Shown here: one piece after another, positions 1-64,000 of the stretch | Position numbering within the stretch: the stretch's first letter is position 1 | Layout: each line of letters opens with the position of its first letter | Assembly: GCA_951828535.1 (NCBI GenBank) | Contig: OX639990.1 | Span: 1,785,300 to 1,849,299 of the forward strand | Direction: 5' to 3' | DNA from: an uncultured Candidatus Entotheonella sp. | GTDB lineage: Bacteria; Tectomicrobia; Entotheonellia; Entotheonellales; Entotheonellaceae | DNA: 64,000 nt | Made by a program: the position numbers and the translations under genes | Notes under the pieces: model-generated | The model's input: the letters and a program-made list of their open reading frames with translations, nothing else | The model's database searches: none | What the model was told of the DNA's origin: nothing

Positions 1-1163
1 GCAAGTTTGAACAGGGCGGCCAATGCCACGCCAGTGTGGGGGCAATTAAATAACCCCGTGCGGTCCGACCACGCCGACGCATTGGCCAACTCGTCTTCGG
101 TCGCTTGTTCCACCACGCCGTTGAATGCCTGCAACGTGGCGATAGCCTTCTGCACGCTCACCGGATGACCGATCTGAATGGCACTCGCCAGCGTCGGTCT
201 CGCCTGCATCGGCTGAAAGTCTTCGAATCCCTTCAAATAGCTCAGATACAGCGGGTTGGCACGCTGCGCCTGGGCGCAGGCGATGCGCGGCAGTTTCGAA
301 ATCAATCCCAACTCGCGCATCATCATGAAGCCTTTCCCCAAGGCGCTCACGTTACCGAGATTGCCGCCCGGGATGATCACCCAATCCGGCACCTCCCAGT
401 CAAACTGCTGCACAAGCTCGATGCTAATGGTCTTTTGCCCCTCAATACGCAAGGAATTCATCGAATTGGCGAGGTAGATGTTATGGCGCGAACAGACTTC
501 CTGAACGAGAGCCATGCAGCCGTCGAAATCCGTATCCAGCGACAGCGTCAAGGCGCCGTGAGCGATGGGTTGAATCAGCTGGGCGTTGGATACCTTGCCC
601 TTGGGAAGGAAAACGATGGCCTGCAGACCGGCGACGGCGCAGTAGGCAGCCAGCGACGCGGAGGTATCGCCGGTTGAGGCGCACGCCACCGCCGGTATGT
701 CTTTGCCCTCCGCAACCATCTGCTGCACCATCGACACCAACACCGTCATGCCCAAGTCCTTGAACGACCCGGTATGGCTGTTGCCGCACTGCTTGATCCA
801 CAGGCCGGGCACCCCTATCTTCTCTCCCAGCCGCTCGGCCCAGAACAGGTTGGTGCCGCCCTCGAAGGTGGAGACAACATTGTCATCCGCGACGTCCGGA
901 CACACCCATTCGCGCTTGCCCCAGACACCGCTGCCGTAGGGCCACTGGGTCCGCAAATACCGCTTATCGAAGACCTCTTTCCAGTCGTCCGGGGCGCGCT
1001 GCCGCAGGCGGCCCAGGTCGTGGCGCACCTCCAGGAGGTTGCCACAGCGTGGGCACCGGTAGATGATGTCCTTCAGGCTGTATTGCTCGGAACAGCCCGC
1101 AATGCACTGAAACCAAGCGCGATAAGGCGTGCCGTCCGAGACTGGATTCGGTTCTGCTCGCAT
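1..1163 (-). CDS. thrC: Threonine synthase, C-terminus beyond window edge
   Basis: This is a PLP enzyme converting O-phosphohomoserine to threonine, the last step of threonine synthesis. The reading frame runs from the ATG at 1161-1163 through the left edge without a stop, so the C-terminus is missing. The N-terminus carries four cysteines in a zinc-ribbon-like arrangement (CIAGC, then CPRCG), as in the long zinc-ribbon form of the family. The PLP lysine lies in GSFKDLG and the glycine-rich phosphate-binding loop is PGGNLGN. It starts only 3 nt after the stop of the upstream gene, so the two are probably translationally coupled. The partner homoserine kinase gene lies 10 kb away in this window, not adjacent. 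Confidence 0.93.
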
Positions 1164-1166
1164 CGC

Positions 1167-2198
1167 TTATTCCTCTCCAGCGCTCAGTTCGGCCATCGTC
1201 TGCGTGAACACCTGCCACACCTGCTCGGGCTGGGCACAGGCGTGGGACGCCATGTAGGCAGTTGCCAGATAGCTCCACATGGCAATATCACGCATGCCGC
1301 ACGCTGCCATCAGGCGCATCTCTTGTCCCAGCAAAGGCGCCGCGTCCTGCGGCAGGCGAAAACCTTGCACCCACATCTGGGTCGCTTTGCCGTAACGTTT
1401 GCCGAGGCGCTGCAGCGCCTCGCAAAATACCCGTGTCGTGGCGATGTCACGGCCATAGAAAAGCGGATACGGGTCGGCCGCTAACACGTCGATGTGAGCC
1501 ATGACCGCGTACGGTTCCCATTTTTTTTCCAGATCATCCAGGGTATCGGGGTCGGTAAGCAGGCAAACGATGTTACGCAAGCCCTTCTCACCGGCCTCCG
1601 TCGTCATGTCGCCGAGAAGGTCGGCGATGGCTGCCTGCTTGGCGTGCCGAACGTCAGGTGTTTCCGTGCAGGGGAATGGCTTGCCAAAAGCAGACGTGAA
1701 GCGCTCTTTGCAGCGTGTGCAGCAGCAGCCCCACAGACCTTGCGCACGCGCCTCGCCGAACGGCAGATAAAAATGCGGCTCATCCCAGAAAATGGCATCG
1801 GCCTGCAAAACGGTCGCCACCGTGTCGATCCACCGCCTCAGGTATGTTCTGGCTTCGTCCGAATTGGGGCACAGAAGCGGCAAGGGTCGGCCATCGCTGC
1901 GGCGCTGCTGGCCCTCGAGGTCCCATGCGCCGCGCTCCGTGAACGCCTCGCCACCGAACATGCCGCCCACGCCCCACGGATCAACATAAGCTTGCAGACC
2001 CCGTTCTTGGGTCAGCCGCACGCAATCGGCTACGCTGCCTTGGTAAAACCGATGGTCGTTTTCGGAGAAGGTAAAGACGATGTAGGTAAAACCGAGGCAG
2101 GCAATATCGTCGAGATCGCGTTGAAAATGCTGCGGATTGCGGACCCCAAAATAACTCACACCCCAGTGCCGTCTCGATGAATCGAGCGCCGCCGTCAT
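1167..2198 (-). CDS. Uncharacterised TIM-barrel (glycoside-hydrolase-like) protein
   Basis: This 343-residue cytosolic protein has no signal peptide. Its pattern of short hydrophobic strands with acidic residues at strand ends (YIVFTFSEND, IFWDEPHF, IDVLAADPYP, TQMWVQGF) resembles a (beta/alpha)8 barrel of the glycoside hydrolase type. The FWDEPHF segment is a candidate for a catalytic acid. A cysteine cluster (CCCTRCKERF, near residue 158) could bind metal. The start codon overlaps the mltD stop as ATGA, and thrC follows after 3 nt, so it sits inside one operon with both. I do not recognise a specific family. The fold call rests on pattern only. Confidence 0.6.
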   Translation of the reverse strand: MTAALDSSRRHWGVSYFGVRNPQHFQRDLDDIACLGFTYIVFTFSENDHRFYQGSVADCVRLTQERGLQAYVDPWGVGGMFGGEAFTERGAWDLEGQQRRSDGRPLPLLCPNSDEARTYLRRWIDTVATVLQADAIFWDEPHFYLPFGEARAQGLWGCCCTRCKERFTSAFGKPFPCTETPDVRHAKQAAIADLLGDMTTEAGEKGLRNIVCLLTDPDTLDDLEKKWEPYAVMAHIDVLAADPYPLFYGRDIATTRVFCEALQRLGKRYGKATQMWVQGFRLPQDAAPLLGQEMRLMAACGMRDIAMWSYLATAYMASHACAQPEQVWQVFTQTMAELSAGEE

Positions 2199-4282
2199 GC
2201 CGCGGGCACCCGAACGCCTGTCCGCATGTCCTCATCGGGCGGGCCCTTACCGACGACCGTGCTGTCGCCTGGGTGCTGAGAACGAAGTTGCGGGATGACG
2301 AGGGTCTGACCGGTCTTGATCAAGTAAGGTTTCCGCAGGCCATTGAGCGCCGCCAACATCGCCACGGTGGTGCGGAAACGCTTTGCCACCCGCCCGAGCG
2401 TGTCGCCCTGCCTCACCTGGTAGCGCCGCAGCGGCATCGATTGCGCCACATCAAGGACCTGTCCCGGCTTGATGAGGTAGGGCTTGGACAAGCCGTTCAC
2501 CATCGCCAGCGTTGCCACGGTGGTATTGAAACGCGCCGCGATAACACTCAGAGAGTCGCCGGGCTGCACGCGATAACGCTGCGGCTTCTGCGGCTGCACA
2601 GACTCGTGAACGGCTGGCGCTGCTGCCGTTCGCCCTGCCGGCACGCGCAGAGCTTGGCCCGGCTTGATCAGGTGAGGCTGGTCCACGTCGTTCAAGGTGA
2701 TCAGGTCGGCAACCGTGGTGTTAAAGCGTTGGGCGATGCGCGCCAGTGAATCACCCTGCTGCACCCGGTAATCATGGTGCGTCGCCGGGATGCGCAAGAC
2801 CTGGCCCACCCGGATCAGGTGCTGGTGCTCCAGGTCATTCGTGGCCGCCAATGCCGCCACGGTCGTATTGAACCGTTTGGCGATGTGACCCAGAGAGTCG
2901 CCTTGCCGCACCCGATACGGCTGCCATGCCTGCGGCTGCGCTTGCTGGTAAATGGCTGGCACCGCCGTCGTCCGTCCCACCGGCATCCGCTCCGCCGTCA
3001 TCCGACCCGCCGGCACGCGCAGCACTTGGCCCGCCTTGATCAGGTGCGGCTGCTCCACGTCGTTGATCGCGGTGAGGGCGCCGACCGTGGTGCCAAAGCG
3101 TTGAGCAATGCGCGCCAGTGAATCACCCTGCCGCACCCGGTAATTGCGGTGCGTCGCCGGGATGTGCAGCACCTGGCCTACCCGGATCAGGTTCCGTTGC
3201 TCAAGGTCATTCAAGGCCACCAGGGTCTTGACGGTGGTATTGAACCGCGCGGCGATACGACCCAAAGAATCACCGTGCTGCACCCGGTAGCGCCGCGGTG
3301 CGTATTGGCTCTGGGGCTTGGCGAACTGAATGGCGCCGAAATAATGCCTGTAATGCTTCGCCACGTGAACGGCAGCAAGAAACTCGGCGTAGAAATTGCG
3401 CGACGCAAAGCCGAACGAGCGCCCACGGTAGCGCCGCACAATGGTGCCGATGTTCTTCGTACCCGTCTTCTTTACCGCTCTCCTCATGCCCCCGGCACCG
3501 TGATTGTAGGCGGTAATCGCCAGCGGCCACGTGCCCAGAAGGCGGTAATTGTCCTTCAGCAGCTTGCCAGCCGCGATGGTCGCCAACCGCACGTCGCGGC
3601 GTTCATCGACGGTCCTGTTGACCGTCAAGAAGCGGCGCCCCGTGGCCGGCATGAGCTGCCAAAGACCCATGGCGCCGTATTTGGAATGCGCCTTATTGGA
3701 AAACGACGACTCGATATGGGGCAGCATGGTCAGTTCTTTCGGCAGGCCCAGCCGGTCAAAAATCGGCTGGATCTCCGACAAATACGCCCCCGAACGCACC
3801 AAGCTCTTCTTGAACCCCTCCCGCATGCCGGTCTGAAAACGGACCCGCCGTGCAGCCCTGCGAAACGCCTCCGCCGTTTGCTTGCCTCGGAACATCGACA
3901 GCACCCGCCGCTCGTCGCGGGTCAGCGCATGGCGTTCGCCGCGCGCCAGCCGTTCCAGGATACCTTTGTAGTAATTGCGTTTGCGCTTGATCACGTTCTT
4001 GCGGCGGTTCTTGTTCCGCGGCAGATTGTAGAGCGTCTGATAGATAATCCTCAGGTCATTGGGATCGTGGAGTACGCCGGTATTGAATTCCAGCTCGGTA
4101 AAGACGCGTATCCAGAAATCCACGTTGGGCTTCAACGACTTGGGTAGCGGAAACAGCTTGCCGGCTTGACGCCCCTGAGCCGCCTGCGCGCCGACCGGCG
4201 ACAGGCAAACCAACGCGGCCAGACAAGCGGACACCCACCAAACCCAACGTCGACCAAGTCTCAAAGGCTGTTGCTCTGCCAC
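2195..4282 (-). CDS. mltD: Membrane-bound lytic murein transglycosylase D-like, six LysM repeats
   Basis: This enzyme cleaves peptidoglycan in the periplasm with formation of 1,6-anhydro-muramic ends. Residues 1-35 form a Sec signal peptide ending in AQAA. The SLT domain lies at about 175-300, with the catalytic glutamate at 191 in HIESSFS, followed by GLWQLMPATG and TAYNHG. Six LysM modules follow from about residue 330 (each YxVxxGDSLxxIAxRF...), separated by short Ala/Pro/Arg-rich linkers. At 695 residues it is longer than enterobacterial MltD, which has two LysM modules. The stop overlaps the next start, and the small coiled-coil gene lies 11 nt upstream. Its presence indicates a diderm envelope. 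Confidence 0.93.
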   Translation of the reverse strand: MAEQQPLRLGRRWVWWVSACLAALVCLSPVGAQAAQGRQAGKLFPLPKSLKPNVDFWIRVFTELEFNTGVLHDPNDLRIIYQTLYNLPRNKNRRKNVIKRKRNYYKGILERLARGERHALTRDERRVLSMFRGKQTAEAFRRAARRVRFQTGMREGFKKSLVRSGAYLSEIQPIFDRLGLPKELTMLPHIESSFSNKAHSKYGAMGLWQLMPATGRRFLTVNRTVDERRDVRLATIAAGKLLKDNYRLLGTWPLAITAYNHGAGGMRRAVKKTGTKNIGTIVRRYRGRSFGFASRNFYAEFLAAVHVAKHYRHYFGAIQFAKPQSQYAPRRYRVQHGDSLGRIAARFNTTVKTLVALNDLEQRNLIRVGQVLHIPATHRNYRVRQGDSLARIAQRFGTTVGALTAINDVEQPHLIKAGQVLRVPAGRMTAERMPVGRTTAVPAIYQQAQPQAWQPYRVRQGDSLGHIAKRFNTTVAALAATNDLEHQHLIRVGQVLRIPATHHDYRVQQGDSLARIAQRFNTTVADLITLNDVDQPHLIKPGQALRVPAGRTAAAPAVHESVQPQKPQRYRVQPGDSLSVIAARFNTTVATLAMVNGLSKPYLIKPGQVLDVAQSMPLRRYQVRQGDTLGRVAKRFRTTVAMLAALNGLRKPYLIKTGQTLVIPQLRSQHPGDSTVVGKGPPDEDMRTGVRVPAA

Positions 4283-4293
4283 GTCCTTCCTCC

Positions 4294-4593
4294 CTATGAG
4301 GCGTCCCGAAGCGCTGCAACCTTGGACTCCAGTTCCGCTTGCAGCGCCTTCTTGCTTTCCTGGAACTGGGTCTGGAGCTCGATAAACTTCACCGCGGCTT
4401 CCTGTGGAGGGCGTTCACGCACCGTGCGGCGTATCTCGGCCTGCATCATGATCTCTTTTTCAGCGATCTTCGCCTCGTATTGCTTGCGCAGCTCGCCAAT
4501 CTCACGACGTTGGGCCTCCGTCAACGACGCCACAGGCGCCCGCTCCTGGCGCGCGTTCACCTTTTGCATCGCCAATTCAAGGGCACTTTTCAT
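4294..4593 (-). CDS. Small coiled-coil protein of unknown function
   Basis: This 99-residue, highly charged protein is predicted to be one long helix or coiled coil: the Glu/Lys/Gln/Ala-rich stretch from residue 22 to the end carries no cysteine, glycine or signal peptide. It is the first gene of the minus-strand operon leading to mltD, 11 nt upstream of it. A cytoplasmic helical protein in front of a cell-wall hydrolase may be accidental. No family was recognised. The region 4594-4829 separates it from the divergent VWA gene and must hold promoters for both, but I see no convincing -35/-10 pair. Confidence 0.7.
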   Translation of the reverse strand: MKSALELAMQKVNARQERAPVASLTEAQRREIGELRKQYEAKIAEKEIMMQAEIRRTVRERPPQEAAVKFIELQTQFQESKKALQAELESKVAALRDAS

Positions 4594-4829
4594 CTTGCGT
4601 TCTCCATGTCACGTACGCATGGTTACAGGAGCAGTAACAACAACTCAAAATAATATAAAGCCTGTCAACTCAAACGCCTAGACGGAAACTTTAGGGTATT
4701 GGCGTGGATGGCGCCAAATTTGGGATGGAGGTTGACTTCGACGGGTGCAACGACCAAAATGCACGACCGTCTCACACGAAAACCCTACTCTGGTGTATGA
4801 CCTTGGCTCGGAAGGTGCCCCACAGCAGC

Positions 4830-6230
4830 ATGCGGCGCTATCGCTACTCCGCCCGGAATGGTCCCCTCGGTTGTTTCCACCCCGATCCCGAAGATGTGCT
4901 TGACGGCATCGCCGATTCGATCATTGAACACGGCGACCTGCGGAAGGCCCTGCGGCTGCTGATGCAGCAGGGTTTCACGGATCGACACGGACGCTTCGTG
5001 CCGGGTTTGCGGGACATCCGAGACCGGCTGTTCGACATGCGGCAACAATCCCTGGTTGAATGCGATGCGCCGGATGCGGCGCGGGATCGGTGGCTCATGG
5101 AGTTGGAAAGACTAGATAGGATGCTGGACAGTGTATTCTGGGGTACCGATGTGGACGCCATCGACGATGGCTTGGTCAATAAGATAATGGGAGAAGGGGC
5201 AAAGAGTCAAGTACGTGTACTCAAGGAACTCGCCGAGGGCCTGGAACAGTACGTAGAACGCAACGGAACTCAACTCGAACTGACGGCGCGGGGCATCCGC
5301 CGCATCGCCCAGCGCGCCATGCTGGATGTCTTTTCCTCATTGCGACGCGGCTCATTTGGCGGGCATGCCTTACGACGGTACGGGATAGGCGGCGAGCGGT
5401 TGGAGGCCAGCCGACCCTATCAGTTTGGCGACGCCTTTGCGATCAACTTGGGGCGGACGATCATGAATGCCGTCCGGCGTGCCGATGACCGGTCATCGAT
5501 TCGCCTGGCGCCGCAGGACTTTGAGGTACACGACACCGAGTCGGTGGTCCGCTGTACCACGGTGCTGCTGCTCGACATGAGCGGCTCGATGGCCCGTCAC
5601 GGCCGTTTCGCCGCGGCCAAGCGGGTTGCCCTGGCCCTCGACGCCCTGATCCGCACCCAATTCCCGCGTGATCGGTTGCACGTCGTCGGGTTCTGCACGT
5701 ACGCCCAGGAATTGCAACTGGCCGACATCCCTTCCCTGTCTCCCAAGCCGTTGGGTTTCTTTCCCCACTTTTACCGCAGCATGTACCGCAATCCGCTGGG
5801 ATTCGTAAACGTACAGGTCGACGCCGCCGAAGCTGCGCGCGGCCGGGCCAGCGTTCCGGCAGCCTTCACCAATATCCAAGCCGGGCTGCAAGTGGCCGGA
5901 CGGCTCCTGGACCGGCAGCACGCCGCAAACCAGCAGATCATCCTGATAACGGACGGCGAGCCTACCGCTCATCTCCGCGGCCGCAACATCTGCCTCGAAT
6001 ACCCGCCATCGCCGCACACCTTGACGGAAACGTTGAAGGAGGCGAAACGCTGCACGCACCGCGGGATCACCATCAACACCTTCATGCTCGGTGAGAACGA
6101 TCCCATGAAGCGTTTTGTGAGCGAACTGACCAAGGTCAACCGCGGGCGGGCCTTCTTCGCCTCTCCCACCAGCTTGGGGGAATATATTCTCGTGGACTAC
6201 GTCGCCAATCACGGCGCCAAAGCCGCCTGA
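4830..6230 (+). CDS. VWA (von Willebrand factor A) domain protein
   Basis: This roughly 466-residue protein has an N-terminal helical region and a C-terminal VWA domain. The metal-ion-dependent adhesion site is DMSGSM (Asp near residue 249), with the later TDGEP motif. The N-terminus MRRYRYS matches the beginning of a known bacterial VWA family that usually works with MoxR/magnesium-chelatase-like AAA ATPases. No such ATPase is next to it here. The frame stays open upstream to 4704. I chose the ATG at 4830 because family similarity begins there and GGAAGGTG lies about 12 nt upstream. It is followed by tpiA after 16 nt, so the genes are probably co-transcribed. Confidence 0.8.
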   Translation: MRRYRYSARNGPLGCFHPDPEDVLDGIADSIIEHGDLRKALRLLMQQGFTDRHGRFVPGLRDIRDRLFDMRQQSLVECDAPDAARDRWLMELERLDRMLDSVFWGTDVDAIDDGLVNKIMGEGAKSQVRVLKELAEGLEQYVERNGTQLELTARGIRRIAQRAMLDVFSSLRRGSFGGHALRRYGIGGERLEASRPYQFGDAFAINLGRTIMNAVRRADDRSSIRLAPQDFEVHDTESVVRCTTVLLLDMSGSMARHGRFAAAKRVALALDALIRTQFPRDRLHVVGFCTYAQELQLADIPSLSPKPLGFFPHFYRSMYRNPLGFVNVQVDAAEAARGRASVPAAFTNIQAGLQVAGRLLDRQHAANQQIILITDGEPTAHLRGRNICLEYPPSPHTLTETLKEAKRCTHRGITINTFMLGENDPMKRFVSELTKVNRGRAFFASPTSLGEYILVDYVANHGAKAA

Positions 6231-6246
6231 CACGGGGGACTCTGCG

Positions 6247-7017
6247 ATGCCGAACAACCCAAGCGGGCGTCAATCCATCATTGCCGCCAATTGGAAGATG
6301 AACAAAACCCTTGAGGAGGCCGGGCAGTTCGCCGACAATCTCTTGAATCGGTGCCCCGACCCCGGCACCATTGAAGCCGTCATAGCGGCGCCGTTCACGG
6401 CACTCTCCACCCTGCGGTCCCGCCTGCGCGCGACACCGTTTCGCCTGGCCGCACAGGACCTGTTTTGGGAGCCCGCCGGGGCGTACACGGGCGAAATTTC
6501 TGCTGCCATGCTGGTTGACGTCGGCTGTTCCCACGTCATCATCGGCCATTCCGAACGCCGGCAAGGGTTCGGCGAAACGGACGCCATGGCTGATAAGAAA
6601 GTATCCGCCGCGTTGCAGGCTGGGCTGCACCCGATTGTCTGCATTGGGGAAACGCTCGACGAGCGGCAGGCGGGGCAGACTTTCGACGTACTCAAGCGGC
6701 AAATACAGAACAGCTTGGCGTCGTGTTCGGCGGACGTCATGCCCCGCATCGTCTTGGGCTACGAGCCGCTGTGGGCCATTGGCACGGGGGTAAGCGCCAC
6801 GCCGCAGCAGGCGCAGGAAGCGCACAGCTATCTGCGCGAATTGTTGGCGCAACGCTGGGGAACCGAGGCGGCTGAGGCGGTGCGTGTTCAGTACGGCGGC
6901 AGCGTCAATCCGGACAGCATCGCCGCTCTGATGGCCGAGGAAGATATCGATGGCGCCCTGGTAGGCGGCGCAAGCCTTGATGTCGACTCGTTCATCCAAC
7001 TTCTGACCTATTCGTAA
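6247..7017 (+). CDS. tpiA: Triosephosphate isomerase
   Basis: This enzyme interconverts dihydroxyacetone phosphate and glyceraldehyde 3-phosphate in glycolysis. The 256-residue length is normal. All landmarks are present: the substrate lysine in NWKMNK near the N-terminus, the catalytic histidine in IGHSERR, the catalytic glutamate in YEPLWAIGTG, and the phosphate-binding YGGSVNPDS and GALVGGASL segments. It lies between the VWA gene and secG with gaps of 16 and 13 nt. The tpiA-secG-tRNA-Leu order is common in several bacterial phyla. Confidence 0.97.
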   Translation: MPNNPSGRQSIIAANWKMNKTLEEAGQFADNLLNRCPDPGTIEAVIAAPFTALSTLRSRLRATPFRLAAQDLFWEPAGAYTGEISAAMLVDVGCSHVIIGHSERRQGFGETDAMADKKVSAALQAGLHPIVCIGETLDERQAGQTFDVLKRQIQNSLASCSADVMPRIVLGYEPLWAIGTGVSATPQQAQEAHSYLRELLAQRWGTEAAEAVRVQYGGSVNPDSIAALMAEEDIDGALVGGASLDVDSFIQLLTYS

Positions 7018-7030
7018 GGATTGTCATAAC

Positions 7031-7405
7031 ATGTTCCTTCTACTCATCGTGCTCCACGTCTTGGTGGCAGTGGCCCTAATTCTCATCGTTCTGCTGCAGG
7101 TCGGCAAAGGCCAGTCCATTGGCGCCGCGTTCGGTGGCGCCAGTTCATCGCAAACCATTTTCGGCAGCCGCGGCCCGGCGACGTTCCTGTCGCGCCTGAC
7201 GACCGTCGCCGCTGCTGTCTTCATGGTCACATCTTTGAGCTTGGCCTATTTTTCCGCCCACCGCGGCCAGAGTTCAGTGATTGTGGATCAGGCCCCGGCC
7301 GCCACCGGCCAACCCGCGGTGCCGGCGCCTCCGATTGCTCCCGAAGAAGCCCCACCGTTGGAGAACGCACCCGCGCCTGAGGCCCAAGAAGAAACAACAC
7401 AATAA
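7031..7405 (+). CDS. secG: Protein-export membrane protein SecG
   Basis: This is the small accessory subunit of the SecYEG translocon in the inner membrane. The 124-residue protein has the typical architecture: an N-terminal transmembrane segment (residues 1-22), the conserved loop with LQVGKGQSIGAAFGG and the SSQTIFGSRG motif, a second transmembrane segment at about 55-75, and a Pro/Ala/Glu-rich low-complexity tail. It is co-oriented 13 nt after tpiA, with the tRNA-Leu gene downstream. Confidence 0.95.
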   Translation: MFLLLIVLHVLVAVALILIVLLQVGKGQSIGAAFGGASSSQTIFGSRGPATFLSRLTTVAAAVFMVTSLSLAYFSAHRGQSSVIVDQAPAATGQPAVPAPPIAPEEAPPLENAPAPEAQEETTQ

Positions 7406-7430
7406 CCGGTCAGGCGGCCCGAGAAAGCCG

Positions 7431-7460
7431 TTGACAATGGCCGGACGCAGACGCTATGCT
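7431..7460 (+). promoter_or_regulatory. Sigma70-type promoter for tRNA-Leu
   Basis: A perfect -35 box TTGACA (7431-7436) is separated by 18 nt from a -10 box TATGCT (7455-7460). The predicted start near 7467 lies about 40 nt before the mature tRNA. It sits in the secG-tRNA gap, so the tRNA should have its own transcription in addition to any read-through. Confidence 0.7.
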
Positions 7461-7507
7461 GTGCGTCCTTTCCGTCTCGGAAACCCGTTTTCCAGACGTG
7501 CAAACAT

Positions 7508-7591
7508 GCCGAAGTGGTGGAAATGGTAGACACGCCATCTTGAGGGGGTGGTGCCTCACCGGGCGTGGGGGTTCAAATCCCCCCTTCGGCA
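7508..7591 (+). tRNA. tRNA-Leu (anticodon GAG)
   Basis: The acceptor stem GCCGAAG (7508-7514) pairs with CTTCGGC (7584-7590), followed by discriminator A. The anticodon stem CCATC/GGTGG encloses the loop TTGAGGG, giving anticodon GAG, which reads CUC/CUU leucine codons. A long class II variable arm precedes the T arm GGGGG-TTCAAAT-CCCCC. The 3' CCA is not encoded in the genome. The position behind tpiA-secG is conserved in many bacteria. Confidence 0.97.
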
Positions 7592-7700
7592 TCCCGCTCG
7601 GTCCTACACGCATTCGACGTTGCCGAGACCGCCTCCCGGCGGTTCCTGACATCACGGCCTACGCTCCCGACCCCGCCAACCTTGTTTCTGATGGACTGCC

Positions 7701-8891
7701 ATGAACGGTCTTGCCGCTGTCATGCCCCCGATTTCGGATCGTGAACTGAACGTGGTAAACGCCGCGAGGGCGTTTGCGCGCGACGTGATCGAACCGAATG
7801 CTGGTGCCTGGGAGGAAGCCGGAAGTGTGCCGCGGGAAGCCTTCCGCGAAGCCGCCGCGCGCGGGCTGTGCCGCCTGACCGTGCCGGAATCCATGCAAGG
7901 CCACGGACTTGGCATGCCGGCCATGGCTCTGGTCGTGGAAGCCCTGGCCGCCGCCTGCATGGCCTCAGCGTTCGCACTGACCGTGCACAACAACCTGGCG
8001 CGTGGCATCACGCGTAACGCCAGCGCCCCACAACTGGAGCGTTGGCTGCCGGGGCTGGTCGCCGGCGAACAGATCGGCGCCTTCCTGCTCACCGAACCGC
8101 AAGGCGGAAGCGACGCGGCGACGATGACAACGACAGCACGGCGGGATGGTCGTGACTGGCGGCTTGACGGCGTCAAGGCATGGGTCAGCAACGCCACAAC
8201 CGCCGATCTGTTAAGCGTGTATGCTCAGACCGATGCGTCGGCCGGCTGGCGCGGCATTGCTTGCTTCATCGTGGAAGCCGGCGCCCCAGGCGTGATCCGG
8301 GAACCCGCCTATCGTCTGTTGGGCAGCCACGCGCTCGGTACCGGCGGATTTCGTTTCGAAGGGTGCCGCGTCGACGGGGACGACGTGCTGGTGGGACCCG
8401 GCGAAGGCTTCAAGGCGGCCTTGGCGGGGGTGGATTTCGCGCGCATCACGGTCGCCGCCATGTGCTGCGGCATGCTGGGGAGATCCTTGGAAGTCGCAAT
8501 GGAACACGCAGCCGGACGACGCACGTTCGGAAAATCGGTGCTGGAACACCAAGCCGTCCAGTCGCTGCTGGCCGACGCCGCTACCGACCTGGAGGCTGCG
8601 CGGCTGCTGACCGCGCACGCCGCTGGGGTATTGGACGATGGAACGGGCCGCCATACCCTGGCCGCCGCGCACGCCAAGAAGTTCGCCACACGGGTGGCGC
8701 TCAGTCGCATCGCCGACTGTATGCAGGCCATGGGGGCCAACGGCTTCCGCACCGAATACCCATTGGCACGCCACTTGACCGCCGCCAAAATGGCGCAATA
8801 TCTGGACGGCACCACCGAAATCCAGAACGTCGTGATCGGCCGCGCCATTACCCGCCCCTACCTGTCGGCGACCGAGCAAACCGGTGGTTAG
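7701..8891 (+). CDS. Acyl-CoA dehydrogenase
   Basis: This FAD flavoenzyme introduces the alpha-beta double bond in acyl-CoA thioesters. The 396-residue protein has the three-part fold: N-terminal helices, a middle beta domain with FLLTEPQGGSDA, and a C-terminal helical domain with RRTFGKSVLEHQAVQ and ANGFRTEYP. The usual YEGT motif that carries the catalytic glutamate reads YLDGTTEIQ here, so aspartate replaces glutamate at that position. This may alter chain-length preference or activity. It stands alone and converges with the LLM oxidoreductase gene, overlapping it by 4 nt at the 3' ends. The substrate cannot be told from sequence. Confidence 0.92.
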   Translation: MNGLAAVMPPISDRELNVVNAARAFARDVIEPNAGAWEEAGSVPREAFREAAARGLCRLTVPESMQGHGLGMPAMALVVEALAAACMASAFALTVHNNLARGITRNASAPQLERWLPGLVAGEQIGAFLLTEPQGGSDAATMTTTARRDGRDWRLDGVKAWVSNATTADLLSVYAQTDASAGWRGIACFIVEAGAPGVIREPAYRLLGSHALGTGGFRFEGCRVDGDDVLVGPGEGFKAALAGVDFARITVAAMCCGMLGRSLEVAMEHAAGRRTFGKSVLEHQAVQSLLADAATDLEAARLLTAHAAGVLDDGTGRHTLAAAHAKKFATRVALSRIADCMQAMGANGFRTEYPLARHLTAAKMAQYLDGTTEIQNVVIGRAITRPYLSATEQTGG

Positions 8892-9850
8892 TCGCCACCG
8901 TCAGCGCCACAGCCCGCAACCTCCCTGGCGAATTGTTCGGTAAGTTCCAGCGTCTCACTGAGATCGTCGCTCTCGAAGCCGATGATCAGGTGCTTCAGAC
9001 CCCGCTCACCAAACGCCGCCACGTCTTCCGCAATACGCGCCGCGGATCCCGTAAACGGCAGCCGCCCGCCCTCGGGACGCGGCAGTTCGGTTCCAAGGCG
9101 ATACCACGGGATAAACATGGCGGTATCGATATCGTCAGGGTTGCGACCCGCCGCTTCGGCGTGGCGGTGCACATCCGCGAGCGCTTCGGCGAACAGCGCC
9201 GGGGTGTCCAGCATGGCGCGCGGGTTGCGCCCCACCGGGTACCAGCCGTCGCCCAGACGTCCCGCGCGGCGCCGCGCTGCCGCACCCTCGCCGCCGACCC
9301 AAATCGGGAGTTTCGACGCCGGTTTGGGTGCGAACCGCACCCCGGCAAAGCGCACGAACTCGCCATCCATGGCCGGTTCGTCCTGCGTCCACAGCGACCG
9401 GAAGGCACGAATGTACTCATTAGACGCCGAACCCCGGCGGTCGAAAGGCGGCGCCCCCAGAACGGTTAGTTCTTCGGCCATCCAGCCGACCCCGACCCCC
9501 AGCGTCAGCCGGCCCTCGGACAGCACGTCCAGGGTGGCCAGCATCTTGGCGGTCAGTACCGGCGGGCGGTGCATCAGCACCATCACCGAGGTGAGCAGGC
9601 GGATGCGCTCGGTGGCCGCCGCCGCCCACGTCAACGCCGTTAGCTGTTCAAGGCACAAGCCCGTATCGCTGGCCGGCCAGGTGCCGGACTCGTTGTAGGG
9701 GTAACGAGAGGCCGTGCGTGCCGGGATGATGACGTGATCGCTGAGGCCGAAATGCGACAGCCCCAGACGCTCGCAGTGCTGCGCCACCCGCCGCAGGCCG
9801 TCCGCACGCGCAACGACGCCCCGCGTGCCGAGATGCAGACCGAATTTCAT
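8888..9850 (-). CDS. LLM-class (luciferase-like) flavin/F420-dependent oxidoreductase
   Basis: This 320-residue protein has the luciferase-like monooxygenase TIM barrel. The N-terminus MKFGLHLGTRG, the segments LSDHVIIP, LLTSVMVLMHRPP and GRLTLGVGVGWMAEE, and the later PIWVGGEG are characteristic of the F420-dependent TIGR03619-like group. Such enzymes use FMN or coenzyme F420, and the substrate cannot be predicted. The frame is open for 60 codons upstream. I chose the ATG at 9848-9850 because the family N-terminus begins there and AAAGGA lies 8 nt upstream. It is transcribed on the minus strand after the cyclase-family gene but is separated from it by a strong terminator. Confidence 0.88.
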   Translation of the reverse strand: MKFGLHLGTRGVVARADGLRRVAQHCERLGLSHFGLSDHVIIPARTASRYPYNESGTWPASDTGLCLEQLTALTWAAAATERIRLLTSVMVLMHRPPVLTAKMLATLDVLSEGRLTLGVGVGWMAEELTVLGAPPFDRRGSASNEYIRAFRSLWTQDEPAMDGEFVRFAGVRFAPKPASKLPIWVGGEGAAARRRAGRLGDGWYPVGRNPRAMLDTPALFAEALADVHRHAEAAGRNPDDIDTAMFIPWYRLGTELPRPEGGRLPFTGSAARIAEDVAAFGERGLKHLIIGFESDDLSETLELTEQFAREVAGCGADGGD

Positions 9851-9898
9851 GCTGCGTCCTTTCTGGCGTGCCAATTTGAAACCGGGTTTCGGGAACCC

Positions 9899-9939
9899 AA
9901 AAAAGACGGGGCGAACGCTGCGATGCAACGCTCGCCCCG
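9899..9939 (-). terminator. Rho-independent terminator of the cyclase-family gene
   Basis: On the minus strand a GC-rich stem of about 14 bp (CGGGGCGAGCGTTG pairing with CAGCGTTCGCCCCG, with one mismatch) closes a 5-nt loop and is followed by a TCTTTTTT tract. It lies between the cyclase-family stop and the LLM oxidoreductase start, so it should insulate the two minus-strand genes. Confidence 0.85.
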
Positions 9940-9975
9940 GTATCAGGGAGGAGTTACGAACCCGTGTTGCCCGGA

Positions 9976-11094
9976 TCAGGCAATGGCCACGGAGATGCCC
10001 GGCGCCCCGGTACCGCCCTTGACCGGCCATGGGCTGAACGACCAGGCAAACTCATAAACGCCGTCGTTCGCCAAGTCATCCAGGAACTGGTTCTCGATGA
10101 TGTAGATGCCGTTCATGGTGATCCAGATCACGTGGCACGCGAACGGCTGGCTCTCCATCTCGCCCGGCACGGCCTCGACCGGCCAACTGTCACCGCCGAC
10201 GCAGGCAATCTTGCGCTCGGCGAGCCATCTGGCCACCGTCTCGCCGGGACCCGGGCATCCCTTGTTGTACTCTTCGTTGTCTTCCATCCACAACTGCATG
10301 TGGCCGGTGCGGAACATGACCGCGTCACCCTCACCGGGTTCGTTAATGCCCTGCTTGCTGAGCGTGTCCGCGACGTCGTTCATGGTGATGACGTAGCCGA
10401 TCGGCAACCGTTCTTCGCCCTTCATGGACGCCACGTCAAGCAGGATGCCGCGCGTGAAAAACGGCTTACAGTTCTGTACGCCCAACTTCTTTAGCCCGTA
10501 AGCGCCGCCCACCTCGTCCTGCGTGAATCCGTTGTAATAGCGGATCGTGTCGCCCACCTTGGCGCCAATGTGGCCGAGGCCGTCGAACTGCGAGCCGACC
10601 TGACCGATCTCGCCGCTGAACATCTCGTCGTTGTACATGAGCTGCTGGGCGCCAAACGGGCCGCCGGTGGGGCTGCCCGGAATGGTGATCGAAACGTGAC
10701 GCGCACCGAACAGGGGCACCCCGGCCTCCAGCACCCTGCCAAGACGGTAAACCTTGCCCTGGCGAATCAGGCTAGCGGCCTCCAGCACTTTGCTCGGCGT
10801 GATGCGGTTGGAAGCGCCGGCCTCATCCTCCGGGCCCCATTCGGACGGCCACCACTGAGCGCCCAAGGGGAAATCCCAGTGCGCCGCCGCCTCGGCCTTC
10901 TCAGGATTACCGATCACGTGCCCGGCAGCCATGCCGGCAGCCATGCCGGCGGCAACGCCGGTCTTGACGAAATCACGGCGCGACACGCCGCTTTCGTCTT
11001 GTTCGGTCGCGGCGTCCTGTGCCTCCGCAGCGTGTTCGTGTTGGCAACCCTGGTGCTGCTGGGTCATATATCGCTTCAGCCATTCTACTTGCAT
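9976..11094 (-). CDS. Tat-exported cyclase-family (kynurenine formamidase-like) hydrolase
   Basis: This is a metal-dependent hydrolase of the cyclase family (PF04199 type). The 372-residue protein has an unusually long N-region (residues 1-40, with a His/Cys/Gln-rich patch) and then a Tat signal SRRDFVKTG with an Ala/Gly/Met-rich h-region containing the repeat GMAAGMAAG. Family landmarks include ARHVSITIPGSP and GSQFDGLGHIG. In the latter the usual GTHxDxxxH metal motif has Gln in place of the first His. The start has GAGGAGC about 9 nt upstream. It is monocistronic, ending at a strong terminator. The substrate is unknown. Confidence 0.85.
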   Translation of the reverse strand: MQVEWLKRYMTQQHQGCQHEHAAEAQDAATEQDESGVSRRDFVKTGVAAGMAAGMAAGHVIGNPEKAEAAAHWDFPLGAQWWPSEWGPEDEAGASNRITPSKVLEAASLIRQGKVYRLGRVLEAGVPLFGARHVSITIPGSPTGGPFGAQQLMYNDEMFSGEIGQVGSQFDGLGHIGAKVGDTIRYYNGFTQDEVGGAYGLKKLGVQNCKPFFTRGILLDVASMKGEERLPIGYVITMNDVADTLSKQGINEPGEGDAVMFRTGHMQLWMEDNEEYNKGCPGPGETVARWLAERKIACVGGDSWPVEAVPGEMESQPFACHVIWITMNGIYIIENQFLDDLANDGVYEFAWSFSPWPVKGGTGAPGISVAIA

Positions 11095-11308
11095 GACGTG
11101 CTCCTCTCTCCGTATGGCAACTAACTATTGGGCCGCACTACCACACTCCGTAGCGGCGTTTGCATTCGCGTTGGCCCTTCTCTCATAAGCCGCCCGTCTT
11201 TGTCAAGCCTCCCCGAAGTGCCGTGAACGCGGCCTGCAACAATGGCAACAGGCCCTTGTGGTACAATCCCGCCTTCGCCAAGTAGCCCGCGCCAAGTGAC
11301 GACCCCGT

Positions 11309-12220
11309 TCACCAGACCACGGCGCCTTCGACGTCGGCTTGTACGAGTCGGGTCCGGCACGTAACATGGTGCGCCGCGAAGGCATCGCTAATCGCCGCGG
11401 CAACGACCTGCGGGTCGGAACAGGTCAAGGCAACCAAGGTAGGCCCGGCGCCACTGAGGACCACACCCAACGCTTTGGCACGATAGCCGGCGGCCATGGC
11501 GGCTTGCATGCCGGGAACGAGGGCGGCGCGAAAGGGTTGATGCAGGCGATCGTCCATGGCGGCAGGCAGGAGGTCGTAGCGCTTCATCTGAAGCGCCGCC
11601 ATGAGCAGGGCAGTGCGGCTGCAATTGAACACCGCGTCGGCCCGGCTGATCTGCCGGGGAAGCACGGCGCGCGCCTTGGCAGTTGGCAGTTCAAAGTCGG
11701 GGATGGCCACGATCAGGCTCAAGTCGGACGGAAAATCCAGCGGCAGGAATGCATGGCACCCGTCGACGGCGTAGGAGAGGGTCAGACCGCCCATCAGCGC
11801 CGGCGTGACGTTGTCGGGATGCCCCTCCATGTCGACGGCCATGGCAAGCAGCGCCTCGGGTTTCAGTGGGTTGCCGGCAAGCACGTTGGCGGCGAGCAGA
11901 CCGCCGACAATGGCGGCTGAGCTGCTGCCAAGGCCGCGCGCCAGCGGAATGTCCATGTCCAACGACAAATGCAACCCTGCCGGCTTGTCGCCGACCTTGG
12001 CAAAGACGCCGTGGGCGGCCTTGAATACCAAGTTATCGCCGTCAGACGGCAGGTCCACCCCGGCCGGCAGCGTGACGCGCCAACGCGGCTCAGGCGTCAC
12101 AGTCAGCGTAAAGGTATTGTAGATTTTCAGCGCGAGCCCCAGGATATCGAACCCGCAACCCAGGTTGGCCGTCGTAGCCGGAACGCGAACGCGCACGTGC
12201 CGGGGTGTGGCATGCCGCAA
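11309..12220 (-). CDS. thrB: Homoserine kinase (GHMP family)
   Basis: This enzyme phosphorylates homoserine with ATP to give the substrate of threonine synthase. The 303-residue length is typical. The N-terminal VRVPATTANLGCGFDILG strand-loop, the ATP-binding PLARGLGSSSAAIVGG motif at about residue 95 and the C-terminal GVVLSGAGPTLVAL motif are all GHMP signatures. It stands alone on the minus strand, divergent from mtaB. The roughly 120 bp between the start codons must hold both promoters. Confidence 0.95.
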   Translation of the reverse strand: MRHATPRHVRVRVPATTANLGCGFDILGLALKIYNTFTLTVTPEPRWRVTLPAGVDLPSDGDNLVFKAAHGVFAKVGDKPAGLHLSLDMDIPLARGLGSSSAAIVGGLLAANVLAGNPLKPEALLAMAVDMEGHPDNVTPALMGGLTLSYAVDGCHAFLPLDFPSDLSLIVAIPDFELPTAKARAVLPRQISRADAVFNCSRTALLMAALQMKRYDLLPAAMDDRLHQPFRAALVPGMQAAMAAGYRAKALGVVLSGAGPTLVALTCSDPQVVAAAISDAFAAHHVTCRTRLVQADVEGAVVW

Positions 12221-12341
12221 AATGATCCCTCGCTTGGTTGAAATTCCAGAATCCTGTTCGGTAGCGTGAGAAGCGTAGCGTACCCATAGATGGCGAGCAA
12301 GCCGACGTGCCTTGGCGGCCGGACGGCTTCAGGAGAAAGCA

Positions 12342-13679
12342 ATGCGTACAACGGATGGGCAGGTGAGCCCCGAGAACGGCATGCGAGCGTCGTTCCACAC
12401 CTTGGGCTGCCGCCTCAATCAGGCCGAGACGGCGTCGATCAGCGCGACGTTCGCCAACCGGGGCTACCGCATCGTCGATTACGGCGCCGATACCGATGTG
12501 TGCGTCATCAATACCTGCTCGGTCACCGAAAGCGCCGAGGCCAAGTGCCGCCAAGCGGTGCGCACCGTGCTGCGCCGCTCGCCGAACGCCTACGTAGTCG
12601 TCACCGGATGCTACGCGCAAGTGGGCAAGGAGGCGCTGCGGGCCATCAACGGCCTCGACCTGATCGTCGGTACAGCCCACAAAATGCAGGTGGTAGACCT
12701 CATCGACACGCCGCAAAAGGAAGCCGCGCCGCGCGTCGTTCACACCACGAAAATCGCCCGCGATGATTTCACCATGGACGTGATTGGCAATTACAGCGAT
12801 CACACGCGGGCCAACCTGAAAATCCAGGACGGCTGCAACTTCGCCTGCGCCTTCTGCATCATCCCCTTCAGCCGCGGCGGCGCCCGCAGCCGCAGGTTCC
12901 CGGACATCCTCCAGGAGGCCCGCGGCCTAGTCGCGAGAGGGCACCGGGAAATCGTGCTCACCGGCGTCAACATCGGCACGTACACAAGCGACGGCTACGA
13001 CCTGCTCCAGGTTATCCGGGCACTCGAAGACATCGACGGCCTCGACCGTATCCGCATCAGTTCCATCGAGCCGACCACCATCCCCGAGGGGCTGGTCGAT
13101 TGGATGGCAACCTCGTCCAAGCTATGCCCCTACCTGCACGTACCCCTGCAGAGCGGCGACGACGACGTGCTGCAGCGCATGAAGCGGCGTTACACGCGGG
13201 CCGACTTCACGTCGTTCATCGAGCGGGTCGCGGCGCGCGTGCCGGACGTCTGCCTGGGTACGGACGCGATGGTGGGCTTCCCCGGCGAGGATGAGGCGGC
13301 ATTCGCCAACACCCGACTGCTGCTGGCCGACCTGCCGCTGGCCTATTGCCACGTCTTTTCATACTCCGAGCGGCCGCACACCTACGCCCAACGGTATACG
13401 GATCACGTGCCACCCGCCGCCGTTCAGGCGCGCAGCCGCACTCTGCGGCAACTCAGCACGCGCAAGAAGGCGGCATTTTATCGCGGCTCCATGGGCAGCA
13501 CGGTGCGGGTGTTGTTCGAGCGTCTTGAGAAATCGGGCCTGCATACCGGCTTCAGTGACAATTACCTCAAGGTGGGCGTCGAAGCGTCAGAGGACCTGTC
13601 AAACCAGATGGCGATAGTGCGCTTGCACCGGCTGAGCGACGGCTTGGCCATCGGCGAGGTGGTGAGCAATGTCGGATGA
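12342..13679 (+). CDS. mtaB: tRNA t6A37 methylthiotransferase MtaB
   Basis: This radical-SAM enzyme converts t6A37 to ms2t6A37 in tRNAs that read ANN codons. The 445-residue protein has an N-terminal MTTase domain with three cluster cysteines (TLGCRLNQ, INTCSVT, TGCYAQ). The radical SAM domain has CNFACAFC near residue 157, and a TRAM-like C-terminal region follows. I chose the ATG at 12342 because AGGAGA lies 5 nt upstream. The frame is open 10 codons further. The P1 peptidase gene follows 15 nt downstream. Confidence 0.94.
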   Translation: MRTTDGQVSPENGMRASFHTLGCRLNQAETASISATFANRGYRIVDYGADTDVCVINTCSVTESAEAKCRQAVRTVLRRSPNAYVVVTGCYAQVGKEALRAINGLDLIVGTAHKMQVVDLIDTPQKEAAPRVVHTTKIARDDFTMDVIGNYSDHTRANLKIQDGCNFACAFCIIPFSRGGARSRRFPDILQEARGLVARGHREIVLTGVNIGTYTSDGYDLLQVIRALEDIDGLDRIRISSIEPTTIPEGLVDWMATSSKLCPYLHVPLQSGDDDVLQRMKRRYTRADFTSFIERVAARVPDVCLGTDAMVGFPGEDEAAFANTRLLLADLPLAYCHVFSYSERPHTYAQRYTDHVPPAAVQARSRTLRQLSTRKKAAFYRGSMGSTVRVLFERLEKSGLHTGFSDNYLKVGVEASEDLSNQMAIVRLHRLSDGLAIGEVVSNVG

Positions 13680-13694
13680 GGACTGCGGGACGTT

Positions 13695-14654
13695 ATGTGG
13701 CAGGCGATAACCGACGTGCCGGGCGTGCTGGTCGGACAGGCGCAGGACGCCGAGGCGCTGACCGGCTGCACCGTCGTGGCCTTCCCGGACGGCGCCGTGG
13801 GCGGGGTCGATGTGCGCGGCTCGGCGAGCGGCACGCGGGAGTTGGTGGTGCTGGACGCCATGCACCTGACCCCGACGATTCACGCCATCACGCTGGCAGG
13901 TGGTAGCGCCTTCGGGCTGGACGCGGCGGGCGGCGTCATGCGGGCGCTGGAAGAACAGGGCATCGGATTCCCGACACCCGCCGCCTGCGTGCCGATTGTG
14001 CCGGCCGCGATCATCTACGATCTGGGCATCGGATCGGCCGGCACGCGCCCCGATGCTGCCATGGGATATGCGGCCTGCCAAGCCGCCGCTGCCGGCCCGG
14101 TTGAACGGGGCAACGCCGGCGCCGGCATGGGCGCCACGGTCGGCAAACTGTACGGCATGCCCCAGGCCATGCAGGGCGGCGTGGGAACGGCAAGCGCGCA
14201 ACTGGACAACGACGTGTGGGTTGGCGCCCTGGTCGTCTGCAACGCGCTCGGCGACGTCCGGGAATCGGCCACCGGCGCGCTGCTGGCGGGCACCCGCGAG
14301 ACACCCGACAGCATGGCATTGGCGGACACCGCCGAGCAGCTGCGGCGGGGCGCGACGCCCCGTCTGGACGCCGGCACCAACACGACGCTCGGCGTCGTGG
14401 CGACCAACGCCAAGTTAAACAAACCGCAGGCCCGCAAATTGGCCCAACTTGCGCAACACGGCTTCGTCAAGGGGCTGTCGCCCGCCCATACGCTGTACGA
14501 CGGCGACACGATGTTCGCGGTATCGACAGGCACGCAGACCGCCGATCCCATTCAACTGGGAATCGTTGCGGCCGACTTGGTAGCCGAATCCCTGAGCGCC
14601 ACAGTACAGGCCGCGCGCAGTGTCGGTGGCGTGCCGGGACTGGGCGACGGCTGA
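13695..14654 (+). CDS. P1-family (DmpA/NylC-like, S58) N-terminal-nucleophile peptidase
   Basis: The protein is 319 residues, the length of the NylC-like branch. These proenzymes cleave themselves to expose an N-terminal Ser/Thr nucleophile and act as beta-aminopeptidases or oligoamide hydrolases. Landmarks are TDVPGVLVGQA at the N-terminus, TLAGGSAFGLDAAGGV, GNAGAGMGATVGK, and GTNTTLGVVATNA near residue 230. The last contains an Asn-Thr pair suited to autoproteolysis as in NylC. The gene follows mtaB by 15 nt and precedes purA by 27 nt, so all three may be co-transcribed. The substrate is unknown. Confidence 0.9.
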   Translation: MWQAITDVPGVLVGQAQDAEALTGCTVVAFPDGAVGGVDVRGSASGTRELVVLDAMHLTPTIHAITLAGGSAFGLDAAGGVMRALEEQGIGFPTPAACVPIVPAAIIYDLGIGSAGTRPDAAMGYAACQAAAAGPVERGNAGAGMGATVGKLYGMPQAMQGGVGTASAQLDNDVWVGALVVCNALGDVRESATGALLAGTRETPDSMALADTAEQLRRGATPRLDAGTNTTLGVVATNAKLNKPQARKLAQLAQHGFVKGLSPAHTLYDGDTMFAVSTGTQTADPIQLGIVAADLVAESLSATVQAARSVGGVPGLGDG

Positions 14655-15968
<1,314 letters not shown>

Positions 15969-15999
15969 GGTGCTGCCAATATCCCCTCCGGTAGTGTGG

Positions 16000-16423
16000 T
16001 TATAGTGGTTCCCAGGGATTCGTTACCGCAATGCCCGATCCGTCAAAGTCACTGACGTTGCGAGTTGCGATTGTCAGGCCGTTAACCTGTGCCGTGCCGG
16101 CAATCAGAGCGTCGGCCAAGTGTAAAACACGACCCAACCGCCGAGATTACCCCCGAAACCACGCAGCCCATCTCGCTTCCTGAGGACCAATTGGCAGGAT
16201 ACGATGTTCGTACTCGGCAACAAAGGCCGACAATGCGGCAGCCATCCGGTCTCGGCGACGTCCAGGCAGCAGCAGTTGTAAGCCGAACTCCAGTTCGTGC
16301 AACACGATCACAGACAGCCACAGGCCGTTTTGTTTGGGCGGTCAGAAAGGCGGTAACCTGTGAGGCCGCCTCGGGCTTGGTCGTTTCCGAGACGACGTTG
16401 GTGTCGAGGAGAAAGCCGTTCAT
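16000..16423 (-). pseudogene. Broken PIN-domain toxin (VapC/FitB-like)
   Basis: The N-terminus MNGFLLDTNVVSE carries the first PIN-domain aspartate and the frame starts by overlapping the antitoxin gene by 4 nt. After about 30 codons the frame is lost. Another frame then continues a coherent PIN protein (LWLSVIVLHELEFG, then RRDRMAAALSAF). This second frame hits an in-frame TAA and continues as VLHLADALIAGTA and TIATRNVSDF, the C-terminal acidic residues, ending at 16000. One frameshift and one nonsense codon therefore separate the three parts of an ancestral RNase toxin of about 138 residues. Sequencing error could explain one lesion but hardly both. Confidence 0.82.
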
Positions 16424-16698
16424 TCTTCGGAGGGGATGACGAAAGGTATGGCGCGATCGGGGTCACGACGGCTTGGAATCTCAAGGTCGGTTCCGCGTGG
16501 CGTATTTTCGACCAGCCATTGGCCGAGGGGCTTGCGTGACGGCCCTGACTTATTCGAAGCCTCGACAAGCGTGATGACGAAGGACTTTTCCGCGTCGATA
16601 CCCTGCGGTCCCTCCGTCTCGACAAGGTGCAGTATCTTGGGCAGGTTCGCCTCAACCTCGGCGATAGTCCAGAAACGAAAAGATTTGCCGGTTGCCAT
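16420..16698 (-). CDS. Phd/YefM-like antitoxin (VapB partner of the broken toxin)
   Basis: This 92-residue protein has an N-terminal fold of the Phd/YefM kind (FWTIAEVEANLPKIL, then VETEGPQGI and FVITLVEA) and a C-terminal extension (PLGQWLVENTPRGTDLEIP) typical of the toxin-binding tail. Its stop overlaps the toxin start by 4 nt (ATGA), the usual antitoxin-toxin coupling. The antitoxin frame is intact while the toxin is broken, as expected for a decaying addiction module. It would act as DNA-binding autorepressor and toxin inhibitor. Confidence 0.8.
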   Translation of the reverse strand: MATGKSFRFWTIAEVEANLPKILHLVETEGPQGIDAEKSFVITLVEASNKSGPSRKPLGQWLVENTPRGTDLEIPSRRDPDRAIPFVIPSEE

Positions 16699-16969
16699 GT
16701 TAACCCCTCATAGAATTACGATGACAGCCGCTCGGCGAGGGCTTCCAACCCGAACCCGTCATTTTCCCACACGGAATTGGCAATTCTAACCCGTGCCGGA
16801 GCCGTTGCGATTTCCAATTGGGCACCCGCACCTTCGTCCGCAGTAATTTTATGCCGTCGGTTCTCAAACTCGCCCAAATCGTCGCACAAGGCTTCCAGGC
16901 GTGAACCAATTGTTTTGGACGAACCGCATATTGCCCCTCATCCAGGTCCGGTAGGGCCTTTTCGTCCGC

Positions 16970-17885
16970 CAGCGGAATTACGCAAAGCAACCTGGCCGGC
17001 CTTGAAGGCGTCATCTATCGCCACACCGGCGGCCGACGCCCCCTTTTGACCAAGAGCAACTGGGTCAACTCGTCTACACGGTCGTCGACACCGACCCGCT
17101 CGACCATGGCCTGCCGGGCCATGCCTGGACATTGAAAAAGCTGCGGCGCTGGCTCGAACAGGTCATCGGCCATGCCTACAGCCGCACGACTTTGCACCGC
17201 GTCCTACGGGCTCAGAAACTGAGTTGGAAGAGATGCCAAAAGGTGCTCAAGAAAGCCGACCCGCAACATCGTGCCGCCTTTGTGCAACACTTGCAAGACT
17301 TGTTGGCGCGGGTCTGTCGCCGGGAAATCCGCCTGCTCTATCGATGAAGCGTATCTACACCGCGATATGGACGTGGGCTACACGTGGGCGCCTGAGGGCA
17401 AACCCGCCTAGCGTCTGAGTGGTTGTGCTTCTCTGGCTGAACGCCTCAACTGGTACGGTGCTTACGATTTCCCCTATGGCCAGTGTTTCATTTGGAACGA
17501 GGGCGCCTGCAATCAGGACCATACGATTGCGTTTTTACACCACGTTGCCACTTGGATAGGCGATGAGCCGGGTGAGGTCGTGCTCATCTGGGACGGCGCC
17601 CCGTGGCACAAGGCCAAGCGTGTGCAAGCGGCGGCTTTGGAACTGGGCTTCACGGTGATCGCTCTGCCAAGCTATAGTCCGGACCTGAATCCGATTGAGG
17701 GCCTCTGGAAGTGGATGCGTGAAGAGGTGACGCGCAACTTCTGCCATGCTTCCATGCGCCATCTCTTTGATGCCTGCAAAGCTTTCATCGACCGTATCAA
17801 TACCGATCCGCAGCAGTTGGTCTCAAGTTTATGGCCAAGATTCGAACTCGATCTGGAGTTCGAGAAATTCCTGGTATCAATGTGA
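16970..17885 (+). pseudogene. IS630-family transposase remnant
   Basis: Parts of one DDE transposase are spread over two frames. The segment ending near 17344 contains NLAGLEG, then LKKLRRWLEQV and TLHRVLRAQKLSWKR, which form the helix-turn-helix domain. A second frame from about 17336 contains SIDEAYLHRD (first Asp), GYTWAPEGK, an in-frame TAG at 17405-17407, then VVLIWDGAPWH (second Asp) and YSPDLNPIEGLWKW (final Glu), ending at 17885. At least one frameshift and one nonsense codon inactivate it. The stretch 16699-16969 upstream holds only faint traces of the N-terminus, and I could not define the terminal repeats. Confidence 0.85.
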
Positions 17886-18172
17886 ACTCACATTAGAGTC
17901 AGCACGACCCAACGCAGCCCACGGGTGCTCACGGTTGGCTTGCGACTTGCCGCGAGGGACCGTGCTTGTTGATTCGAAGGCCCCAGCGTCTCCCCAGAGT
18001 TTCGTCAATGACGAACGTGAGGTTCCCGCCAACAACGTGAAAGGTTTGCACCAGCAGGGACAGCCAACAACGACTGCCATGGAGGTATAAATATAGGACC
18101 TGAAGGGGGTAATCAACCTTGAACCGCAGTAAGTGGTTTCGTATCAGCGAGGGGGGAATAAGATGCAAGGCG
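17886..18172. other. Intergenic stretch without identifiable gene
   Basis: No coding signal was recognised between the IS630 remnant and the small membrane-protein ORFs. The base composition becomes more AT-rich toward 18100. No terminator or terminal inverted repeat of the IS630 element could be identified. Confidence 0.5.
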
Positions 18173-18553
18173 GATATAGCAACATATTCTGCCAAGCACT
18201 GGGCGTTGGTCTAAATGCGACAGGATTATTCGGGTTTTTCCTGACCATATACGGCTTCTTTGTCGATAGAACGAACAACGTCTTGGGAACCGTTGGAAAA
18301 GGTAGTGATATATGTCAGTCCTACTGTTGCGATACTGTCGGTAGTGATCTTGGCCGTATCGATTTACTTGCCGTCCAATCCGAGACCGCCATGGGATATA
18401 ACAAAAATACTAACCGCACCACTGATGCTGGCGGGCAGCGCCTTGGCCTTCCTATATGTCTGGAAACAGGGCTGGCATGTATCGGAATATTTCATGCAGG
18501 GAATTGCAATTTTTGTATTGTCAGGAGCGCTTATGCGGTTACTGGTACGATGA
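18173..18553 (+). pseudogene. Small membrane protein, probably frameshifted
   Basis: Two overlapping frames each carry part of a hydrophobic protein. The first, starting at about 18163, encodes a transmembrane stretch GLFGFFLTIYGFFVDR. The second, open from a TTG at 18260 to the stop at 18551-18553, encodes VVIYVSPTVAILSVVILAV, a middle hydrophobic segment (ILTAPLMLAGSALAFLYVW) and IAIFVLSGALMRLLVR. Joined near 18295 they would give a protein of about 125 residues with four membrane segments. It may instead be a 97-residue protein from the TTG start. No family was recognised. Confidence 0.5.
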
Positions 18554-18686
18554 GTTCGCCCAGAAGTTGGGTACTCGAGCCGCCACCATACCTATCTGAG
18601 GCGCGATCATAAATCGTTATCATTGCTCATAAAGCCATCCTTGACCGTGCCTCAAGATGGGCCCTACCCACGAGGAAAGGGTAACC

Positions 18687-18815
18687 ATGTCTCCATCCAT
18701 GCCGAGCGCCAGCGCCGACATTCACAGCCTAAAGTGGATCCCGTTTGAGACCCAGAATTTCTGGAAATACAGGGCGAGATCGGATCTTGGGCGTAAACCC
18801 AAGGCCAAAGCGTGA
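18687..18815 (+). CDS. Possible 42-residue small protein
   Basis: A short frame encodes a basic peptide ending in GRKPKAKA. A strong GAGGAAAGGG ribosome-binding site lies just before the ATG. No homologue was recognised, and the flanking 18554-18875 region holds nothing else. It could be a remnant of a larger gene. The call rests only on the start context. Confidence 0.25.
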   Translation: MSPSMPSASADIHSLKWIPFETQNFWKYRARSDLGRKPKAKA

Positions 18816-18875
18816 CGGTCCTACCACACGGGAGCTATCCATGAGCAAGATTCTTGGTCTCAATAGGGATCTACA

Positions 18876-20444
18876 TTAGTTGTGGCATGAGGACGGTCCG
18901 CCAATACTACCTAGGTAGTCAGGAAATGCGTCATAGAACGCCCCTTTGCTTATTCCGAAGGCACGTTCGAAAGCCGTATCAAAACCATGCCTGGCTTGCT
19001 GATTGACGATGCGCAGAGAACGGATGCCGTTGGGACTTTCCGCTACCAGCTTCTCCACCGCGATATATCCAATGTGGCCCGGCCAAAGGTTGTCGGTTTG
19101 GTTTGACCGTTCCAACCACTCCAGGCATCGACTGGCCTGCCCCGTTTGCACTGCGGAGCTTAGCATATGAGCGTGGACATCTGACCTTCGCATTTCGCGA
19201 CGCCTGATGAACGGCTCGTAGCCGAGGTATTCAGCAAGCCCTTCGTTCAACCAGTCGCCCAGCCATGACTGCATGCCGAGAGCGCCCAATGACCAGGCCC
19301 ACGCATGCACGTATTCATGGGCTGCAATTTTCTGTTTAGAGAGATCGAAACTCCCACCCCACCGGGGAAACTGGTTCAGCCAGTGAGGATGTCTTACGTC
19401 GAAGAAGAGACGAGCGCCACTGGCGGTGCAGCAAGCGCCGCTGCCCCCTGCCTGATCACCCATTCCAGTAGCCACGACCTTCACCGTGATTCCAAGCTGG
19501 ACATTCACTGGGATGTCTCCACCCACCTGACTTGCCAGGAAGCCCTGCGCTATTGAGATTCCTTCTTTGATCAGTTCAAGCTCGCGCGCGGGCACATTAG
19601 GTCCTACATCATATGACACATCTTTTTTTTGCAACTCCTCTCCAAGCAGAGCCACGGTATCATAGTGGTGCGTGGGGTCATCAACGGTTGTTACTTCAAC
19701 CAACCTGATAACGATACCCTCATCTTCGGCCGCGTGAACGTAGTCAAATACATCCTGGATATCAACGAACTCATCCAGGCGATCGTTTACAATCAGGATC
19801 GGCACATCCGGCAGCTCATCAACCCGTTCAATCGGGCTGTAACGATCTGCCTGAGGGAATAACTCAACTGGTGAGGCCAAACCAATTGCCTGCATCCGCT
19901 GTGGTAACTCCCCAGCCAGGATCAGGGCAATCTGACCGCCGCCGCCATGGCCGTAGAAGTTGAACTGGTCAACACCAATGTCGACCATATAGCGGACGAA
20001 AGCCCGTTGCAGGTCGAACTCGTCCTGCTTGCGCCAGTGATCGGAGCTTGTACTGTGCGGACGATAGGGAGCAATCAGGTAGCGATCGTCCCACTCGACC
20101 AACTGCGCTTGTGAAAGCACTCTGTCCGGCCTGTTCCCAAAATACTCACCGTCTGGGTCGTCACGGTGCCAGAATAAACTGGCAACGGCTATATTGCCGG
20201 CCATCACTTCTTTTGACACGACGGCCCAGAACTCGCCACTAGGCACCGGTTGTGAGGTGAAAAAATTGACCAGATAAAGATCCTCTGACCTATCTTCCAC
20301 AATCTCATGACCGGTGATGGTTTGTGGTTCCTGCTCAGGTTGAACAGACTCTTGGGTGGCATCAGTTGAAGAAGAATCTTCCCCACCCCCACCACAGCCA
20401 GCAGCGACCAATACAACCAACATGGCAAGGATAATGCCTCTCAC
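18876..20444 (-). CDS. Lipoprotein: alpha/beta-hydrolase-like domain plus HExxH-type metallopeptidase-like domain
   Basis: This 522-residue protein starts at a GTG preceded by AAAGGGG. A lipoprotein signal ends at LVAAGC (lipid-modified Cys17), followed by a Gly/Ser/Glu linker. Residues 50-275 resemble an alpha/beta hydrolase ([32 protein letters not shown]), but the nucleophile elbow reads G-H-G-G-G with Gly167 where serine is expected. Residues 290-520 resemble the peptidase MA-like gluzincins, with zinc motif HEYVH (376-380) and [12 protein letters not shown] (about 400-411) supplying a downstream glutamate. It would sit in the envelope facing the periplasm or outside. The gene lies alone in the accessory segment. 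Function is unknown. Confidence 0.75.
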
Positions 20445-20490
20445 TTTAGACCCCTTTCGCGGCTTCAGTGATTACCTTGATTGGAAAGAA

Positions 20491-20863
20491 TCATTGTATA
20501 CGACAGAAATCATTAAAGGAACGCGCGGTGCGAAAGAAGGCCACGGCGGCTCCGGCGGAGGTGCGCGCCAGGGTTTCTCCGTGCTCGGCCCGCTGCCAGA
20601 GCTGCGCCACCGGCAGCTGTTGCAGCAGGAACGGACTCACCCGCACGAACGCCGCGGCGCTTTCGGCGCTGCGCCAGCCGCACGTCGCCAGCCGCCCGCA
20701 CCAGGCCAGCCAGCGCGCCAGCTCGGCTTCCGACAGCCCAGCGCGCATAGCCGGTAAAGCGCACCGGGCGCACTCGGCCACGGGCGGGGACACCGCCGCC
20801 AAGGGTTCGAGAGGGCCTGGGGCAGGGGTTCAGCGTCGTCGGGCCGGTGTAAGGGCATGGCAT
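20491..20863 (-). pseudogene. 5' fragment of a CbbO/NorD-like VWA gene
   Basis: The frame open from about 20850 to 20491 reads LSEAELARWLAWCGRL and FLLQQLPVAQLWQRAEHGETLA. This resembles the helical N-terminal part of CbbO/NorD-type VWA proteins that partner CbbQ/NorQ ATPases. A plausible ATG at 20863 lies in a different frame (MPLHRPDDAEPLPQAL), so a frameshift occurs near 20810. The gene stops after roughly 110 residues and the whole VWA domain is missing. It lies directly downstream of a truncated cbbQ-like gene, the normal operon order. Confidence 0.6.
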
Positions 20864-20877
20864 TCAGGGGGGTTCGA

Positions 20878-21203
20878 TCAGGGAAACAAGGTGGCCGCCA
20901 GCTCGGCGATGGCACGGTGCGCCTCAGCGTCGTCCGTGACGGCCCGGCAGACCGCCACCTCGCAGGCGCGCCGCGCCGGGATACCGCGCCCAATGAGTTG
21001 TCCAGCGTACACCAACAGGCGCGTGCTGACGCCCTTTTCGAAGCCGTGCTGGCGCAGGTACCGGACCTTGGCGCCGAGGGTGGCGGGGTCACCCGCGGTC
21101 TCGGCATCCACACCGCTTTCGTGGGCGATGATGGCGACTTCGCGGTCGTGCGGCGGGTAGTCGAAGGCCAGCGACACGAAGCGCTGCCGGGTGCTGGACT
21201 TCA
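20878..21203 (-). pseudogene. 3' fragment of a CbbQ/NirQ/NorQ-type AAA+ ATPase
   Basis: The C-terminal roughly 107 residues of a MoxR-class ATPase are present: RFVSLAFDYPPHDREVAI, ESGVDAETA, GVSTRLLVYAGQLI and ACEVAVCRAVTDD are typical of the CbbQ C-terminal domain. The Walker motifs are absent because the frame is cut at about 21203, where IS630-like sequence begins. In related operons CbbQ/CbbO form a chaperone that reactivates or assembles Rubisco or NO reductase. Here only fragments of both remain. Confidence 0.7.
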
Positions 21204-21394
21204 GGTCATTAGAGCGGTTTGCGTTTGTACGTCTGGCTGACTTGTGATAAGCCTGACGCATGAAAGCTTACTTAACTGATCTGCGCCAGAAAATCATTGA
21301 GGCTAGTCAACGAGGCCAAGCAACCCAACGGGCCATCGCCGAATTCTTTGGCGTCAGTGTCTCCAGTGTCGAACGAGCGCCTCTCGGTCAATGA
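21203..21394 (+). mobile_element. IS630-family 5' end remnant
   Basis: The junction with the cbbQ fragment is followed by TTAGAGCGGTTTGCGTTTG, which looks like an IS630 terminal repeat next to a TA target. A short frame then starts at the ATG at 21260 (MKAYLTDLRQKIIEASQRG...AIAEFFGVSVSSV), which is the helix-turn-helix start of an IS630 transposase, and stops at 21394 after 44 codons. The remaining transposase is missing. Whether it belongs to the same element type as the remnant at 16970-17885 is unclear because they cover different parts. Confidence 0.7.
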
Positions 21395-21448
21395 TCGGCA
21401 CAAATCTTCTATCCACTCGTCCGCAAGAAGAGAGGGACTTGAACCATT

Positions 21449-22696
21449 CTATTCAGCTCGATGGCATTCGATGGCAAAGGATAAACACTGATGCGCCCTA
21501 CGGAGCGCGAATTCAACCCCTTTCGGCGTATCGCCGCGAGCGAACAGAAAGCCCAGGTACTGGACGCCCTCGGGCAGCGGCACGACTTCCTGCCCAAGCG
21601 CAATGGTGATTGCCAGTCCGACAATCCCCGGAACCCGTCTCGCTGCTTCCTGACCATTGACGGCGCGCAACACGCCGCGCCGCGGAATGGGCAGCATCAT
21701 CACACCAGCGGCGGCGCGTTCGCGTTCGCAGGTCTCCACGGCGGCGCCACTGGCGTGCATGAGAATTAAATCTTCCAGCGACACGCCCGCCCCGAATCGT
21801 AGGGCGCGAGAGCATAATCCGCCGATCGACCGCGCCGCGATTTCGATGAGCCACGCGCCGTGCCCGTTCACGCGCCACTCGGCGTGCACGGGACCTTCCC
21901 GCAGCCCAATGGCCGCCACCGCCTTGGCCGTCTGTGCAGCGAGGTCCGCCTGCACGTCGGCGGGCAGCCGCGACGGCGTCACGTACAACGTCTCCTCAAA
22001 GAACGGGCCGTCCAGTGGATCGGGCTTGTCAAACACGGCCAGGACGATCAATTCGCCGTCCACCAAGAGCCCTTCCAGCGCCACCTCCGCGCCTGGGATG
22101 AACGCCTCCACCAGAATGTGGCGCGCCAATCGGCCGCCGCGCTGTACAACATTCGGGGTGCGCAGAAGCGTCACAAGCCGTTCAAATGCAACGACGAACT
22201 GTTCCGCATCATCAGCCCGCATGACCCCGCGACTTGCCGCCAGATGGAGCGGCTTCAGCACACAGGGAAAGGGCATGCGCGCCGCCGCCCGAGCTGGGTC
22301 ATCCTCAACCGACAGACGCTCGAATTGCGGCGACAGAAGACCAGCCGCGGCCACCTTGCGACGCAAACAGTGCTTATTTCGCGTCGCCGCCACCGCCGCC
22401 ACCGGATTGTGCGGCAGCCCCAGCGCCTTGGCGGCAGCCGCGGCCAGCAAGGTGCCCTCATCGTCAACCGCCACAATAGCGTCCAGCGGGTATGAGCGGG
22501 CGAAAGTTGCAATCGACCGTACCGCCTGCCGCGGCCTGAGGAAATCCAACCGCAGGTGCCCGCCAGGAAACAGCGGTGCAAAGACCTGCCGGCGCTCAGA
22601 GCCCACCACCACCTCCACCCCGAGACGGCGGGCCGCTTCCATGAAGTCGTGCGCCCGGTAGGTGCGAGTCGGCAGCAACAGCAACACACGAGCCAC
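21449..22696 (-). CDS. ATP-grasp carboxylate-amine ligase-like protein
   Basis: This 415-residue protein has an N-terminal Rossmann-like pre-ATP-grasp domain (MARVLLLLPTRTYRAHDF...VDDEGTLLAAAAAKALGLP). The ATP-grasp domain follows, with RNKHCLRRKVAAAGL, CVLKPLHLAASRGVMRA, ILVEAFIPGAEVALEGL and the Mg-binding HAEWR/LIEIAARSIGG. Such enzymes ligate a carboxylate to an amine through an acylphosphate. The C-terminal region (PRRGVLRAVNG, YLGFLFARGDTP) resembles the extra domain of amino-acid or dipeptide ligases of this class. It is a single gene next to the IS630 remnant and is intact. The substrate is unknown. Confidence 0.88.
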   Translation of the reverse strand: MARVLLLLPTRTYRAHDFMEAARRLGVEVVVGSERRQVFAPLFPGGHLRLDFLRPRQAVRSIATFARSYPLDAIVAVDDEGTLLAAAAAKALGLPHNPVAAVAATRNKHCLRRKVAAAGLLSPQFERLSVEDDPARAAARMPFPCVLKPLHLAASRGVMRADDAEQFVVAFERLVTLLRTPNVVQRGGRLARHILVEAFIPGAEVALEGLLVDGELIVLAVFDKPDPLDGPFFEETLYVTPSRLPADVQADLAAQTAKAVAAIGLREGPVHAEWRVNGHGAWLIEIAARSIGGLCSRALRFGAGVSLEDLILMHASGAAVETCERERAAAGVMMLPIPRRGVLRAVNGQEAARRVPGIVGLAITIALGQEVVPLPEGVQYLGFLFARGDTPKGVEFALRRAHQCLSFAIECHRAE

Positions 22697-22816
22697 GCGG
22701 ATCCCTCACCGTGCGGCGGCCCAGAGCCGCGGATTTCAGCCGTATCGAATCAATGGGTAGGAGTCACCATGGCCTTGCAGGCCACGTAAGGGTATGAAAA
22801 TGGCTCCCAGAGTCCA

Positions 22817-22900
22817 GGCCGTCACCCCGGCGAAAGCCGGCGTCCAGAAGGCATTCCAGGGACCGAGGTCGCTGGATTCCGGGTCAGGCCGGGCGCGACT
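22817..22900. repeat. Dispersed palindromic repeat (CCGGCGAAAGCCGG type)
   Basis: The stretch contains GTCACCCCGGCGAAAGCCGG followed by CGTCCAG, then CTGGATTCCGGGTCAGGCC. This is the two-armed pattern of the very common intergenic repeat related to TCATTCCGGCGAAAGCCGGAATCCAG. A second copy lies at 63688-63783. It lies in the 475-bp gap between the ATP-grasp gene and the PQQ dehydrogenase gene. Confidence 0.75.
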
Positions 22901-23004
22901 ATACTACCCCGCACCGGGGCGGTCCAGAGACCGCCGCGCGCCAGCCTCAGGCACTCGAAACGAGCTCGCGAAATCCGCCCTCGACGGCGATAACAAGAAA
23001 AGAC

Positions 23005-23034
23005 TTGCCGCCCCGAAAAGGCGCGTTGTAGTAT
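23005..23034 (+). promoter_or_regulatory. Candidate promoter of the PQQ dehydrogenase gene
   Basis: TTGCCG (23005-23010) and TAGTAT (23029-23034) are 18 nt apart and lie about 138 nt upstream of the start codon. Both match the sigma70 consensus moderately. The long leader between them and the gene contains no recognised riboswitch. Confidence 0.35.
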
Positions 23035-23171
23035 GAAGCTCCTTAATCATCCGACAACACGATTCGGTCGCGGCAATCAGGGACTCAAAGTGTCGGATGA
23101 TCGCCGGGAAAGTCAGTCAAGGGAACCGTGGTATCTGTGCAAATCCAACACCTTTGCGAAGGAGGGACGTC

Positions 23172-24860
23172 ATGCACCGTATCGTTACCAGACTGGCATT
23201 AGGAAGCCTCGCCCTGTTGATCTGTCTCACGGGTTTTGGAGGATGGCAGCAGGCCGAGGGGCAAGGCGTGACGGATGACATGTTGGCCGCCGAGGCGGGC
23301 GTCTCGTGGCTCCACGTCAACGGCAACTGGGCCGGACATCGATACAGCACGCTGAATCAAGTGAACGCGTCTAACGCCGGCGACCTCAGGGTGGCGTGGA
23401 TATACTCCACCGGCGGCGACACGGACGCGCAGTGCACCCCTATCTACTACGACGGGCTGATGTACATCGCCCAGGACAACACGGTTCAAGCGGTCGACGC
23501 CGCCACGGGCCGGCAAGTGTGGAAATACGAACACGAGCTGCCGGAGGATTTTGGCGGCTATAACGTTCCCTTCTTCACCGGCAAGCACCGCGGCGTGGCC
23601 ATCGCCGGGGAGCACATCTACTTCCTGTCGAACGACATGAAGCTGCACGCCATGCACTACAAGACCGGCGAACAGAAGTTTGTGCAGCAGTATCTCGATT
23701 ACCCCAAGGCGTTTGAAAAATCAGAGGACGCCAACGGCTATTTCGCCACCGTCGGGCCCCTGGCGATTCCCGGACAGATCATCGTGCCAATGAACGCCAC
23801 GGACACCGGCGGCCTGCCCGGCTTTGTCTACGGCGTCAGCCAGGAGGACGGCTCGATTCTTTATGAAGCCAACATGATTCCCGGCCCCGGCGAACCCGGC
23901 TACGAAAGCTGGCCGGGCGACAGCCGCGACTACGGCGGCGCCGGCCCCTGGATCATCGGTTCCTGGGACCCTGACCTGAAGATGTATTACACCGGCACGG
24001 CCAACGCCTACCCGTGGAACCCGAAAACCCGCGGCGACGGCAAGATGGACAACGTCGGCGCCGCCAGCATCGTGGCGGTGGACACCGATACCGGGCGGGT
24101 GCCTTGGCGCTACGTAGCGGTTCCCGGCGACCCGTGGGACTTCGACGTGCCGCAGACGCCTCTCATCATCACCCTCAACGGTCGCAAGACGATCGTTCAC
24201 CCTAACAAGACCGGTTATATCCACTACATCGACGCCGAAACCGGCCAGTATCAGCAGGCGGTGGCGTTCTCCGACAAAATTACCTGGGCCAAAGGCTATG
24301 ACGTGGAAGGCCGGCCCATCGATCAGGTCGCCGTCCCTGAGGAAGGCACCACGATCGAGATGTGGCCCAGCTTGGCGGGCGGGGTGAATCTGTATCCCGC
24401 AGCCTACAATCCGCTCAACGGTTACGTCTATCTGCCCGCCATTGAAATGGGCATGGAGTACACGTTCGAGGAGATCAAGGTCATCAGCAACGTGCAACAC
24501 TTCGGCGCCTCGTTCGAGTTCCTGTTCAGCTATGAACTCAACCTGGCCATGGACGTGCGGAGCGGGGCCGAGGTCTGGCGGGATCAGAAGGGCAAGAGCG
24601 GTTACGCCGGCGGCATGTTGACGACCGCCGGGGACCTGGTGTTCTACGGTAGCGAGACCGGCCAGTTTCAGGCCGTGAACGCCAGCACGGGGGATATTCT
24701 GTACACCTTCAACCTGGGCGCCAGGCCAAAGTCCGGCCCGATCACCTACGTCCTGAACGGCAAGCAGTACATCGCGCAATTGACCGGCGGCAGCGCCACC
24801 GCGGGCTACTCGGCAAGCCACCTGGAACACGGCGGCCATATCGTGGCCTTCACGCGTTAG
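23172..24860 (+). CDS. PQQ-dependent (quinoprotein) alcohol dehydrogenase-like protein
   Basis: This 562-residue periplasmic quinoprotein oxidises an alcohol or sugar using pyrroloquinoline quinone. A Sec signal peptide covers residues 1-31, and AAGGAGG precedes the ATG. The eight-bladed propeller shows repeated W-docking segments (AATGRQVWKYEH, DTGRVPWRYVAV, SGAEVWRDQKG). GTANAYPWN (Asn278) is a metal/PQQ-site landmark. The catalytic aspartate sits in GDPWDFD (Asp323) and a second aspartate (Asp325) two residues later is the feature that distinguishes lanthanide-dependent enzymes. The vicinal CysCys of methanol dehydrogenases is absent, and there is no heme domain. No pqq genes are in this window. 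Confidence 0.9.
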   Translation: MHRIVTRLALGSLALLICLTGFGGWQQAEGQGVTDDMLAAEAGVSWLHVNGNWAGHRYSTLNQVNASNAGDLRVAWIYSTGGDTDAQCTPIYYDGLMYIAQDNTVQAVDAATGRQVWKYEHELPEDFGGYNVPFFTGKHRGVAIAGEHIYFLSNDMKLHAMHYKTGEQKFVQQYLDYPKAFEKSEDANGYFATVGPLAIPGQIIVPMNATDTGGLPGFVYGVSQEDGSILYEANMIPGPGEPGYESWPGDSRDYGGAGPWIIGSWDPDLKMYYTGTANAYPWNPKTRGDGKMDNVGAASIVAVDTDTGRVPWRYVAVPGDPWDFDVPQTPLIITLNGRKTIVHPNKTGYIHYIDAETGQYQQAVAFSDKITWAKGYDVEGRPIDQVAVPEEGTTIEMWPSLAGGVNLYPAAYNPLNGYVYLPAIEMGMEYTFEEIKVISNVQHFGASFEFLFSYELNLAMDVRSGAEVWRDQKGKSGYAGGMLTTAGDLVFYGSETGQFQAVNASTGDILYTFNLGARPKSGPITYVLNGKQYIAQLTGGSATAGYSASHLEHGGHIVAFTR

Positions 24861-24892
24861 ACACGCCTCCTCTAGCACTACCCTCAAGCGGA

Positions 24893-24931
24893 GCGAGGGG
24901 CGCACGATTCTTCACATCGCGCGCCCCTCGC
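24893..24931 (+). terminator. Hairpin behind the PQQ dehydrogenase gene
   Basis: GCGAGGGGCGC (24893-24903) pairs with GCGCCCCTCGC (near 24921-24931) around a loop of about 17 nt. No T-tract follows, so it may act as an mRNA 3' end stabiliser or a weak terminator. It lies between two convergent genes. Confidence 0.5.
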
Positions 24932-24969
24932 ACATCTCGTAAGTCCTGCCTTGGTACGCATCACCGAAT

Positions 24970-26043
24970 CTAACGAAGCAAGATGTCGCAGAGATTGTCG
25001 CCGACGGCGCCGGTGCAACTCGTGCCGCCCAGATCCGGCGTCCGCACCTTCCCCGCCTGCACGTGTGTCTCAAGGGCGCCCAGGAGTCGCGCCGCGGCGT
25101 CGCGTTCCCCCAGAAAATCCAGCATCAACTGCCCGGCCCAGATCGTCGCCAGGGGATTGGCGATACCCTTCCCGACAATGTCCGGCGCCGAGCCGTGCAC
25201 CGATTCGAACATCGACGGGTAGCTGCCGTCGGGGTTCAGATTGGCGCTCGGCGCGTAACCCATGCCGCCCATGATCACCGCCCCGAGGTCGGTGAGAATA
25301 TCGCCAAAGAGGTTGGAGGCGACCACCACGTCAAAGGCTTCCGGGCGCCGGATGAAGTTCATGGCAGCCGCGTCAACCAGGTTGCTGCTGGTGTCGATGT
25401 CGGGATAATCAGCCGCGACCTCCTTGAAGATGTCGTCCCAGAACACCATGCTGTGCCGCTGCGCGTTGGATTTGGTAACCGATGTCACGTGCCGCGCCTT
25501 GTTGCGCTTGCGCGCCAGTTCAAAAGCAAACCGCATGACCCGCTCACAACCGGTGCGGGTGAACACCGACGTTTGAATGGCGACCTCCTGCGGCGTACCG
25601 GCGTGCAGGCGGCCACCGGCGTCGGCGTACTCGCCCTCGGTGTTCTCGCGCACCATGACAAAATCGATATCGGCGGGCGTCTTGCCGGCCAACGGACCGG
25701 CCACGCCGGGCAGCAGCTTGATGGGACGAATACAGGCGAACTGCTGAAAATTCTTGCGAATGGGCAGAATGAGCGTACTCAGCGAAATATGATCCGGGAT
25801 GCGGTCAGGGTCGCCGACGGCGCCAAAGTAAATCGCGTCAAAGGCTTCGAGGGTCTTGAGGGCGTCGTCGGGCATCATGCTGCCGTGCTCGCGGTAATAA
25901 TCGCAGCCCCAGGGAAAGGTCTCGAAGGCAAGCTCCAGTCCCGGCGTCGTTTCCTGCATCGTACGGAGCACCTTGAGTCCTTCCGGCATGACCTCTTGGC
26001 CGATACCGTCGCCAGGGATCACCGCAATTTTATGAGCGGCCAT
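24970..26043 (-). CDS. Tartrate/D-malate dehydrogenase (isopropylmalate dehydrogenase family)
   Basis: This NAD- and Mn/Mg-dependent beta-decarboxylating dehydrogenase has 357 residues. The N-terminal IAVIPGDGIGQEV, the substrate-loop GAVGDPDRIPDHISL, MVRENTEGEYADAGGR, and the metal-binding NLFGDILTDLGA and ESVHGSAPDIVGKG segments are as in TtuC/DmlA. The DPDRIPDHISL segment replaces the isopropylmalate-specific loop, which favours tartrate or D-malate over leucine biosynthesis. The product of D-malate would be pyruvate, which the divergently transcribed pdhAB genes would use. No leuC or leuD is nearby. Confidence 0.88.
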   Translation of the reverse strand: MAAHKIAVIPGDGIGQEVMPEGLKVLRTMQETTPGLELAFETFPWGCDYYREHGSMMPDDALKTLEAFDAIYFGAVGDPDRIPDHISLSTLILPIRKNFQQFACIRPIKLLPGVAGPLAGKTPADIDFVMVRENTEGEYADAGGRLHAGTPQEVAIQTSVFTRTGCERVMRFAFELARKRNKARHVTSVTKSNAQRHSMVFWDDIFKEVAADYPDIDTSSNLVDAAAMNFIRRPEAFDVVVASNLFGDILTDLGAVIMGGMGYAPSANLNPDGSYPSMFESVHGSAPDIVGKGIANPLATIWAGQLMLDFLGERDAAARLLGALETHVQAGKVRTPDLGGTSCTGAVGDNLCDILLR

Positions 26044-26185
26044 GATTTCTCCTTATCGTTTTTTTCCACAAATCAGCATTGCGCAGGACCCCATCGGCGC
26101 CGGCGTCTCGGTGGCGGAAGCATAGCCACGCAGGTCTATACGCGCAAGCGGGCAGCCGAGCGGGTCCGACAGCCCGCGCACGCAC

Positions 26186-26214
26186 TTGATGCAGCCGTTG
26201 CTTTTCCCTAAAAT
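26186..26214 (+). promoter_or_regulatory. Candidate promoter for pdhA-pdhB
   Basis: TTGATG (26186-26191) and TAAAAT (26209-26214) are separated by 17 nt, about 64 nt before the pdhA start. The 234-bp gap between the divergent dehydrogenase and pdhA genes must hold promoters for both. Confidence 0.5.
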
Positions 26215-26277
26215 AGTGCCCCGCTCACGATTGCTTGTTGACCTCCAAACACGTCTGACCGCTCTTGAGGACCCCCC

Positions 26278-27363
26278 ATGTTCGCGGACCGCTACGACCC
26301 GCTGCAAGACGAAATGGTCAGCATCCTGACTCCGGACGGATGCTGCGACGAAACCCTCCGTCCCGACCTGGACGACGAGCAGATACGAACGATGTATCGC
26401 CAGATGCTGACCATGCGTCTGTACGACCGCAAAGCCGTCTCCATGCAGCGGCAAGGGCGTTTCGGCACCTACGCACAGATGGAAGGCCAGGAAGCCTGCA
26501 TGGCAGCCAGCACGTACCCCTTGGAGCCGCGCGACTGGATCGTCAGTTCCTACCGCGAAACCGGCGCCATGTGGATGCACGGCGTGCCGCTGAAGCTGCT
26601 GTCCCTCTATTGGATGGGCAACGAATTCGGCAGCCACATGCCCGACGGGGTGAACGTGCTGCCCGTCTCCATACCGGTCGGGTCGCACCCCTTGCACGCC
26701 GTCGGCTTGGCGTACGCGGGCAAGTATCGGCAAGACGGCAGCGTGGCGGTGACGTATTTCGGCGATGGCGCCACCTCCGAAGGCGACGTGCACGAGGCGA
26801 TGAACCTGGCCGGTGTTTACGAAGCCCCCTGCGTCTTTTTTTGCCAGAACAACCAATACGCTATTTCGGTGCCGGTGCGCGAACAGACTGCCTCGCCAAC
26901 CATTGCCCAGAAGGCCCTGGCCTACGGCTTTCCCGGCGTGCTGGTGGACGGCAACGACATCATGGCCGTTTACGCCGTCATGCAGGAGGCCGTCGAGCGA
27001 GCGCGGCGCGGCGGCGGGCCAAGCCTGATCGAGGCGTACACCTACCGCCTCGGCGCCCACACCACGGCGGACGATCCCACCAAATACCGCGACGACGCCG
27101 AGGTCGAGTTCTGGCGGTCGCGTGACCCGCTGCTGCGGGTACAAAAATATCTGCATGCCCGCGGCGCCTGGTCGGAAGACTGGGAACACGAACTGCTGGA
27201 AGCCTGCACCGGGGAAGTGGAACAGGCTATGAATGACGCCGAGGCGGTGCCGCAACCACCCCCACAGGATATGTTCCGCTACATGTTCGCCGAGCCGTCG
27301 GCGGCGCTGCGGGAACAAGAGGCGGCGCTGCTCGCGGCGCTCCAGGTTCAGCAGAAAGGCTGA
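26278..27363 (+). CDS. pdhA: Pyruvate dehydrogenase E1 component, alpha subunit
   Basis: The alpha subunit of the E1 heterotetramer binds thiamine diphosphate and decarboxylates a 2-oxoacid. The 361-residue protein has MRLYDRKAVSMQRQGRFGTY, the ThDP motif GDGATSEGDVHEAMNLAGVY...NNQYAI and the loop TYRLGAHTTADDP with the regulatory-loop histidine. pdhB follows after 5 nt. The length and motifs also fit branched-chain oxoacid E1 alpha. I prefer pyruvate from general similarity, but the substrate is not proven. Confidence 0.9.
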   Translation: MFADRYDPLQDEMVSILTPDGCCDETLRPDLDDEQIRTMYRQMLTMRLYDRKAVSMQRQGRFGTYAQMEGQEACMAASTYPLEPRDWIVSSYRETGAMWMHGVPLKLLSLYWMGNEFGSHMPDGVNVLPVSIPVGSHPLHAVGLAYAGKYRQDGSVAVTYFGDGATSEGDVHEAMNLAGVYEAPCVFFCQNNQYAISVPVREQTASPTIAQKALAYGFPGVLVDGNDIMAVYAVMQEAVERARRGGGPSLIEAYTYRLGAHTTADDPTKYRDDAEVEFWRSRDPLLRVQKYLHARGAWSEDWEHELLEACTGEVEQAMNDAEAVPQPPPQDMFRYMFAEPSAALREQEAALLAALQVQQKG

Positions 27364-27368
27364 TCGAC

Positions 27369-28346
27369 ATGGCGACACGCACCCTTCTCGAAGCCATCCG
27401 CGAGGCCCTGCACCTGGAGTTGGGTGCCGACGAGCGCGTGATTCTGCTGGGCGAGGACATCGGCCGGGAGGGCGGCGTCTTTCGCGTCACCGAGGGTCTG
27501 CAGGCATGCTACGGACGGGCTCGCGTCATGGATGCGCCGATTGCCGAGGCGGGCATCGTCGGCATGGCGGTGGGCATGGCCATCGCGGGGCTGCGGCCGG
27601 TTCCCGAGATCCAGTTCATGGGGTTTCTCTACCCGGCTTTTGACCAGATCATTAGCCACGTAGCCCGCATGCGCAATCGTTCGCGTGGCCGCTTCACCTG
27701 CCCCCTGGTGGTGCGGGTACCCTACGGCGGCGGCATCCACCCACCCGAGCACCACTCGGAAAGCACCGAGGCCATGCTGGTGCACACCCCCGGCCTGCAG
27801 GTCGTGGTTCCCGCCACGCCCTACGACGCCAAAGGGTTGCTGATCAGCGCCATCCGCAGCCCGGACCCGGTGATTTTCCTGGAGCCGAAACGTATCTATC
27901 GCGCCGTACGCCAGGACATTCCCGAGGAATGCTACACCGTGCCCATCGGCGAGGCGCGCCTCGTGCGGGAGGGTACCGACGTGACGGTAATCGCCTGGGG
28001 CTCGATGATGCACACCGTCCTGCAGGCCGCCGAATCGCTGGACGCCAGCGGCATCAGCCCGGAGATTCTCGATTTGCGCACCCTGTCCCCGATGGACGTG
28101 CCGGCCATCATCGCGTCCGTCGAGAAGACGGGCCGCGCGGTGGTCGTGCACGAAGCCGCTCGAACAGCCGGCTTGGGGGCCGAGATCGTGGCGCAGATCA
28201 ACGAGAAGGCCCTGTTGTCCCTGGAGGCCCCGGTCGAGCGCGTCAGCGGTTTTGACACCGTATTCCCGCTGCCGCAGCTCGAGAAGTACTATCTTCCGAC
28301 CCCTGAGATGATCGAGGCCGCCGTGCACCGCGTGCTGGCTTTCTGA
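27369..28346 (+). CDS. pdhB: Pyruvate dehydrogenase E1 component, beta subunit
   Basis: This 325-residue beta subunit pairs with the preceding alpha subunit. Landmarks are LGEDIGREGGVFRVTEGL, DAPIAEAGIVGMAVGMAI, EIQFMGFLYPAFDQI, HHSESTEAMLVHTPGLQVVVPA and the C-terminal ISPEILDLRTLSPMD. The stop lies at 28344-28346. In most relatives the E2 gene would follow directly, but here pdhC is found only at 35198, behind a 6.85-kb island. Confidence 0.93.
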   Translation: MATRTLLEAIREALHLELGADERVILLGEDIGREGGVFRVTEGLQACYGRARVMDAPIAEAGIVGMAVGMAIAGLRPVPEIQFMGFLYPAFDQIISHVARMRNRSRGRFTCPLVVRVPYGGGIHPPEHHSESTEAMLVHTPGLQVVVPATPYDAKGLLISAIRSPDPVIFLEPKRIYRAVRQDIPEECYTVPIGEARLVREGTDVTVIAWGSMMHTVLQAAESLDASGISPEILDLRTLSPMDVPAIIASVEKTGRAVVVHEAARTAGLGAEIVAQINEKALLSLEAPVERVSGFDTVFPLPQLEKYYLPTPEMIEAAVHRVLAF

Positions 28347-28402
28347 GGACGAACCGTCGTCGGATCAACGTGGTTCTTTCATTTGGGAATTTATATGCCT
28401 AT

Positions 28403-29419
28403 CTACGTTGAAAATGTCGCGTTCCTGACTTTCTCCTCTATGTGCGAAAACCATTTCCCAATTTCAGCCCAACTTGCCAGATTTTCCAGGTTGATCGAGA
28501 GTTGCAAATCGAGCAGCGTCCTGTCCGTTTCATCATAGCCCCAATTCTTATGTGTATTCGTTTCTGGGAAATCGGCTAGTAATCGATTCGCATATCTATT
28601 GATCGACCTTTGTCTCTGTTCTCTTCGCCAACCCTTGACGCACCATGCACCAACCCGTATTCTTGCCTCACCCATGTCAATGCTCTTTGAAATATATACA
28701 TTCTGATGCTTATCAAGACTAAAACTTGTCGTTCGATGCTGTTGTCCATATCGATTCTAAAATTCATCCATTAACATTCTTCTAATGTTTCGTTCTTCTT
28801 GTGAAAACAAGATACGTTCTAGTTGAACTTTCGTGGGGCCTAAATCTAACGAGAGAAGTAGTTGGCCAGTATCTGCACTGCGATCTATTCTCAATAGGTA
28901 GTAGATCGCACCGTCAGGCTTTGATTCGTTTTTCCAGTTTTGTTCGATAATCAAACGGCGAAATTTTTTGCTGAAATGTGCAGCTATCCATATTCTGATC
29001 CTCGCTTGCAGATCCTCACCATAAGAAATTAACTGCTGGAAATGCCTCGTGTTGGCTGCTTCTATCTGATTCTCAATTACGACTTTCGACTTGCTCTTGC
29101 TTTCCCATGCTACGATGTCTGCCCGTCCACCTGCGGCAGCAACCTCTGTCCCTAAATGGTGTAATTCCAATCCAGTACAATCTGACACCAGTTCCAAATG
29201 TCCTTCGAGCCAGGGCGTGAAGTCATTAGCTTCATGCTGCCATGTTTCTCGGATCCAGTTTGACTGGCTCATGGAGACGCTCTCCCCAAGCGGTGTCCGG
29301 CTTGCCGGGAGCGTCCTCAACCCTCGGTTTTCCGCCGACTTTGCTTCCTGCAGACGCACCGCCTCTTTCTCATCTTGCCTCCTTATATGCTCCGCCCTCT
29401 GTCGTTCTTGCTGTTCCCG
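28403..29419 (-). pseudogene. 3' part of an IS-split gene: coiled coil plus PD-(D/E)XK/DUF4268-like nuclease domain
   Basis: Read from 29419 downward, the frame continues the charged coiled coil (EQQERQRAEHIRRQDEKEAV). It then enters an enzyme-like domain: NWIRETWQHEANDFTPWL, GRADIVAWESK and VVIENQIEAANTRHFQQLISY, a D...ExQ variant of the PD-(D/E)XK core, as in DUF4268-containing proteins. It stops at TAG 28757-28759. The same frame then stays open for another 117 codons (FSLDKHQNVYISKSIDMGEAR...LENLASWAEIGKWF) to 28403 and looks like the remaining DUF4268 part. A start at ATG 29272 (MSQSNWIRETW) could still yield a 171-residue free nuclease domain. See the findings for the reconstruction. 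Confidence 0.75.
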
Positions 29420-29460
29420 TGGAGTTGCCCCGTTTCCGTGGACAGTTGATAGCTTGGCAT

Positions 29461-30309
29461 TTAAGCAGCTTGTTGATGGCTCCTCTCGAAGTTTAGTGGC
29501 GACAGGTAGCCGAGGCCAGAGTGACGACGGTGTGGGTTGTACCAGCCTTCTATGTATTCGAAGATCGCCATGCGGGCCTCAGCTTGGGTACGGAATACGC
29601 GCCGGTCAATGAATTCGCATTCAAGGGTGGCGAAGAAACTTTCCGCCATAGCGTTGTCAAAACAGTCACCTACCGAACCCATGGACGGCGCGACGCCCAT
29701 CTCTCGGCAGCGTTTCCCGAACGCGTAGGACGTATATTGGCTACCTTGATCGCTGTGATGAACGACGCTGCCTGGACGGCGTTGCCACAGCGCCATGTTC
29801 AGCGCCTCGAGCACCAGCTCGGTGCGCAGGTGATTGGCCATCGACCAGCCCACAACCCGCCGGCTGAAGGCGTCGACGACGACCGCCAGAAACAGGAATC
29901 CGGCCCAGGTCGGCACGTAGGTGATATCGGCCACCCACAGAAGGTCAGGTGCATCGGCTTCGAACCTGCGCTCAACGAGGTCTGGAGCTGGACGAAGCCT
30001 GTGGTCGCGGCGCGTGGTGCGTGTTCCCTTGCGTCTGGATACCCCGACCAGGCTCATCTCTCGCATCAACCTGGCCACGCGCTTGCGACCGATATGGATA
30101 CCGTCGGCGGCAAGCTCGGCGTGAATTCGAGGTGCTCCGTAAGTGCCGCGGCTGCGATGATGGATGTTGCTGATGCAAGCCTTGAGGACAGCATCGTATT
30201 GCTGGCGAGGCGACAACTCACGGTCTCGCCAGGCGTAGTACCCGCTCGGGGAGACGCCGAGCAAACGGGCCACCTTGGCGATGGGGTAACGGGCCTGATT
30301 CGCTCTCAT
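29461..30309 (-). CDS. IS3-family transposase orfB (DDE integrase)
   Basis: This 282-residue catalytic subunit has the HTH_21-like N-terminus (YPIAKVARLLGVSPSGYYAWRDR) and the rve domain with the DDE triad: Asp in LLWVADITYVPTWAG, Asp in VVHHSDQGSQYTS and Glu in DNAMAESFFATLE. The C-terminus is YNPHRRHSGLGYLSP. Its start overlaps the orfA stop by 4 nt. The natural product is probably an OrfAB fusion made by -1 frameshifting, as is usual for the family. Confidence 0.93.
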   Translation of the reverse strand: MRANQARYPIAKVARLLGVSPSGYYAWRDRELSPRQQYDAVLKACISNIHHRSRGTYGAPRIHAELAADGIHIGRKRVARLMREMSLVGVSRRKGTRTTRRDHRLRPAPDLVERRFEADAPDLLWVADITYVPTWAGFLFLAVVVDAFSRRVVGWSMANHLRTELVLEALNMALWQRRPGSVVHHSDQGSQYTSYAFGKRCREMGVAPSMGSVGDCFDNAMAESFFATLECEFIDRRVFRTQAEARMAIFEYIEGWYNPHRRHSGLGYLSPLNFERSHQQAA

Positions 30310-30620
30310 GAACTCGAAGGCTTTGCGGGTACCGAGCCGGTCTCCCGAGCAAACCAGGCCGTGGCTTTTGCCAGTATCTCGCGCTCAAGACGCAACTGAC
30401 GGTTTTCACGGCGTAGGCGGCGAAGCTCATCGCGATCGTCGCTCGTCAGGCCGTCGTCACGGCGGCCTTCGTCGAGGTCGGCCTGGCGGACCCACTTGCG
30501 GATGGTCTCCGCACAGCACTCGAAGTCGCGGGCCAGTTCCGTAGCAGATCTACCTGAGCGAACCAGCTCCACCATCTGGTGGCGAAACTCAGGCGGGTAT
30601 GCGGGACGTGTTCGTGGCAT
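30306..30620 (-). CDS. IS3-family transposase orfA (helix-turn-helix)
   Basis: This 104-residue DNA-binding subunit has an HTH (YPPEFRHQMVELVRSGRSATELAR, ETIRKWVRQADLD) and a leucine-zipper-like region (DELRRLRRENRQLRLEREIL). It lies just inside the right terminal repeat. The tail ARETGSVPAK overlaps the beginning of orfB, where frameshifting would join them. Confidence 0.92.
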   Translation of the reverse strand: MPRTRPAYPPEFRHQMVELVRSGRSATELARDFECCAETIRKWVRQADLDEGRRDDGLTSDDRDELRRLRRENRQLRLEREILAKATAWFARETGSVPAKPSSS

Positions 30621-30674
30621 CGTGGATTCCTCCTCCCAAAAGGATTAGGTATCCACGAAAGCGGGTCAACTCCA

Positions 30675-31059
30675 CCCGTTCTTTTACCGTCCTTTCCTCC
30701 TCCAGCCGCGCTACCACTTCCAATCTTCTTTCTTCTTCTGCCTGCCGCTCCGCCTCCAGCAATCTTGCTTGCTCGTCTCTCTCGAGTTGTTTCAACTCCT
30801 CTGCCTTTCTTCGCTTCTCTTTCCTCCTGCTTAGGACCATCCCTATCATCGCCGTCGCTACACATATGGGTACGAACCAGAGCGCCGGCAGCATAGCCAC
30901 GAATTCCGAGAAATCCGACGCTTCCCACCAAACTCCGATAAGACACAGTGCCACAAGTAACAGCAAGAACTTCAACTGCGCTGCCGCTTCCCATCTCCTT
31001 TTTTCTTCTGCCCGCCGCTTCGTTTCCAACGATCTTGCTTGCTCGTCCTTCTGGAGTTG
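30675..31059 (-). pseudogene. Middle part of the IS-split membrane/coiled-coil gene
   Basis: Between the two insertion sequences the minus strand stays open in one frame. It reads QLQKDEQARSLETKRRAEEK, then two hydrophobic segments (LKFLLLLVALCLIGVWW and FVAMLPALWFVPICVATAMI), then RRKEKRRKAEELKQLERDEQ and a Glu/Arg-rich coiled coil up to EEERTVKER. It joins in frame to 32330-32651 upstream and to 28403-29419 downstream once both elements and one copy of each 4-bp duplication are removed. Confidence 0.8.
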
Positions 31060-31125
31060 TGACCCAGCCCCTTGAATCCGGGCCGCGATGATGTAGAGTC
31101 CCTTGGAGCTGGGAGGATGGACTCT

Positions 31126-31389
31126 ATGAAGCGTAGATTCACGGACCAGCAGATCATCGCCATGATTCGGGAACAAGAGGCTGGCTTGAAGACCTCCGAG
31201 GTGTGCCGCAAGCATGGCATCAGCGACGCCACCTTCTACAAGTACAAGGCCAAGTTTGGTGGCATGACCGTCTGCGATGCGCGAAGGCTGCGCGCCCTGG
31301 AGGCGGAAAACGCCAACCTCAAACGACTCCTGGCCGAGGCCATGCTGGACAACGCCGCCCTGAAGGAGCTGGCGACAAAAAACTTCTGA
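31126..31389 (+). CDS. IS407-like transposase orfA
   Basis: This 87-residue HTH subunit reads [44 protein letters not shown] and [20 protein letters not shown], which closely matches IS407-group OrfA proteins. I chose the ATG at 31126 because GGGAGG lies 9 nt upstream. An upstream ATG at 31117 overlaps the same site. The end of the frame contains the frameshift heptamer AAAAAAC at 31377-31383. Confidence 0.93.
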
Positions 31390-32270
31390 CGCCCGACGCC
31401 AAGCGAAGAGCCGTGCGTCACGTGATGACGATACACGGCTTGAGCGAGCGGTGGGCGTGCAAGCTGGTGGCGCTGGATCGCTCCACGTTCCAGTATCACA
31501 AGAAGCCGGGTACGGACGCGGCCCTGAGAGAGCGGCTAAAGATTCTGGCCGGCGAGCGCCGCCGGTTTGGCTATCGGCGCTTGGACATCCTGTTGAGACG
31601 TGAGGGCTGCGTGGTGAATCACAAGAAGCTCTTTCGCCTCTATCGTGAAGAAGGGCTTACCGTGCGACGCAGGCGGGGCCGCAAGCGGGCTTTAGGGACG
31701 CGCAAGCCCAGGGTCGTGCCAAGTCGCCCCGATGAGCGCTGCAGCCTGGACTTCGTCTCCGATAGTCTTGCCGATGGGTGTTGGTTTCGGGCCTTGTGTA
31801 TCGTCGATGACTTTTCGCGCGAAACCTTGGCCATCGTGGCGGATTTCTCGCTCTCAGGGGTTCGTGTTGCCCGAGAGCTGGAGCGCATCATCGCGTTTCG
31901 CAGCAGACCTGCGTTGATCGTCTCCGACAACGGCACCGAACTGACCAGTCATGCGGTCCTCAAGTGGTCGCAGGAAGCCAGGATCGACTGGCACTACATC
32001 GCGCCGGGCAAGCCGACGCAGAATGCCTTCGTGGAGAGCTTCATCGGCAGGCTGCGGGACGAATGCCTCAATGAGCCCTTATTCACGACATTAGGCGAGG
32101 CGCGCAACCTCATTGAAGACTGGAGGCGGGACTACAATACGACCCGGCCGCACAGTTCGTTGGGCGGCCTGCCGCCAAGCATCTACGCCGGCCTCAGGTG
32201 TATTGACGGGCATGCTGAACGTGAGTTGTTTCATGGCTCTACGCCGCAGGCCCTGACAGCGGCGTTGTGA
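31377..32270 (+). CDS. IS407-like transposase orfB (DDE integrase), expressed by -1 frameshift
   Basis: This catalytic part of about 297 residues has a helical N-terminus ([40 protein letters not shown]). The rve domain has Asp in [15 protein letters not shown], Asp in [12 protein letters not shown] and Glu in [18 protein letters not shown]. It lies in the -1 frame relative to orfA and has no good start codon near the junction. The A AAA AAC heptamer at 31377-31383, in the correct register for tandem tRNA slippage, would give an OrfAB fusion. Confidence 0.92.
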
Positions 32271-32329
32271 AGAGCAACGATCGTGAACAGACTCTACTAT
32301 CCAATGGCAGGAACTAGGGGGCTGGGTCA

Positions 32330-32651
32330 GTTGTTCTAACTCCTTTGCCTTTCTTCGCTTCTCTTCTAACGCGAGCAACGCCATCGCCACACCAACGGAT
32401 ATCACTATGAATATAGCTGCCCCAATCATCTTTACCCCGAAAAGCGCCATCAGCGCTCCAGCGGGTATCACTGCCGTGACTATCCAAAGCAGAGCGAAAA
32501 CCATCACCTTCCTACTCCTGACCTTCCGATAAGAGGGGTTATCAGGACCTGCCAGCAGCTCCGAGGTCTGGCCAGTGGTATGTCGGTCAAGGGTCTCAGC
32601 CGTTGCGATGCTACTTCCAGTTTTCTGCTGGGGCTTGCAGACAGCGCTCAC
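32330..32651 (-). pseudogene. 5' part of the IS-split membrane/coiled-coil gene
   Basis: The frame starts at a GTG (32649-32651), or slightly upstream where it is open to a stop 27 nt earlier. It encodes a polar N-terminus of about 48 residues, two membrane segments (VFALLWIVTAVIPAGALMAL and MIGAAIFIVISVGVAMALLA) and the start of a charged linker (EEKRRKAKELEQL), where the IS407-like element interrupts it. It lies 33 nt downstream of the 364-residue Cys/His protein gene and was probably co-transcribed with it. Confidence 0.75.
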
Positions 32652-32684
32652 AATGCCATCAATGATTTTCGGTGATCGCTAAGA

Positions 32685-33779
32685 TCAGAAAAAGTTGGGA
32701 AGGCGGCTCGACGGTTGATTAAACAGCGTTGGCTGACGCATCCGCCTTTCTTGCTTCATCCACTCCTGAACTTCCTCTTGCTCTGTCGCAGACCACGATT
32801 GGTAGAGCGACTCCTTCATTCCGATTTCATCAGAGAGTTCCCAGATTTTTCGGGAAATCTCCCGCTTCAAACGCTCTCCGGCTGAATTCGGTTCGTTGGG
32901 ATTCGCGCACATTGGCATGTATTTGTGGATTCTCACGATGTCCGGTAAAAGGCATCGCACGCCTGTCTCGCAGGCTGTGATGATAGCGTGTCCGTCGTGT
33001 TGCGGAATCACGATCATGTAGCCCAATTCGACATGGCGATGTCCGTTTCTTCGCAAATGGATCATCAGGCAACCCCACGCCGCCACCGTGGGCTTTGATT
33101 TCAGCAGGAACGCCCGATACTCAAGCGAGTTCCATTCTTCGCTCGCCAACCGTCGCTTAAGATCACGCATCTTCCCCATCACCGCATGTGCTACGTCTCT
33201 CCACTCCTCCCAGGCGCTAGTCGCTTTTTCGTCGCTTACGGGCGTCGAGAACGCTGTTTCCTTGAACCGTTTCCATCCTTCCTCCGTTTGTGTTCCCATA
33301 AAATTCGCGTTCCATCGTGCCAGCATCAGATGGTTTTGGCGCAAAACCACACGGTAGACTGCTTTGAACAGGTTCTCGGGTTCCGAGAGATCAATGTGTT
33401 GCGCGTCGATTCCCGCGAATATCTCATCGTGCCTTTGGCAGGCCCACCTTCCTGCGCTGAACTCACTGACCGGCACAAGCTGGAGAGCCTCGAGTTCCCT
33501 TGACGACTCCATAAACGTTTTATATTCCCTGTTGGCTCGAATTTTCGGATCGCGATCAGTCCTCTCCGCGATCAGTTTCAGATGCCTCCTTGCAATCGCA
33601 TGACGGCGTCCGATTTTCCCTTCGCACGGCTCCGCTGGAGCTTCGTCATGCGCTCTTATTGTTGCCATGCAGATTCCCTTGGCCACGATGCGGTCGTAGG
33701 TTTTTTTCAGGCCATCTAGCCATTTGCGCTGTTCGTCGTTATAAGGGTTTTTCCCTGTTGTAGATTCCTCATCACCCAT
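32685..33779 (-). CDS. Uncharacterised Cys/His-motif protein, possible defence-associated partner
   Basis: This 364-residue soluble protein has an N-terminal stretch with C-x17-C...GKIGRRHAIARRHL (residues 37-68) and later FSAGRWACQRHDEIFAGID and ENLFKAVYRVVLRQNHLMLARW. The spacing (C...C-x-G-x-I-x-x-x-H, then a CxxHD) recalls a family of uncharacterised, possibly zinc-binding or HNH-like proteins that I remember from accessory genome regions. I cannot confirm this without a search. The C-terminal half ends in a charged helix. The gene heads a minus-strand pair with the IS-split nuclease gene. It is intact and less GC-rich than the surrounding housekeeping genes. Confidence 0.6.
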   Translation of the reverse strand: MGDEESTTGKNPYNDEQRKWLDGLKKTYDRIVAKGICMATIRAHDEAPAEPCEGKIGRRHAIARRHLKLIAERTDRDPKIRANREYKTFMESSRELEALQLVPVSEFSAGRWACQRHDEIFAGIDAQHIDLSEPENLFKAVYRVVLRQNHLMLARWNANFMGTQTEEGWKRFKETAFSTPVSDEKATSAWEEWRDVAHAVMGKMRDLKRRLASEEWNSLEYRAFLLKSKPTVAAWGCLMIHLRRNGHRHVELGYMIVIPQHDGHAIITACETGVRCLLPDIVRIHKYMPMCANPNEPNSAGERLKREISRKIWELSDEIGMKESLYQSWSATEQEEVQEWMKQERRMRQPTLFNQPSSRLPNFF

Positions 33780-34191
33780 GACTCACCTTTCTAATAAGCC
33801 GCATTGTGTAAACTGTGCCGGGGACGGATTTCCACGTCGTTGCTGGACTTGCGCGATCTGGTACCGGAGGCATCCAGAATGCTATGCCAGGAGCCTCGAA
33901 TCCGTCAAAACGGCCCATCTGTGGGGGGCCAAGCTCACAATCAGCCCATTTGCGGCCCCCAGATGGGGAATTGGGTGCGGCCGCGGGCCGCGCGACGTTC
34001 GGGTCGCGGGCTTGGCAGCTCCTGCCCGGGCCATGTCGAGCAACTCCACTTTCGACAAAAAGTGAGCCGCCACCCCACCAATCCGCACACGACGCCCGAA
34101 AAAAAACGCCACGGGATCGTTCAGGTGCGACTTTTCCGACCAGGACAAGGTCTCAGTAGAGGAGAATTCGCCGCAGAGCGGGGCCACATGC
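33780..34191. other. Non-coding stretch with a strong inverted repeat
   Basis: No convincing gene is present. The inverted repeat CCCATCTG...GGGGGCC (from 33914) with GGCCCCC-AGATGGG (to 33967) forms a stem of two 7-bp helices separated by a small bulge, with a loop of about 23 nt and no T-tract. It may be a transcript end, a small RNA element or part of a mobile-element end. Confidence 0.55.
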
Positions 34192-34491
34192 TTACTCGGC
34201 ATTTTCGGGGCCAATGCCAGCTTTTTCCTCAAGGCGCGTAATACGGCCCTCGAAGACGCGCAGCACCTCCTGCATGGCATCGTGTTGACGTTGGTTTTCA
34301 GCCTGCATGGCATCGTGTTGACGCTGATTTTCAGCCTGCATAGTGTCGAACCGGCGGTTCATGTCGTCGAAGCGCCGGCTGGTTTCAGCCTGCATCGAAT
34401 CCAGCCGCCCGTTGACCTGGTTGAACATCGTCACCATCGCTACGAACAAGCCCACCAGCAACACGTAGTTGCCAACTGTCTTCCAGTCCAT
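34192..34491 (-). CDS. Small membrane-anchored coiled-coil protein with short repeats
   Basis: This 99-residue protein has an N-terminal membrane segment (VGNYVLLVGLFVAMVTMF) followed by a coiled coil made of near-repeats: FDDMNRRFDTMQAENQRQHD then AMQAENQRQHDAMQEV, ending in RITRLEEKAGIG. The DNA shows a matching tandem duplication of about 33 bp near 34265-34345. The architecture resembles DUF1640-like/phage holin-accessory proteins and the protein at 43787-44113. Function is unknown. Confidence 0.65.
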   Translation of the reverse strand: MDWKTVGNYVLLVGLFVAMVTMFNQVNGRLDSMQAETSRRFDDMNRRFDTMQAENQRQHDAMQAENQRQHDAMQEVLRVFEGRITRLEEKAGIGPENAE

Positions 34492-35197
34492 GCGGTTATC
34501 CTTTCTAGTCGCGCCTGAAGCGACGCCTCGACTGAACTTTTTCCCAATGGCCCAAGTCCAACACAGATTGCCGCCAATCTTTCGGCGACCGCAAACGCCT
34601 GGAGATCGTTGGGCAGGCTGTTGAGCCAGTCCTGATGCTTGGCCTGCAAGTGATGCAGGATTGCACGGCGTCCTGTCAATGCCGCGGACGGATGCCGCGG
34701 CCTGCGGTAGCGGATACGTGACTGTCCGGCTTTGCGGCGTCGCGGAAGCGTCTTTGTCGATCGGCGACGCTGAATCCCATACACCTGTAATGTTTCGTTA
34801 CGTAACGGGTAGTCGAATCCGCGGCTCCCCCTCTACGCTGTGATGCATCACCCCCAAAATCCCACACCCGGGGACAACATTCAACTACAAGCCAGTTGGC
34901 AGCCCCGGCTGCAATCCCAGGCTGGCGCAGGGGTGCACGGTCCCTTGCCCTGCTTAGCCGGATGACGCCATATGATGCTTGCCTTGTCCATTCGCACCCT
35001 GCGCTTGTCTTTCTGGTTGGCTTGGGGTATAGAATCGCCCATAGCCAAAAAGCCCCGATTTCATCCTCCATCGGGAAAGTTTTCGCGGGATTTCTTTTCC
35101 AAAAGGCGGATTCCATTCTTCATCGGTTCAATTTTGCCGGTTTCCCTGAATCCGGTCGTGATTCCTCACGGTCACCAAATTGATTAAAGGTTAAGAC
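34492..35197. other. Long non-coding stretch before pdhC
   Basis: Open frames here do not look like proteins. A minus-strand segment near 34600-34690 reads RRAILHHLQAKHQDWLNSLP, which could be a fragment of a larger gene, but no start or family is evident. The rest, including the pyrimidine-rich stretch around 34830-34940, holds no identified feature. This is the right-hand margin of the island, and the pdhC ribosome-binding site starts just before 35198. Confidence 0.45.
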
Positions 35198-36433
35198 ATG
35201 GCCCTGGAATTTCGTTTTCCTGACGTGGGAGAAGGCATTGCTCAAGGTGAGATCGTACGCTGGCTTGTGGCCCAGGGTGACTGGGTGAAGGCCGATCAGC
35301 CGTTGGTCGAGGTGGAAACCGACAAGGCCGTGGTGGAGATTCCGGCTCCGCGCACCGGCACTATCCTGCGCCTGCCGGTAGCGGCGGGAGAAACAATTCA
35401 GGTCGGGGAAATCCTGGCGGTCATTGGCGAGGCGGATGGATCCGAGGCCGGCGTTGCGCCGCAGCCGGAGGCGGCCTCGGTTGTGGGACGGCTGGACGCC
35501 AAAACCATGAACCTGCCACCCGAGCCAGTAGCCGCTGAGTCGGAAAACGGCGCGGCCGCTGACCGGCGTGTGCTCGCCATTCCCTCGGTGCGCAAGCTGG
35601 CCCGCGACCTCGGTGTCGATCTGAGCCGCGTCAGCCCTTCCGGCCCGCGCGGCCGCATCCGCCGCGAGGACGTGCTGCGAGCGGCCCCGCAGGACGCCGA
35701 ACCTGTCCATCCCGCCGACACGCAACGGGATGCGCATGGTGCCTTCGAGCTTCAGCCCCTGACTGCCTTGCGGCGTACCATCGCCAAAGCGATGGTCGAG
35801 GCAGCCACAACCGCCGTGCCCATCACCACGATCGACGAAGTTGACATCAGCGAACTGCTGGATTGGCGGGCTCGTAGCAATGCCGCCGCTTCGGACGTCC
35901 ACCTGACCCTGCTGCCGTTCATCATGAAGGCGGTGGTGGCTGCCCTGCAACAGCACCCGGCGCTCAATGCCTCACTCGCCGAAGACCAGCAGCACCTGAT
36001 CCTCAAGCGCTACTACCACCTCGGCATCGCCACCGACACGCCCGAGGGGCTGATCGTTCCCGTGGTGAAGGACGTTGACCGCAAATCCCTCCTGACCCTT
36101 GCGACGGAGTTGCAGCACCTCGTCGAGTTGACCAACACGCGCCGCATCCCGCTGACCGACCTGCGGGGCGGCACCTTCACCATCAGCAATTACGGCGCTG
36201 TGGGCGGCATCTTCGCCACCCCGATGTTGCATCTGCCACAAGTCGCCATTCTGGGCGTCGGTCGGTTCATGCAGAAGCCGGTCGCCTATGAGGGGGCCGT
36301 CGCCTTGCGCACCGTCCTGCCGCTGTCCCTGACGTTCGATCACCGCGTCCTCGACGGCGCCGCGGCACAGCGGTTTCTCAATGCAGTCATGGCCTATCTC
36401 GCCGACCCCACACGGCTGCTGCTGACGCTGTGA
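35198..36433 (+). CDS. pdhC: Dihydrolipoamide acyltransferase (E2) of the 2-oxoacid dehydrogenase complex
   Basis: The E2 core transfers the acyl group from lipoamide to CoA. The 411-residue protein has one lipoyl domain (residues 1-80, lipoyl-lysine in VETDKAVVEIP), a flexible Ala/Pro linker, a peripheral subunit-binding domain (AIPSVRKLARDLGVDLSRV, about 125-160) and the catalytic domain with FDHRVLDGA near the C-terminus, including the active-site histidine. It is the expected partner of pdhA-pdhB, from which a 6.85-kb island separates it. An AGGTTAAGAC stretch precedes the start. No E3 gene is in this window. Confidence 0.93.
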   Translation: MALEFRFPDVGEGIAQGEIVRWLVAQGDWVKADQPLVEVETDKAVVEIPAPRTGTILRLPVAAGETIQVGEILAVIGEADGSEAGVAPQPEAASVVGRLDAKTMNLPPEPVAAESENGAAADRRVLAIPSVRKLARDLGVDLSRVSPSGPRGRIRREDVLRAAPQDAEPVHPADTQRDAHGAFELQPLTALRRTIAKAMVEAATTAVPITTIDEVDISELLDWRARSNAAASDVHLTLLPFIMKAVVAALQQHPALNASLAEDQQHLILKRYYHLGIATDTPEGLIVPVVKDVDRKSLLTLATELQHLVELTNTRRIPLTDLRGGTFTISNYGAVGGIFATPMLHLPQVAILGVGRFMQKPVAYEGAVALRTVLPLSLTFDHRVLDGAAAQRFLNAVMAYLADPTRLLLTL

Positions 36434-36563
36434 GGGAAGAGATAGGCCATACTTGATGCGAAACCGCGCTGGTGTACTGATTCCGAAGTTTCGATGAATT
36501 TATGGGGCAGTTTCCCCAATGGAATCAACAAAGTAAAAATCCACAAATTTCAGAATCAGGACA

Positions 36564-36896
36564 CTAGGCGTCCCTGACGACCCCATCGACGTGCTCCTGC
36601 AGGACGTTTTTGGAGACCGCACCCACCACGGTATCAACCCGCTTGCCGTCCTTGAAGAAGAGCAGCGCCGGAATCCCGGTGATGCCGTAGTTCTGCGCGA
36701 TCGCAGGATGATCGTCGACGTTGAGCTTGCCCACCTTCAATTTGCCATCGTACTCGGTAGCCAGCTCTTCCACCGCCGGCGCGATGATGCGGCAAGGCCC
36801 GCACCACGGAGCCCAGAAATCAACCAGAACCGGCGCATCGGCCTGTAACACTTCGGCGTCAAAATTTCCGGCGGTAACCGTAAACGGTGCTCCCAT
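36564..36896 (-). CDS. trxA: Thioredoxin
   Basis: This 110-residue thiol-disulfide reductant has a canonical fold: VLVDFWAPWCGPCRIIAP with the WCGPC redox motif, KLNVDDHPAIAQNYGITGIPALLFF with the cis-proline, and a C-terminal helix. The frame is open 37 codons upstream. The ATG at 36894-36896 fits the family N-terminus and has GGAGGG 9 nt upstream. It lies downstream of the tautomerase pair on the same strand. Confidence 0.96.
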   Translation of the reverse strand: MGAPFTVTAGNFDAEVLQADAPVLVDFWAPWCGPCRIIAPAVEELATEYDGKLKVGKLNVDDHPAIAQNYGITGIPALLFFKDGKRVDTVVGAVSKNVLQEHVDGVVRDA

Positions 36897-37036
36897 TAAG
36901 ATATCCCTCCATTGATTTTCACCTGCAAAAATACGCCGCACGATAGGTCGTTTGCTTGACCTCCCGTGCGGCGTTTTGAAAAACCTATTCGGACATTTGC
37001 CCGACAAACCGTTCGCGGTTCAAACCTGCAAGGCGG

Positions 37037-37432
37037 TTAGTCGGCCGCGTGGGCGTACCATTCGGCGCCTTCCTGACCCGGTTCGGGCAGGATGTGACCA
37101 CCCTCCATCGACCAGCGCGCCGGACCCTCGACAATGCGGGCGCCAACCTGGTCGAGCGAAACACCAGCGTTCTCGGCGTATGCCTGACGCAAGTCATTCT
37201 TCAGCTTCAACACCACCTCTGCCGGGCGACCGGCGCGGTTGCCGGCGTCGATGTAGTACGGCGTGTCATAGCCGGAATCGGCGCCCTCAGGGATCTCTTT
37301 GAAGAAGACGTGCACGAAGCTACGCGGCGCGTTGGTACTGTCGCAATGGATGTCTGTAAAAGCTTTGGCGATTTTGGGGCGCACGTCCATGGGTACGGCA
37401 CCAGCGGGTGAAATACAATTATACACAGGCAT
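37037..37432 (-). CDS. Tautomerase-superfamily protein, cis-CaaD-like
   Basis: This 131-residue protein begins Met-Pro, so processing would expose the catalytic Pro1. Numbered from Pro1, His28 (TDIH), the arginine pair of NRAGR (65 and 68) and the glutamate in SMEGGHILPEPGQEG match catalytic His28, Arg70/Arg73 and Glu114 of cis-3-chloroacrylic acid dehalogenase. The counterpart of its Tyr103 is not a tyrosine. Reactions in the group include tautomerisation, dehalogenation and hydration of unsaturated acids. GGAAAGGAC lies upstream of the start. The substrate is unknown. Confidence 0.85.
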   Translation of the reverse strand: MPVYNCISPAGAVPMDVRPKIAKAFTDIHCDSTNAPRSFVHVFFKEIPEGADSGYDTPYYIDAGNRAGRPAEVVLKLKNDLRQAYAENAGVSLDQVGARIVEGPARWSMEGGHILPEPGQEGAEWYAHAAD

Positions 37433-37449
37433 GACAAGTCCTTTCCTCG

Positions 37450-37791
37450 TCAGTAGACATTAGGGGCGTAGCCCTGATCGCTGGCGTTGACAACGACTTC
37501 ATCAACGCCACAGCCCGTTACCTCACACCACATGTCGCATATTTTCATCAGCAGTTGCTCACGCACCGGCTGCTCGCAGCCCGGCGGGATAGCACCGCGT
37601 ACCAGCGACGTGGTGGAAAGTTCGCCGCCACGGTATCCGGCACCGTGCGGTATCTCGTTGAATTCAACCTGCACGTCATCCGGAGCCGCACCCAGAACCT
37701 CGGCCGTTATGTCCGCCAAGCCGGAGACGAGACGGGGTCGGATGTCGAGGGGAATGCAACCCTCTTGTACGATGCACCTGAACGTAATCAT
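37450..37791 (-). CDS. Tautomerase-like paralogue lacking Pro1
   Basis: This 113-residue protein aligns without gaps to the first 28 residues of its neighbour (xPxDxRPxLxxxLADI). It begins Met-Ile, however, and has Thr where the neighbour has His28, so both catalytic residues are missing. It ends shorter, without the LPEPGQEG tail. CAGGAGAAACG precedes the ATG, and the gene is 17 nt upstream of the Pro1-containing paralogue, suggesting a co-expressed hetero-oligomer or a regulatory pseudo-enzyme. Confidence 0.8.
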   Translation of the reverse strand: MITFRCIVQEGCIPLDIRPRLVSGLADITAEVLGAAPDDVQVEFNEIPHGAGYRGGELSTTSLVRGAIPPGCEQPVREQLLMKICDMWCEVTGCGVDEVVVNASDQGYAPNVY

Positions 37792-37941
37792 CGTTTCTCC
37801 TGCACTTGGAAGATGGCCAATTGCGGCGACACCCTACCACACTCGGAGCCGGCGCTTCAACCGGGCGTTCGGGGTGGCCAGGGTAAGGGCATATGAAAGG
37901 GAATGACGTTTGCGGGCTGGAAGCCCGTACTCCCAGAGTCG

Positions 37942-38030
37942 CCCTCCCCTAACCCCTCCCATAGGGAGGGGAATTTTTCTGGGGGGATTGTTGCTCCCTC
38001 TCCCTCCGGGAGAGGGTTGGGGTGAGGGGC
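37942..38030. repeat. Intergenic palindromic repeat (CCCTCTCCC-GGGAGAGGG type)
   Basis: Two nested hairpins lie in a row: CCCCTCCC-ATA-GGGAGGGG (37953-37971) and CCCTCTCCC-TCC-GGGAGAGGG (37996-38016). They are framed by CCCTCCCCTAACCCC and GGTTGGGGTGAGGGG arms. This is a widespread dispersed intergenic repeat type in bacteria. It lies in the 358-bp gap between the tautomerase operon and the cupin gene. The preceding 37890-37940 also shows a GCGGGCTGGAAGCCCG palindrome. Confidence 0.8.
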
Positions 38031-38149
38031 AAGCCGCCATATGAGCTTACCCTGTCGGGGTGGTCGGGTGACTCTGGACGAGGATTAACCATGCGGGACG
38101 CGGGCTACGGTGTTTGCGCAATGGCAACACGATGAATGGAGGAGGACAC

Positions 38150-38530
38150 ATGGGACGGTTCGAGACCAAACGGCTGCCGTCGGCTGTGGACGCGATAGCG
38201 CCCGACGGTTCCGAGGTGCGTGTCTTGTGCAGCGGTGTGCGCGGCAGCATGGCCCACTTTTCGTTGCCGGGCGGCCAAGTGTCGCAGGCGGTGGCCCATC
38301 ACCGCATCGAGGAGGTGTGGTATTTCCTCACGGGGCGGGGTCGGTTTTGGCGCAAACAGGGGGCGGACGAGGAAATCATCGAGGCGTTTGAAGGAGTGTC
38401 GATTACCATCCCAGCGGGTACCCGCTTCCAGTTCAGAAACGACGGCGACGAGGCGTTGGTGGCGGTGGGCGTCAGCATGCCGCCGTGGCCCGGCGAGGAC
38501 GAAGCGTACCCGGTAGAGGGTGTTTGGTAG
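38150..38530 (+). CDS. Small single-domain cupin protein
   Basis: This 126-residue protein has the two cupin motifs: VAHHRIEEVWYFLTGRGRFW, with HxH...E metal-ligand candidates, and SITIPAGTRFQFRNDGDEAL. Such proteins are small metal-binding isomerases, dioxygenases or sugar-binding proteins. GGAGGAGG lies upstream of the ATG at 38150. The epoxide hydrolase gene follows 124 nt downstream. Confidence 0.88.
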   Translation: MGRFETKRLPSAVDAIAPDGSEVRVLCSGVRGSMAHFSLPGGQVSQAVAHHRIEEVWYFLTGRGRFWRKQGADEEIIEAFEGVSITIPAGTRFQFRNDGDEALVAVGVSMPPWPGEDEAYPVEGVW

Positions 38531-38654
38531 CCCGTGCAGGGCAGCGCTTGGGCTTGTTTGCAACCATTCCGGCGGGTAACATGGACGCCCACCGCAGGCA
38601 TGAAAGCCCCATCGACCCACGCGCGAAGTTGCATATCAAGGAGGACCTATCAGG

Positions 38655-39812
38655 ATGACCGTGCAACCCTACACCGTTCACGTTGCCGACGAAACGCTAC
38701 AGGACCTGCGCGAGCGCCTCGCCCGCACCCGCTGGCCGGGGGAACTCCCGCACACGGGATGGGATTACGGTTCCAATCTGGCATACGTCAAGGAACTCGT
38801 GGCGTATTGGCAGAATGGGTTTGACTGGCGCGCCCAAGAAGAGGCCCTGAACCGTTTTGCGCACTTCCGCACCACGGTCGACGGCATGGGGATTCACTTC
38901 ATCCACGAAAAGGGCAAGGGTCCTGCGCCGTTGCCGCTGGTCATCACGCACGGGTGGCCGAGCACCGTCTTCGAGATGTCCAAGATCATCCCCCTGCTCA
39001 CCGATCCGGCGGCCCACGGGGGGGACCCGCAAGACGCCTTCGACGTGGTGGCGCCGTCGCTGCCGGGCTATGGGTTTTCCGACGTTACCGGCACGCGCGG
39101 CATCAACGTGGCGCGAATCGCCGACCTGTGGTCGCAGCTCATGACGACGGCGCTCGGCTACAGCCGCTATGGCGCTCACGGCGGCGATTGGGGGGCGGGC
39201 GTAACGGCGCGGCTGGGCTTTTCCTACCGCAGCCAGGTGATCGGCATCCACACCACCTCGGTGTCCGGCGTACCTACCGGCTGGCAGCCGGGCATGCGCG
39301 ACCTGACAGCCGCCGAGCGCACCTTTCTGGAGGCGCGGGCGCATTGGCAATTGGAGGAAGGCGGGTACGCCCATATCCAGGGCACCAAGCCGCAGACCCT
39401 ATCGTATGGCCTCAACGATTCCCCCGCCGCGCTGGCCGCCTGGATCGTCGAAAAGTGGCGCAGTTGGAGCGATTGCGACGGGGACGTGGAACGGTGTTTC
39501 AGCAAGGACGAATTGCTGACGACGATTACAATCTACTGGGCCACGCAGACGATCAACTCCTCCACCCGCATCTACTACGAGAACCAGCACAATCCGTGGA
39601 TCATTCAGCCCGGGCAGGGTATCGACGTGCCGTGCGCCGTGGCGCGGTTTCCCAAGGAGATCAGCCGGCCGCCGCGTGAGTGGGCCGAGCGCTTCTTCAA
39701 TCTTCAGCAATGGTCGGAGATGCCGCGCGGCGGCCACTTTGCGGCCTTTGAACAGCCGGAAACGCTGGCGCAGGACATCCGGGCCTTCTTCCGGCCTTTG
39801 CGGGGAGCGTAG
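38655..39812 (+). CDS. Epoxide hydrolase (microsomal type)
   Basis: This 385-residue enzyme opens epoxides to diols. The N-terminal EHN domain (TVHVADETLQDLRERLARTRWP, residues 5-110) is followed by the alpha/beta hydrolase core: the oxyanion HGWPST, the nucleophile elbow GAHGGDWGAGV (catalytic Asp), a cap tyrosine candidate in RIYYEN, and the catalytic His in RGGHFAAFEQPE. AAGGAGG precedes the ATG. The EHN domain places it with microsomal-type hydrolases. The substrate is unknown. Confidence 0.93.
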   Translation: MTVQPYTVHVADETLQDLRERLARTRWPGELPHTGWDYGSNLAYVKELVAYWQNGFDWRAQEEALNRFAHFRTTVDGMGIHFIHEKGKGPAPLPLVITHGWPSTVFEMSKIIPLLTDPAAHGGDPQDAFDVVAPSLPGYGFSDVTGTRGINVARIADLWSQLMTTALGYSRYGAHGGDWGAGVTARLGFSYRSQVIGIHTTSVSGVPTGWQPGMRDLTAAERTFLEARAHWQLEEGGYAHIQGTKPQTLSYGLNDSPAALAAWIVEKWRSWSDCDGDVERCFSKDELLTTITIYWATQTINSSTRIYYENQHNPWIIQPGQGIDVPCAVARFPKEISRPPREWAERFFNLQQWSEMPRGGHFAAFEQPETLAQDIRAFFRPLRGA

Positions 39813-39822
39813 GCGAGGGAGA

Positions 39823-39853
39823 TCGGATTACGCCGCGTGAATCCGTAATCCGA
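39823..39853. repeat. Perfect 10-bp inverted repeat between convergent genes
   Basis: TCGGATTACG (39823-39832) and CGTAATCCGA (39844-39853) form a perfect stem with an 11-nt loop. It lies between the convergent epoxide hydrolase and nitroreductase-fusion genes and may serve as a bidirectional transcript end. The same core GTAATCCGA occurs at 63601-63635, so it belongs to a dispersed repeat. Confidence 0.65.
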
Positions 39854-39862
39854 CCCTCTGGT

Positions 39863-41005
39863 TCATTTCTCCGACTCTGCCAGTTGCTTGATCCCCTGAA
39901 CGGTCAATTCCATATTACGGCGCAGCGTTACGCGGCGCGCGGCGAGAATCTGCTTGGCATTGGCGGGGTCTTGCTGCATCGCTCGGGTGGTGCCGGAGAG
40001 GCCGGGACCCATCGTCATACACTGGCGCAAGCGGGTGGAGTCGCCAACGCGGTCCAACTCGAAGCGCCACTGCGCGCTCGGCTGCTCGGCGTCGCTGACG
40101 TTCCAGGCGAAAAGGCGGGGTGCTTCGCAGGCGACAACGTGCGAGGTGGTTTCCCACTGCCGGTCGCCGATGCTGTTGCGCCCGACGAAGCGGGCGCCCA
40201 CGCGCGGGCCGTCGCCGTCGAGCCATTCGGCGCCCTGGAACTCGTCGCTGAAGCGGGCTGGGAGTGTGACGTCGCTGATCAGGTCCCAGAGGCGCTGCGG
40301 CGGCGCCTCCACATTAACCTCGACGGTCACGCCGGGTTGCGAGGCCAGGATGTCGCCGTGATAGGGCTGCGCGTTGGTGTGGCCCCAGTGATCGAACCAG
40401 GTAATCTGAGCGGCCGGGCGCCGGGCGGTGGGTTTGAAGTCGGTGCCGACCGTCCAGGCCACGGGCAGCAGCACAATGGGCGTCACGCCCTTGGGGATGC
40501 CCAGGATGTCAATCAGTTCCTCGCGCTTGCCGAAGATCATCGTGGTCCACGCGGTCCCAAGGCCGCGGGCGCGCAGCGCTAAACAAAAACTCCAGGCCGA
40601 TTGGATGACGGAGTCGAACAGTCCCGGACGCCCGCTGCCGTCGTGCTCGCCCCAGATCGTCGGGATGACCAGGGCCGGCACGCGCTCCATGTTCTGCGCC
40701 AGGTAAGCGCTCGATGCCGCTGTGTGTTCGCGGTGCGAGCCGGTGCCCTTGAGTTGCTGAGCAGCCTGAATGATGCTGGCCCCCCCGGCCATGCGGTACA
40801 ACTCGGCGATCTTGGCCTTGACCTCGGCGTCGCGGATGACCAGCCAGCGGCGGCTGGCGATATTCGCGCCGGAGGGCGCCTGTTCTGCCAAGTCAATGCA
40901 CTGCAGAATGATCTCGTCGGGAACCGGACGCTCAAGATCAAGCCGCCGCCGCACCGCTCGGGTCGTCCGCAAAACAGAATCAACTTGTTCGACATCGAAG
41001 GTCAT
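39863..41005 (-). CDS. Nitroreductase-SRPBCC fusion protein
   Basis: Residues 1-215 form an FMN-dependent nitroreductase-like domain: TTRAVRRRLDLERPVPDE, AEQAPSGANIASRRWLVI, QSAWSFCLALRARGLGTAWTT and LGIPKGVTPIVLLPVAWT. Residues 235-370 form a START/SRPBCC-like ligand-binding domain (VTVEVNVEAPPQRLWDLISDVTLPARF, EWLDGDGPRVGARFVG, WNVSDAEQPSAQWRFEL). The two domains are in one frame with no sign of a lost stop. A GAGGAG lies 9 nt upstream of the ATG. The combination suggests reduction of a hydrophobic or aromatic substrate held by the second domain. No substrate is known. Confidence 0.85.
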   Translation of the reverse strand: MTFDVEQVDSVLRTTRAVRRRLDLERPVPDEIILQCIDLAEQAPSGANIASRRWLVIRDAEVKAKIAELYRMAGGASIIQAAQQLKGTGSHREHTAASSAYLAQNMERVPALVIPTIWGEHDGSGRPGLFDSVIQSAWSFCLALRARGLGTAWTTMIFGKREELIDILGIPKGVTPIVLLPVAWTVGTDFKPTARRPAAQITWFDHWGHTNAQPYHGDILASQPGVTVEVNVEAPPQRLWDLISDVTLPARFSDEFQGAEWLDGDGPRVGARFVGRNSIGDRQWETTSHVVACEAPRLFAWNVSDAEQPSAQWRFELDRVGDSTRLRQCMTMGPGLSGTTRAMQQDPANAKQILAARRVTLRRNMELTVQGIKQLAESEK

Positions 41006-41211
41006 GAATTACACTCCTCAGGAGCTAGAGAAAACTTGAAGGGGACCGGAACTGACGCCCAGCGGGGTCGTCAAACGGGGCTGTAACGGAGCCATCACGA
41101 TGCAATGATTTACCCCCGGAACGCAAGGGAATTCTGGCCCAGGTGCCCTCTATCACCCCTTCCATCGCACGGCCTGTTATAACCGAACAGGGTAGGCGTT
41201 AGGGACATTTC

Positions 41212-42426
41212 ATGGACGATACGCGACACCACATTGTTGTGCATTACGGCGAGCTGGGCCTTAAGGGCAGGAACCGGCCTGTTTTTCTGCACGCGCTGAT
41301 GCGAAACCTGCATCAGGCGCTCAGTTCGTTAGGCGAGGGCTCCGTCGAGCAGCAATCGGGTCGGCTATTACTAACCGCGCCCGAAAGGGTTCCCTGGGAG
41401 CAACTTGAGGAACGGCTGCATCAGGTCTTCGGCGTGGCCAATTTTTCACGCTGCTGGACGGCGCCGCACGACCTGGAAGCCGTCAAGCAGGCCGTGAGCC
41501 GCGCCCTGCACGGCCGGACTTTTGGCAGTTTCCGCATCACGGCGCGGCGGGCGTTCAAGGAGTTGCCGTGGGGATCGCAGGAGATCAGCCGCACCCTCGG
41601 CACCCACGTGCTGGAGACGCACGCCACGCGGGTGGATTTGAAGAACCCGGAGTTGGTCGTGCACGTCGAGGTGATCCCGCGTCGAACGCTGATTTACGTG
41701 GAAAAAACGGTTGGTGCCGGCGGCTTGCCGGTCGGCACGGGCGGCACGCTGCTGGGGCTGTTGTCGGGGGGACTGGACTCGCCGGTGGCTGCTTACCGGA
41801 TGATGAAGCGGGGTTGCCAGGTGCACGTCGTCCACTTTCACAGCTACCCGTTTCTGGATCGCGCCTCTCAGCACAAGGCCCACACCCTGGCACGCCTGCT
41901 GACCCGGCATCAGTACCATACGAAATTGTGCATGGTGCCGTTCGGCGAGGTGCAGCAACGCATCGTCAGCGCCGTGCCGGCAGCGTACCGCGTCGTCCTC
42001 TACCGACGATACATGCTGCGGATCGCCGATGTTTTGGCGCAGCAACTCGGCGCCCACGCGTTGGTGACCGGCGAATCACTGGGTCAGGTGGCGTCGCAGA
42101 CGCTCAGCAATCTGCGCGTCATCGAGGCCGTCAGCACCCTGCCGGTGCTGCGTCCCCTCATCGGCATGGACAAGGCGGAGATCATGGCACAGGCCGAGGC
42201 CATCGGGACCTATGCGACCTCGATCCTGCCCGATCAGGATTGCTGCACGCTGTTCGTGCCGCGCCGACCCGCCACCCGCACGACCCTGCCGGACATCGAA
42301 GCGGCCGAGCAGGCGCTGGACACCCCTGCCCTGCTGCAACTGGCTCTGGAAGGCACGCAGCGCATCACGTGTGACTTCCCGGAAGTTCCGACCTCCGCCT
42401 CACGCGAAGCAGCGCTCGAGGCATAG
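41212..42426 (+). CDS. thiI: tRNA 4-thiouridine synthase, short form
   Basis: ThiI adenylates U8 of tRNA and transfers sulfur, and also acts in thiazole formation. The 404-residue protein has the ferredoxin-like/THUMP region (VHYGELGLKGRNRPVFLHALMRNL, then LEERLHQVFGVANFS) and the PP-loop LLSGGLDSPVAAYRMMKRG followed by VTGESLGQVASQTLSNL. The C-terminal rhodanese domain of enterobacterial ThiI (482 residues) is absent, as in many phyla. Its 3' end overlaps the convergent next gene by 27 nt. Confidence 0.94.
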   Translation: MDDTRHHIVVHYGELGLKGRNRPVFLHALMRNLHQALSSLGEGSVEQQSGRLLLTAPERVPWEQLEERLHQVFGVANFSRCWTAPHDLEAVKQAVSRALHGRTFGSFRITARRAFKELPWGSQEISRTLGTHVLETHATRVDLKNPELVVHVEVIPRRTLIYVEKTVGAGGLPVGTGGTLLGLLSGGLDSPVAAYRMMKRGCQVHVVHFHSYPFLDRASQHKAHTLARLLTRHQYHTKLCMVPFGEVQQRIVSAVPAAYRVVLYRRYMLRIADVLAQQLGAHALVTGESLGQVASQTLSNLRVIEAVSTLPVLRPLIGMDKAEIMAQAEAIGTYATSILPDQDCCTLFVPRRPATRTTLPDIEAAEQALDTPALLQLALEGTQRITCDFPEVPTSASREAALEA

Positions 42427-42804
42427 CGTCTCGCCCTCGAACCAATAATGCCGGAAATCGGAAATGCGAACGGTCTCGCGCAGGCACAGCGTGCGCGCGT
42501 CGGCGCCGCGGCCTTTGGGAACGTAGAGGTAGGCGGCGGCTTGCAGGTGGTCCAGGGCACGCCAGCGCCGCATGGCGGCAGTGAGGTCGCGCAGGCTCTC
42601 GTCGGTTTCCACCATGCCAACGATTTCGACCGTCCGACTGACCCGCCCCACCGCCACGAGATGCGGATACTGGTCTTTGACCGGCCGCTGCAAGGCGCGC
42701 CCGGTGTTGGTGTAGATCGTGAAGATGTTGGTGTCGAACGCCTCAAACGCAATCCGTTCGATCAGATCCTCCAGGATGACAGGGCGTGTCGTCGTTCCAT
42801 TCAT
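42400..42804 (-). CDS. Conserved hypothetical protein
   Basis: This 134-residue protein has hydrophobic strands alternating with charged turns (FDTNIFTIYTNTGRALQRPVKD, HLVAVGRVSRTVEIVGMVET, LQAAAYLYVPKGRGADA). The layout hints at a small alpha/beta fold that could bind or cut nucleic acid, but no motif is decisive. It follows the GNAT gene by 39 nt on the minus strand. I do not recognise the family. Confidence 0.7.
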   Translation of the reverse strand: MNGTTTRPVILEDLIERIAFEAFDTNIFTIYTNTGRALQRPVKDQYPHLVAVGRVSRTVEIVGMVETDESLRDLTAAMRRWRALDHLQAAAYLYVPKGRGADARTLCLRETVRISDFRHYWFEGETLCLERCFA

Positions 42805-42843
42805 GACTCACTCTTTCGTTTGGATTTGGGCCGTTGAAGCACC

Positions 42844-43671
42844 TCAGGACAGCTTCTGCCCCATCAGGCCATAACTGCGCACGGGCTTCAGACCCTGCTG
42901 CTGCAGGATGTCGAGCAACGGGTCGGCCGCATTCACCTTGGGATGCGTGACCGGGGACGCGCCGGCGGCGTGCAGGCGGCCTAGCAGAACGGCGCTCACG
43001 TGAGCCGCGTCCGCGTCGGGGGCGCAGGCGAGGTCCAGAATCGTTGCGCCCTGATGCAGCAGGTAGCCCTGCATCGCGCCGTCTTCACGATAGGCATAGC
43101 CGTGTATCAACTCGCCATAGCCGGCCAGGGAATCCTCACTGCGCTCCCAACACGCCGGAAAAGCGTGAAACGCCTCGTAGGCATCCAGCAACACCGCCGC
43201 CGGCGCTTGGACGACTTCTCCAGACGGGTCGCCGGGGCTGTCCGGCTCGCCCTCCAGGGTGACGTACCGCCCGCGTTCCTCGAAGCCAACGGACTGGAAG
43301 AAGTTAAGCGCCGCGTCGTTATCTTCGGGAACGTCTACCGTAATGTCTGCGGTGCGCTGGATGGCGATTTTACGAACCAACGCCTCAACAAGCTGGGAGG
43401 CGATACCGCGGCGCTGAAACGCCGGCTGGCAGCCCAGGGTCTGGATCCACGCGCACGCCTCACGCCGCGTACTGATGATCGCCGCCACCGGCTGCTGCCG
43501 TTCGAGCGCCACCATGCAATTGCCAGGGCGCACGGCAAACAGCGTCATATGCGCCTTTAACCGCTCCTCGGTCATCTCCGGTGTGTCCGTCTCGTGGATG
43601 CGGCAGCATTGATTAATCGCCCGCACGATCAATTCCAGATCGTCCGGACGGCAAAAGCGATACGAGGGCAT
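42844..43671 (-). CDS. GNAT-family N-acetyltransferase
   Basis: This 275-residue protein has a GNAT domain at about 1-150: YRFCRPDDLELIVRAINQC, TLGCQPAFQRRGIASQLVEAL (acetyl-CoA loop) and EDNDAALNFFQSVGFEERGRYVTL. A second, more divergent GNAT-like half follows (about 165-275). The ORF is open far upstream, but that part overlaps the coiled-coil gene in another frame. The ATG at 43671 gives the family N-terminus. The substrate is unknown. Confidence 0.85.
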   Translation of the reverse strand: MPSYRFCRPDDLELIVRAINQCCRIHETDTPEMTEERLKAHMTLFAVRPGNCMVALERQQPVAAIISTRREACAWIQTLGCQPAFQRRGIASQLVEALVRKIAIQRTADITVDVPEDNDAALNFFQSVGFEERGRYVTLEGEPDSPGDPSGEVVQAPAAVLLDAYEAFHAFPACWERSEDSLAGYGELIHGYAYREDGAMQGYLLHQGATILDLACAPDADAAHVSAVLLGRLHAAGASPVTHPKVNAADPLLDILQQQGLKPVRSYGLMGQKLS

Positions 43672-43786
43672 CAGAAAAGATTCCTGCACAGAGGCGAGAT
43701 TGCGGCAAGACCGGCGAAGGCTCTGCACAAAAGGTTGATCTTGCACAAACACTCGTGGATCAGCATAGAAAGTCGATGGCGTTTGT

Positions 43787-44113
43787 TCAGGGTGCGGGTG
43801 CGTCGACAGCGCGGATTTGTCCCCTGATGACGTTGATCTCTCCCTCGTTGCGTGAGACACGCTCAATGATGCTGACGGTGAGCTTGCGGAGTTCGGAGAC
43901 CTCGCCGGTGAGTTGGTCCAGCCGCTTATCCATGCCGTCCAGACGCATGTTAACCGCGTTGAAGCGCTGGTCGATGTATCTGTCCTGGGCGTCAAGCCGG
44001 TAATGTATGGAGTTGATGGACGTGAGGAGGACGGTCAGGACGATCGCGATGGTGCCGATGGCGGAGAGGGTAACTGTGATGGGGATTTTGTTTTCCTTTA
44101 CCCAGTCCTGCAT
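43787..44113 (-). CDS. Small membrane-anchored coiled-coil protein
   Basis: This 108-residue protein has a membrane segment (ITVTLSAIGTIAIVLTVLLTSI, residues 12-33) followed by a coiled coil (YRLDAQDRYIDQRFNAVNMRLDGMDKR, then LTGEVSELRKLTVSIIERV) resembling DUF1640-like or phage-accessory proteins. Its plan is the same as the protein at 34192-34491. It is probably transcribed alone. The 149-bp gap upstream of it (44114-44262) holds no feature I can identify. Confidence 0.7.
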   Translation of the reverse strand: MQDWVKENKIPITVTLSAIGTIAIVLTVLLTSINSIHYRLDAQDRYIDQRFNAVNMRLDGMDKRLDQLTGEVSELRKLTVSIIERVSRNEGEINVIRGQIRAVDAPAP

Positions 44114-44262
44114 CTTGTAGGGCCTCCGGCGTAGTGGGATTTGAGGGATCGTATCGTGAATTCAGACACCTTTGGTGTGATGAATGCTGATCGCCTGTTT
44201 TCGCCCTGATGATCCCTGTCTGTGAGGATTATATCACGCCCATTCCCACGCCAAATGGATTC

Positions 44263-44631
44263 TTAACCCTGCATTTTCGCGCCCGCGGCGATGAACAGCC
44301 ACGCCCACCCGACCAGCAGACCTGCACCGCCGACAGGAGTCACGGCGCCCAGCCAGCGCACGTTGGTCACCGCCAGCAGGTACAGGCTGCCGCTGAACAC
44401 GATGATGCCGAACACGAAGCTGATGACGACGCCCTTGCTAATACCGGGGTATGCCGACAGCGCAAGCAGGACCAGCGTATGAAGCGCGTGGTAGAACACC
44501 GCCGTCTGCCACGTCTCCAGGGTTTCGTATCGTTGCAGAATGGCCTTGAGCCCGTGGGCGCCGAAAGCTCCCAAGGCGACCACGAGGAATCCGCTCACTG
44601 CGGCCAGCCGCAGGCACCATGCTGAGGTCAT
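44263..44631 (-). CDS. DUF423-family inner-membrane protein
   Basis: This 122-residue protein has four hydrophobic segments. The N-terminal AAVSGFLVVALGAFGAHGLK followed by TWQTAVFYHALHTLVLLAL and SGSLYLLAVTNVRWLGAVTPVGG is the pattern of the YgdD/DUF423 family. The frame is open far upstream over the ubiE gene on the other strand. I chose the ATG at 44629-44631, which gives the family length. Function is not established. It is divergent from menG. Confidence 0.9.
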   Translation of the reverse strand: MTSAWCLRLAAVSGFLVVALGAFGAHGLKAILQRYETLETWQTAVFYHALHTLVLLALSAYPGISKGVVISFVFGIIVFSGSLYLLAVTNVRWLGAVTPVGGAGLLVGWAWLFIAAGAKMQG

Positions 44632-44757
44632 TGCGTTACTCCCAAGTTTTGCGTGCGAACAGGTGATTGCCGACCCGCTCCATATACTGAATAATATCCG
44701 TTGTCGCAAGCATCGAGCCATTGGGGATTGCGCACCGTCCGCAAGCGTAGGAGGCGT

Positions 44758-45459
44758 ATGGAAGAGACCGTACAGAACATGTTCGCCGCCATCGCCGGGC
44801 GATACGACAGGCTCAACAGCGTGTTGAGCCTGGGGCTGCATCATTATTGGCGACGCCAGACGGTGACGGCGTGCGGCGTGCGGCGTGGCGCGACCGTCCT
44901 GGACCTGTGCAGCGGCACTGCGGACCTCGCACTGGCCTTTGCCCGGCGCGCCGGGCGGGATGGACGGGTCGTTGCCACCGACTTCTGCGACGCCATGCTG
45001 GTGCAGGGCCAACGCAAGGCCGCTCGGCACCGGGCACCCATTACCTTTGTCCTTGCCGACGCACAGCGTCTGCCCTTCTACGACGCCTCCTTTGACGCGG
45101 CAAGCGTCGCCTTCGGCCTGCGCAACGTCAATTGCCTGGCCACAGCCTTGGGCGAGATGTACCGCGTGCTGCGTCCCGGCGGGGTGGCCGTGGTGCTGGA
45201 ATTTGGTCAGCCGCAAGGCGCCGTTTTCGGGCCCATGTACCGCTTCTACTCGAGCCACCTGCTGCCGCGCATCGGCGGTTGGCTGTCGGGGCACTCGGAA
45301 GCCTATGCTTACCTGCCCCGCAGCGCGGCGGTCTTTCCCGCCGGCGCCCGTTTCATACAGGCCATGCACGAGCAGGATTTCGCCAATGTGCAGGCCCATC
45401 CCCTGACGGGCGGCGCGGTTTATATCTACCGCGCCACCCGACCGGACAGGGGCGATTGA
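44758..45459 (+). CDS. menG: Demethylmenaquinone methyltransferase
   Basis: This SAM-dependent C-methyltransferase (UbiE/MenG family) performs the last step of menaquinone synthesis. The 233-residue protein has VQNMFAAIAGRYDRLNSVLSLGLH at the N-terminus, the SAM motif VLDLCSGTADLALAFARR, DAQRLPFYDASFDAASVAFGLRNV and EMYRVLRPGGVAVVLEFGQP. TAGGAGG is upstream of the ATG at 44758. menB and menA follow, so MenG is the better name than UbiE. Confidence 0.95.
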   Translation: MEETVQNMFAAIAGRYDRLNSVLSLGLHHYWRRQTVTACGVRRGATVLDLCSGTADLALAFARRAGRDGRVVATDFCDAMLVQGQRKAARHRAPITFVLADAQRLPFYDASFDAASVAFGLRNVNCLATALGEMYRVLRPGGVAVVLEFGQPQGAVFGPMYRFYSSHLLPRIGGWLSGHSEAYAYLPRSAAVFPAGARFIQAMHEQDFANVQAHPLTGGAVYIYRATRPDRGD

Positions 45460-45494
45460 TCACCATCAACACACACATGAACATGAGGTAGGAC

Positions 45495-46292
45495 ATGTCA
45501 GCATTCGAAGACATCATTTACACAAAAGGAGACGGCGTAGCGACCGTGAGCATGAACCGCCCGTGGGTTCTCAACGCGTTTCGCCCGCGCACGATCGACG
45601 AAATGCTGGAGGCGTTTCACGACGCTTGGTACGACGACGGCATTGGCGTTGTGGTGCTGACCGGCGAGGAGGGCAACTTCTGCACTGGTGGTGACCAGAA
45701 AATCCGCGGCCAGGGCGGCTATAACGACGAGTCGGGAACGCCGCGCCTGCAGGTCCGCAACCTGCACCGCGCGATCCGCGAAATTCCCAAGCCGGTTATC
45801 GCCAAGGTGGACGGCTATGCCATTGGCGGCGGGCACGTCCTGCACGTCATCTGCGACCTAACCATCGCCTCGGACCGTGCCATTTTCGGCCAGACGGGGC
45901 CGAAGGTGGGCAGTTTCGACGCGGGTTTCGGCGCCATGTACCTGGCGCGCATCGTGGGCGAGAAGAAGGCGCGCGAAATCTGGTACCTGTGCGACCAGTA
46001 CAGCGCCGAGGAAGCGCGGGACATGGGGCTGGTCAACAAGGTCGTGTCGAGCGAGCAGTTGGACGAAGAGACGGCCATCTGGTGCCGTAAAATTTTGGCA
46101 AAGAGCCCGACGGCAATCCGCTTCATGAAGGCCGGCTTCAACGCCGACACCGACCACGGCTACGGCCTGCAAGCCCTGGCGCATGGCGCCACCAGCCTCT
46201 TCTACACGAGCGAGGAGGCCACCGAGGGGCGCACGTCGTTCCTCGAAAAACGCCAGCCGGATTTTGCCAAATATCGTCGAACCCCTTGGTAG
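45495..46292 (+). CDS. menB: 1,4-dihydroxy-2-naphthoyl-CoA synthase
   Basis: This crotonase-fold enzyme closes the second ring in menaquinone synthesis. The 265-residue length, [48 protein letters not shown] and the C-terminal [17 protein letters not shown] are MenB signatures that separate it from general enoyl-CoA hydratases. It starts 35 nt after menG and is followed closely by menA. Confidence 0.95.
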
Positions 46293-46309
46293 GCATGGCA
46301 GGAGTACGT

Positions 46310-47206
46310 ATGCGGGAATCGATGCAGATATGGTTTCAGGCCATCCGGCCCTTCACCCTCAGCGCCGCGGTGGTCCCGGTGCTGGTCGGCAGCACGTTGG
46401 CCGTCGAATCCGGCGCCTTTCACGCCTTTTTGTTCATCCTGGTGCTGATCGGCTCGGTTCTCGTGCAGTGCGGCACCAACCTCACCGATGAATACGCCGA
46501 CCACGACGCCGACACCGCCCAACATAAGGTGCAAGCGCCATACAAGGTGATCGCCCGCGGCCTGTTGACGCCTGCCGCCGTTCTGCGGGGCGCGCTGACC
46601 TGCTTCGGCCTCGCGGCGCTGATCGGCGTGTATCTCGTGACCCAAACCGGCTGGCCGCTGGCCGTCGTCTGCCTGGCCAGCGTCGGCGTCGCCTACTGTT
46701 ACAGCGCCGGCCCCCTCCCCTTGGGCAACGTGGCCTTGGGGGAGCCCTTGGTCTTCGTCTTCATGGGACCGGTCATGGTGCTCGGCAGCTTCTACGTCCA
46801 GACCCAAACCCTGACTTGGCCCGCCGTCTGGCTATCCCTGCCGGTCGCCTGCCTGGTGACGGCCATTCTCATCGCCAACAACCTCCGCGACGCCAACGAA
46901 GACCGCCTTAGCGGCAAGACGACCCTCGTGCACCTGTGGGGCCGGCAACCTGTCGCTCTGCTTTATTGCGCCTTGCTGCTGATCGCCTTTGCCAGCATCG
47001 CCATGCTGGTGCTCACCCGCCTTGGCTCCTGGCCCTGGCTCGCCCCGCTCCTTATCCTACCCCAAGCCATTGCCGTCGCCCGCAAGGTCTGGCAAAGCAC
47101 GGAACGCCCCGACCTGCATCAAGCGCTGCGCGGCACCGCCCAGCTGCACCTGCGCTTCGGCCTGCTCCTGTCCGCTGCGCTGGTCCTCGGCTCATTCCTG
47201 CCATAG
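46310..47206 (+). CDS. menA: 1,4-dihydroxy-2-naphthoate polyprenyltransferase
   Basis: This UbiA-superfamily membrane protein attaches the polyprenyl chain to DHNA. The roughly 298-residue protein has eight to nine hydrophobic segments. The first Asp-rich prenyl-diphosphate/Mg motif is NLTDEYADHDAD and the second is NNLRDANEDRLSGKTTL. The ATG at 46310 has CAGGAG upstream. The frame is open 8 codons earlier, overlapping menB. The isochorismate-pathway genes menF, menD, menC and menE are not in this window. Confidence 0.95.
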   Translation: MRESMQIWFQAIRPFTLSAAVVPVLVGSTLAVESGAFHAFLFILVLIGSVLVQCGTNLTDEYADHDADTAQHKVQAPYKVIARGLLTPAAVLRGALTCFGLAALIGVYLVTQTGWPLAVVCLASVGVAYCYSAGPLPLGNVALGEPLVFVFMGPVMVLGSFYVQTQTLTWPAVWLSLPVACLVTAILIANNLRDANEDRLSGKTTLVHLWGRQPVALLYCALLLIAFASIAMLVLTRLGSWPWLAPLLILPQAIAVARKVWQSTERPDLHQALRGTAQLHLRFGLLLSAALVLGSFLP

Positions 47207-47212
47207 GGCAGA

Positions 47213-47602
47213 TTATTCGGGAAAATCGTGGGTCCAATAGGGCCACTCGCGTTCCTGGGTTTTGGTGCCTTGTTTCAGTTCCTCGATGTCGAACTCGAGC
47301 GCGTCGAATTGACGGAAAATTTCTTGTTGATCGACATCGGTGGGGGAGTCGTAACGGTCACTCGGGTAACACTGTTTCCAAGCGGCAGAGAAACAGCCGA
47401 TAAACGTCCAGAAACCCGGCGGACAGCCGAGGAGGCGCCAGAAGCGTTCCTGAAAATGGCAGGCGATGGGGTCGAGCGGCTGGCACGCTTCGCACAGGGC
47501 GTACTCGCCGGCGGCGACGTCTTCTTGCAAGGTGTGGGTGAAGATGTGAACGGTTCCCCGTCGGCAGATCCAGCAATATTCTCGGCGGCGGCGGCCTTCC
47601 AT
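47213..47602 (-). CDS. Uncharacterised small protein with CxxC motifs
   Basis: This 129-residue protein has CWIC (residues 10-13), ALCEAC (about 36-41) and further cysteines, suggesting a zinc ribbon. An aromatic-rich middle follows and then an acidic tail. It lies 63 nt downstream of the sulfite dehydrogenase cytochrome gene on the same strand, so it could be co-transcribed. No family was recognised and no signal peptide is seen. Confidence 0.65.
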   Translation of the reverse strand: MEGRRRREYCWICRRGTVHIFTHTLQEDVAAGEYALCEACQPLDPIACHFQERFWRLLGCPPGFWTFIGCFSAAWKQCYPSDRYDSPTDVDQQEIFRQFDALEFDIEELKQGTKTQEREWPYWTHDFPE

Positions 47603-47665
47603 TAGTGGGTTCCTTTCTCAGTCGGCATTCATGTCATGAGGGTTCCGGTCCTCCGTCCAACTCGC

Positions 47666-48091
47666 CTATCGCAGCGGAAAGTTCGGGCGGTCGGGACCGT
47701 ATTGGGTCGAAAGATAGCCAAGCACCCGGTCGAGGGTGGGACCGGCGATTGGGGCCATCCCATGCTCTTCCACCATAAGCTCAATAACCTCCTCCCAACC
47801 TTGACGGGTCAGGCCCTGCTGGGCAACAAGGCGTTCGGAGTGACAGGCGATGCAATAGGCATAGGTCTCTGCCGCACCGTCACCCGCCACGAGGACGCCA
47901 AAGTCAGGCGACTCCGATTGGCTCGCCGGCACGGTTCCCGCCTCTTCGGAATCCTCGCCGGCAGCCACGCAGACCGCAACGACGAGAACGGCAATCACAT
48001 CGACAAAAACGCGCCCGACAGTCCAGGCGATGCCCCTCTGCCTCGGCTTGGTCGCTCGGACCAGGACACGCCGCGGCCATTGCGTCTTCAT
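47666..48091 (-). CDS. sorB: Sulfite dehydrogenase cytochrome subunit (SorB-like)
   Basis: This 141-residue c-type cytochrome accepts electrons from the molybdenum subunit. A membrane/signal segment at about 25-47 (VGRVFVDVIAVLVVAVCVAAG) is followed by a single heme motif CIACH and a methionine ligand candidate in MVEEHGMAPIAG. The start at 48089-48091 lies 17 nt after the sorA stop. Together they would oxidise sulfite to sulfate in the periplasm and pass electrons to the respiratory chain. Confidence 0.85.
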   Translation of the reverse strand: MKTQWPRRVLVRATKPRQRGIAWTVGRVFVDVIAVLVVAVCVAAGEDSEEAGTVPASQSESPDFGVLVAGDGAAETYAYCIACHSERLVAQQGLTRQGWEEVIELMVEEHGMAPIAGPTLDRVLGYLSTQYGPDRPNFPLR

Positions 48092-48108
48092 CAACCCACC
48101 ATACCGGC

Positions 48109-49413
48109 TCAGGATACCCGAAGGGCGACCCGGTGCATCGTGTTGTTGAGGTATCCCTTGGCATTCCAGTCGATGGCGTGGGGCTGCATCACCCCGGCGC
48201 TGTCGGTCGCCCGCGCCCAGACTTCGTAATACCCGGCTGCGGGCAGCACCACGTTGGCGCGAAAGTTCTGCCAAGCACCATCGTTGGCGGGAGCATCGAG
48301 CGTGGCCGACATCCAGGTCGCACCAAAGTCATAGGAGACATCGACGGCGGTGACCGTCCGGTCCCCCGACCAGGCATGACCGCGCACCTCGACGGCGCGC
48401 CCCGCCTCCACCCCGTTCGCGGGATGGGTAATCAGGGATTTGACCGGCATCCGTTCGATGATGACGAAATCTTTTTTGTCGACCTTCTCGCCCGGCTCGA
48501 TCTTGTAGCGCGGCACGCGGTACGAGGTGCCGGTCATCTTGGGCCCATCGTGCACGACCTCGCGGAGGTAGATGCGCCGGAGCCATTTCTGCGAGCACGA
48601 CCCCGGCCAGCCGGGGACGACGAGGCGCAGGGGCGCCCCGTTCATCGGATGAATCGGGCCGCCGTTTTGGCCAAAGGCGATGAGCACATTGTCCGTCATC
48701 GCCTTGGCAATCGGAACGCCGCGCGAGATGGGAAGCTTGTCCGGCTGCCTGGAGAGATGGGCGTCACCGCCGACGTGGGCGGTGTAGACAACGTTGGGCT
48801 GCACGCCAGCCGCCTCCAGCACGTCCTTGAGTCGCACTCCCGTCCACTCCGAACAGGCTATCGCGCCGTAGGTCCACTGGTTACCCCTTGCCGGCGGGTT
48901 GAAAAAGGCCCGCCCGTTGCCGCCGCATTCGATGGCGAGAGCCATCGTAACGATCTCGAACATCGACTGAAGATCAGCAATCGATAAGGTCATGGGACGG
49001 TGGACGAGTCCGTCGACGGTGAGCGTCCAGGTGTCCGCAGCCACTTCGGATGGCGGGATGCCGTTGTTGCGAATGAAATGGCGAGGGGTCGGGGTGATCG
49101 AATCGTCCAGCAGATGCGGTGGGGTCTCGGCGTTGATCGGCCGGTCGTTCAACAGCGTCAATCCGTTCTTCCCGACCAGCACGTTCTCGTCGGCGAATGC
49201 GGCCGGGATGAATCCCGCCGGCATGTTGCGGTGGAACGGAATCGCTGCACCCACCATCGCCGCCATGGCGGCAAGCCCGGCGCCCCGCAGAAAGCCGCGC
49301 CGGTCGGCGTACGCCTTGCGTCCAAAGAAAATGTAGTCCGCTGCAAGCGGGTCAGCGGCGAAGAATTCGTGGAGATCCGGGGCATTCGAGGGTGAGGATT
49401 TGTCCATTGGCAT
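48109..49413 (-). CDS. sorA: Sulfite dehydrogenase molybdopterin subunit (SorA/SoxC-like)
   Basis: This 434-residue enzyme of the sulfite oxidase family has a Tat signal (ADRRGFLRGAGLAAMAAM, about residue 33-50), so it is exported folded. The molybdenum-ligand cysteine is in IECGGNGRAFF, and VPGWPGSCSQKWLRR and a C-terminal dimerisation domain (VDVSYDFGATWMSATL) follow. GGAGGAG precedes the ATG at 49413. The gene starts 28 nt behind ileS and is followed by its cytochrome partner. Confidence 0.9.
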   Translation of the reverse strand: MPMDKSSPSNAPDLHEFFAADPLAADYIFFGRKAYADRRGFLRGAGLAAMAAMVGAAIPFHRNMPAGFIPAAFADENVLVGKNGLTLLNDRPINAETPPHLLDDSITPTPRHFIRNNGIPPSEVAADTWTLTVDGLVHRPMTLSIADLQSMFEIVTMALAIECGGNGRAFFNPPARGNQWTYGAIACSEWTGVRLKDVLEAAGVQPNVVYTAHVGGDAHLSRQPDKLPISRGVPIAKAMTDNVLIAFGQNGGPIHPMNGAPLRLVVPGWPGSCSQKWLRRIYLREVVHDGPKMTGTSYRVPRYKIEPGEKVDKKDFVIIERMPVKSLITHPANGVEAGRAVEVRGHAWSGDRTVTAVDVSYDFGATWMSATLDAPANDGAWQNFRANVVLPAAGYYEVWARATDSAGVMQPHAIDWNAKGYLNNTMHRVALRVS

Positions 49414-49441
49414 GATTTTTCTCCTCCCGCGGACGAAATCG

Positions 49442-52400
49442 TCATACACCCGGTGACGCGGCAGCCGCCTGGCGCTGCACGCCGAGCATGATGGTCATAC
49501 CGTCGATGCGGTGCTCCTCGCTGTATGCTTCGGGGGGAGGCGCACTGGCGACGAGGTTGGTGCTGAGGGTTTCGGCCTTGAGGTAATCGCTCCAGGTGAG
49601 CAGAGCGTCGGCCAGCGGCCCCTCGCAGAGGCCGTAGGTGACGATGCGGTCGGCAATGTTGAATCCGGCGTCGCGGCGCATGACCTGAATACGGCGTACC
49701 AGCTCGCGGGCCAAGCCTTCGGTGCGCAGCGCCGGGGTGATGTCGGTTTCCACGGCAACGGTGACACCGCGGTCGGTGGCGACCGCCAGACCGGCGGCGG
49801 GGTGGGTGCGGATGAGCACCTCGTCGGGGTCAAGCTCGTAAGTCTCGCCGTCGATGCTCAGCGCCACGGGATTGCCGGACTGTACTTGCTGCACCACCGC
49901 GCCCGCGTCGGTATGGGTCAGCGCCGCGCGCACACGCCCCAGGGTGGCTCCCAGCCGCGGACCGAGCAGCTTGTTATTGGGAAGCACCTCGTAGCTCAGC
50001 AACTGCGTCTCCTGCTCGACAAACTGCAGCGACTTGACGTTCAACTCCTCGCACACAATCGCCGTGTACGTCTCGCTCCACGCCGCCTCGCCCTCGTGCA
50101 CATAGGCCAGCGCCGCCGCCAGGGGCTGGCGCACCTTGATATTGGCGCTGCCTCGGGATCCCAGCCCCAGGCTGGTGATCTGCCGGGCCAGAGCCATCTG
50201 GTCCAGCAGCGTGGCGTTCACGACAACGGCATTCGCCTCGGGCCAATCGCAGTGATGCACGCTGTCATAAGCCCCCGGCTGCATGGCGCGCACCAGGTTC
50301 TGGTACATCACCTCGGTGACGAACGGCGTCAGCGGCGCCAGCAGTTTGATCAGCTTCACCAGCACGTGGTAGAGCGTGGCGTAGGCCGTATGCTTGTCCG
50401 TGTCGTGCGTGCTTTTCCAATAGCGCCGGCGACTGCGGCGGATGTACCAGTTGCTCAGATCGTCTAGAAACGCCGCGATGGCCAGGGTGGCGGCGTGCGT
50501 GTCCGAGTCCTGCAGGCTTGTCGTGCAGCGCTCCGTGACCTGGTTGAGGCGCGCCACAATCCACGTATCCAGGATGTTGTCGCTGTGCGGCGTCGGCCCC
50601 TCCGGGCGTCCGGGCTCAAAGCCCTCCCGGTCGGGTTCCCAGCCGTCGAGATTCGCATAGGTGACAAAAAAACTATACATGTTCCACAGCGGAATGAGGA
50701 ACTGCCGGCGCACCTCATCGGCCCGCTGGTAGCCGAACGGCAGGTTGTTCTCAGGCTTGTGCGCGCAGTATAGCCAGCGCATGACATCGACGCCCATGCG
50801 GTCGGCGGCCTCGTTGAACTCGATGGCGTTGCCCCAGCTCTTGTGCATCGCGCGTCCGTCTTCGGCGATCAGCGTAGCGTACCCGAAGCACTCCTTGAAC
50901 GGCGGGCTGTTCTCCAGCACCGTGCCCATGGCCAGCAGGCTGTAGAACCAGTTGCGGAACTGGCCGGGAAACGACTCGCTGATCCAGTGCGCCGGGTACC
51001 AATCGCGCCACGCCTCGCGGTCGGTGCGGTAACCCAGGGTGCTGAAACTGACGATGCCGGCGTCCAGCCACGGGTTCGCCACGTCGGTGATGCGCTGCAT
51101 CTGGCCGCCGCACGTTGAGCAGGCGATCTTGACCGCATCGATGTAGGGCCGGTGGGGGGTGTGCCCCTCGAAATCCTCCCAGCCCGCCACCGCCCGCGCC
51201 GCGAGTTCCTGGTCGTCGCCAATCACCTCGTAGTGGCCGCAGGCGGCACATTCCCAGAATGGCAACGCCAAGCCCCAGTAGCGTTTCTTGCTGATCATCC
51301 AATCGTGCATGTTGCGCAGCCAATCGAGCTCGCGGTCCAGGCCGAAGGCGGGGATCCAGCGGATCTGCTTGGTTACCTCCATCATGGCGTGGCGCAATTC
51401 GTCCATGCTGATGAACCACTCGTCCACCAGGCGAAAGACCAGCTCGGTGGCGCAGCGCCAGCAGGTCGGGTAACGGTGCGTGTACGGCTCGACGTGGTAC
51501 AGGCGCCCCGAGTCGGTGAGCGTCTGCCGGATGCCGTCCAGAAGCGCCGAGACGTGCTGGCCGCTGAAATCGCCGAAGCCGGCAAGGACGTATCCTTCCT
51601 CGTCCAGGGGGGCCAGAATCGGCAGGTTGTGCTCCTTGCCCAGCCGGAAGTCCTCGGCGCCGCAGCCGGGGGCGACGTGCACAATGCCGGTCCCCTCGGT
51701 CTCGCTGACCTCATCCCACAACACAACGCGGTGCGCCTCGGCGGCGCATGCCGACACGTCTTGCGCGAGGTCCCGCAGGGCGCCGTTACCGCCGGGTTGA
51801 CGAGCCGCCTCCAGGTGATCAAAGGGGCCGTCATACGTCCAGCCTTCGAGCATCGAGCCCGGCATCTCGCCCAGGACCTCATACGCCCCACGCAGCATGT
51901 GCAGGGTTCCCTTGGACAGATAGAACATCTCGTCGCCCTGCCTGACCTTGACGTACGTGAGTTCCGGGCCAACCGCCGCCACCACGTTGCTGGGCAGCGT
52001 CCAGGGCGTTGTGGTCCACACCAGCAAGGACTCCCGCTGCCGCCCGCGCAACGGCAGGCGCAGGGTGATGGATGTGTGGGTGAGGTCCTGATACCCGTCG
52101 GTGACGATCTCGTGCTGGCTGATGCCGGTGGCGCAGCGCGAGCACCACGGCATCACGTCGGCGCCGCGGTACAGCCAGCCGCGCTGCCAGCACTGTTTGA
52201 GGAAGGACCAGATCATGTAGTTGTTTTCGTTCGAGAACGTGAAGTAGCTGCCGCCGAGGTCCGGCATGCCCAGGCGCCCGATCAATTGCTCCGCAGTGTC
52301 CGTCACCTCGCCTCGGGGGCCCTGCACGGTCATGCGCTGCGAGGGATTTTCCATTAAAGCGGTAGCCAACTCGCGCAAGTGATCCGGGTCGTTCCAGTCC

Positions 52401-52831
52401 ATCCAATAGCCCAGCCGTATGGATTGTTCCGTCTGCACGGCGGCAAACCGCAACACCCGCTCCTTGCATTTGCGCACGAAGGCGTCTAGGCCGTAGGTTT
52501 CGATGTCGCGCTTGGACCGGAAGCCCAGTTCCTTCTCCACCTCCACCTCGACCCATAGCCCCTGGCAATCGAAACCGTTCTGGTAGCGCAGTTCCCGGCC
52601 GCGCATGGTCCAGAAGCGGTTGAACACGTCCTTGTACGTCCGCCCCCAGCCGTGGTGCACGCCGAGCGGGTTGTTGGCCGTCACCGGCCCGTCCAGAAAG
52701 GACCATTTCGGCTGCCCGGAATGCAAGGTGCGCAGGGTTTGGAAAGCGTCGGTGTCTTTCCACAACTGCAGCACCTCGCGTTCCTGTTTGGCGTAGTCGT
52801 CAACTTTGGCGGGGACGTCCTGAAACGGCAT
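49442..52831 (-). CDS. ileS: Isoleucyl-tRNA synthetase, long form with divergent signature motifs
   Basis: This 1129-residue class I synthetase charges tRNA-Ile. The catalytic core, the CP1 editing domain (LLVWTTTPWTLPSNVVAAVG, YDGPFDHL), the anticodon-binding region and a C-terminal beta-strand domain are present. Around the HIGH position it reads NPLGVHHGWGRTYKD, and at KMSKS it reads AMHKSWGN, so the first His of HIGH and the first Lys of KMSKS are not conserved. Cys pairs CSRC and CAACGHY suggest bound zinc. The overall sequence fits the large IleRS class found in several phyla rather than the classical bacterial form. Confidence 0.92.
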   Translation of the reverse strand: MPFQDVPAKVDDYAKQEREVLQLWKDTDAFQTLRTLHSGQPKWSFLDGPVTANNPLGVHHGWGRTYKDVFNRFWTMRGRELRYQNGFDCQGLWVEVEVEKELGFRSKRDIETYGLDAFVRKCKERVLRFAAVQTEQSIRLGYWMDWNDPDHLRELATALMENPSQRMTVQGPRGEVTDTAEQLIGRLGMPDLGGSYFTFSNENNYMIWSFLKQCWQRGWLYRGADVMPWCSRCATGISQHEIVTDGYQDLTHTSITLRLPLRGRQRESLLVWTTTPWTLPSNVVAAVGPELTYVKVRQGDEMFYLSKGTLHMLRGAYEVLGEMPGSMLEGWTYDGPFDHLEAARQPGGNGALRDLAQDVSACAAEAHRVVLWDEVSETEGTGIVHVAPGCGAEDFRLGKEHNLPILAPLDEEGYVLAGFGDFSGQHVSALLDGIRQTLTDSGRLYHVEPYTHRYPTCWRCATELVFRLVDEWFISMDELRHAMMEVTKQIRWIPAFGLDRELDWLRNMHDWMISKKRYWGLALPFWECAACGHYEVIGDDQELAARAVAGWEDFEGHTPHRPYIDAVKIACSTCGGQMQRITDVANPWLDAGIVSFSTLGYRTDREAWRDWYPAHWISESFPGQFRNWFYSLLAMGTVLENSPPFKECFGYATLIAEDGRAMHKSWGNAIEFNEAADRMGVDVMRWLYCAHKPENNLPFGYQRADEVRRQFLIPLWNMYSFFVTYANLDGWEPDREGFEPGRPEGPTPHSDNILDTWIVARLNQVTERCTTSLQDSDTHAATLAIAAFLDDLSNWYIRRSRRRYWKSTHDTDKHTAYATLYHVLVKLIKLLAPLTPFVTEVMYQNLVRAMQPGAYDSVHHCDWPEANAVVVNATLLDQMALARQITSLGLGSRGSANIKVRQPLAAALAYVHEGEAAWSETYTAIVCEELNVKSLQFVEQETQLLSYEVLPNNKLLGPRLGATLGRVRAALTHTDAGAVVQQVQSGNPVALSIDGETYELDPDEVLIRTHPAAGLAVATDRGVTVAVETDITPALRTEGLARELVRRIQVMRRDAGFNIADRIVTYGLCEGPLADALLTWSDYLKAETLSTNLVASAPPPEAYSEEHRIDGMTIMLGVQRQAAAASPGV

Positions 52832-52968
52832 GAATCATCTTCTCCTGGGTGGGCAATCAACACGCTGCACTCGCATTCTCAAGGGCGGCATTCTACGATA
52901 GGTAAACTGGTTGGAACAAGGAAAAGGGCGGTCCAAAGGGAGTCATCACACCCAGAGGGAGAGGAACG

Positions 52969-53520
52969 ATGCAGGCAACCATCGGCGCATGCAAATTGGA
53001 ATTGGTCACCGGCGACATTACCCGCCAGGCGACCGACGCCATCGTCAATGCAGCCAACAGTTGGCTCGCCGGAGGCGGGGGTGTGGACGGCGCCATTCAC
53101 CGCGGCGGCGGTCCCGGCATCATGGAAGAGACGCAGCGGCGCTATCCGCAAGGTTGTCCAACGGGAGACGCGGTCGTCACCGGAGCCGGCAAGTTGCCGG
53201 CACGATACGTCATTCATGCCGTAGGACCGATCTGGAAAGATGGGCAAAATCAGGAGGAATCGTTACTGGCAAGCGCGTATCGGCGCAGTCTCGAAATCGC
53301 TGGCGCCCAGCAATGCGCCAGCCTTGCCTTCCCTTCGCTTTCAACCGGCGCCTATGCCTACCCACTGCAGCAAGCCGCTCACATCGCGTTACACACCGTG
53401 GCAGCCTATCTGCGGCTGCATGGCCAGCCGCAACTGGTGCGATTCGTCCTCTTTGACGACCGGGCATACGAGGCGTATGCGGACGCGCTCACCGCCGTCC
53501 TGAGCGAAAATCGTTGCTGA
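52969..53520 (+). CDS. Macrodomain protein (O-acetyl-ADP-ribose deacetylase-like)
   Basis: This 183-residue MacroD-type protein removes ADP-ribose derivatives. Landmarks are LVTGDITRQATDAIVNAANSWLAGGGGVDGAIHR, the YVIHAVGPIW strand and the phosphate loop AFPSLSTGAYAYPLQQAA. GAGGGAGAGG lies upstream. It is divergent from ileS and monocistronic. It could act in ADP-ribosylation reversal or NAD metabolism. Confidence 0.93.
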   Translation: MQATIGACKLELVTGDITRQATDAIVNAANSWLAGGGGVDGAIHRGGGPGIMEETQRRYPQGCPTGDAVVTGAGKLPARYVIHAVGPIWKDGQNQEESLLASAYRRSLEIAGAQQCASLAFPSLSTGAYAYPLQQAAHIALHTVAAYLRLHGQPQLVRFVLFDDRAYEAYADALTAVLSENRC

Positions 53521-53552
53521 TAACCGCATGGTGTGTTACCTTCATAGGTTAC

Positions 53553-53580
53553 TTGTACACACCTTTATCCACATTATGAA
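53553..53580 (+). promoter_or_regulatory. Candidate promoter overlapping a perfect DnaA box
   Basis: TTGTAC (53553-53558) and TATGAA (53575-53580) with a 16-nt spacer precede the 157-residue Cys protein gene. The spacer contains TTATCCACA (53565-53573), an exact match to the DnaA box consensus TTATNCACA. A DnaA box between the promoter elements suggests regulation by DnaA, but a single 9-mer may occur by chance. Confidence 0.4.
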
Positions 53581-53641
53581 AGCGGCAGGTCCCCTGCCAT
53601 GCAGGACGATAGAATGCTGCTAAATTAAGGAGTTGCAAGGG

Positions 53642-54115
53642 ATGCACCGACAATCCCTGTCATCGTTTCCCGCCGCCGTCGGTCTCGGCTCCATTGAAGC
53701 CACCCCGACACCGAATCCTCAGCCAGAAGCCAGCAGTGTTGGACACGCCCAGTACAGCTGCGTCCACTACAGTACCTGTCTGGGCACCGCTGCCGATCAA
53801 GGTTGGATGGGGTTGAGTTGCACGAGCTGCACGGCCTACCGTTCGGTACCCAGCGAGGCGGTTCCCTACGATGCCTGCGCGCAACTGCTTGGCGCCGTCC
53901 TGCGTACCGCCCAACACGACCTGGAGCACAGCCTGGACGATAGCTTCTGGGAAGCTGCCACGTTTGTCTTCCATCAACAGGATTTTGCGGTTCTGTGCGG
54001 ACTCCTCGACATTGATCCCGATGCAGCCCGGCAGGCACAATGGACCCGGCTGACGACGATACAACAGGAAGCCATCGCCGAACGTTGGCCACACGCCACG
54101 CGCGCCCTTCACTGA
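53642..54115 (+). CDS. Uncharacterised protein with a Cys-rich motif
   Basis: This 157-residue protein has a low-complexity N-terminus (TPTPNPQPEASS). A putative zinc-binding CVHYSTCLGTAADQGW followed by LSCTSCTAYRS comes next, then a helical acidic C-terminus (DLEHSLDDSFWEAATFVF). Four closely spaced cysteines (C-x5-C and CxxC) support metal binding. TAAGGAG lies 10 nt before the ATG. The gene ends just before the shared terminator. No family was recognised. Confidence 0.65.
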   Translation: MHRQSLSSFPAAVGLGSIEATPTPNPQPEASSVGHAQYSCVHYSTCLGTAADQGWMGLSCTSCTAYRSVPSEAVPYDACAQLLGAVLRTAQHDLEHSLDDSFWEAATFVFHQQDFAVLCGLLDIDPDAARQAQWTRLTTIQQEAIAERWPHATRALH

Positions 54116-54129
54116 GCCTGCGACGATAC

Positions 54130-54179
54130 AAAGCCCTGCCCGTGCGGTGCGAACCGCCGCCCCAGCAGGGCTTTTTTTT
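54130..54179. terminator. Bidirectional intrinsic terminator
   Basis: AAAGCCCTGC (54130-54139) pairs perfectly with GCAGGGCTTT (54165-54174) and is followed by a run of T on the plus strand (the T stretch to 54179). On the minus strand the A/T symmetry also yields a T-tract. It ends both the Cys-protein gene and the convergent mgtE gene, whose stop codon overlaps the T-tract. Confidence 0.9.
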
Positions 54180-55560
54180 ATCCTTCAAGCAAGAAGAACT
54201 GGGCGGCAAACAGGTACATGACCAAGCCGATGATATCAATGGCGGTGGTGAGAAACGGCCCGCTCGCCACGGCCGGATCGATGCCGATACGGGCGAAAGC
54301 CAGCGGCAGCAGACCGCCGAGTACGGCGGCGACCGTCATCGAAGCGCAGATCGCCGAGCCCACCACCAACCCCAGCATCGGGGTGCCCTGCCAGACGAAC
54401 GCCACCGCCCCCAGCAGCAGGCCATAAATCAGCCCCAGCGATAACCCCACCCGGCCTTCCCGCATTAAGGCGTGGAGGAATCTGCGCGGATCGATGGCAC
54501 CGGTGGCCAAGCCGCGGACGGCCACCGCCAGCGATTGCGTGGCCGCGTTGCCGCCCATACCGATGATCACGGGGAAGAACGCCGCCAGCACGACCAGGCT
54601 TTGCAGGGTGCCTTCGTAGGCGTTGATGACGTACAAGGCGAGCAGTCCACCGAGCCAACTGACGAACAACCACGGCAACCGGTGTCGAATCGTGCGTCGG
54701 GAAGAACTGTCGAGCATCTCGTCCGGGTGAACACCGGCGAGGCGCAGGATGTCCTCCGTCGCCTCCTCGCCAATGACGTCGATAATGTCATCGACCGTTA
54801 CGATGCCCATCATGCGGCCCTGGCCGTCAACGACAGGCAGGGCAAGGAAATCGAACCGGGTTATCAGGCGTGCGATGTCCTCCTGCGGCTCGTCCAGACT
54901 GACGCGAATCATCTCGGCTTCCATGAGATCGCGCAGCCGGCTTTCGGGGTCGGCCATCACCAGTTGCCGCAACGACACGACGCCAGCCAGGCGGTGCTCG
55001 CTGTCCACCACGTAGACGTAGAACACCGTCTCGGCCTGACCCGCCCGCCGGAGTTGCTGCAGGGCTTCCGAGACCGTACAGGTGTCCGCCAGCGAAAAGT
55101 ACTGCGTGGTCATGAGCCCACCGGCCGTGCGCGGGTCATACGACATCAGCCGGTCGATCTGGACAGCCAACGCTTCGGGTAGTTGATGCAGCATTTCCGT
55201 CAGGCGTTCCGGGGGCATCTCGCCGAGGATGTCGGTGGCGTCGTCCGGTGGCAGGAGCTTGACCATGGCCACAAGGCGAGCGGTGGAGAGATGCGGCACC
55301 AGAGCGGCGCGCGTCTCCTCGTCGAGGTATGTGAACATGGTGGTGGCAAGAGCCATATCGGGCAGGCGCTCCAGCAATTTGCTCTGCTCGCTGAGCGTCA
55401 TGTTATGGAGAATTTCGGCGCACTCGCTGCCGTGCAGCTTGGCGAGCAAGCGCACCAGATTGGAATATGCCTCACGGCGCAGCAAGCGGCGGGTCGCCTC
55501 CACCGGCAGGGCGCGATGGGGCAGCATTTCCCGCGGCTGGGCCGTTGGGCTTCCATCCAT
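54178..55560 (-). CDS. mgtE: Magnesium transporter MgtE
   Basis: This 460-residue Mg2+ channel has the three standard parts. The N-terminal helical superhelix domain (about 25-130) includes LPPDDATDILGEMPPERL. Two CBS domains (about 135-260) include YDPRTAGGLMTTQY and PVVDGQGRMMGIVTVDDIIDVI. Five membrane segments follow, with the pore region GMGGNAATQSLAVAVRGLA and ASMTVAAVLGGLLPLAF. The stop codon lies in the shared terminator. Confidence 0.95.
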   Translation of the reverse strand: MDGSPTAQPREMLPHRALPVEATRRLLRREAYSNLVRLLAKLHGSECAEILHNMTLSEQSKLLERLPDMALATTMFTYLDEETRAALVPHLSTARLVAMVKLLPPDDATDILGEMPPERLTEMLHQLPEALAVQIDRLMSYDPRTAGGLMTTQYFSLADTCTVSEALQQLRRAGQAETVFYVYVVDSEHRLAGVVSLRQLVMADPESRLRDLMEAEMIRVSLDEPQEDIARLITRFDFLALPVVDGQGRMMGIVTVDDIIDVIGEEATEDILRLAGVHPDEMLDSSSRRTIRHRLPWLFVSWLGGLLALYVINAYEGTLQSLVVLAAFFPVIIGMGGNAATQSLAVAVRGLATGAIDPRRFLHALMREGRVGLSLGLIYGLLLGAVAFVWQGTPMLGLVVGSAICASMTVAAVLGGLLPLAFARIGIDPAVASGPFLTTAIDIIGLVMYLFAAQFFLLEG

Positions 55561-55748
55561 GAAACTGGCTCCGGAGCATGCAGGACAGGCTCAAATAAAG
55601 GGCAGAAGATGACGGTGGTCGATTGTAGCACACTTGTACCTGACCGGAACCCGCGGGTATAATGACATCAATGCGCCCGGAACGATGGCGCAGGGCGAGC
55701 CTCGGTAAGTAGGGGGCTCGTTTGATACCCTTGCATACAAGGGCCTCC

Positions 55749-57086
55749 ATGGACGTCTTGTTTCGCATCTGGGCGATTCTGGCACTTGTCGGGCTGAATG
55801 CTTTCTTCGTAGCAGCAGAATTTGCCCTCGTCGCAGCCCGTACCACCCGCCTGCAAACCCTCGCCGAGGCCGGGGACGGCAAGGCCCGCGGCGCCCTGAA
55901 AGCCCTGCAGCACCTCGACGACTACATTTCCGCCACCCAGCTAGGCATCACCCTCGCCTCCCTGTCGCTGGGCTGGATCGGCGAGGCAACCCTTGCCACC
56001 CTGCTCATGCACGTTTTTCATACCCTGCCCTCCCCTTTCGCCAGCTTGGCGTCGCACGCTGTAGCGGCGACTATGGCCTTCGCCTGCATAACTTTTCTGC
56101 TCATCGTCCTGGGTGAACTTGCTCCCAAGTCCCTGGCGCTGCTGCACCCGGAGCAAATCAGCCGCTGGGTCGCGGGCCCGTTGACGCTGTTCGCCTATGC
56201 CTTCTGGCCGGCAGTCTGGCTCCTGAACCAGAGTGCCAGCCTCTTCCTGCGACTCTTCTCCGTGCGCCCACCAAGGCCTGCGGAGCGCGTGCACGCACCC
56301 GAAGAACTGCTGCTGCTGCTTTCGGAAAGCCGCCGGCACGGCTTGGTAGAGGAATCCGACGCCCGCATGATCGCCAGTGTTTTCGACATGTCGCACACCA
56401 GCGTCCGGCAGGCCATGACACCGCGAACCGACATCTGGGCAGTGGAACGCTCCTGGCCGCTGGAAAAGGTGATCGAGGTCGTGCGCCGCAGTGGCAACTC
56501 GCGGCTGCCGGTCTACGACGACGCGCTCGACCACATCGTCGGCATAGTCCTCGCCAAGGACCTCTTGGCCTTCACCAGTGACGACGGGCCTTTCAGCCTC
56601 GACGCCATCATGCGTAAGCCGTTCTTCATCCCCCCCACGGCGCGCGTGGACGAACTGATGCGCGCCCTGCAACAGCGCAACGCGCACATGGCCATCGTCG
56701 TCGACGAATACGGCGGGACTCTGGGGCTGATTACCCTCGAAGACCTCATCGAGGAGATTGTCGGGGAGATATTTGACGAGCACGACGATGCCAGCGAGAA
56801 CATGCAGGCGACGCCAGAGGGGCACCTCAGCGTGCCGGGCGACTTGGCCATCGAGAAGCTCAACGAACGCTACAACCTGGATCTGCCCGATGACGATTAC
56901 GTCACCGTCGCCGGGTTGGTTCTCTCGGCCCTGGAGCACATCCCCACGGTGGGCGAATACGCGCGTGTCGATGGCGTCACCTTCCACGTCACCGCCATGG
57001 ACCACTTGCGTATCGAACGCCTCGAAATCACCCTCCCCGAACCGCACGGTGAGATGACCCCCATCGCTTCCGACACGTCCGACTGA
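55749..57086 (+). CDS. CNNM/CorC-HlyC family membrane protein with CBS pair
   Basis: This 445-residue protein has an N-terminal DUF21/CNNM membrane domain with four hydrophobic segments (residues 1-190). A CBS pair (SHTSVRQAMTPRTDIWAVE through PFFIPPTARVDELMRALQ and DEYGGTLGLITLEDLIEEIVG) and a C-terminal CorC_HlyC domain (DLPDDDYVTVAGLVLSALEHIP) follow. It is linked to Mg2+/Co2+ efflux in characterised members. The ATG at 55749 begins the family N-terminus, and the frame is open from a TTG at 55722. Confidence 0.92.
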   Translation: MDVLFRIWAILALVGLNAFFVAAEFALVAARTTRLQTLAEAGDGKARGALKALQHLDDYISATQLGITLASLSLGWIGEATLATLLMHVFHTLPSPFASLASHAVAATMAFACITFLLIVLGELAPKSLALLHPEQISRWVAGPLTLFAYAFWPAVWLLNQSASLFLRLFSVRPPRPAERVHAPEELLLLLSESRRHGLVEESDARMIASVFDMSHTSVRQAMTPRTDIWAVERSWPLEKVIEVVRRSGNSRLPVYDDALDHIVGIVLAKDLLAFTSDDGPFSLDAIMRKPFFIPPTARVDELMRALQQRNAHMAIVVDEYGGTLGLITLEDLIEEIVGEIFDEHDDASENMQATPEGHLSVPGDLAIEKLNERYNLDLPDDDYVTVAGLVLSALEHIPTVGEYARVDGVTFHVTAMDHLRIERLEITLPEPHGEMTPIASDTSD

Positions 57087-57096
57087 GGCCCGTACG

Positions 57097-59676
57097 TCAC
57101 GCCCTCTCCGCTTCGCCAGGCACCAGCAAACCGAATCGATTAAGCCACGGTGCTTCGAGCACCCCGTGCAGGCGGTCGTCCGAGGTCTCCGCCATGGCGT
57201 CGTGAGTGGCGATTCGGAACAACGGCGTTCCCGTCTTCACGCCCTGGCCGTCTTCGACCCGTATCTCCATCACGACGCCGTCCACCGGGCTGGGCAGATC
57301 GGTGAACATCTTCATCGCTTCCAGCAGGGCCAGCGTCTGACCCACCTTGACTTCTGCACCCACTTCTACGAACGGCGGGGCGCCAGGCTCCGGGTAGTGA
57401 TAAATCGTGGCTTCCATGGGCGAGAGCAGTTCACCGCGGCGCAGCACGGCAGGCCGCAGGCTGCGGCTGAGAAGCCGCATCAGGTGGTCGACGGTGCTCG
57501 CCTCCTTCAGGTAGGCTGGGCGGGATAGGGAAAGGTCGACATTGTGCGCCAGACAGTCGTGGATCTGCGTGCGCTCGAGGGCTTCGATGAGGCCGGTAAT
57601 GGCCGGCGCCTCGGCGATCAACCAGCCAAGCAATTCCTGGAGCAGGGCGACCGCCTCCTGACGGGGCAGGGCCGAGGGCGGCGCGACGAGCTGTTCGAGC
57701 AGCGAGGCATAGACCGGTTCGTCCTGCAGACGCCCGACGGCGGCGCACATGAGGGCTCTCAGCCGCTTTTCGGAACGCCCGACAGCCTCCCATAGCGCGT
57801 CCATGGCCTGTTGCAGGGCGAGGCCGCGCCGGCGCTCCTCCTCGAACAGCGGTACGTCCAGCTCGGCGGCGAGTTGCCAGAGCACTTCGAGGGTCGTCAG
57901 CGGGCGCTTGTGCGCCTGCGTCAGGCGCTTGAGGTAGAACGTCAGCAATCGACTGGGATGGGCAAAGCTAGCTTCCAGCGCAACGCCCAACAGACGGGCG
58001 ACGAGGGCCGGGTGGTTCGGCGTCGGGCGGCGCGGATAGCGGGGAACGCGCGCCAGCACGGCCGGTTTCTGCGCCTCGACGACGGCCGTGAGAGCCATCC
58101 ACAAGAGGCTGGTATCGGTACGGAAGGCGGCCTCGGCAGGCAAGGCCCGCATCAGGGTCACGAGTCCCAGGATAGGTTGGAGATTGGTCTGCAGCTCGGC
58201 GTCTCCACACACCTCTAGGCCGTCCTGAAGGACGCTGATGAGACGATCCAGGGTTTCGTGACGGTAGGCGCCGTGGACGACGATGAGGGCAAAATTGGCG
58301 TCATAGCTGGGCACGACCCAGGGCTGCCGGCGCTCCTGCAACCCCCCGGCGTCGATGCGGACGTGGACGCCGAGTTCGGGCGGCAGGTCACAGCGCAAGG
58401 TATGAACGACGCCGCCGAGCACCGGGTTGAGGTCCTCGTGCCAGGCGTTGAGGCGCACCTCGATAGCGTCGCCGACGCAGGTGATGTCCTGCTGGTCGAA
58501 CGCCATCCGCTCCCCCGCCGCCACGCGCTGCTGCATCTCGACGAGGCTGATTGGTTCGCCGCGCACACGCGCGATGCCCTCGGTGACGGCGTGCTCGACC
58601 TGGATACGCGGGTTGACTTCGAGAAAGTACGGCTCACCCTGCTCATCCACCAGAAACTCAACGGTCGCCGCGCCCCGCAACTGCACCGCTTGGCCCAGGC
58701 GCTGAGCGTCGGCACAAATACGCTCCAGAGTCTGCCGGCGGCGGCACAGGCTGCCGATGCGTTCGGCATCGGCTTTGGGATCGAGGCGTTGTATCTCCTG
58801 GGTGATGGCCTGTGGGTGCAGGGCCATTTCTATGAACTTCTGGTAGCCGTGATTCTGCACCGAGCAGTCGCGGGCCGCGAAGTGTACAACAGTCTCGCCG
58901 TCGCCAAAAATCTGCACCTCCCAGTGCAGCGGGCGCGGGATGTTAAGCTCGATCAGCACCCCCTTGCGCGCGTCGGCATCCGACGGCGAAACGCCCATCT
59001 CCGACCACACCTTGGCCAGCGCCTCGCGGATGACGTCGGGCGCCCGCGAGCCGTCCAATTCCTCGGCGCTGAGCACCCGCTGGCCCTTGCCGCCGCCGCC
59101 GCCCGGGTGCTTGAGGCGAATGGGGTACCCAGGATATTGCGCCGCCATGGCGTGCGTGCGGCGTACCGTCTCCGCGGCAATGGCTGCCTGGTCCGCAGAG
59201 CGCGCAAAATCGACCAGCGCATCGTCACCGGGGATAGTGGGAATATCTAGCCGCCGGGCCAGCGCGATGGCCGCGTCCTTGTCGCCAACGGCGCGCAGGG
59301 TGGTCGCCGTCGGTCCGATGAAGCGCAGCCCGGCCGCTTCGACACGCGCGGCAAAGTCGGCGCGCTCTGCCAGAAAGCCGTAGCCCGAATAGATGGCGTC
59401 GATGCCGTGCTGCGCGGCGATGCGCAGGATGGCATCGACGTCGTCGTATTCCTGCACGTAATGAACGTGGTCGGCCGGCAAGTCGGCGATCCACGGCGCG
59501 GCACGCCGTCCATCGGCAATCCATTCCTTGGACGACACCACGGCATGGGGCAGCAGCCAATCCCGCCGGCGATATATTTCCAGCGTCTCGAAGGCAATGG
59601 GTCCGCGGCAGATCAGCAGCGTGCGCATCGCCTCAACCGGCATGGCAGGGCGCGGTGGCGTCAGGGGCGAAGACAT
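57097..59676 (-). CDS. Biotin carboxylase-BCCP protein with a large helical middle domain
   Basis: This 859-residue protein carries an N-terminal biotin carboxylase (residues 1-460: SGYGFLAERADFA, KHPGGGGGKGQRVL, EVQIFGDGETVVHF, FLEVNPRIQVEHAVTEG). A helical region of about 280 residues of unknown function (TTLEVLWQLAAELDVPL, QDEPVYASLLEQL) comes next. A C-terminal biotinyl domain has the biotin lysine in ALLEAMKMFTDLPSP. The N-terminus SSPLTPPRPAMPVEAMRT replaces the usual start. No carboxyltransferase is encoded nearby. The expected partner would make it an acetyl-CoA/propionyl-CoA-type carboxylase. The start at 59676 is the first ATG giving this N-terminus. Confidence 0.9.
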   Translation of the reverse strand: MSSPLTPPRPAMPVEAMRTLLICRGPIAFETLEIYRRRDWLLPHAVVSSKEWIADGRRAAPWIADLPADHVHYVQEYDDVDAILRIAAQHGIDAIYSGYGFLAERADFAARVEAAGLRFIGPTATTLRAVGDKDAAIALARRLDIPTIPGDDALVDFARSADQAAIAAETVRRTHAMAAQYPGYPIRLKHPGGGGGKGQRVLSAEELDGSRAPDVIREALAKVWSEMGVSPSDADARKGVLIELNIPRPLHWEVQIFGDGETVVHFAARDCSVQNHGYQKFIEMALHPQAITQEIQRLDPKADAERIGSLCRRRQTLERICADAQRLGQAVQLRGAATVEFLVDEQGEPYFLEVNPRIQVEHAVTEGIARVRGEPISLVEMQQRVAAGERMAFDQQDITCVGDAIEVRLNAWHEDLNPVLGGVVHTLRCDLPPELGVHVRIDAGGLQERRQPWVVPSYDANFALIVVHGAYRHETLDRLISVLQDGLEVCGDAELQTNLQPILGLVTLMRALPAEAAFRTDTSLLWMALTAVVEAQKPAVLARVPRYPRRPTPNHPALVARLLGVALEASFAHPSRLLTFYLKRLTQAHKRPLTTLEVLWQLAAELDVPLFEEERRRGLALQQAMDALWEAVGRSEKRLRALMCAAVGRLQDEPVYASLLEQLVAPPSALPRQEAVALLQELLGWLIAEAPAITGLIEALERTQIHDCLAHNVDLSLSRPAYLKEASTVDHLMRLLSRSLRPAVLRRGELLSPMEATIYHYPEPGAPPFVEVGAEVKVGQTLALLEAMKMFTDLPSPVDGVVMEIRVEDGQGVKTGTPLFRIATHDAMAETSDDRLHGVLEAPWLNRFGLLVPGEAERA

Positions 59677-59858
59677 CGGATGCTTGTTTCCGGGGAAGGA
59701 GGTGTGAGGCACAATGATGATGCCAAAAAAGAATGCCCCCATATGAACCAGTGGGGGCAACGAGAACATTACGTTATTGCGACTATCTCTCGTGTAATGG
59801 GGGAATCTACCATACCGTGCGGTAACAGAAAAGACGGTATGAAAATTTCCCGGCAAGA

Positions 59859-60767
59859 TCAGCGTCGTCGCACGCGCGGGTCCATGGCGTCGCGCAGGCC
59901 GTCCCCCATGTAGTTGATGCTCAATACGGTTAGCGAGATGGCCAGACCGGGCCAGATCACTCGCGCCGGCGTGAGGCCGAGGAAGGGCACACCGTCGTAC
60001 AGCAGCCGGCCCCAGGTCGGGAAATCGGACGGGAAGCCGAGACCGAGGAAGCTCAAGGCACTCTCCGTAATAATTGCTTGTGCGATGCCGAGGGTGGCGG
60101 AAACCGTGATCGGGCTCAACGCGTTAGGAAGAAGGTGCCGCACGATGATCCGGTGCGGCCGCGTGCCAACGCTGCGGGCGGCGAGCACAAACTCCCGCTG
60201 TTTGACCGCCAGCACTTCGCCGCGCACGATGCGCGCCGTCTGCATCCAGCTCGTGATACCGATAACGGCGACGATCAGGACGAAGATGCCGACCTCCGGT
60301 CCCAGAACGGACCGCAGCGGATCCCGGAACAGCATGATGCTGACCAGCAGCAGCGGCAGAACCGGCAGCGCCAGGAAAAGATCGGTCAGCCGCATGAGCG
60401 GGCCGTCGAGCCTCTGGAAAAAGCCGGCCAGGACGCCGACGCAGGTCCCAAGGGTCAGCGAAAGAACCATGGCGGCGATGCCCACGGCGAGCGAAAGCCG
60501 CCCGCCGGCCAGCACCCGAGCGAACAGATCGCGGCCAAGGTTATCCGTGCCCATCGGGTGGGCGAGCGACATGCCCTGGTTCTTGGCCTTGTAGTCGAGA
60601 TATTGCGGATCGACGCCGTGGATGACAGACCCGAACAGCACTGCAGTCGCGATCAGGGTGAAGACCGCCGCACCGACCAGCGCACCTTTATGGCGCCAGA
60701 ATTGCTGCCAGACGTCCCGCGCCAGCGAGCGGTGCCGCGCTCCGAGGGACGGAACGGCGTCAGTCAT
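59859..60767 (-). CDS. Peptide/nickel ABC transporter permease, DppC-like
   Basis: This 302-residue inner-membrane permease has an N-terminal cytoplasmic segment, then about six membrane helices. The EAA-like motif LPNALSPITVSATLGIAQAI lies near the end, and SFLGLGFPSDFPTWGRLLYDG is typical of DppC/OppC. It overlaps the DppB gene by 8 nt. The two ATPases usually encoded next are absent here. The next gene is the biotin carboxylase protein. Confidence 0.92.
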   Translation of the reverse strand: MTDAVPSLGARHRSLARDVWQQFWRHKGALVGAAVFTLIATAVLFGSVIHGVDPQYLDYKAKNQGMSLAHPMGTDNLGRDLFARVLAGGRLSLAVGIAAMVLSLTLGTCVGVLAGFFQRLDGPLMRLTDLFLALPVLPLLLVSIMLFRDPLRSVLGPEVGIFVLIVAVIGITSWMQTARIVRGEVLAVKQREFVLAARSVGTRPHRIIVRHLLPNALSPITVSATLGIAQAIITESALSFLGLGFPSDFPTWGRLLYDGVPFLGLTPARVIWPGLAISLTVLSINYMGDGLRDAMDPRVRRR

Positions 60768-61773
60768 AGCGAATCCTTGGATCCAGCACCCCGTACAGAA
60801 GGTCCGCCAGCAGATTGAACACCACGATCAGCACCGCGAAGATGAACGTCACGGTCTGCACGGTGGGGATGTCGGCGCTCTCGATGGCGCCGATCAGCAG
60901 CTGGCCGACGCCGTTGATACGGAATATCTGCTCGGTGATGATGGCCCCCGCGAAGGTCGACGGCAATCCCAACGCAATCACGGTGACGACCGGGATCAGG
61001 CTGTTTCGGAGCACGTGGACGAGGATGACGACCGGTTCCGTCAGCCCCTTGGCGCGGGCGGTGCGCACGTATTCCTGGTTGAGGTTGTCGAGGACCGCGG
61101 AGCGCGTGAAGCGGCTGAGCTGCGCCGCGTTGAACAGCCCGAGCACCATGACCGGCATGACCATCTGCCTGACCTGGTAAACGAAGCTGCCGAAATCCGT
61201 TACCCGATGAGTCGTGTCGTAGATCGACGGCAGCCAGCCGAGCGTGACGCTGAACACGACGATGAGGACGGTTCCCGTGAAAAAGGTCGGCACCGAGAAG
61301 CCCACCGTGGTGACAAAAGTGCCGATGTGGTCAAAGACGGAGTACTGCCGGTAGGCGGAGAAGACGCCGACGGGCACCGCGATGAGGACCGCAACGAGGT
61401 AGGACACGCCGACGACGGTCAGGGTCTGCGGCAGCCGGGCCGCGATCAGGTCCACGACCGGCGCGCGGGTCGACCAGGAACGCACGCGCAGGCGCCCCGC
61501 GGAATTGCCGATCTCGACCCCCCACATGCGCTCGGCCAGGTTGAGCGGCTCATGGGCCATGAACTGTGTAAGCCACCGGAAATAGCGGACGTGGAACGGC
61601 TGTCCGAGCCCAAGGCTCTCGCGGATGGTCTGCCGCGTCTCCGGGGGAATCGTCAGCGGAAGCTGGGCGGTCGGGTCGTTCGGCGCCAGGTCGAGCAGGG
61701 CAAACACGATGAAGCTGATTACCAACAACGTCGGGATCGAGAACAGCAGGCGCCGGGCTGCGTATCTCAGCAT
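60760..61773 (-). CDS. Peptide/nickel ABC transporter permease, DppB-like
   Basis: This 337-residue permease has six hydrophobic segments and the C-terminal region LGLPSTFAGAIITEQIFRINGVGQ together with the conserved YVRTARAKGL motif of DppB/OppB. The N-terminus MLRYAARRLLFSIPTLLVISF is the first membrane helix. It lies 42 nt after the binding-protein gene and overlaps the DppC gene. Confidence 0.93.
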   Translation of the reverse strand: MLRYAARRLLFSIPTLLVISFIVFALLDLAPNDPTAQLPLTIPPETRQTIRESLGLGQPFHVRYFRWLTQFMAHEPLNLAERMWGVEIGNSAGRLRVRSWSTRAPVVDLIAARLPQTLTVVGVSYLVAVLIAVPVGVFSAYRQYSVFDHIGTFVTTVGFSVPTFFTGTVLIVVFSVTLGWLPSIYDTTHRVTDFGSFVYQVRQMVMPVMVLGLFNAAQLSRFTRSAVLDNLNQEYVRTARAKGLTEPVVILVHVLRNSLIPVVTVIALGLPSTFAGAIITEQIFRINGVGQLLIGAIESADIPTVQTVTFIFAVLIVVFNLLADLLYGVLDPRIRYD

Positions 61774-61815
61774 GGACTTGCCTCGCGCACTTAATGGGCC
61801 AGGGGCCGGGCCGCG

Positions 61816-63528
61816 TCATTTCAGGCGGTGCCACGCCTGGATGTTCCACACGGTAGCGTCCCAGGCGTTATGGCGGACACCGCCGAGCGACAATGTCCTG
61901 GCGGCCACTTCGCCGCGATGGACCAGCGGGATCAAGGCGCCGTAGCCAACCAGCCTGTCGTTCATCGTTCGGGCCATGGCGGCGCGCTCCTCGATTCCCG
62001 CCGTTTTGGAAAGCGACCTCGCCAGATCGTCGTACGCCGCGTCGCAGTAGCGCGGAATATTCTGGCCAAGCCACTGATTCTCGGGGCCCGGAATTTCATC
62101 GCAAATCCAGCCCTGCAAGTAGTTCTGGGGATCGGTGCCGTCGAAGTTGCTGGTGTACATCTGGATATCGGCGTAGAACTTCTGGTAGGTGTCCGGGCTT
62201 GACGGGTCGCCGCCGAAGAACACCGATGCGTTGATGTTCTTCAACTCGGTCTCCACGCCGATCTCCCGCCACATCTGCTTGATCAGCGCCTGCGTGCCCT
62301 GGCGCACGGAATTGGTCGAGGTCTGGTAGAGGATCGAAAGCCGGACGCCGTCCTTGACGCGGATGCCGTCGGCGCCACGCACCCAGCCGGCATCGTCCAG
62401 CAGCTTGTTGGCGCCCGCTATGTCCTGGGCCATGCACCAGTCGTTGGCGGTCGAGGCATAGATCGCCGGCGCCGGCAGCACGCTGCAGGCCATCCGACCG
62501 GCAGGCCCATAACCGGCATCAACCAGGATTTCCCGGTCGATCGCCATCGACAGCGCGCGCCGCACCGCCGCATCCGACAGAAACGGGTGCGGATTGGCGC
62601 CGTCCTGGTAGGTTGCCCGCTTGTCGCCCAGCGCCGGATCGGGATTGGTGAGCTGCACCACCAGGCGCTCGACCATGCTGCCAAAGGCCGAGACGACCTC
62701 CCCCCTGCCCGCCGCAGCCATGGCGGCGAGGATTTCGGGCTCGACCTGGAGATTCCAGGCGTAGTCGAACTCGCCGGTCTCCAGCACGGCGCGCGCCGCG
62801 GAAACGGCGTCCCCGCCGCCCTTCAGCAGAACCGAGGAGAAGGCCGGCTGGTCGGAGTCCCGGTACCGGTCGTTCATTTCGTACAGGACGATGTCGTTCG
62901 GGCGGAATTCCTGCACCTTGAAGGGGCCGGTGCCGACCGGGCCGAAGTTTTGCTCGGTGCATTCCGGCGCCCGCGCGCCCGTGCACGCCGCGAACTGCTT
63001 TTCCTGGATGACGGGCGATACCGAGCCGACGAACGGAACGTAGGGGAACGGCGTGGCCACCTGGAACGTGATGCGCACCGTATGGCTATCGACAGCCTCA
63101 ACGGCCGTCACGTCCTGAAACCGGCTGGCGGCGCTGCAGGCGCCTTCGGGGTCCATGCAATAGGCCGCCGTGAACGCCACGTCCGCGGCGGTAAACGGAC
63201 TTCCGTCCGACCATTCCACGTCGTCTCGCAGCCTCCAGGTGACGGACAGAAGGTCCGCCGAAACACCGCCATTCTCAACGGTTGGAATCTCCGCTGCCAA
63301 GGCCGGAACCATGGTGCCATGCTCGTCATAGCGCGCCAGGGGTTCCAGAACCAGCGACGCCGCGTGGATGTCCTTGGTTCCCCCCGACAGGAACGGGTTC
63401 AGGATGGACGGCGCCTGCCAGTAGAGCATTTTCAACTGGCCGTCGGTGCCTCGCTCGCCAAGGGCCGCAGACGCCAGCGACATAACAGCGACCAAGGTCA
63501 GGATGAACAGTCGCGGTTTCAGTGGCAC
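61816..63528 (-). CDS. Peptide ABC transporter solute-binding protein
   Basis: This roughly 571-residue periplasmic binding protein (SBP family 5) has the features DDVEWSDGSPFTAADVAFTAAY, GTGPFKVQEFRPND, LSDAAVRRALSMAIDREILV and ILYQTSTNSVRQGTQALIKQMW. I chose the GTG at 63526-63528 (VPLKPRLFILTLVAVMSLASA, a Sec signal peptide) because GAGGAG lies 8 nt upstream. The frame is open further. It is followed by dppB/dppC-like genes. Confidence 0.9.
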   Translation of the reverse strand: MPLKPRLFILTLVAVMSLASAALGERGTDGQLKMLYWQAPSILNPFLSGGTKDIHAASLVLEPLARYDEHGTMVPALAAEIPTVENGGVSADLLSVTWRLRDDVEWSDGSPFTAADVAFTAAYCMDPEGACSAASRFQDVTAVEAVDSHTVRITFQVATPFPYVPFVGSVSPVIQEKQFAACTGARAPECTEQNFGPVGTGPFKVQEFRPNDIVLYEMNDRYRDSDQPAFSSVLLKGGGDAVSAARAVLETGEFDYAWNLQVEPEILAAMAAAGRGEVVSAFGSMVERLVVQLTNPDPALGDKRATYQDGANPHPFLSDAAVRRALSMAIDREILVDAGYGPAGRMACSVLPAPAIYASTANDWCMAQDIAGANKLLDDAGWVRGADGIRVKDGVRLSILYQTSTNSVRQGTQALIKQMWREIGVETELKNINASVFFGGDPSSPDTYQKFYADIQMYTSNFDGTDPQNYLQGWICDEIPGPENQWLGQNIPRYCDAAYDDLARSLSKTAGIEERAAMARTMNDRLVGYGALIPLVHRGEVAARTLSLGGVRHNAWDATVWNIQAWHRLK

Positions 63529-63600
63529 AGGCAACTCCTCGCTGGTGAGACGGCCCCGAAAAATCCGGGAGCCACGATATATCGGGAGAAACGAGTGAGA

Positions 63601-63635
63601 TGTAGGTCGAATTAGCGAAGCGTAATCCGACATTC
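63601..63635. repeat. Copy of a dispersed GTAGGTCGGATTAGC-type repeat
   Basis: The stretch GTAGGTCGAATTAGCGAAGC followed by GTAATCCGACATTCC matches the widely known intergenic repeat around GGATTAGCGAAGCGTAATCCGAC. The core also occurs in the inverted repeat at 39823-39853. It lies upstream of the ABC binding-protein gene. Confidence 0.7.
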
Positions 63636-63687
63636 CACAGCGATCCTCAGGCTCCCTTGATGCCTGTAACGGTTCCTGTAACCGCCG

Positions 63688-63783
63688 CCTACCTGACGTC
63701 ACTCCGACGGCGGCCGGAGTCCAGTGGCTTTCCAGGAGGCAAGTCAAGGCGGTGGATTCCGGCATACGCCGGAATGACCGATT
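63688..63783. repeat. Second copy of the CCGGAATGAC-type palindromic repeat
   Basis: GTCACTCCGACGGCGGCCGGAGTCCAG appears in the first arm and GGATTCCGGCATACGCCGGAATGACC in the second. It is the same repeat family as at 22817-22900. It lies between the ABC binding-protein gene and the partial gene at the right edge. Confidence 0.7.
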
Positions 63784-63834
63784 CTGGCATCGGATGGGAA
63801 ATTTTCATAGGAGAGAACCGACGTGCATCACACG

Positions 63835-64000
63835 TCACAGGGGATGAATCAGGCCGCGCAAGGCACCGTGACGCAGTTCGGTAAACAGGTCCGGGCATTC
63901 TTCTCGTACCCGCTCGAGGTCGTTCACCAGGCGTTGCCAATACGCCTGGTAGGCGTCGTACAGCGGCGGCAGTTCGGCCACCAGGCACGGGCGCAGGGCT
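63835..64000 (-). CDS. Partial C-terminus of an unknown protein
   Basis: On the minus strand the frame is open from the right edge to a TGA at 63835-63837, giving 54 residues: CLVAELPPLYDAYQAYWQRL, NDLERVREECPDLFTELRHG and LRGLIHPL. It is helical and charged. The rest of the gene lies outside the window, so no function can be given. Confidence 0.6.
   Translation of the reverse strand, partial: ALRPCLVAELPPLYDAYQAYWQRLVNDLERVREECPDLFTELRHGALRGLIHPL

Follow-up and report, generated by a model that had tools for sequence, protein, structure and literature searches.

A pseudogene for a probable membrane-tethered PDC-S11-type nuclease, split by two IS3-family elements in Candidatus Entotheonella

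ShdA is a membrane-bound antiphage nuclease of the Shield system, and cloning of its anchor-less forms failed (PMC10270631). The RmuC protein of E. coli (COG1322) combines a membrane helix, coiled-coil regions and a PD-(D/E)XK domain, and limits DNA inversions (PMC1189080). PDC-S11 is a PADLOC candidate defence family of DUF4268-bearing nucleases. Here we describe a locus of an uncultured Candidatus Entotheonella sp. that recalls all three, found in a window of 64,000 nucleotides, the whole stretch of DNA analysed. The window copy is a pseudogene, consisting of one minus-strand gene split by two IS3-family elements, with the following parts:

32334..32651, minus strand: gene fragment 1 (N-terminus, membrane hairpin 1, start of charged helix 1), an open frame with an assumed GTG start
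31060..32329 (1270 bp): IS3-family element B, target-site duplication (TSD) GTTG, transposase on the plus strand (NCBIfam transpos_IS3, 1.5e-68)
30679..31059, minus strand: gene fragment 2 (remainder of charged helix 1 and, after membrane hairpin 2, the greater part of charged helix 2), an open frame with two hydrophobic segments
30700..30821, minus strand: internal copy of the charged-helix repeat that no element interrupts; its counterpart is the rebuilt 30970-31059 + 32334-32365 (repeat families D1, D2)
29420..30674 (1255 bp): IS3-family element A, TSD CCCG, transposase on the minus strand (NCBIfam transpos_IS3, 2.2e-103)
28760..29419, minus strand: gene fragment 3 (last part of charged helix 2, a linker, the PD-(D/E)XK core from 29272 and the first part of the C-terminal domain)
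28757..28759, minus strand: TAG inside the C-terminal domain, a probable nonsense mutation that falls in a predicted helix, with the frame open onward
28403..28756, minus strand: post-TAG remainder of the C-terminal domain (predicted fold), ending at what was likely the original stop

Joined by script, the flanks (318 + 381 + 663 nt) gave 1362 nt in a single frame, or 453 residues plus TAG, reproducing the 454 codons counted in a preliminary description of this DNA; the minus-strand fragments of 318, 381 and 1014 nt all have lengths that are multiples of 3. Past the TAG at 28757-28759 the frame stays open for 117 further codons, to a TAG at 28403-28405, and therefore the original gene probably ran to 28403, with 571 codons before the final stop, TAG counted. 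Only 1 of 5000 shuffles left this stretch stop-free, and its codon log-odds reach 0.02, versus -0.36 ± 0.11 in shuffles. The TAG at 28757-28759 is probably a mutation and the third lesion of the gene. When the post-TAG part was folded together with the helix before it, in single-sequence mode, most of the block reached pLDDT 67-85, and Foldseek showed it to be YbjN-like; against the profile of the DUF4268 relatives it scored 6.9-7.9 bits, while shuffles reach 10.9-12.1.

The nuclease itself lies in fragment 3, where two further features were placed:

29270..29287, minus strand: internal ATG (29272) with GGGGAG 9 nt upstream, a possible second translation start (read in sequence)
29066..29119, minus strand: putative catalytic Asp52, Glu67 and Gln69, residue 1 being the Met at 29272 (62-sequence alignment)

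By profile similarity, the core belongs to PDC-S11 (E 5e-29; within a part 289 residues long, the match spans residues 7-129). In the 62-sequence alignment, D52 and E67 are invariant and Q69 is at least 90% conserved, the conserved Lys of PD-(D/E)XK being replaced by Gln (ExQ, not ExK); the protein is predicted to cleave DNA. Of the PD-(D/E)XK-like, DUF4268-type domain announced earlier, the PD-(D/E)XK core thus stands as that of PDC-S11; Pfam PF14088 (DUF4268) itself found no match in the window protein, versus 55 of the 62 alignment members, and an alpha/beta fold is predicted in its place. Superposition of the AlphaFold nuclease model on NucS/EndoMS with VIA-align gave Z scores of 12.2 (2vld) and 12.1 (5gke), with an rmsd of 1.9-2.4 Å over 102-106 residues. 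This match came from the second-look aligner, Foldseek against the PDB returning none at E ≤0.001, and similarity to the NCBIfam NucS equivalog was marginal (11.9 bits, where the cut-off is 216; E 0.086).

None of the 185 PDC-S11 matches collected shows a membrane anchor. Most are standalone proteins of about 310 residues, suggesting that most of the family needs no anchor, and the window protein departs from this form by an anchor fused in frame. The family is patchily distributed and occurs also in plasmids and viral contigs; a single-protein scan of the viral contigs with P0001 returned no match. No experimental link of any PDC-S11 protein to defence was found in the literature searched; in PADLOC the family is listed as a candidate. 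This observation was counted against the explanation that we favour, as were the anchor-less standalone relatives and the Lys-to-Gln replacement.

The gene sits in an insertion that separates two genes of the pyruvate-dehydrogenase operon:

28350..35184, no strand assigned: insertion (island) between the pyruvate dehydrogenase E1-beta and E2 genes, whose flanks are adjacent in relatives
32685..33779, minus strand: 364-aa ORF that begins its own frame 33 nt upstream of the split gene, a possible operon partner

This insertion of 6.8 kb is missing from the related genomes compared: its flanks lie about 41 nt apart in the sister species G001, and are adjacent too in G002 and G003. Over its whole length its G+C content is 0.557, and the C-terminal gene fragment has 0.463, versus 0.62-0.63 in the flanks. 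The 364-aa ORF had no family match at curated cut-offs, and tblastn matched it to nothing in plasmids, phages or the phylum. Promoter and terminator scans gave no excess over shuffles. A further observation counted against the favoured explanation is that no other defence gene was identified within the insertion.

These data bear on whether the nuclease served chromosome maintenance, controlling mismatches or recombination like NucS or RmuC, rather than defence. The core fold is indeed closest to NucS/EndoMS, and RmuC, with the same overall layout, limits DNA inversions (PMC1189080). However, the gene is carried by an insertion and is absent from the other four of the five phylum genomes examined, and its family is patchy, reaches plasmids and viral contigs, and is a PADLOC defence candidate. 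We therefore consider a maintenance role unlikely, although it is the best of the alternatives.

Upstream of the nuclease, the rebuilt protein has four hydrophobic segments, in agreement with the four membrane helices originally described; they would form two hairpins of two helices, and fragment 1, with two of the segments, aligns with hairpin 2 and with an HNH paralogue. The basic stretches RKVRSRK, EEKRRK and SRRKEKRRK lie on the side predicted to face the cytoplasm. Of the residues in the helices that follow, 58-59% are charged, and a periodicity of 3.5-3.6 residues is no higher than in shuffles. With no heptad signal, the long coiled coil of the preliminary description is unsupported, and only its charged helices stand. 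Weak Pfam matches in the membrane part (CcmH, GlpG and others) fell below cut-offs and were not used.

Aligned against 386 genomes, the anchor was found in three places, all in its own genome (four match rows). Weak matches outside this genome (E 1e-4 at best) were other proteins wherever frames were read; tblastn against plasmids gave no match, and in viral contigs patterns matched with none confirmed. Elsewhere in the same genome, an intact gene at C1:801099-801836 joins one homologous two-helix anchor to an HNH nuclease domain (E 1e-11). The two anchors share 71% DNA identity over 223 nt and score 39-42 bits as proteins, versus at most 21 in 200 shuffles, which shows the anchor to be common to both genes. 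When the HNH paralogue was compared with plasmids and phages, only its HNH part aligned among the matches listed. Homologous tethers on two unrelated nucleases, in one genome of a five-genome phylum, suggest that tethering evolved more than once. We tentatively suggest that hairpin and charged helix may form a lineage-specific, duplicable anchor module, mixed with unrelated heads (PDC-S11, HNH); if true, this would define a membrane-tethered family of DNA-degrading defence nucleases with exchangeable heads.

The anchor and the nuclease might instead be two overlapping reading units, the nuclease being translated separately from the ATG at 29272, in frame through an overlap or as long and short forms. 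GGGGAG does precede this ATG by 9 nt, and all standalone PDC-S11 relatives start at about the equivalent position. Yet the charged helix continues without a stop almost up to the ATG, about 15 residues short of it, and the HNH paralogue shows the same anchor directly fused to a nuclease, which makes separate units still less likely than a maintenance role. An untethered nuclease could arise from this internal start, an observation likewise counted against a tethered enzyme.

The junctions themselves were examined at the DNA level. The TSD copies lie at 31056-31059 and 32330-32333 (GTTG, element B) and at 29416-29419 and 30675-30678 (CCCG, element A). Both elements have an IS3 transposase, terminal inverted repeats and 3-4 bp TSDs, and both are IS3-family insertions. 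Full-length copies of element B, 81-90% identical and many with 4-bp TSDs, occur elsewhere in its own genome, and element A has 11 full copies there at 99.8-100%, none being found in sister genomes; the genomic full-length copies of both end where these elements do, and most carry TSDs of 3-4 bp. The absence of these multi-copy elements from sister genomes was counted in favour of the explanation given below. The GTTG empty site is validated by the uninterrupted internal repeat at 30700-30821, to which it aligns gap-free (84% over 122 nt), and its junction shows no gap against the HNH paralogue; the CCCG empty site is also gap-free across its junction against that paralogue, within the 223-nt match. 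Both empty sites are thus independently confirmed, with an agreement that exceeds chance, and TSDs, frames and alignments together bear out a single split gene with flanks joining in frame. The genome is a single contig of 92% estimated completeness, which could speak for an assembly or sequencing artefact, but perfect TSDs, genuine multi-copy elements and a frame kept over both junctions make this highly improbable. A reversible switch, in which precise IS excision turns the gene back on, is least credible of all: given the perfect TSDs, the frame would indeed run through both insertion sites again after precise excision, but such excision of IS3 elements is rare, and with an in-frame TAG on top of two independent insertions reactivation is a remote prospect. 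The earlier view that excision alone would restore the protein is not supported, because the premature TAG at 28757 stays.

Taken together, these results lead us to favour, with reasonable though far from full confidence, a pseudogene of a membrane-tethered nuclease, most likely antiphage, whose anchor module is shared with an HNH nuclease. Two two-helix hairpins, each followed by a cytoplasmic charged helix, would have held at the inner membrane face a PDC-S11-type PD-(D/E)XK nuclease with a NucS/EndoMS-like core fold and an alpha/beta C-terminal domain. Its target was most likely the DNA of phages or plasmids entering the cell, met close to the membrane, and the tether would have limited chromosome damage, as proposed for ShdA of Shield; by analogy, a defence role working like ShdA/RmuC appears most likely. 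The gene would have arrived with the strain-specific insertion and then been destroyed by the two IS3-family insertions and the probable nonsense mutation. The hairpin-plus-charged-helix anchor acts as a module, one copy of it being joined to the HNH nuclease in the intact gene. The locus would illustrate how a costly accessory nuclease is lost through insertions and a stop mutation, and the intact HNH paralogue is a gene available for testing the tether design.

An architecture shared with no described system, as first claimed, is not supported by comparison with known systems: what the collections searched did not yield elsewhere is only the particular combination, a duplicated two-helix anchor with a PDC-S11 nuclease, the anchor being shared by an HNH gene. 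In CoCoNuT type IV restriction systems nucleases are joined to long coiled coils, but these systems centre on homologues of McrB/McrC, and no such homologue was identified at the window locus. NucS/EndoMS mismatch endonucleases share the nuclease-core fold (Z 12), but have no anchor, and ExK stands where the window core has ExQ. E. coli RmuC differs in its nuclease family, its single helix and its tie to DNA inversions. PDC-S11 proteins match the core, with conserved D52, E67 and Q69 and a C-terminal alpha/beta domain at the same position, whereas the window protein is anchored and PF14088 does not recognise its C-terminal domain. ShdA (RmuC domain, Pseudomonas) is described with one transmembrane helix and PF02646, in contrast to the two hairpins of the window protein; PF02646 was absent among the Pfam matches of P0001 and of the fragments, and no Shield partner genes were found among the neighbours scanned. 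However, both have an N-terminal anchor and a long charged helix or coiled coil before a C-terminal PD-(D/E)XK-superfamily nuclease, and both genes lie in an accessory context. The Shield precedent indicates that membrane tethering can turn a genotoxic nuclease into a usable antiphage weapon.

The candidate membrane-tethered nuclease gene lies, together with an orphan ORF, in a 6.8-kb insertion (28350-35184) into a pyruvate-dehydrogenase-type operon, where it separates the genes for E1-beta and E2. These two genes adjoin in three related genomes, and E2 expression may be affected by the insertion. G+C is lower in the insertion than in its flanks, and third-position G+C is 0.47-0.60 in the gene fragments against 0.78-0.85. 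The source genome is a single 3.62-Mb contig, and its phylum is represented in the comparison by five genomes, this one and four related ones. The main features are:

32685-33779: orphan ORF of 364 aa, directly upstream of the broken gene, 33 nt away
32651-32334, 31059-30679 and 29419-28757, minus strand: three fragments of the broken gene, with the two IS elements between them
31060-32329: element B, IS3-family transposase (NCBIfam 1.5e-68), terminal inverted repeats, 4-bp duplication GTTG
29420-30674: element A, IS3-family transposase (NCBIfam 2.2e-103), terminal inverted repeats, 4-bp duplication CCCG

Relatives of the orphan ORF were undetected in every collection searched. A 99-aa ORF at 34192-34491, with one membrane helix and repeated QAENQRQHDAM motifs, weakly matches spanin-like and uncharacterised phage families.

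Scripted joining of the flanks yielded 1362 nt in a single frame, as the preliminary description had claimed. Within the gene the charged helix is repeated, and the uninterrupted copy (30700-30821) aligns gap-free, at 84% over 122 nt, with the copy rebuilt across the GTTG site. The alignment with a paralogue from another part of the genome is also gap-free over both junctions. Since repeat and paralogue independently support the empty sites, chance or assembly error is unlikely. A probable further lesion, overlooked previously, is the TAG at 28757-28759, in frame with a stretch open as far as the TAG at 28403-28405. Only 1 of 5000 shuffles of this stretch was stop-free, and its codon usage scores 0.02 log-odds per codon (shuffles, -0.36, sd 0.11), with frame +1 close at -0.04. 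For sequence searches and fold predictions, the flanks were joined by script and the TAG read through. AlphaFold with an alignment places the TAG within a helix of the C-terminal domain; without one, it folds the post-TAG stretch as alpha-beta-beta-alpha-beta-beta-alpha, and the best model reaches block pLDDT of 67-85 over most of the stretch (33-52 on average in the other four), with YbjN-family structures as the top Foldseek rows. Against a profile of the C-terminal domain of the DUF4268 relatives, the stretch scores 6.9-7.9 bits, within the range of its shuffles (up to 10.9-12.1). This TAG is very probably a nonsense mutation. The window copy is a pseudogene.

Element A has 11 full-length copies in the genome (99.8-100% identity), and element B one exact and 11 other full-length copies (81-90%). 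At most of the other full-length copies of both, these ends are found again, with duplications of 3-4 bp. Neither element occurs in the four related genomes, where element A has no full-length copy; this absence and the near-identity of the element A copies indicate that the IS expansion is recent. At C1:2196319-2198428, an element-B-like copy lies in two pieces, one on either side of an element A copy (2196492-2197746), which points to a later arrival of element A at this site.

The four membrane helices proposed earlier were recovered as four hydrophobic segments forming two hairpins. In the sequence, basic residues flank their putative cytoplasmic sides, which would place both charged helices and the nuclease in the cytoplasm. 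In heptad periodicity these helices, with 58-59% charged residues, do not exceed shuffles (1110 and 456 of 2000); they may be single charged helices rather than the long coiled coil described initially. The paralogue, an intact gene at C1:801099-801836 (L232:1300-2037), carries the anchor module followed by an HNH nuclease (Pfam HNH 1.4e-11, HNH_5 1.3e-11). Because the two anchors share 71% DNA identity over 223 nt and score 39-42 bits as proteins, while shuffles (n = 200) reach at most 21, their sequences indicate homology, not a composition effect. Among 386 genomes, a search with a model of the anchor module found it in this one only. Similarity to the sister species stops before the HNH gene, which is missing from the corresponding region there. 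The HNH gene is immediately preceded by a gene for a ParE-type toxin (Pfam 1e-13), and some 0.9 kb downstream of it there is a transposase-like gene.

The part starting at internal Met 29272 matches PDC-S11, a PADLOC candidate defence family (E 5e-29), and plasmid-record relatives are annotated as DUF4268 domain-containing proteins. The DUF4268-type assignment is backed by PDC-S11 but not by Pfam PF14088, which is unmatched in the window protein and matched in 55 of 62 alignment members. Across these 62 sequences D52 and E67 never vary, and Q69 shows at least 90% conservation; active PD-(D/E)XK enzymes such as BglII can have Gln for the Lys of ExK. The predicted core is closest in fold to NucS/EndoMS (Z 12.2 and 12.1), followed by modification-dependent restriction enzymes, e.g. 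AspBHI (Z 9.7) and MspJI (Z 8.6). No PDC-S11 activity is reported in the literature searched. Translation might also begin at 29272, downstream of a GGGGAG, which could yield an untethered form. No membrane anchor precedes the nuclease in 185 collected matches (genomes, plasmids, phages and viral contigs, with overlap between some loci). Ten of them have a longer open extension or tail at the N-terminus, and inspection of all ten revealed no membrane segment.

A maintenance nuclease, NucS- or RmuC-like, is the less favoured function, given that the gene is accessory and patchily distributed. The proposed function is instead that of a membrane-held nuclease against entering DNA. ShdA, the membrane-bound nuclease of Shield, is sufficient for antiphage immunity, and cloning of its anchor-less forms failed (PMC10270631). 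By analogy, the anchor would have held the nuclease at the membrane, there to attack incoming DNA, and would have limited chromosome damage. The preliminary description knew of no system with this architecture, but the general layout of anchor, long helix and nuclease is already known from RmuC (PMC1189080) and from ShdA, described with a transmembrane helix and a long coiled coil (PMC11090510). Judged by the collections searched, a PDC-S11 nuclease bearing a duplicated hairpin anchor is new, and so is an anchor common to PDC-S11 and HNH nucleases in a single genome.
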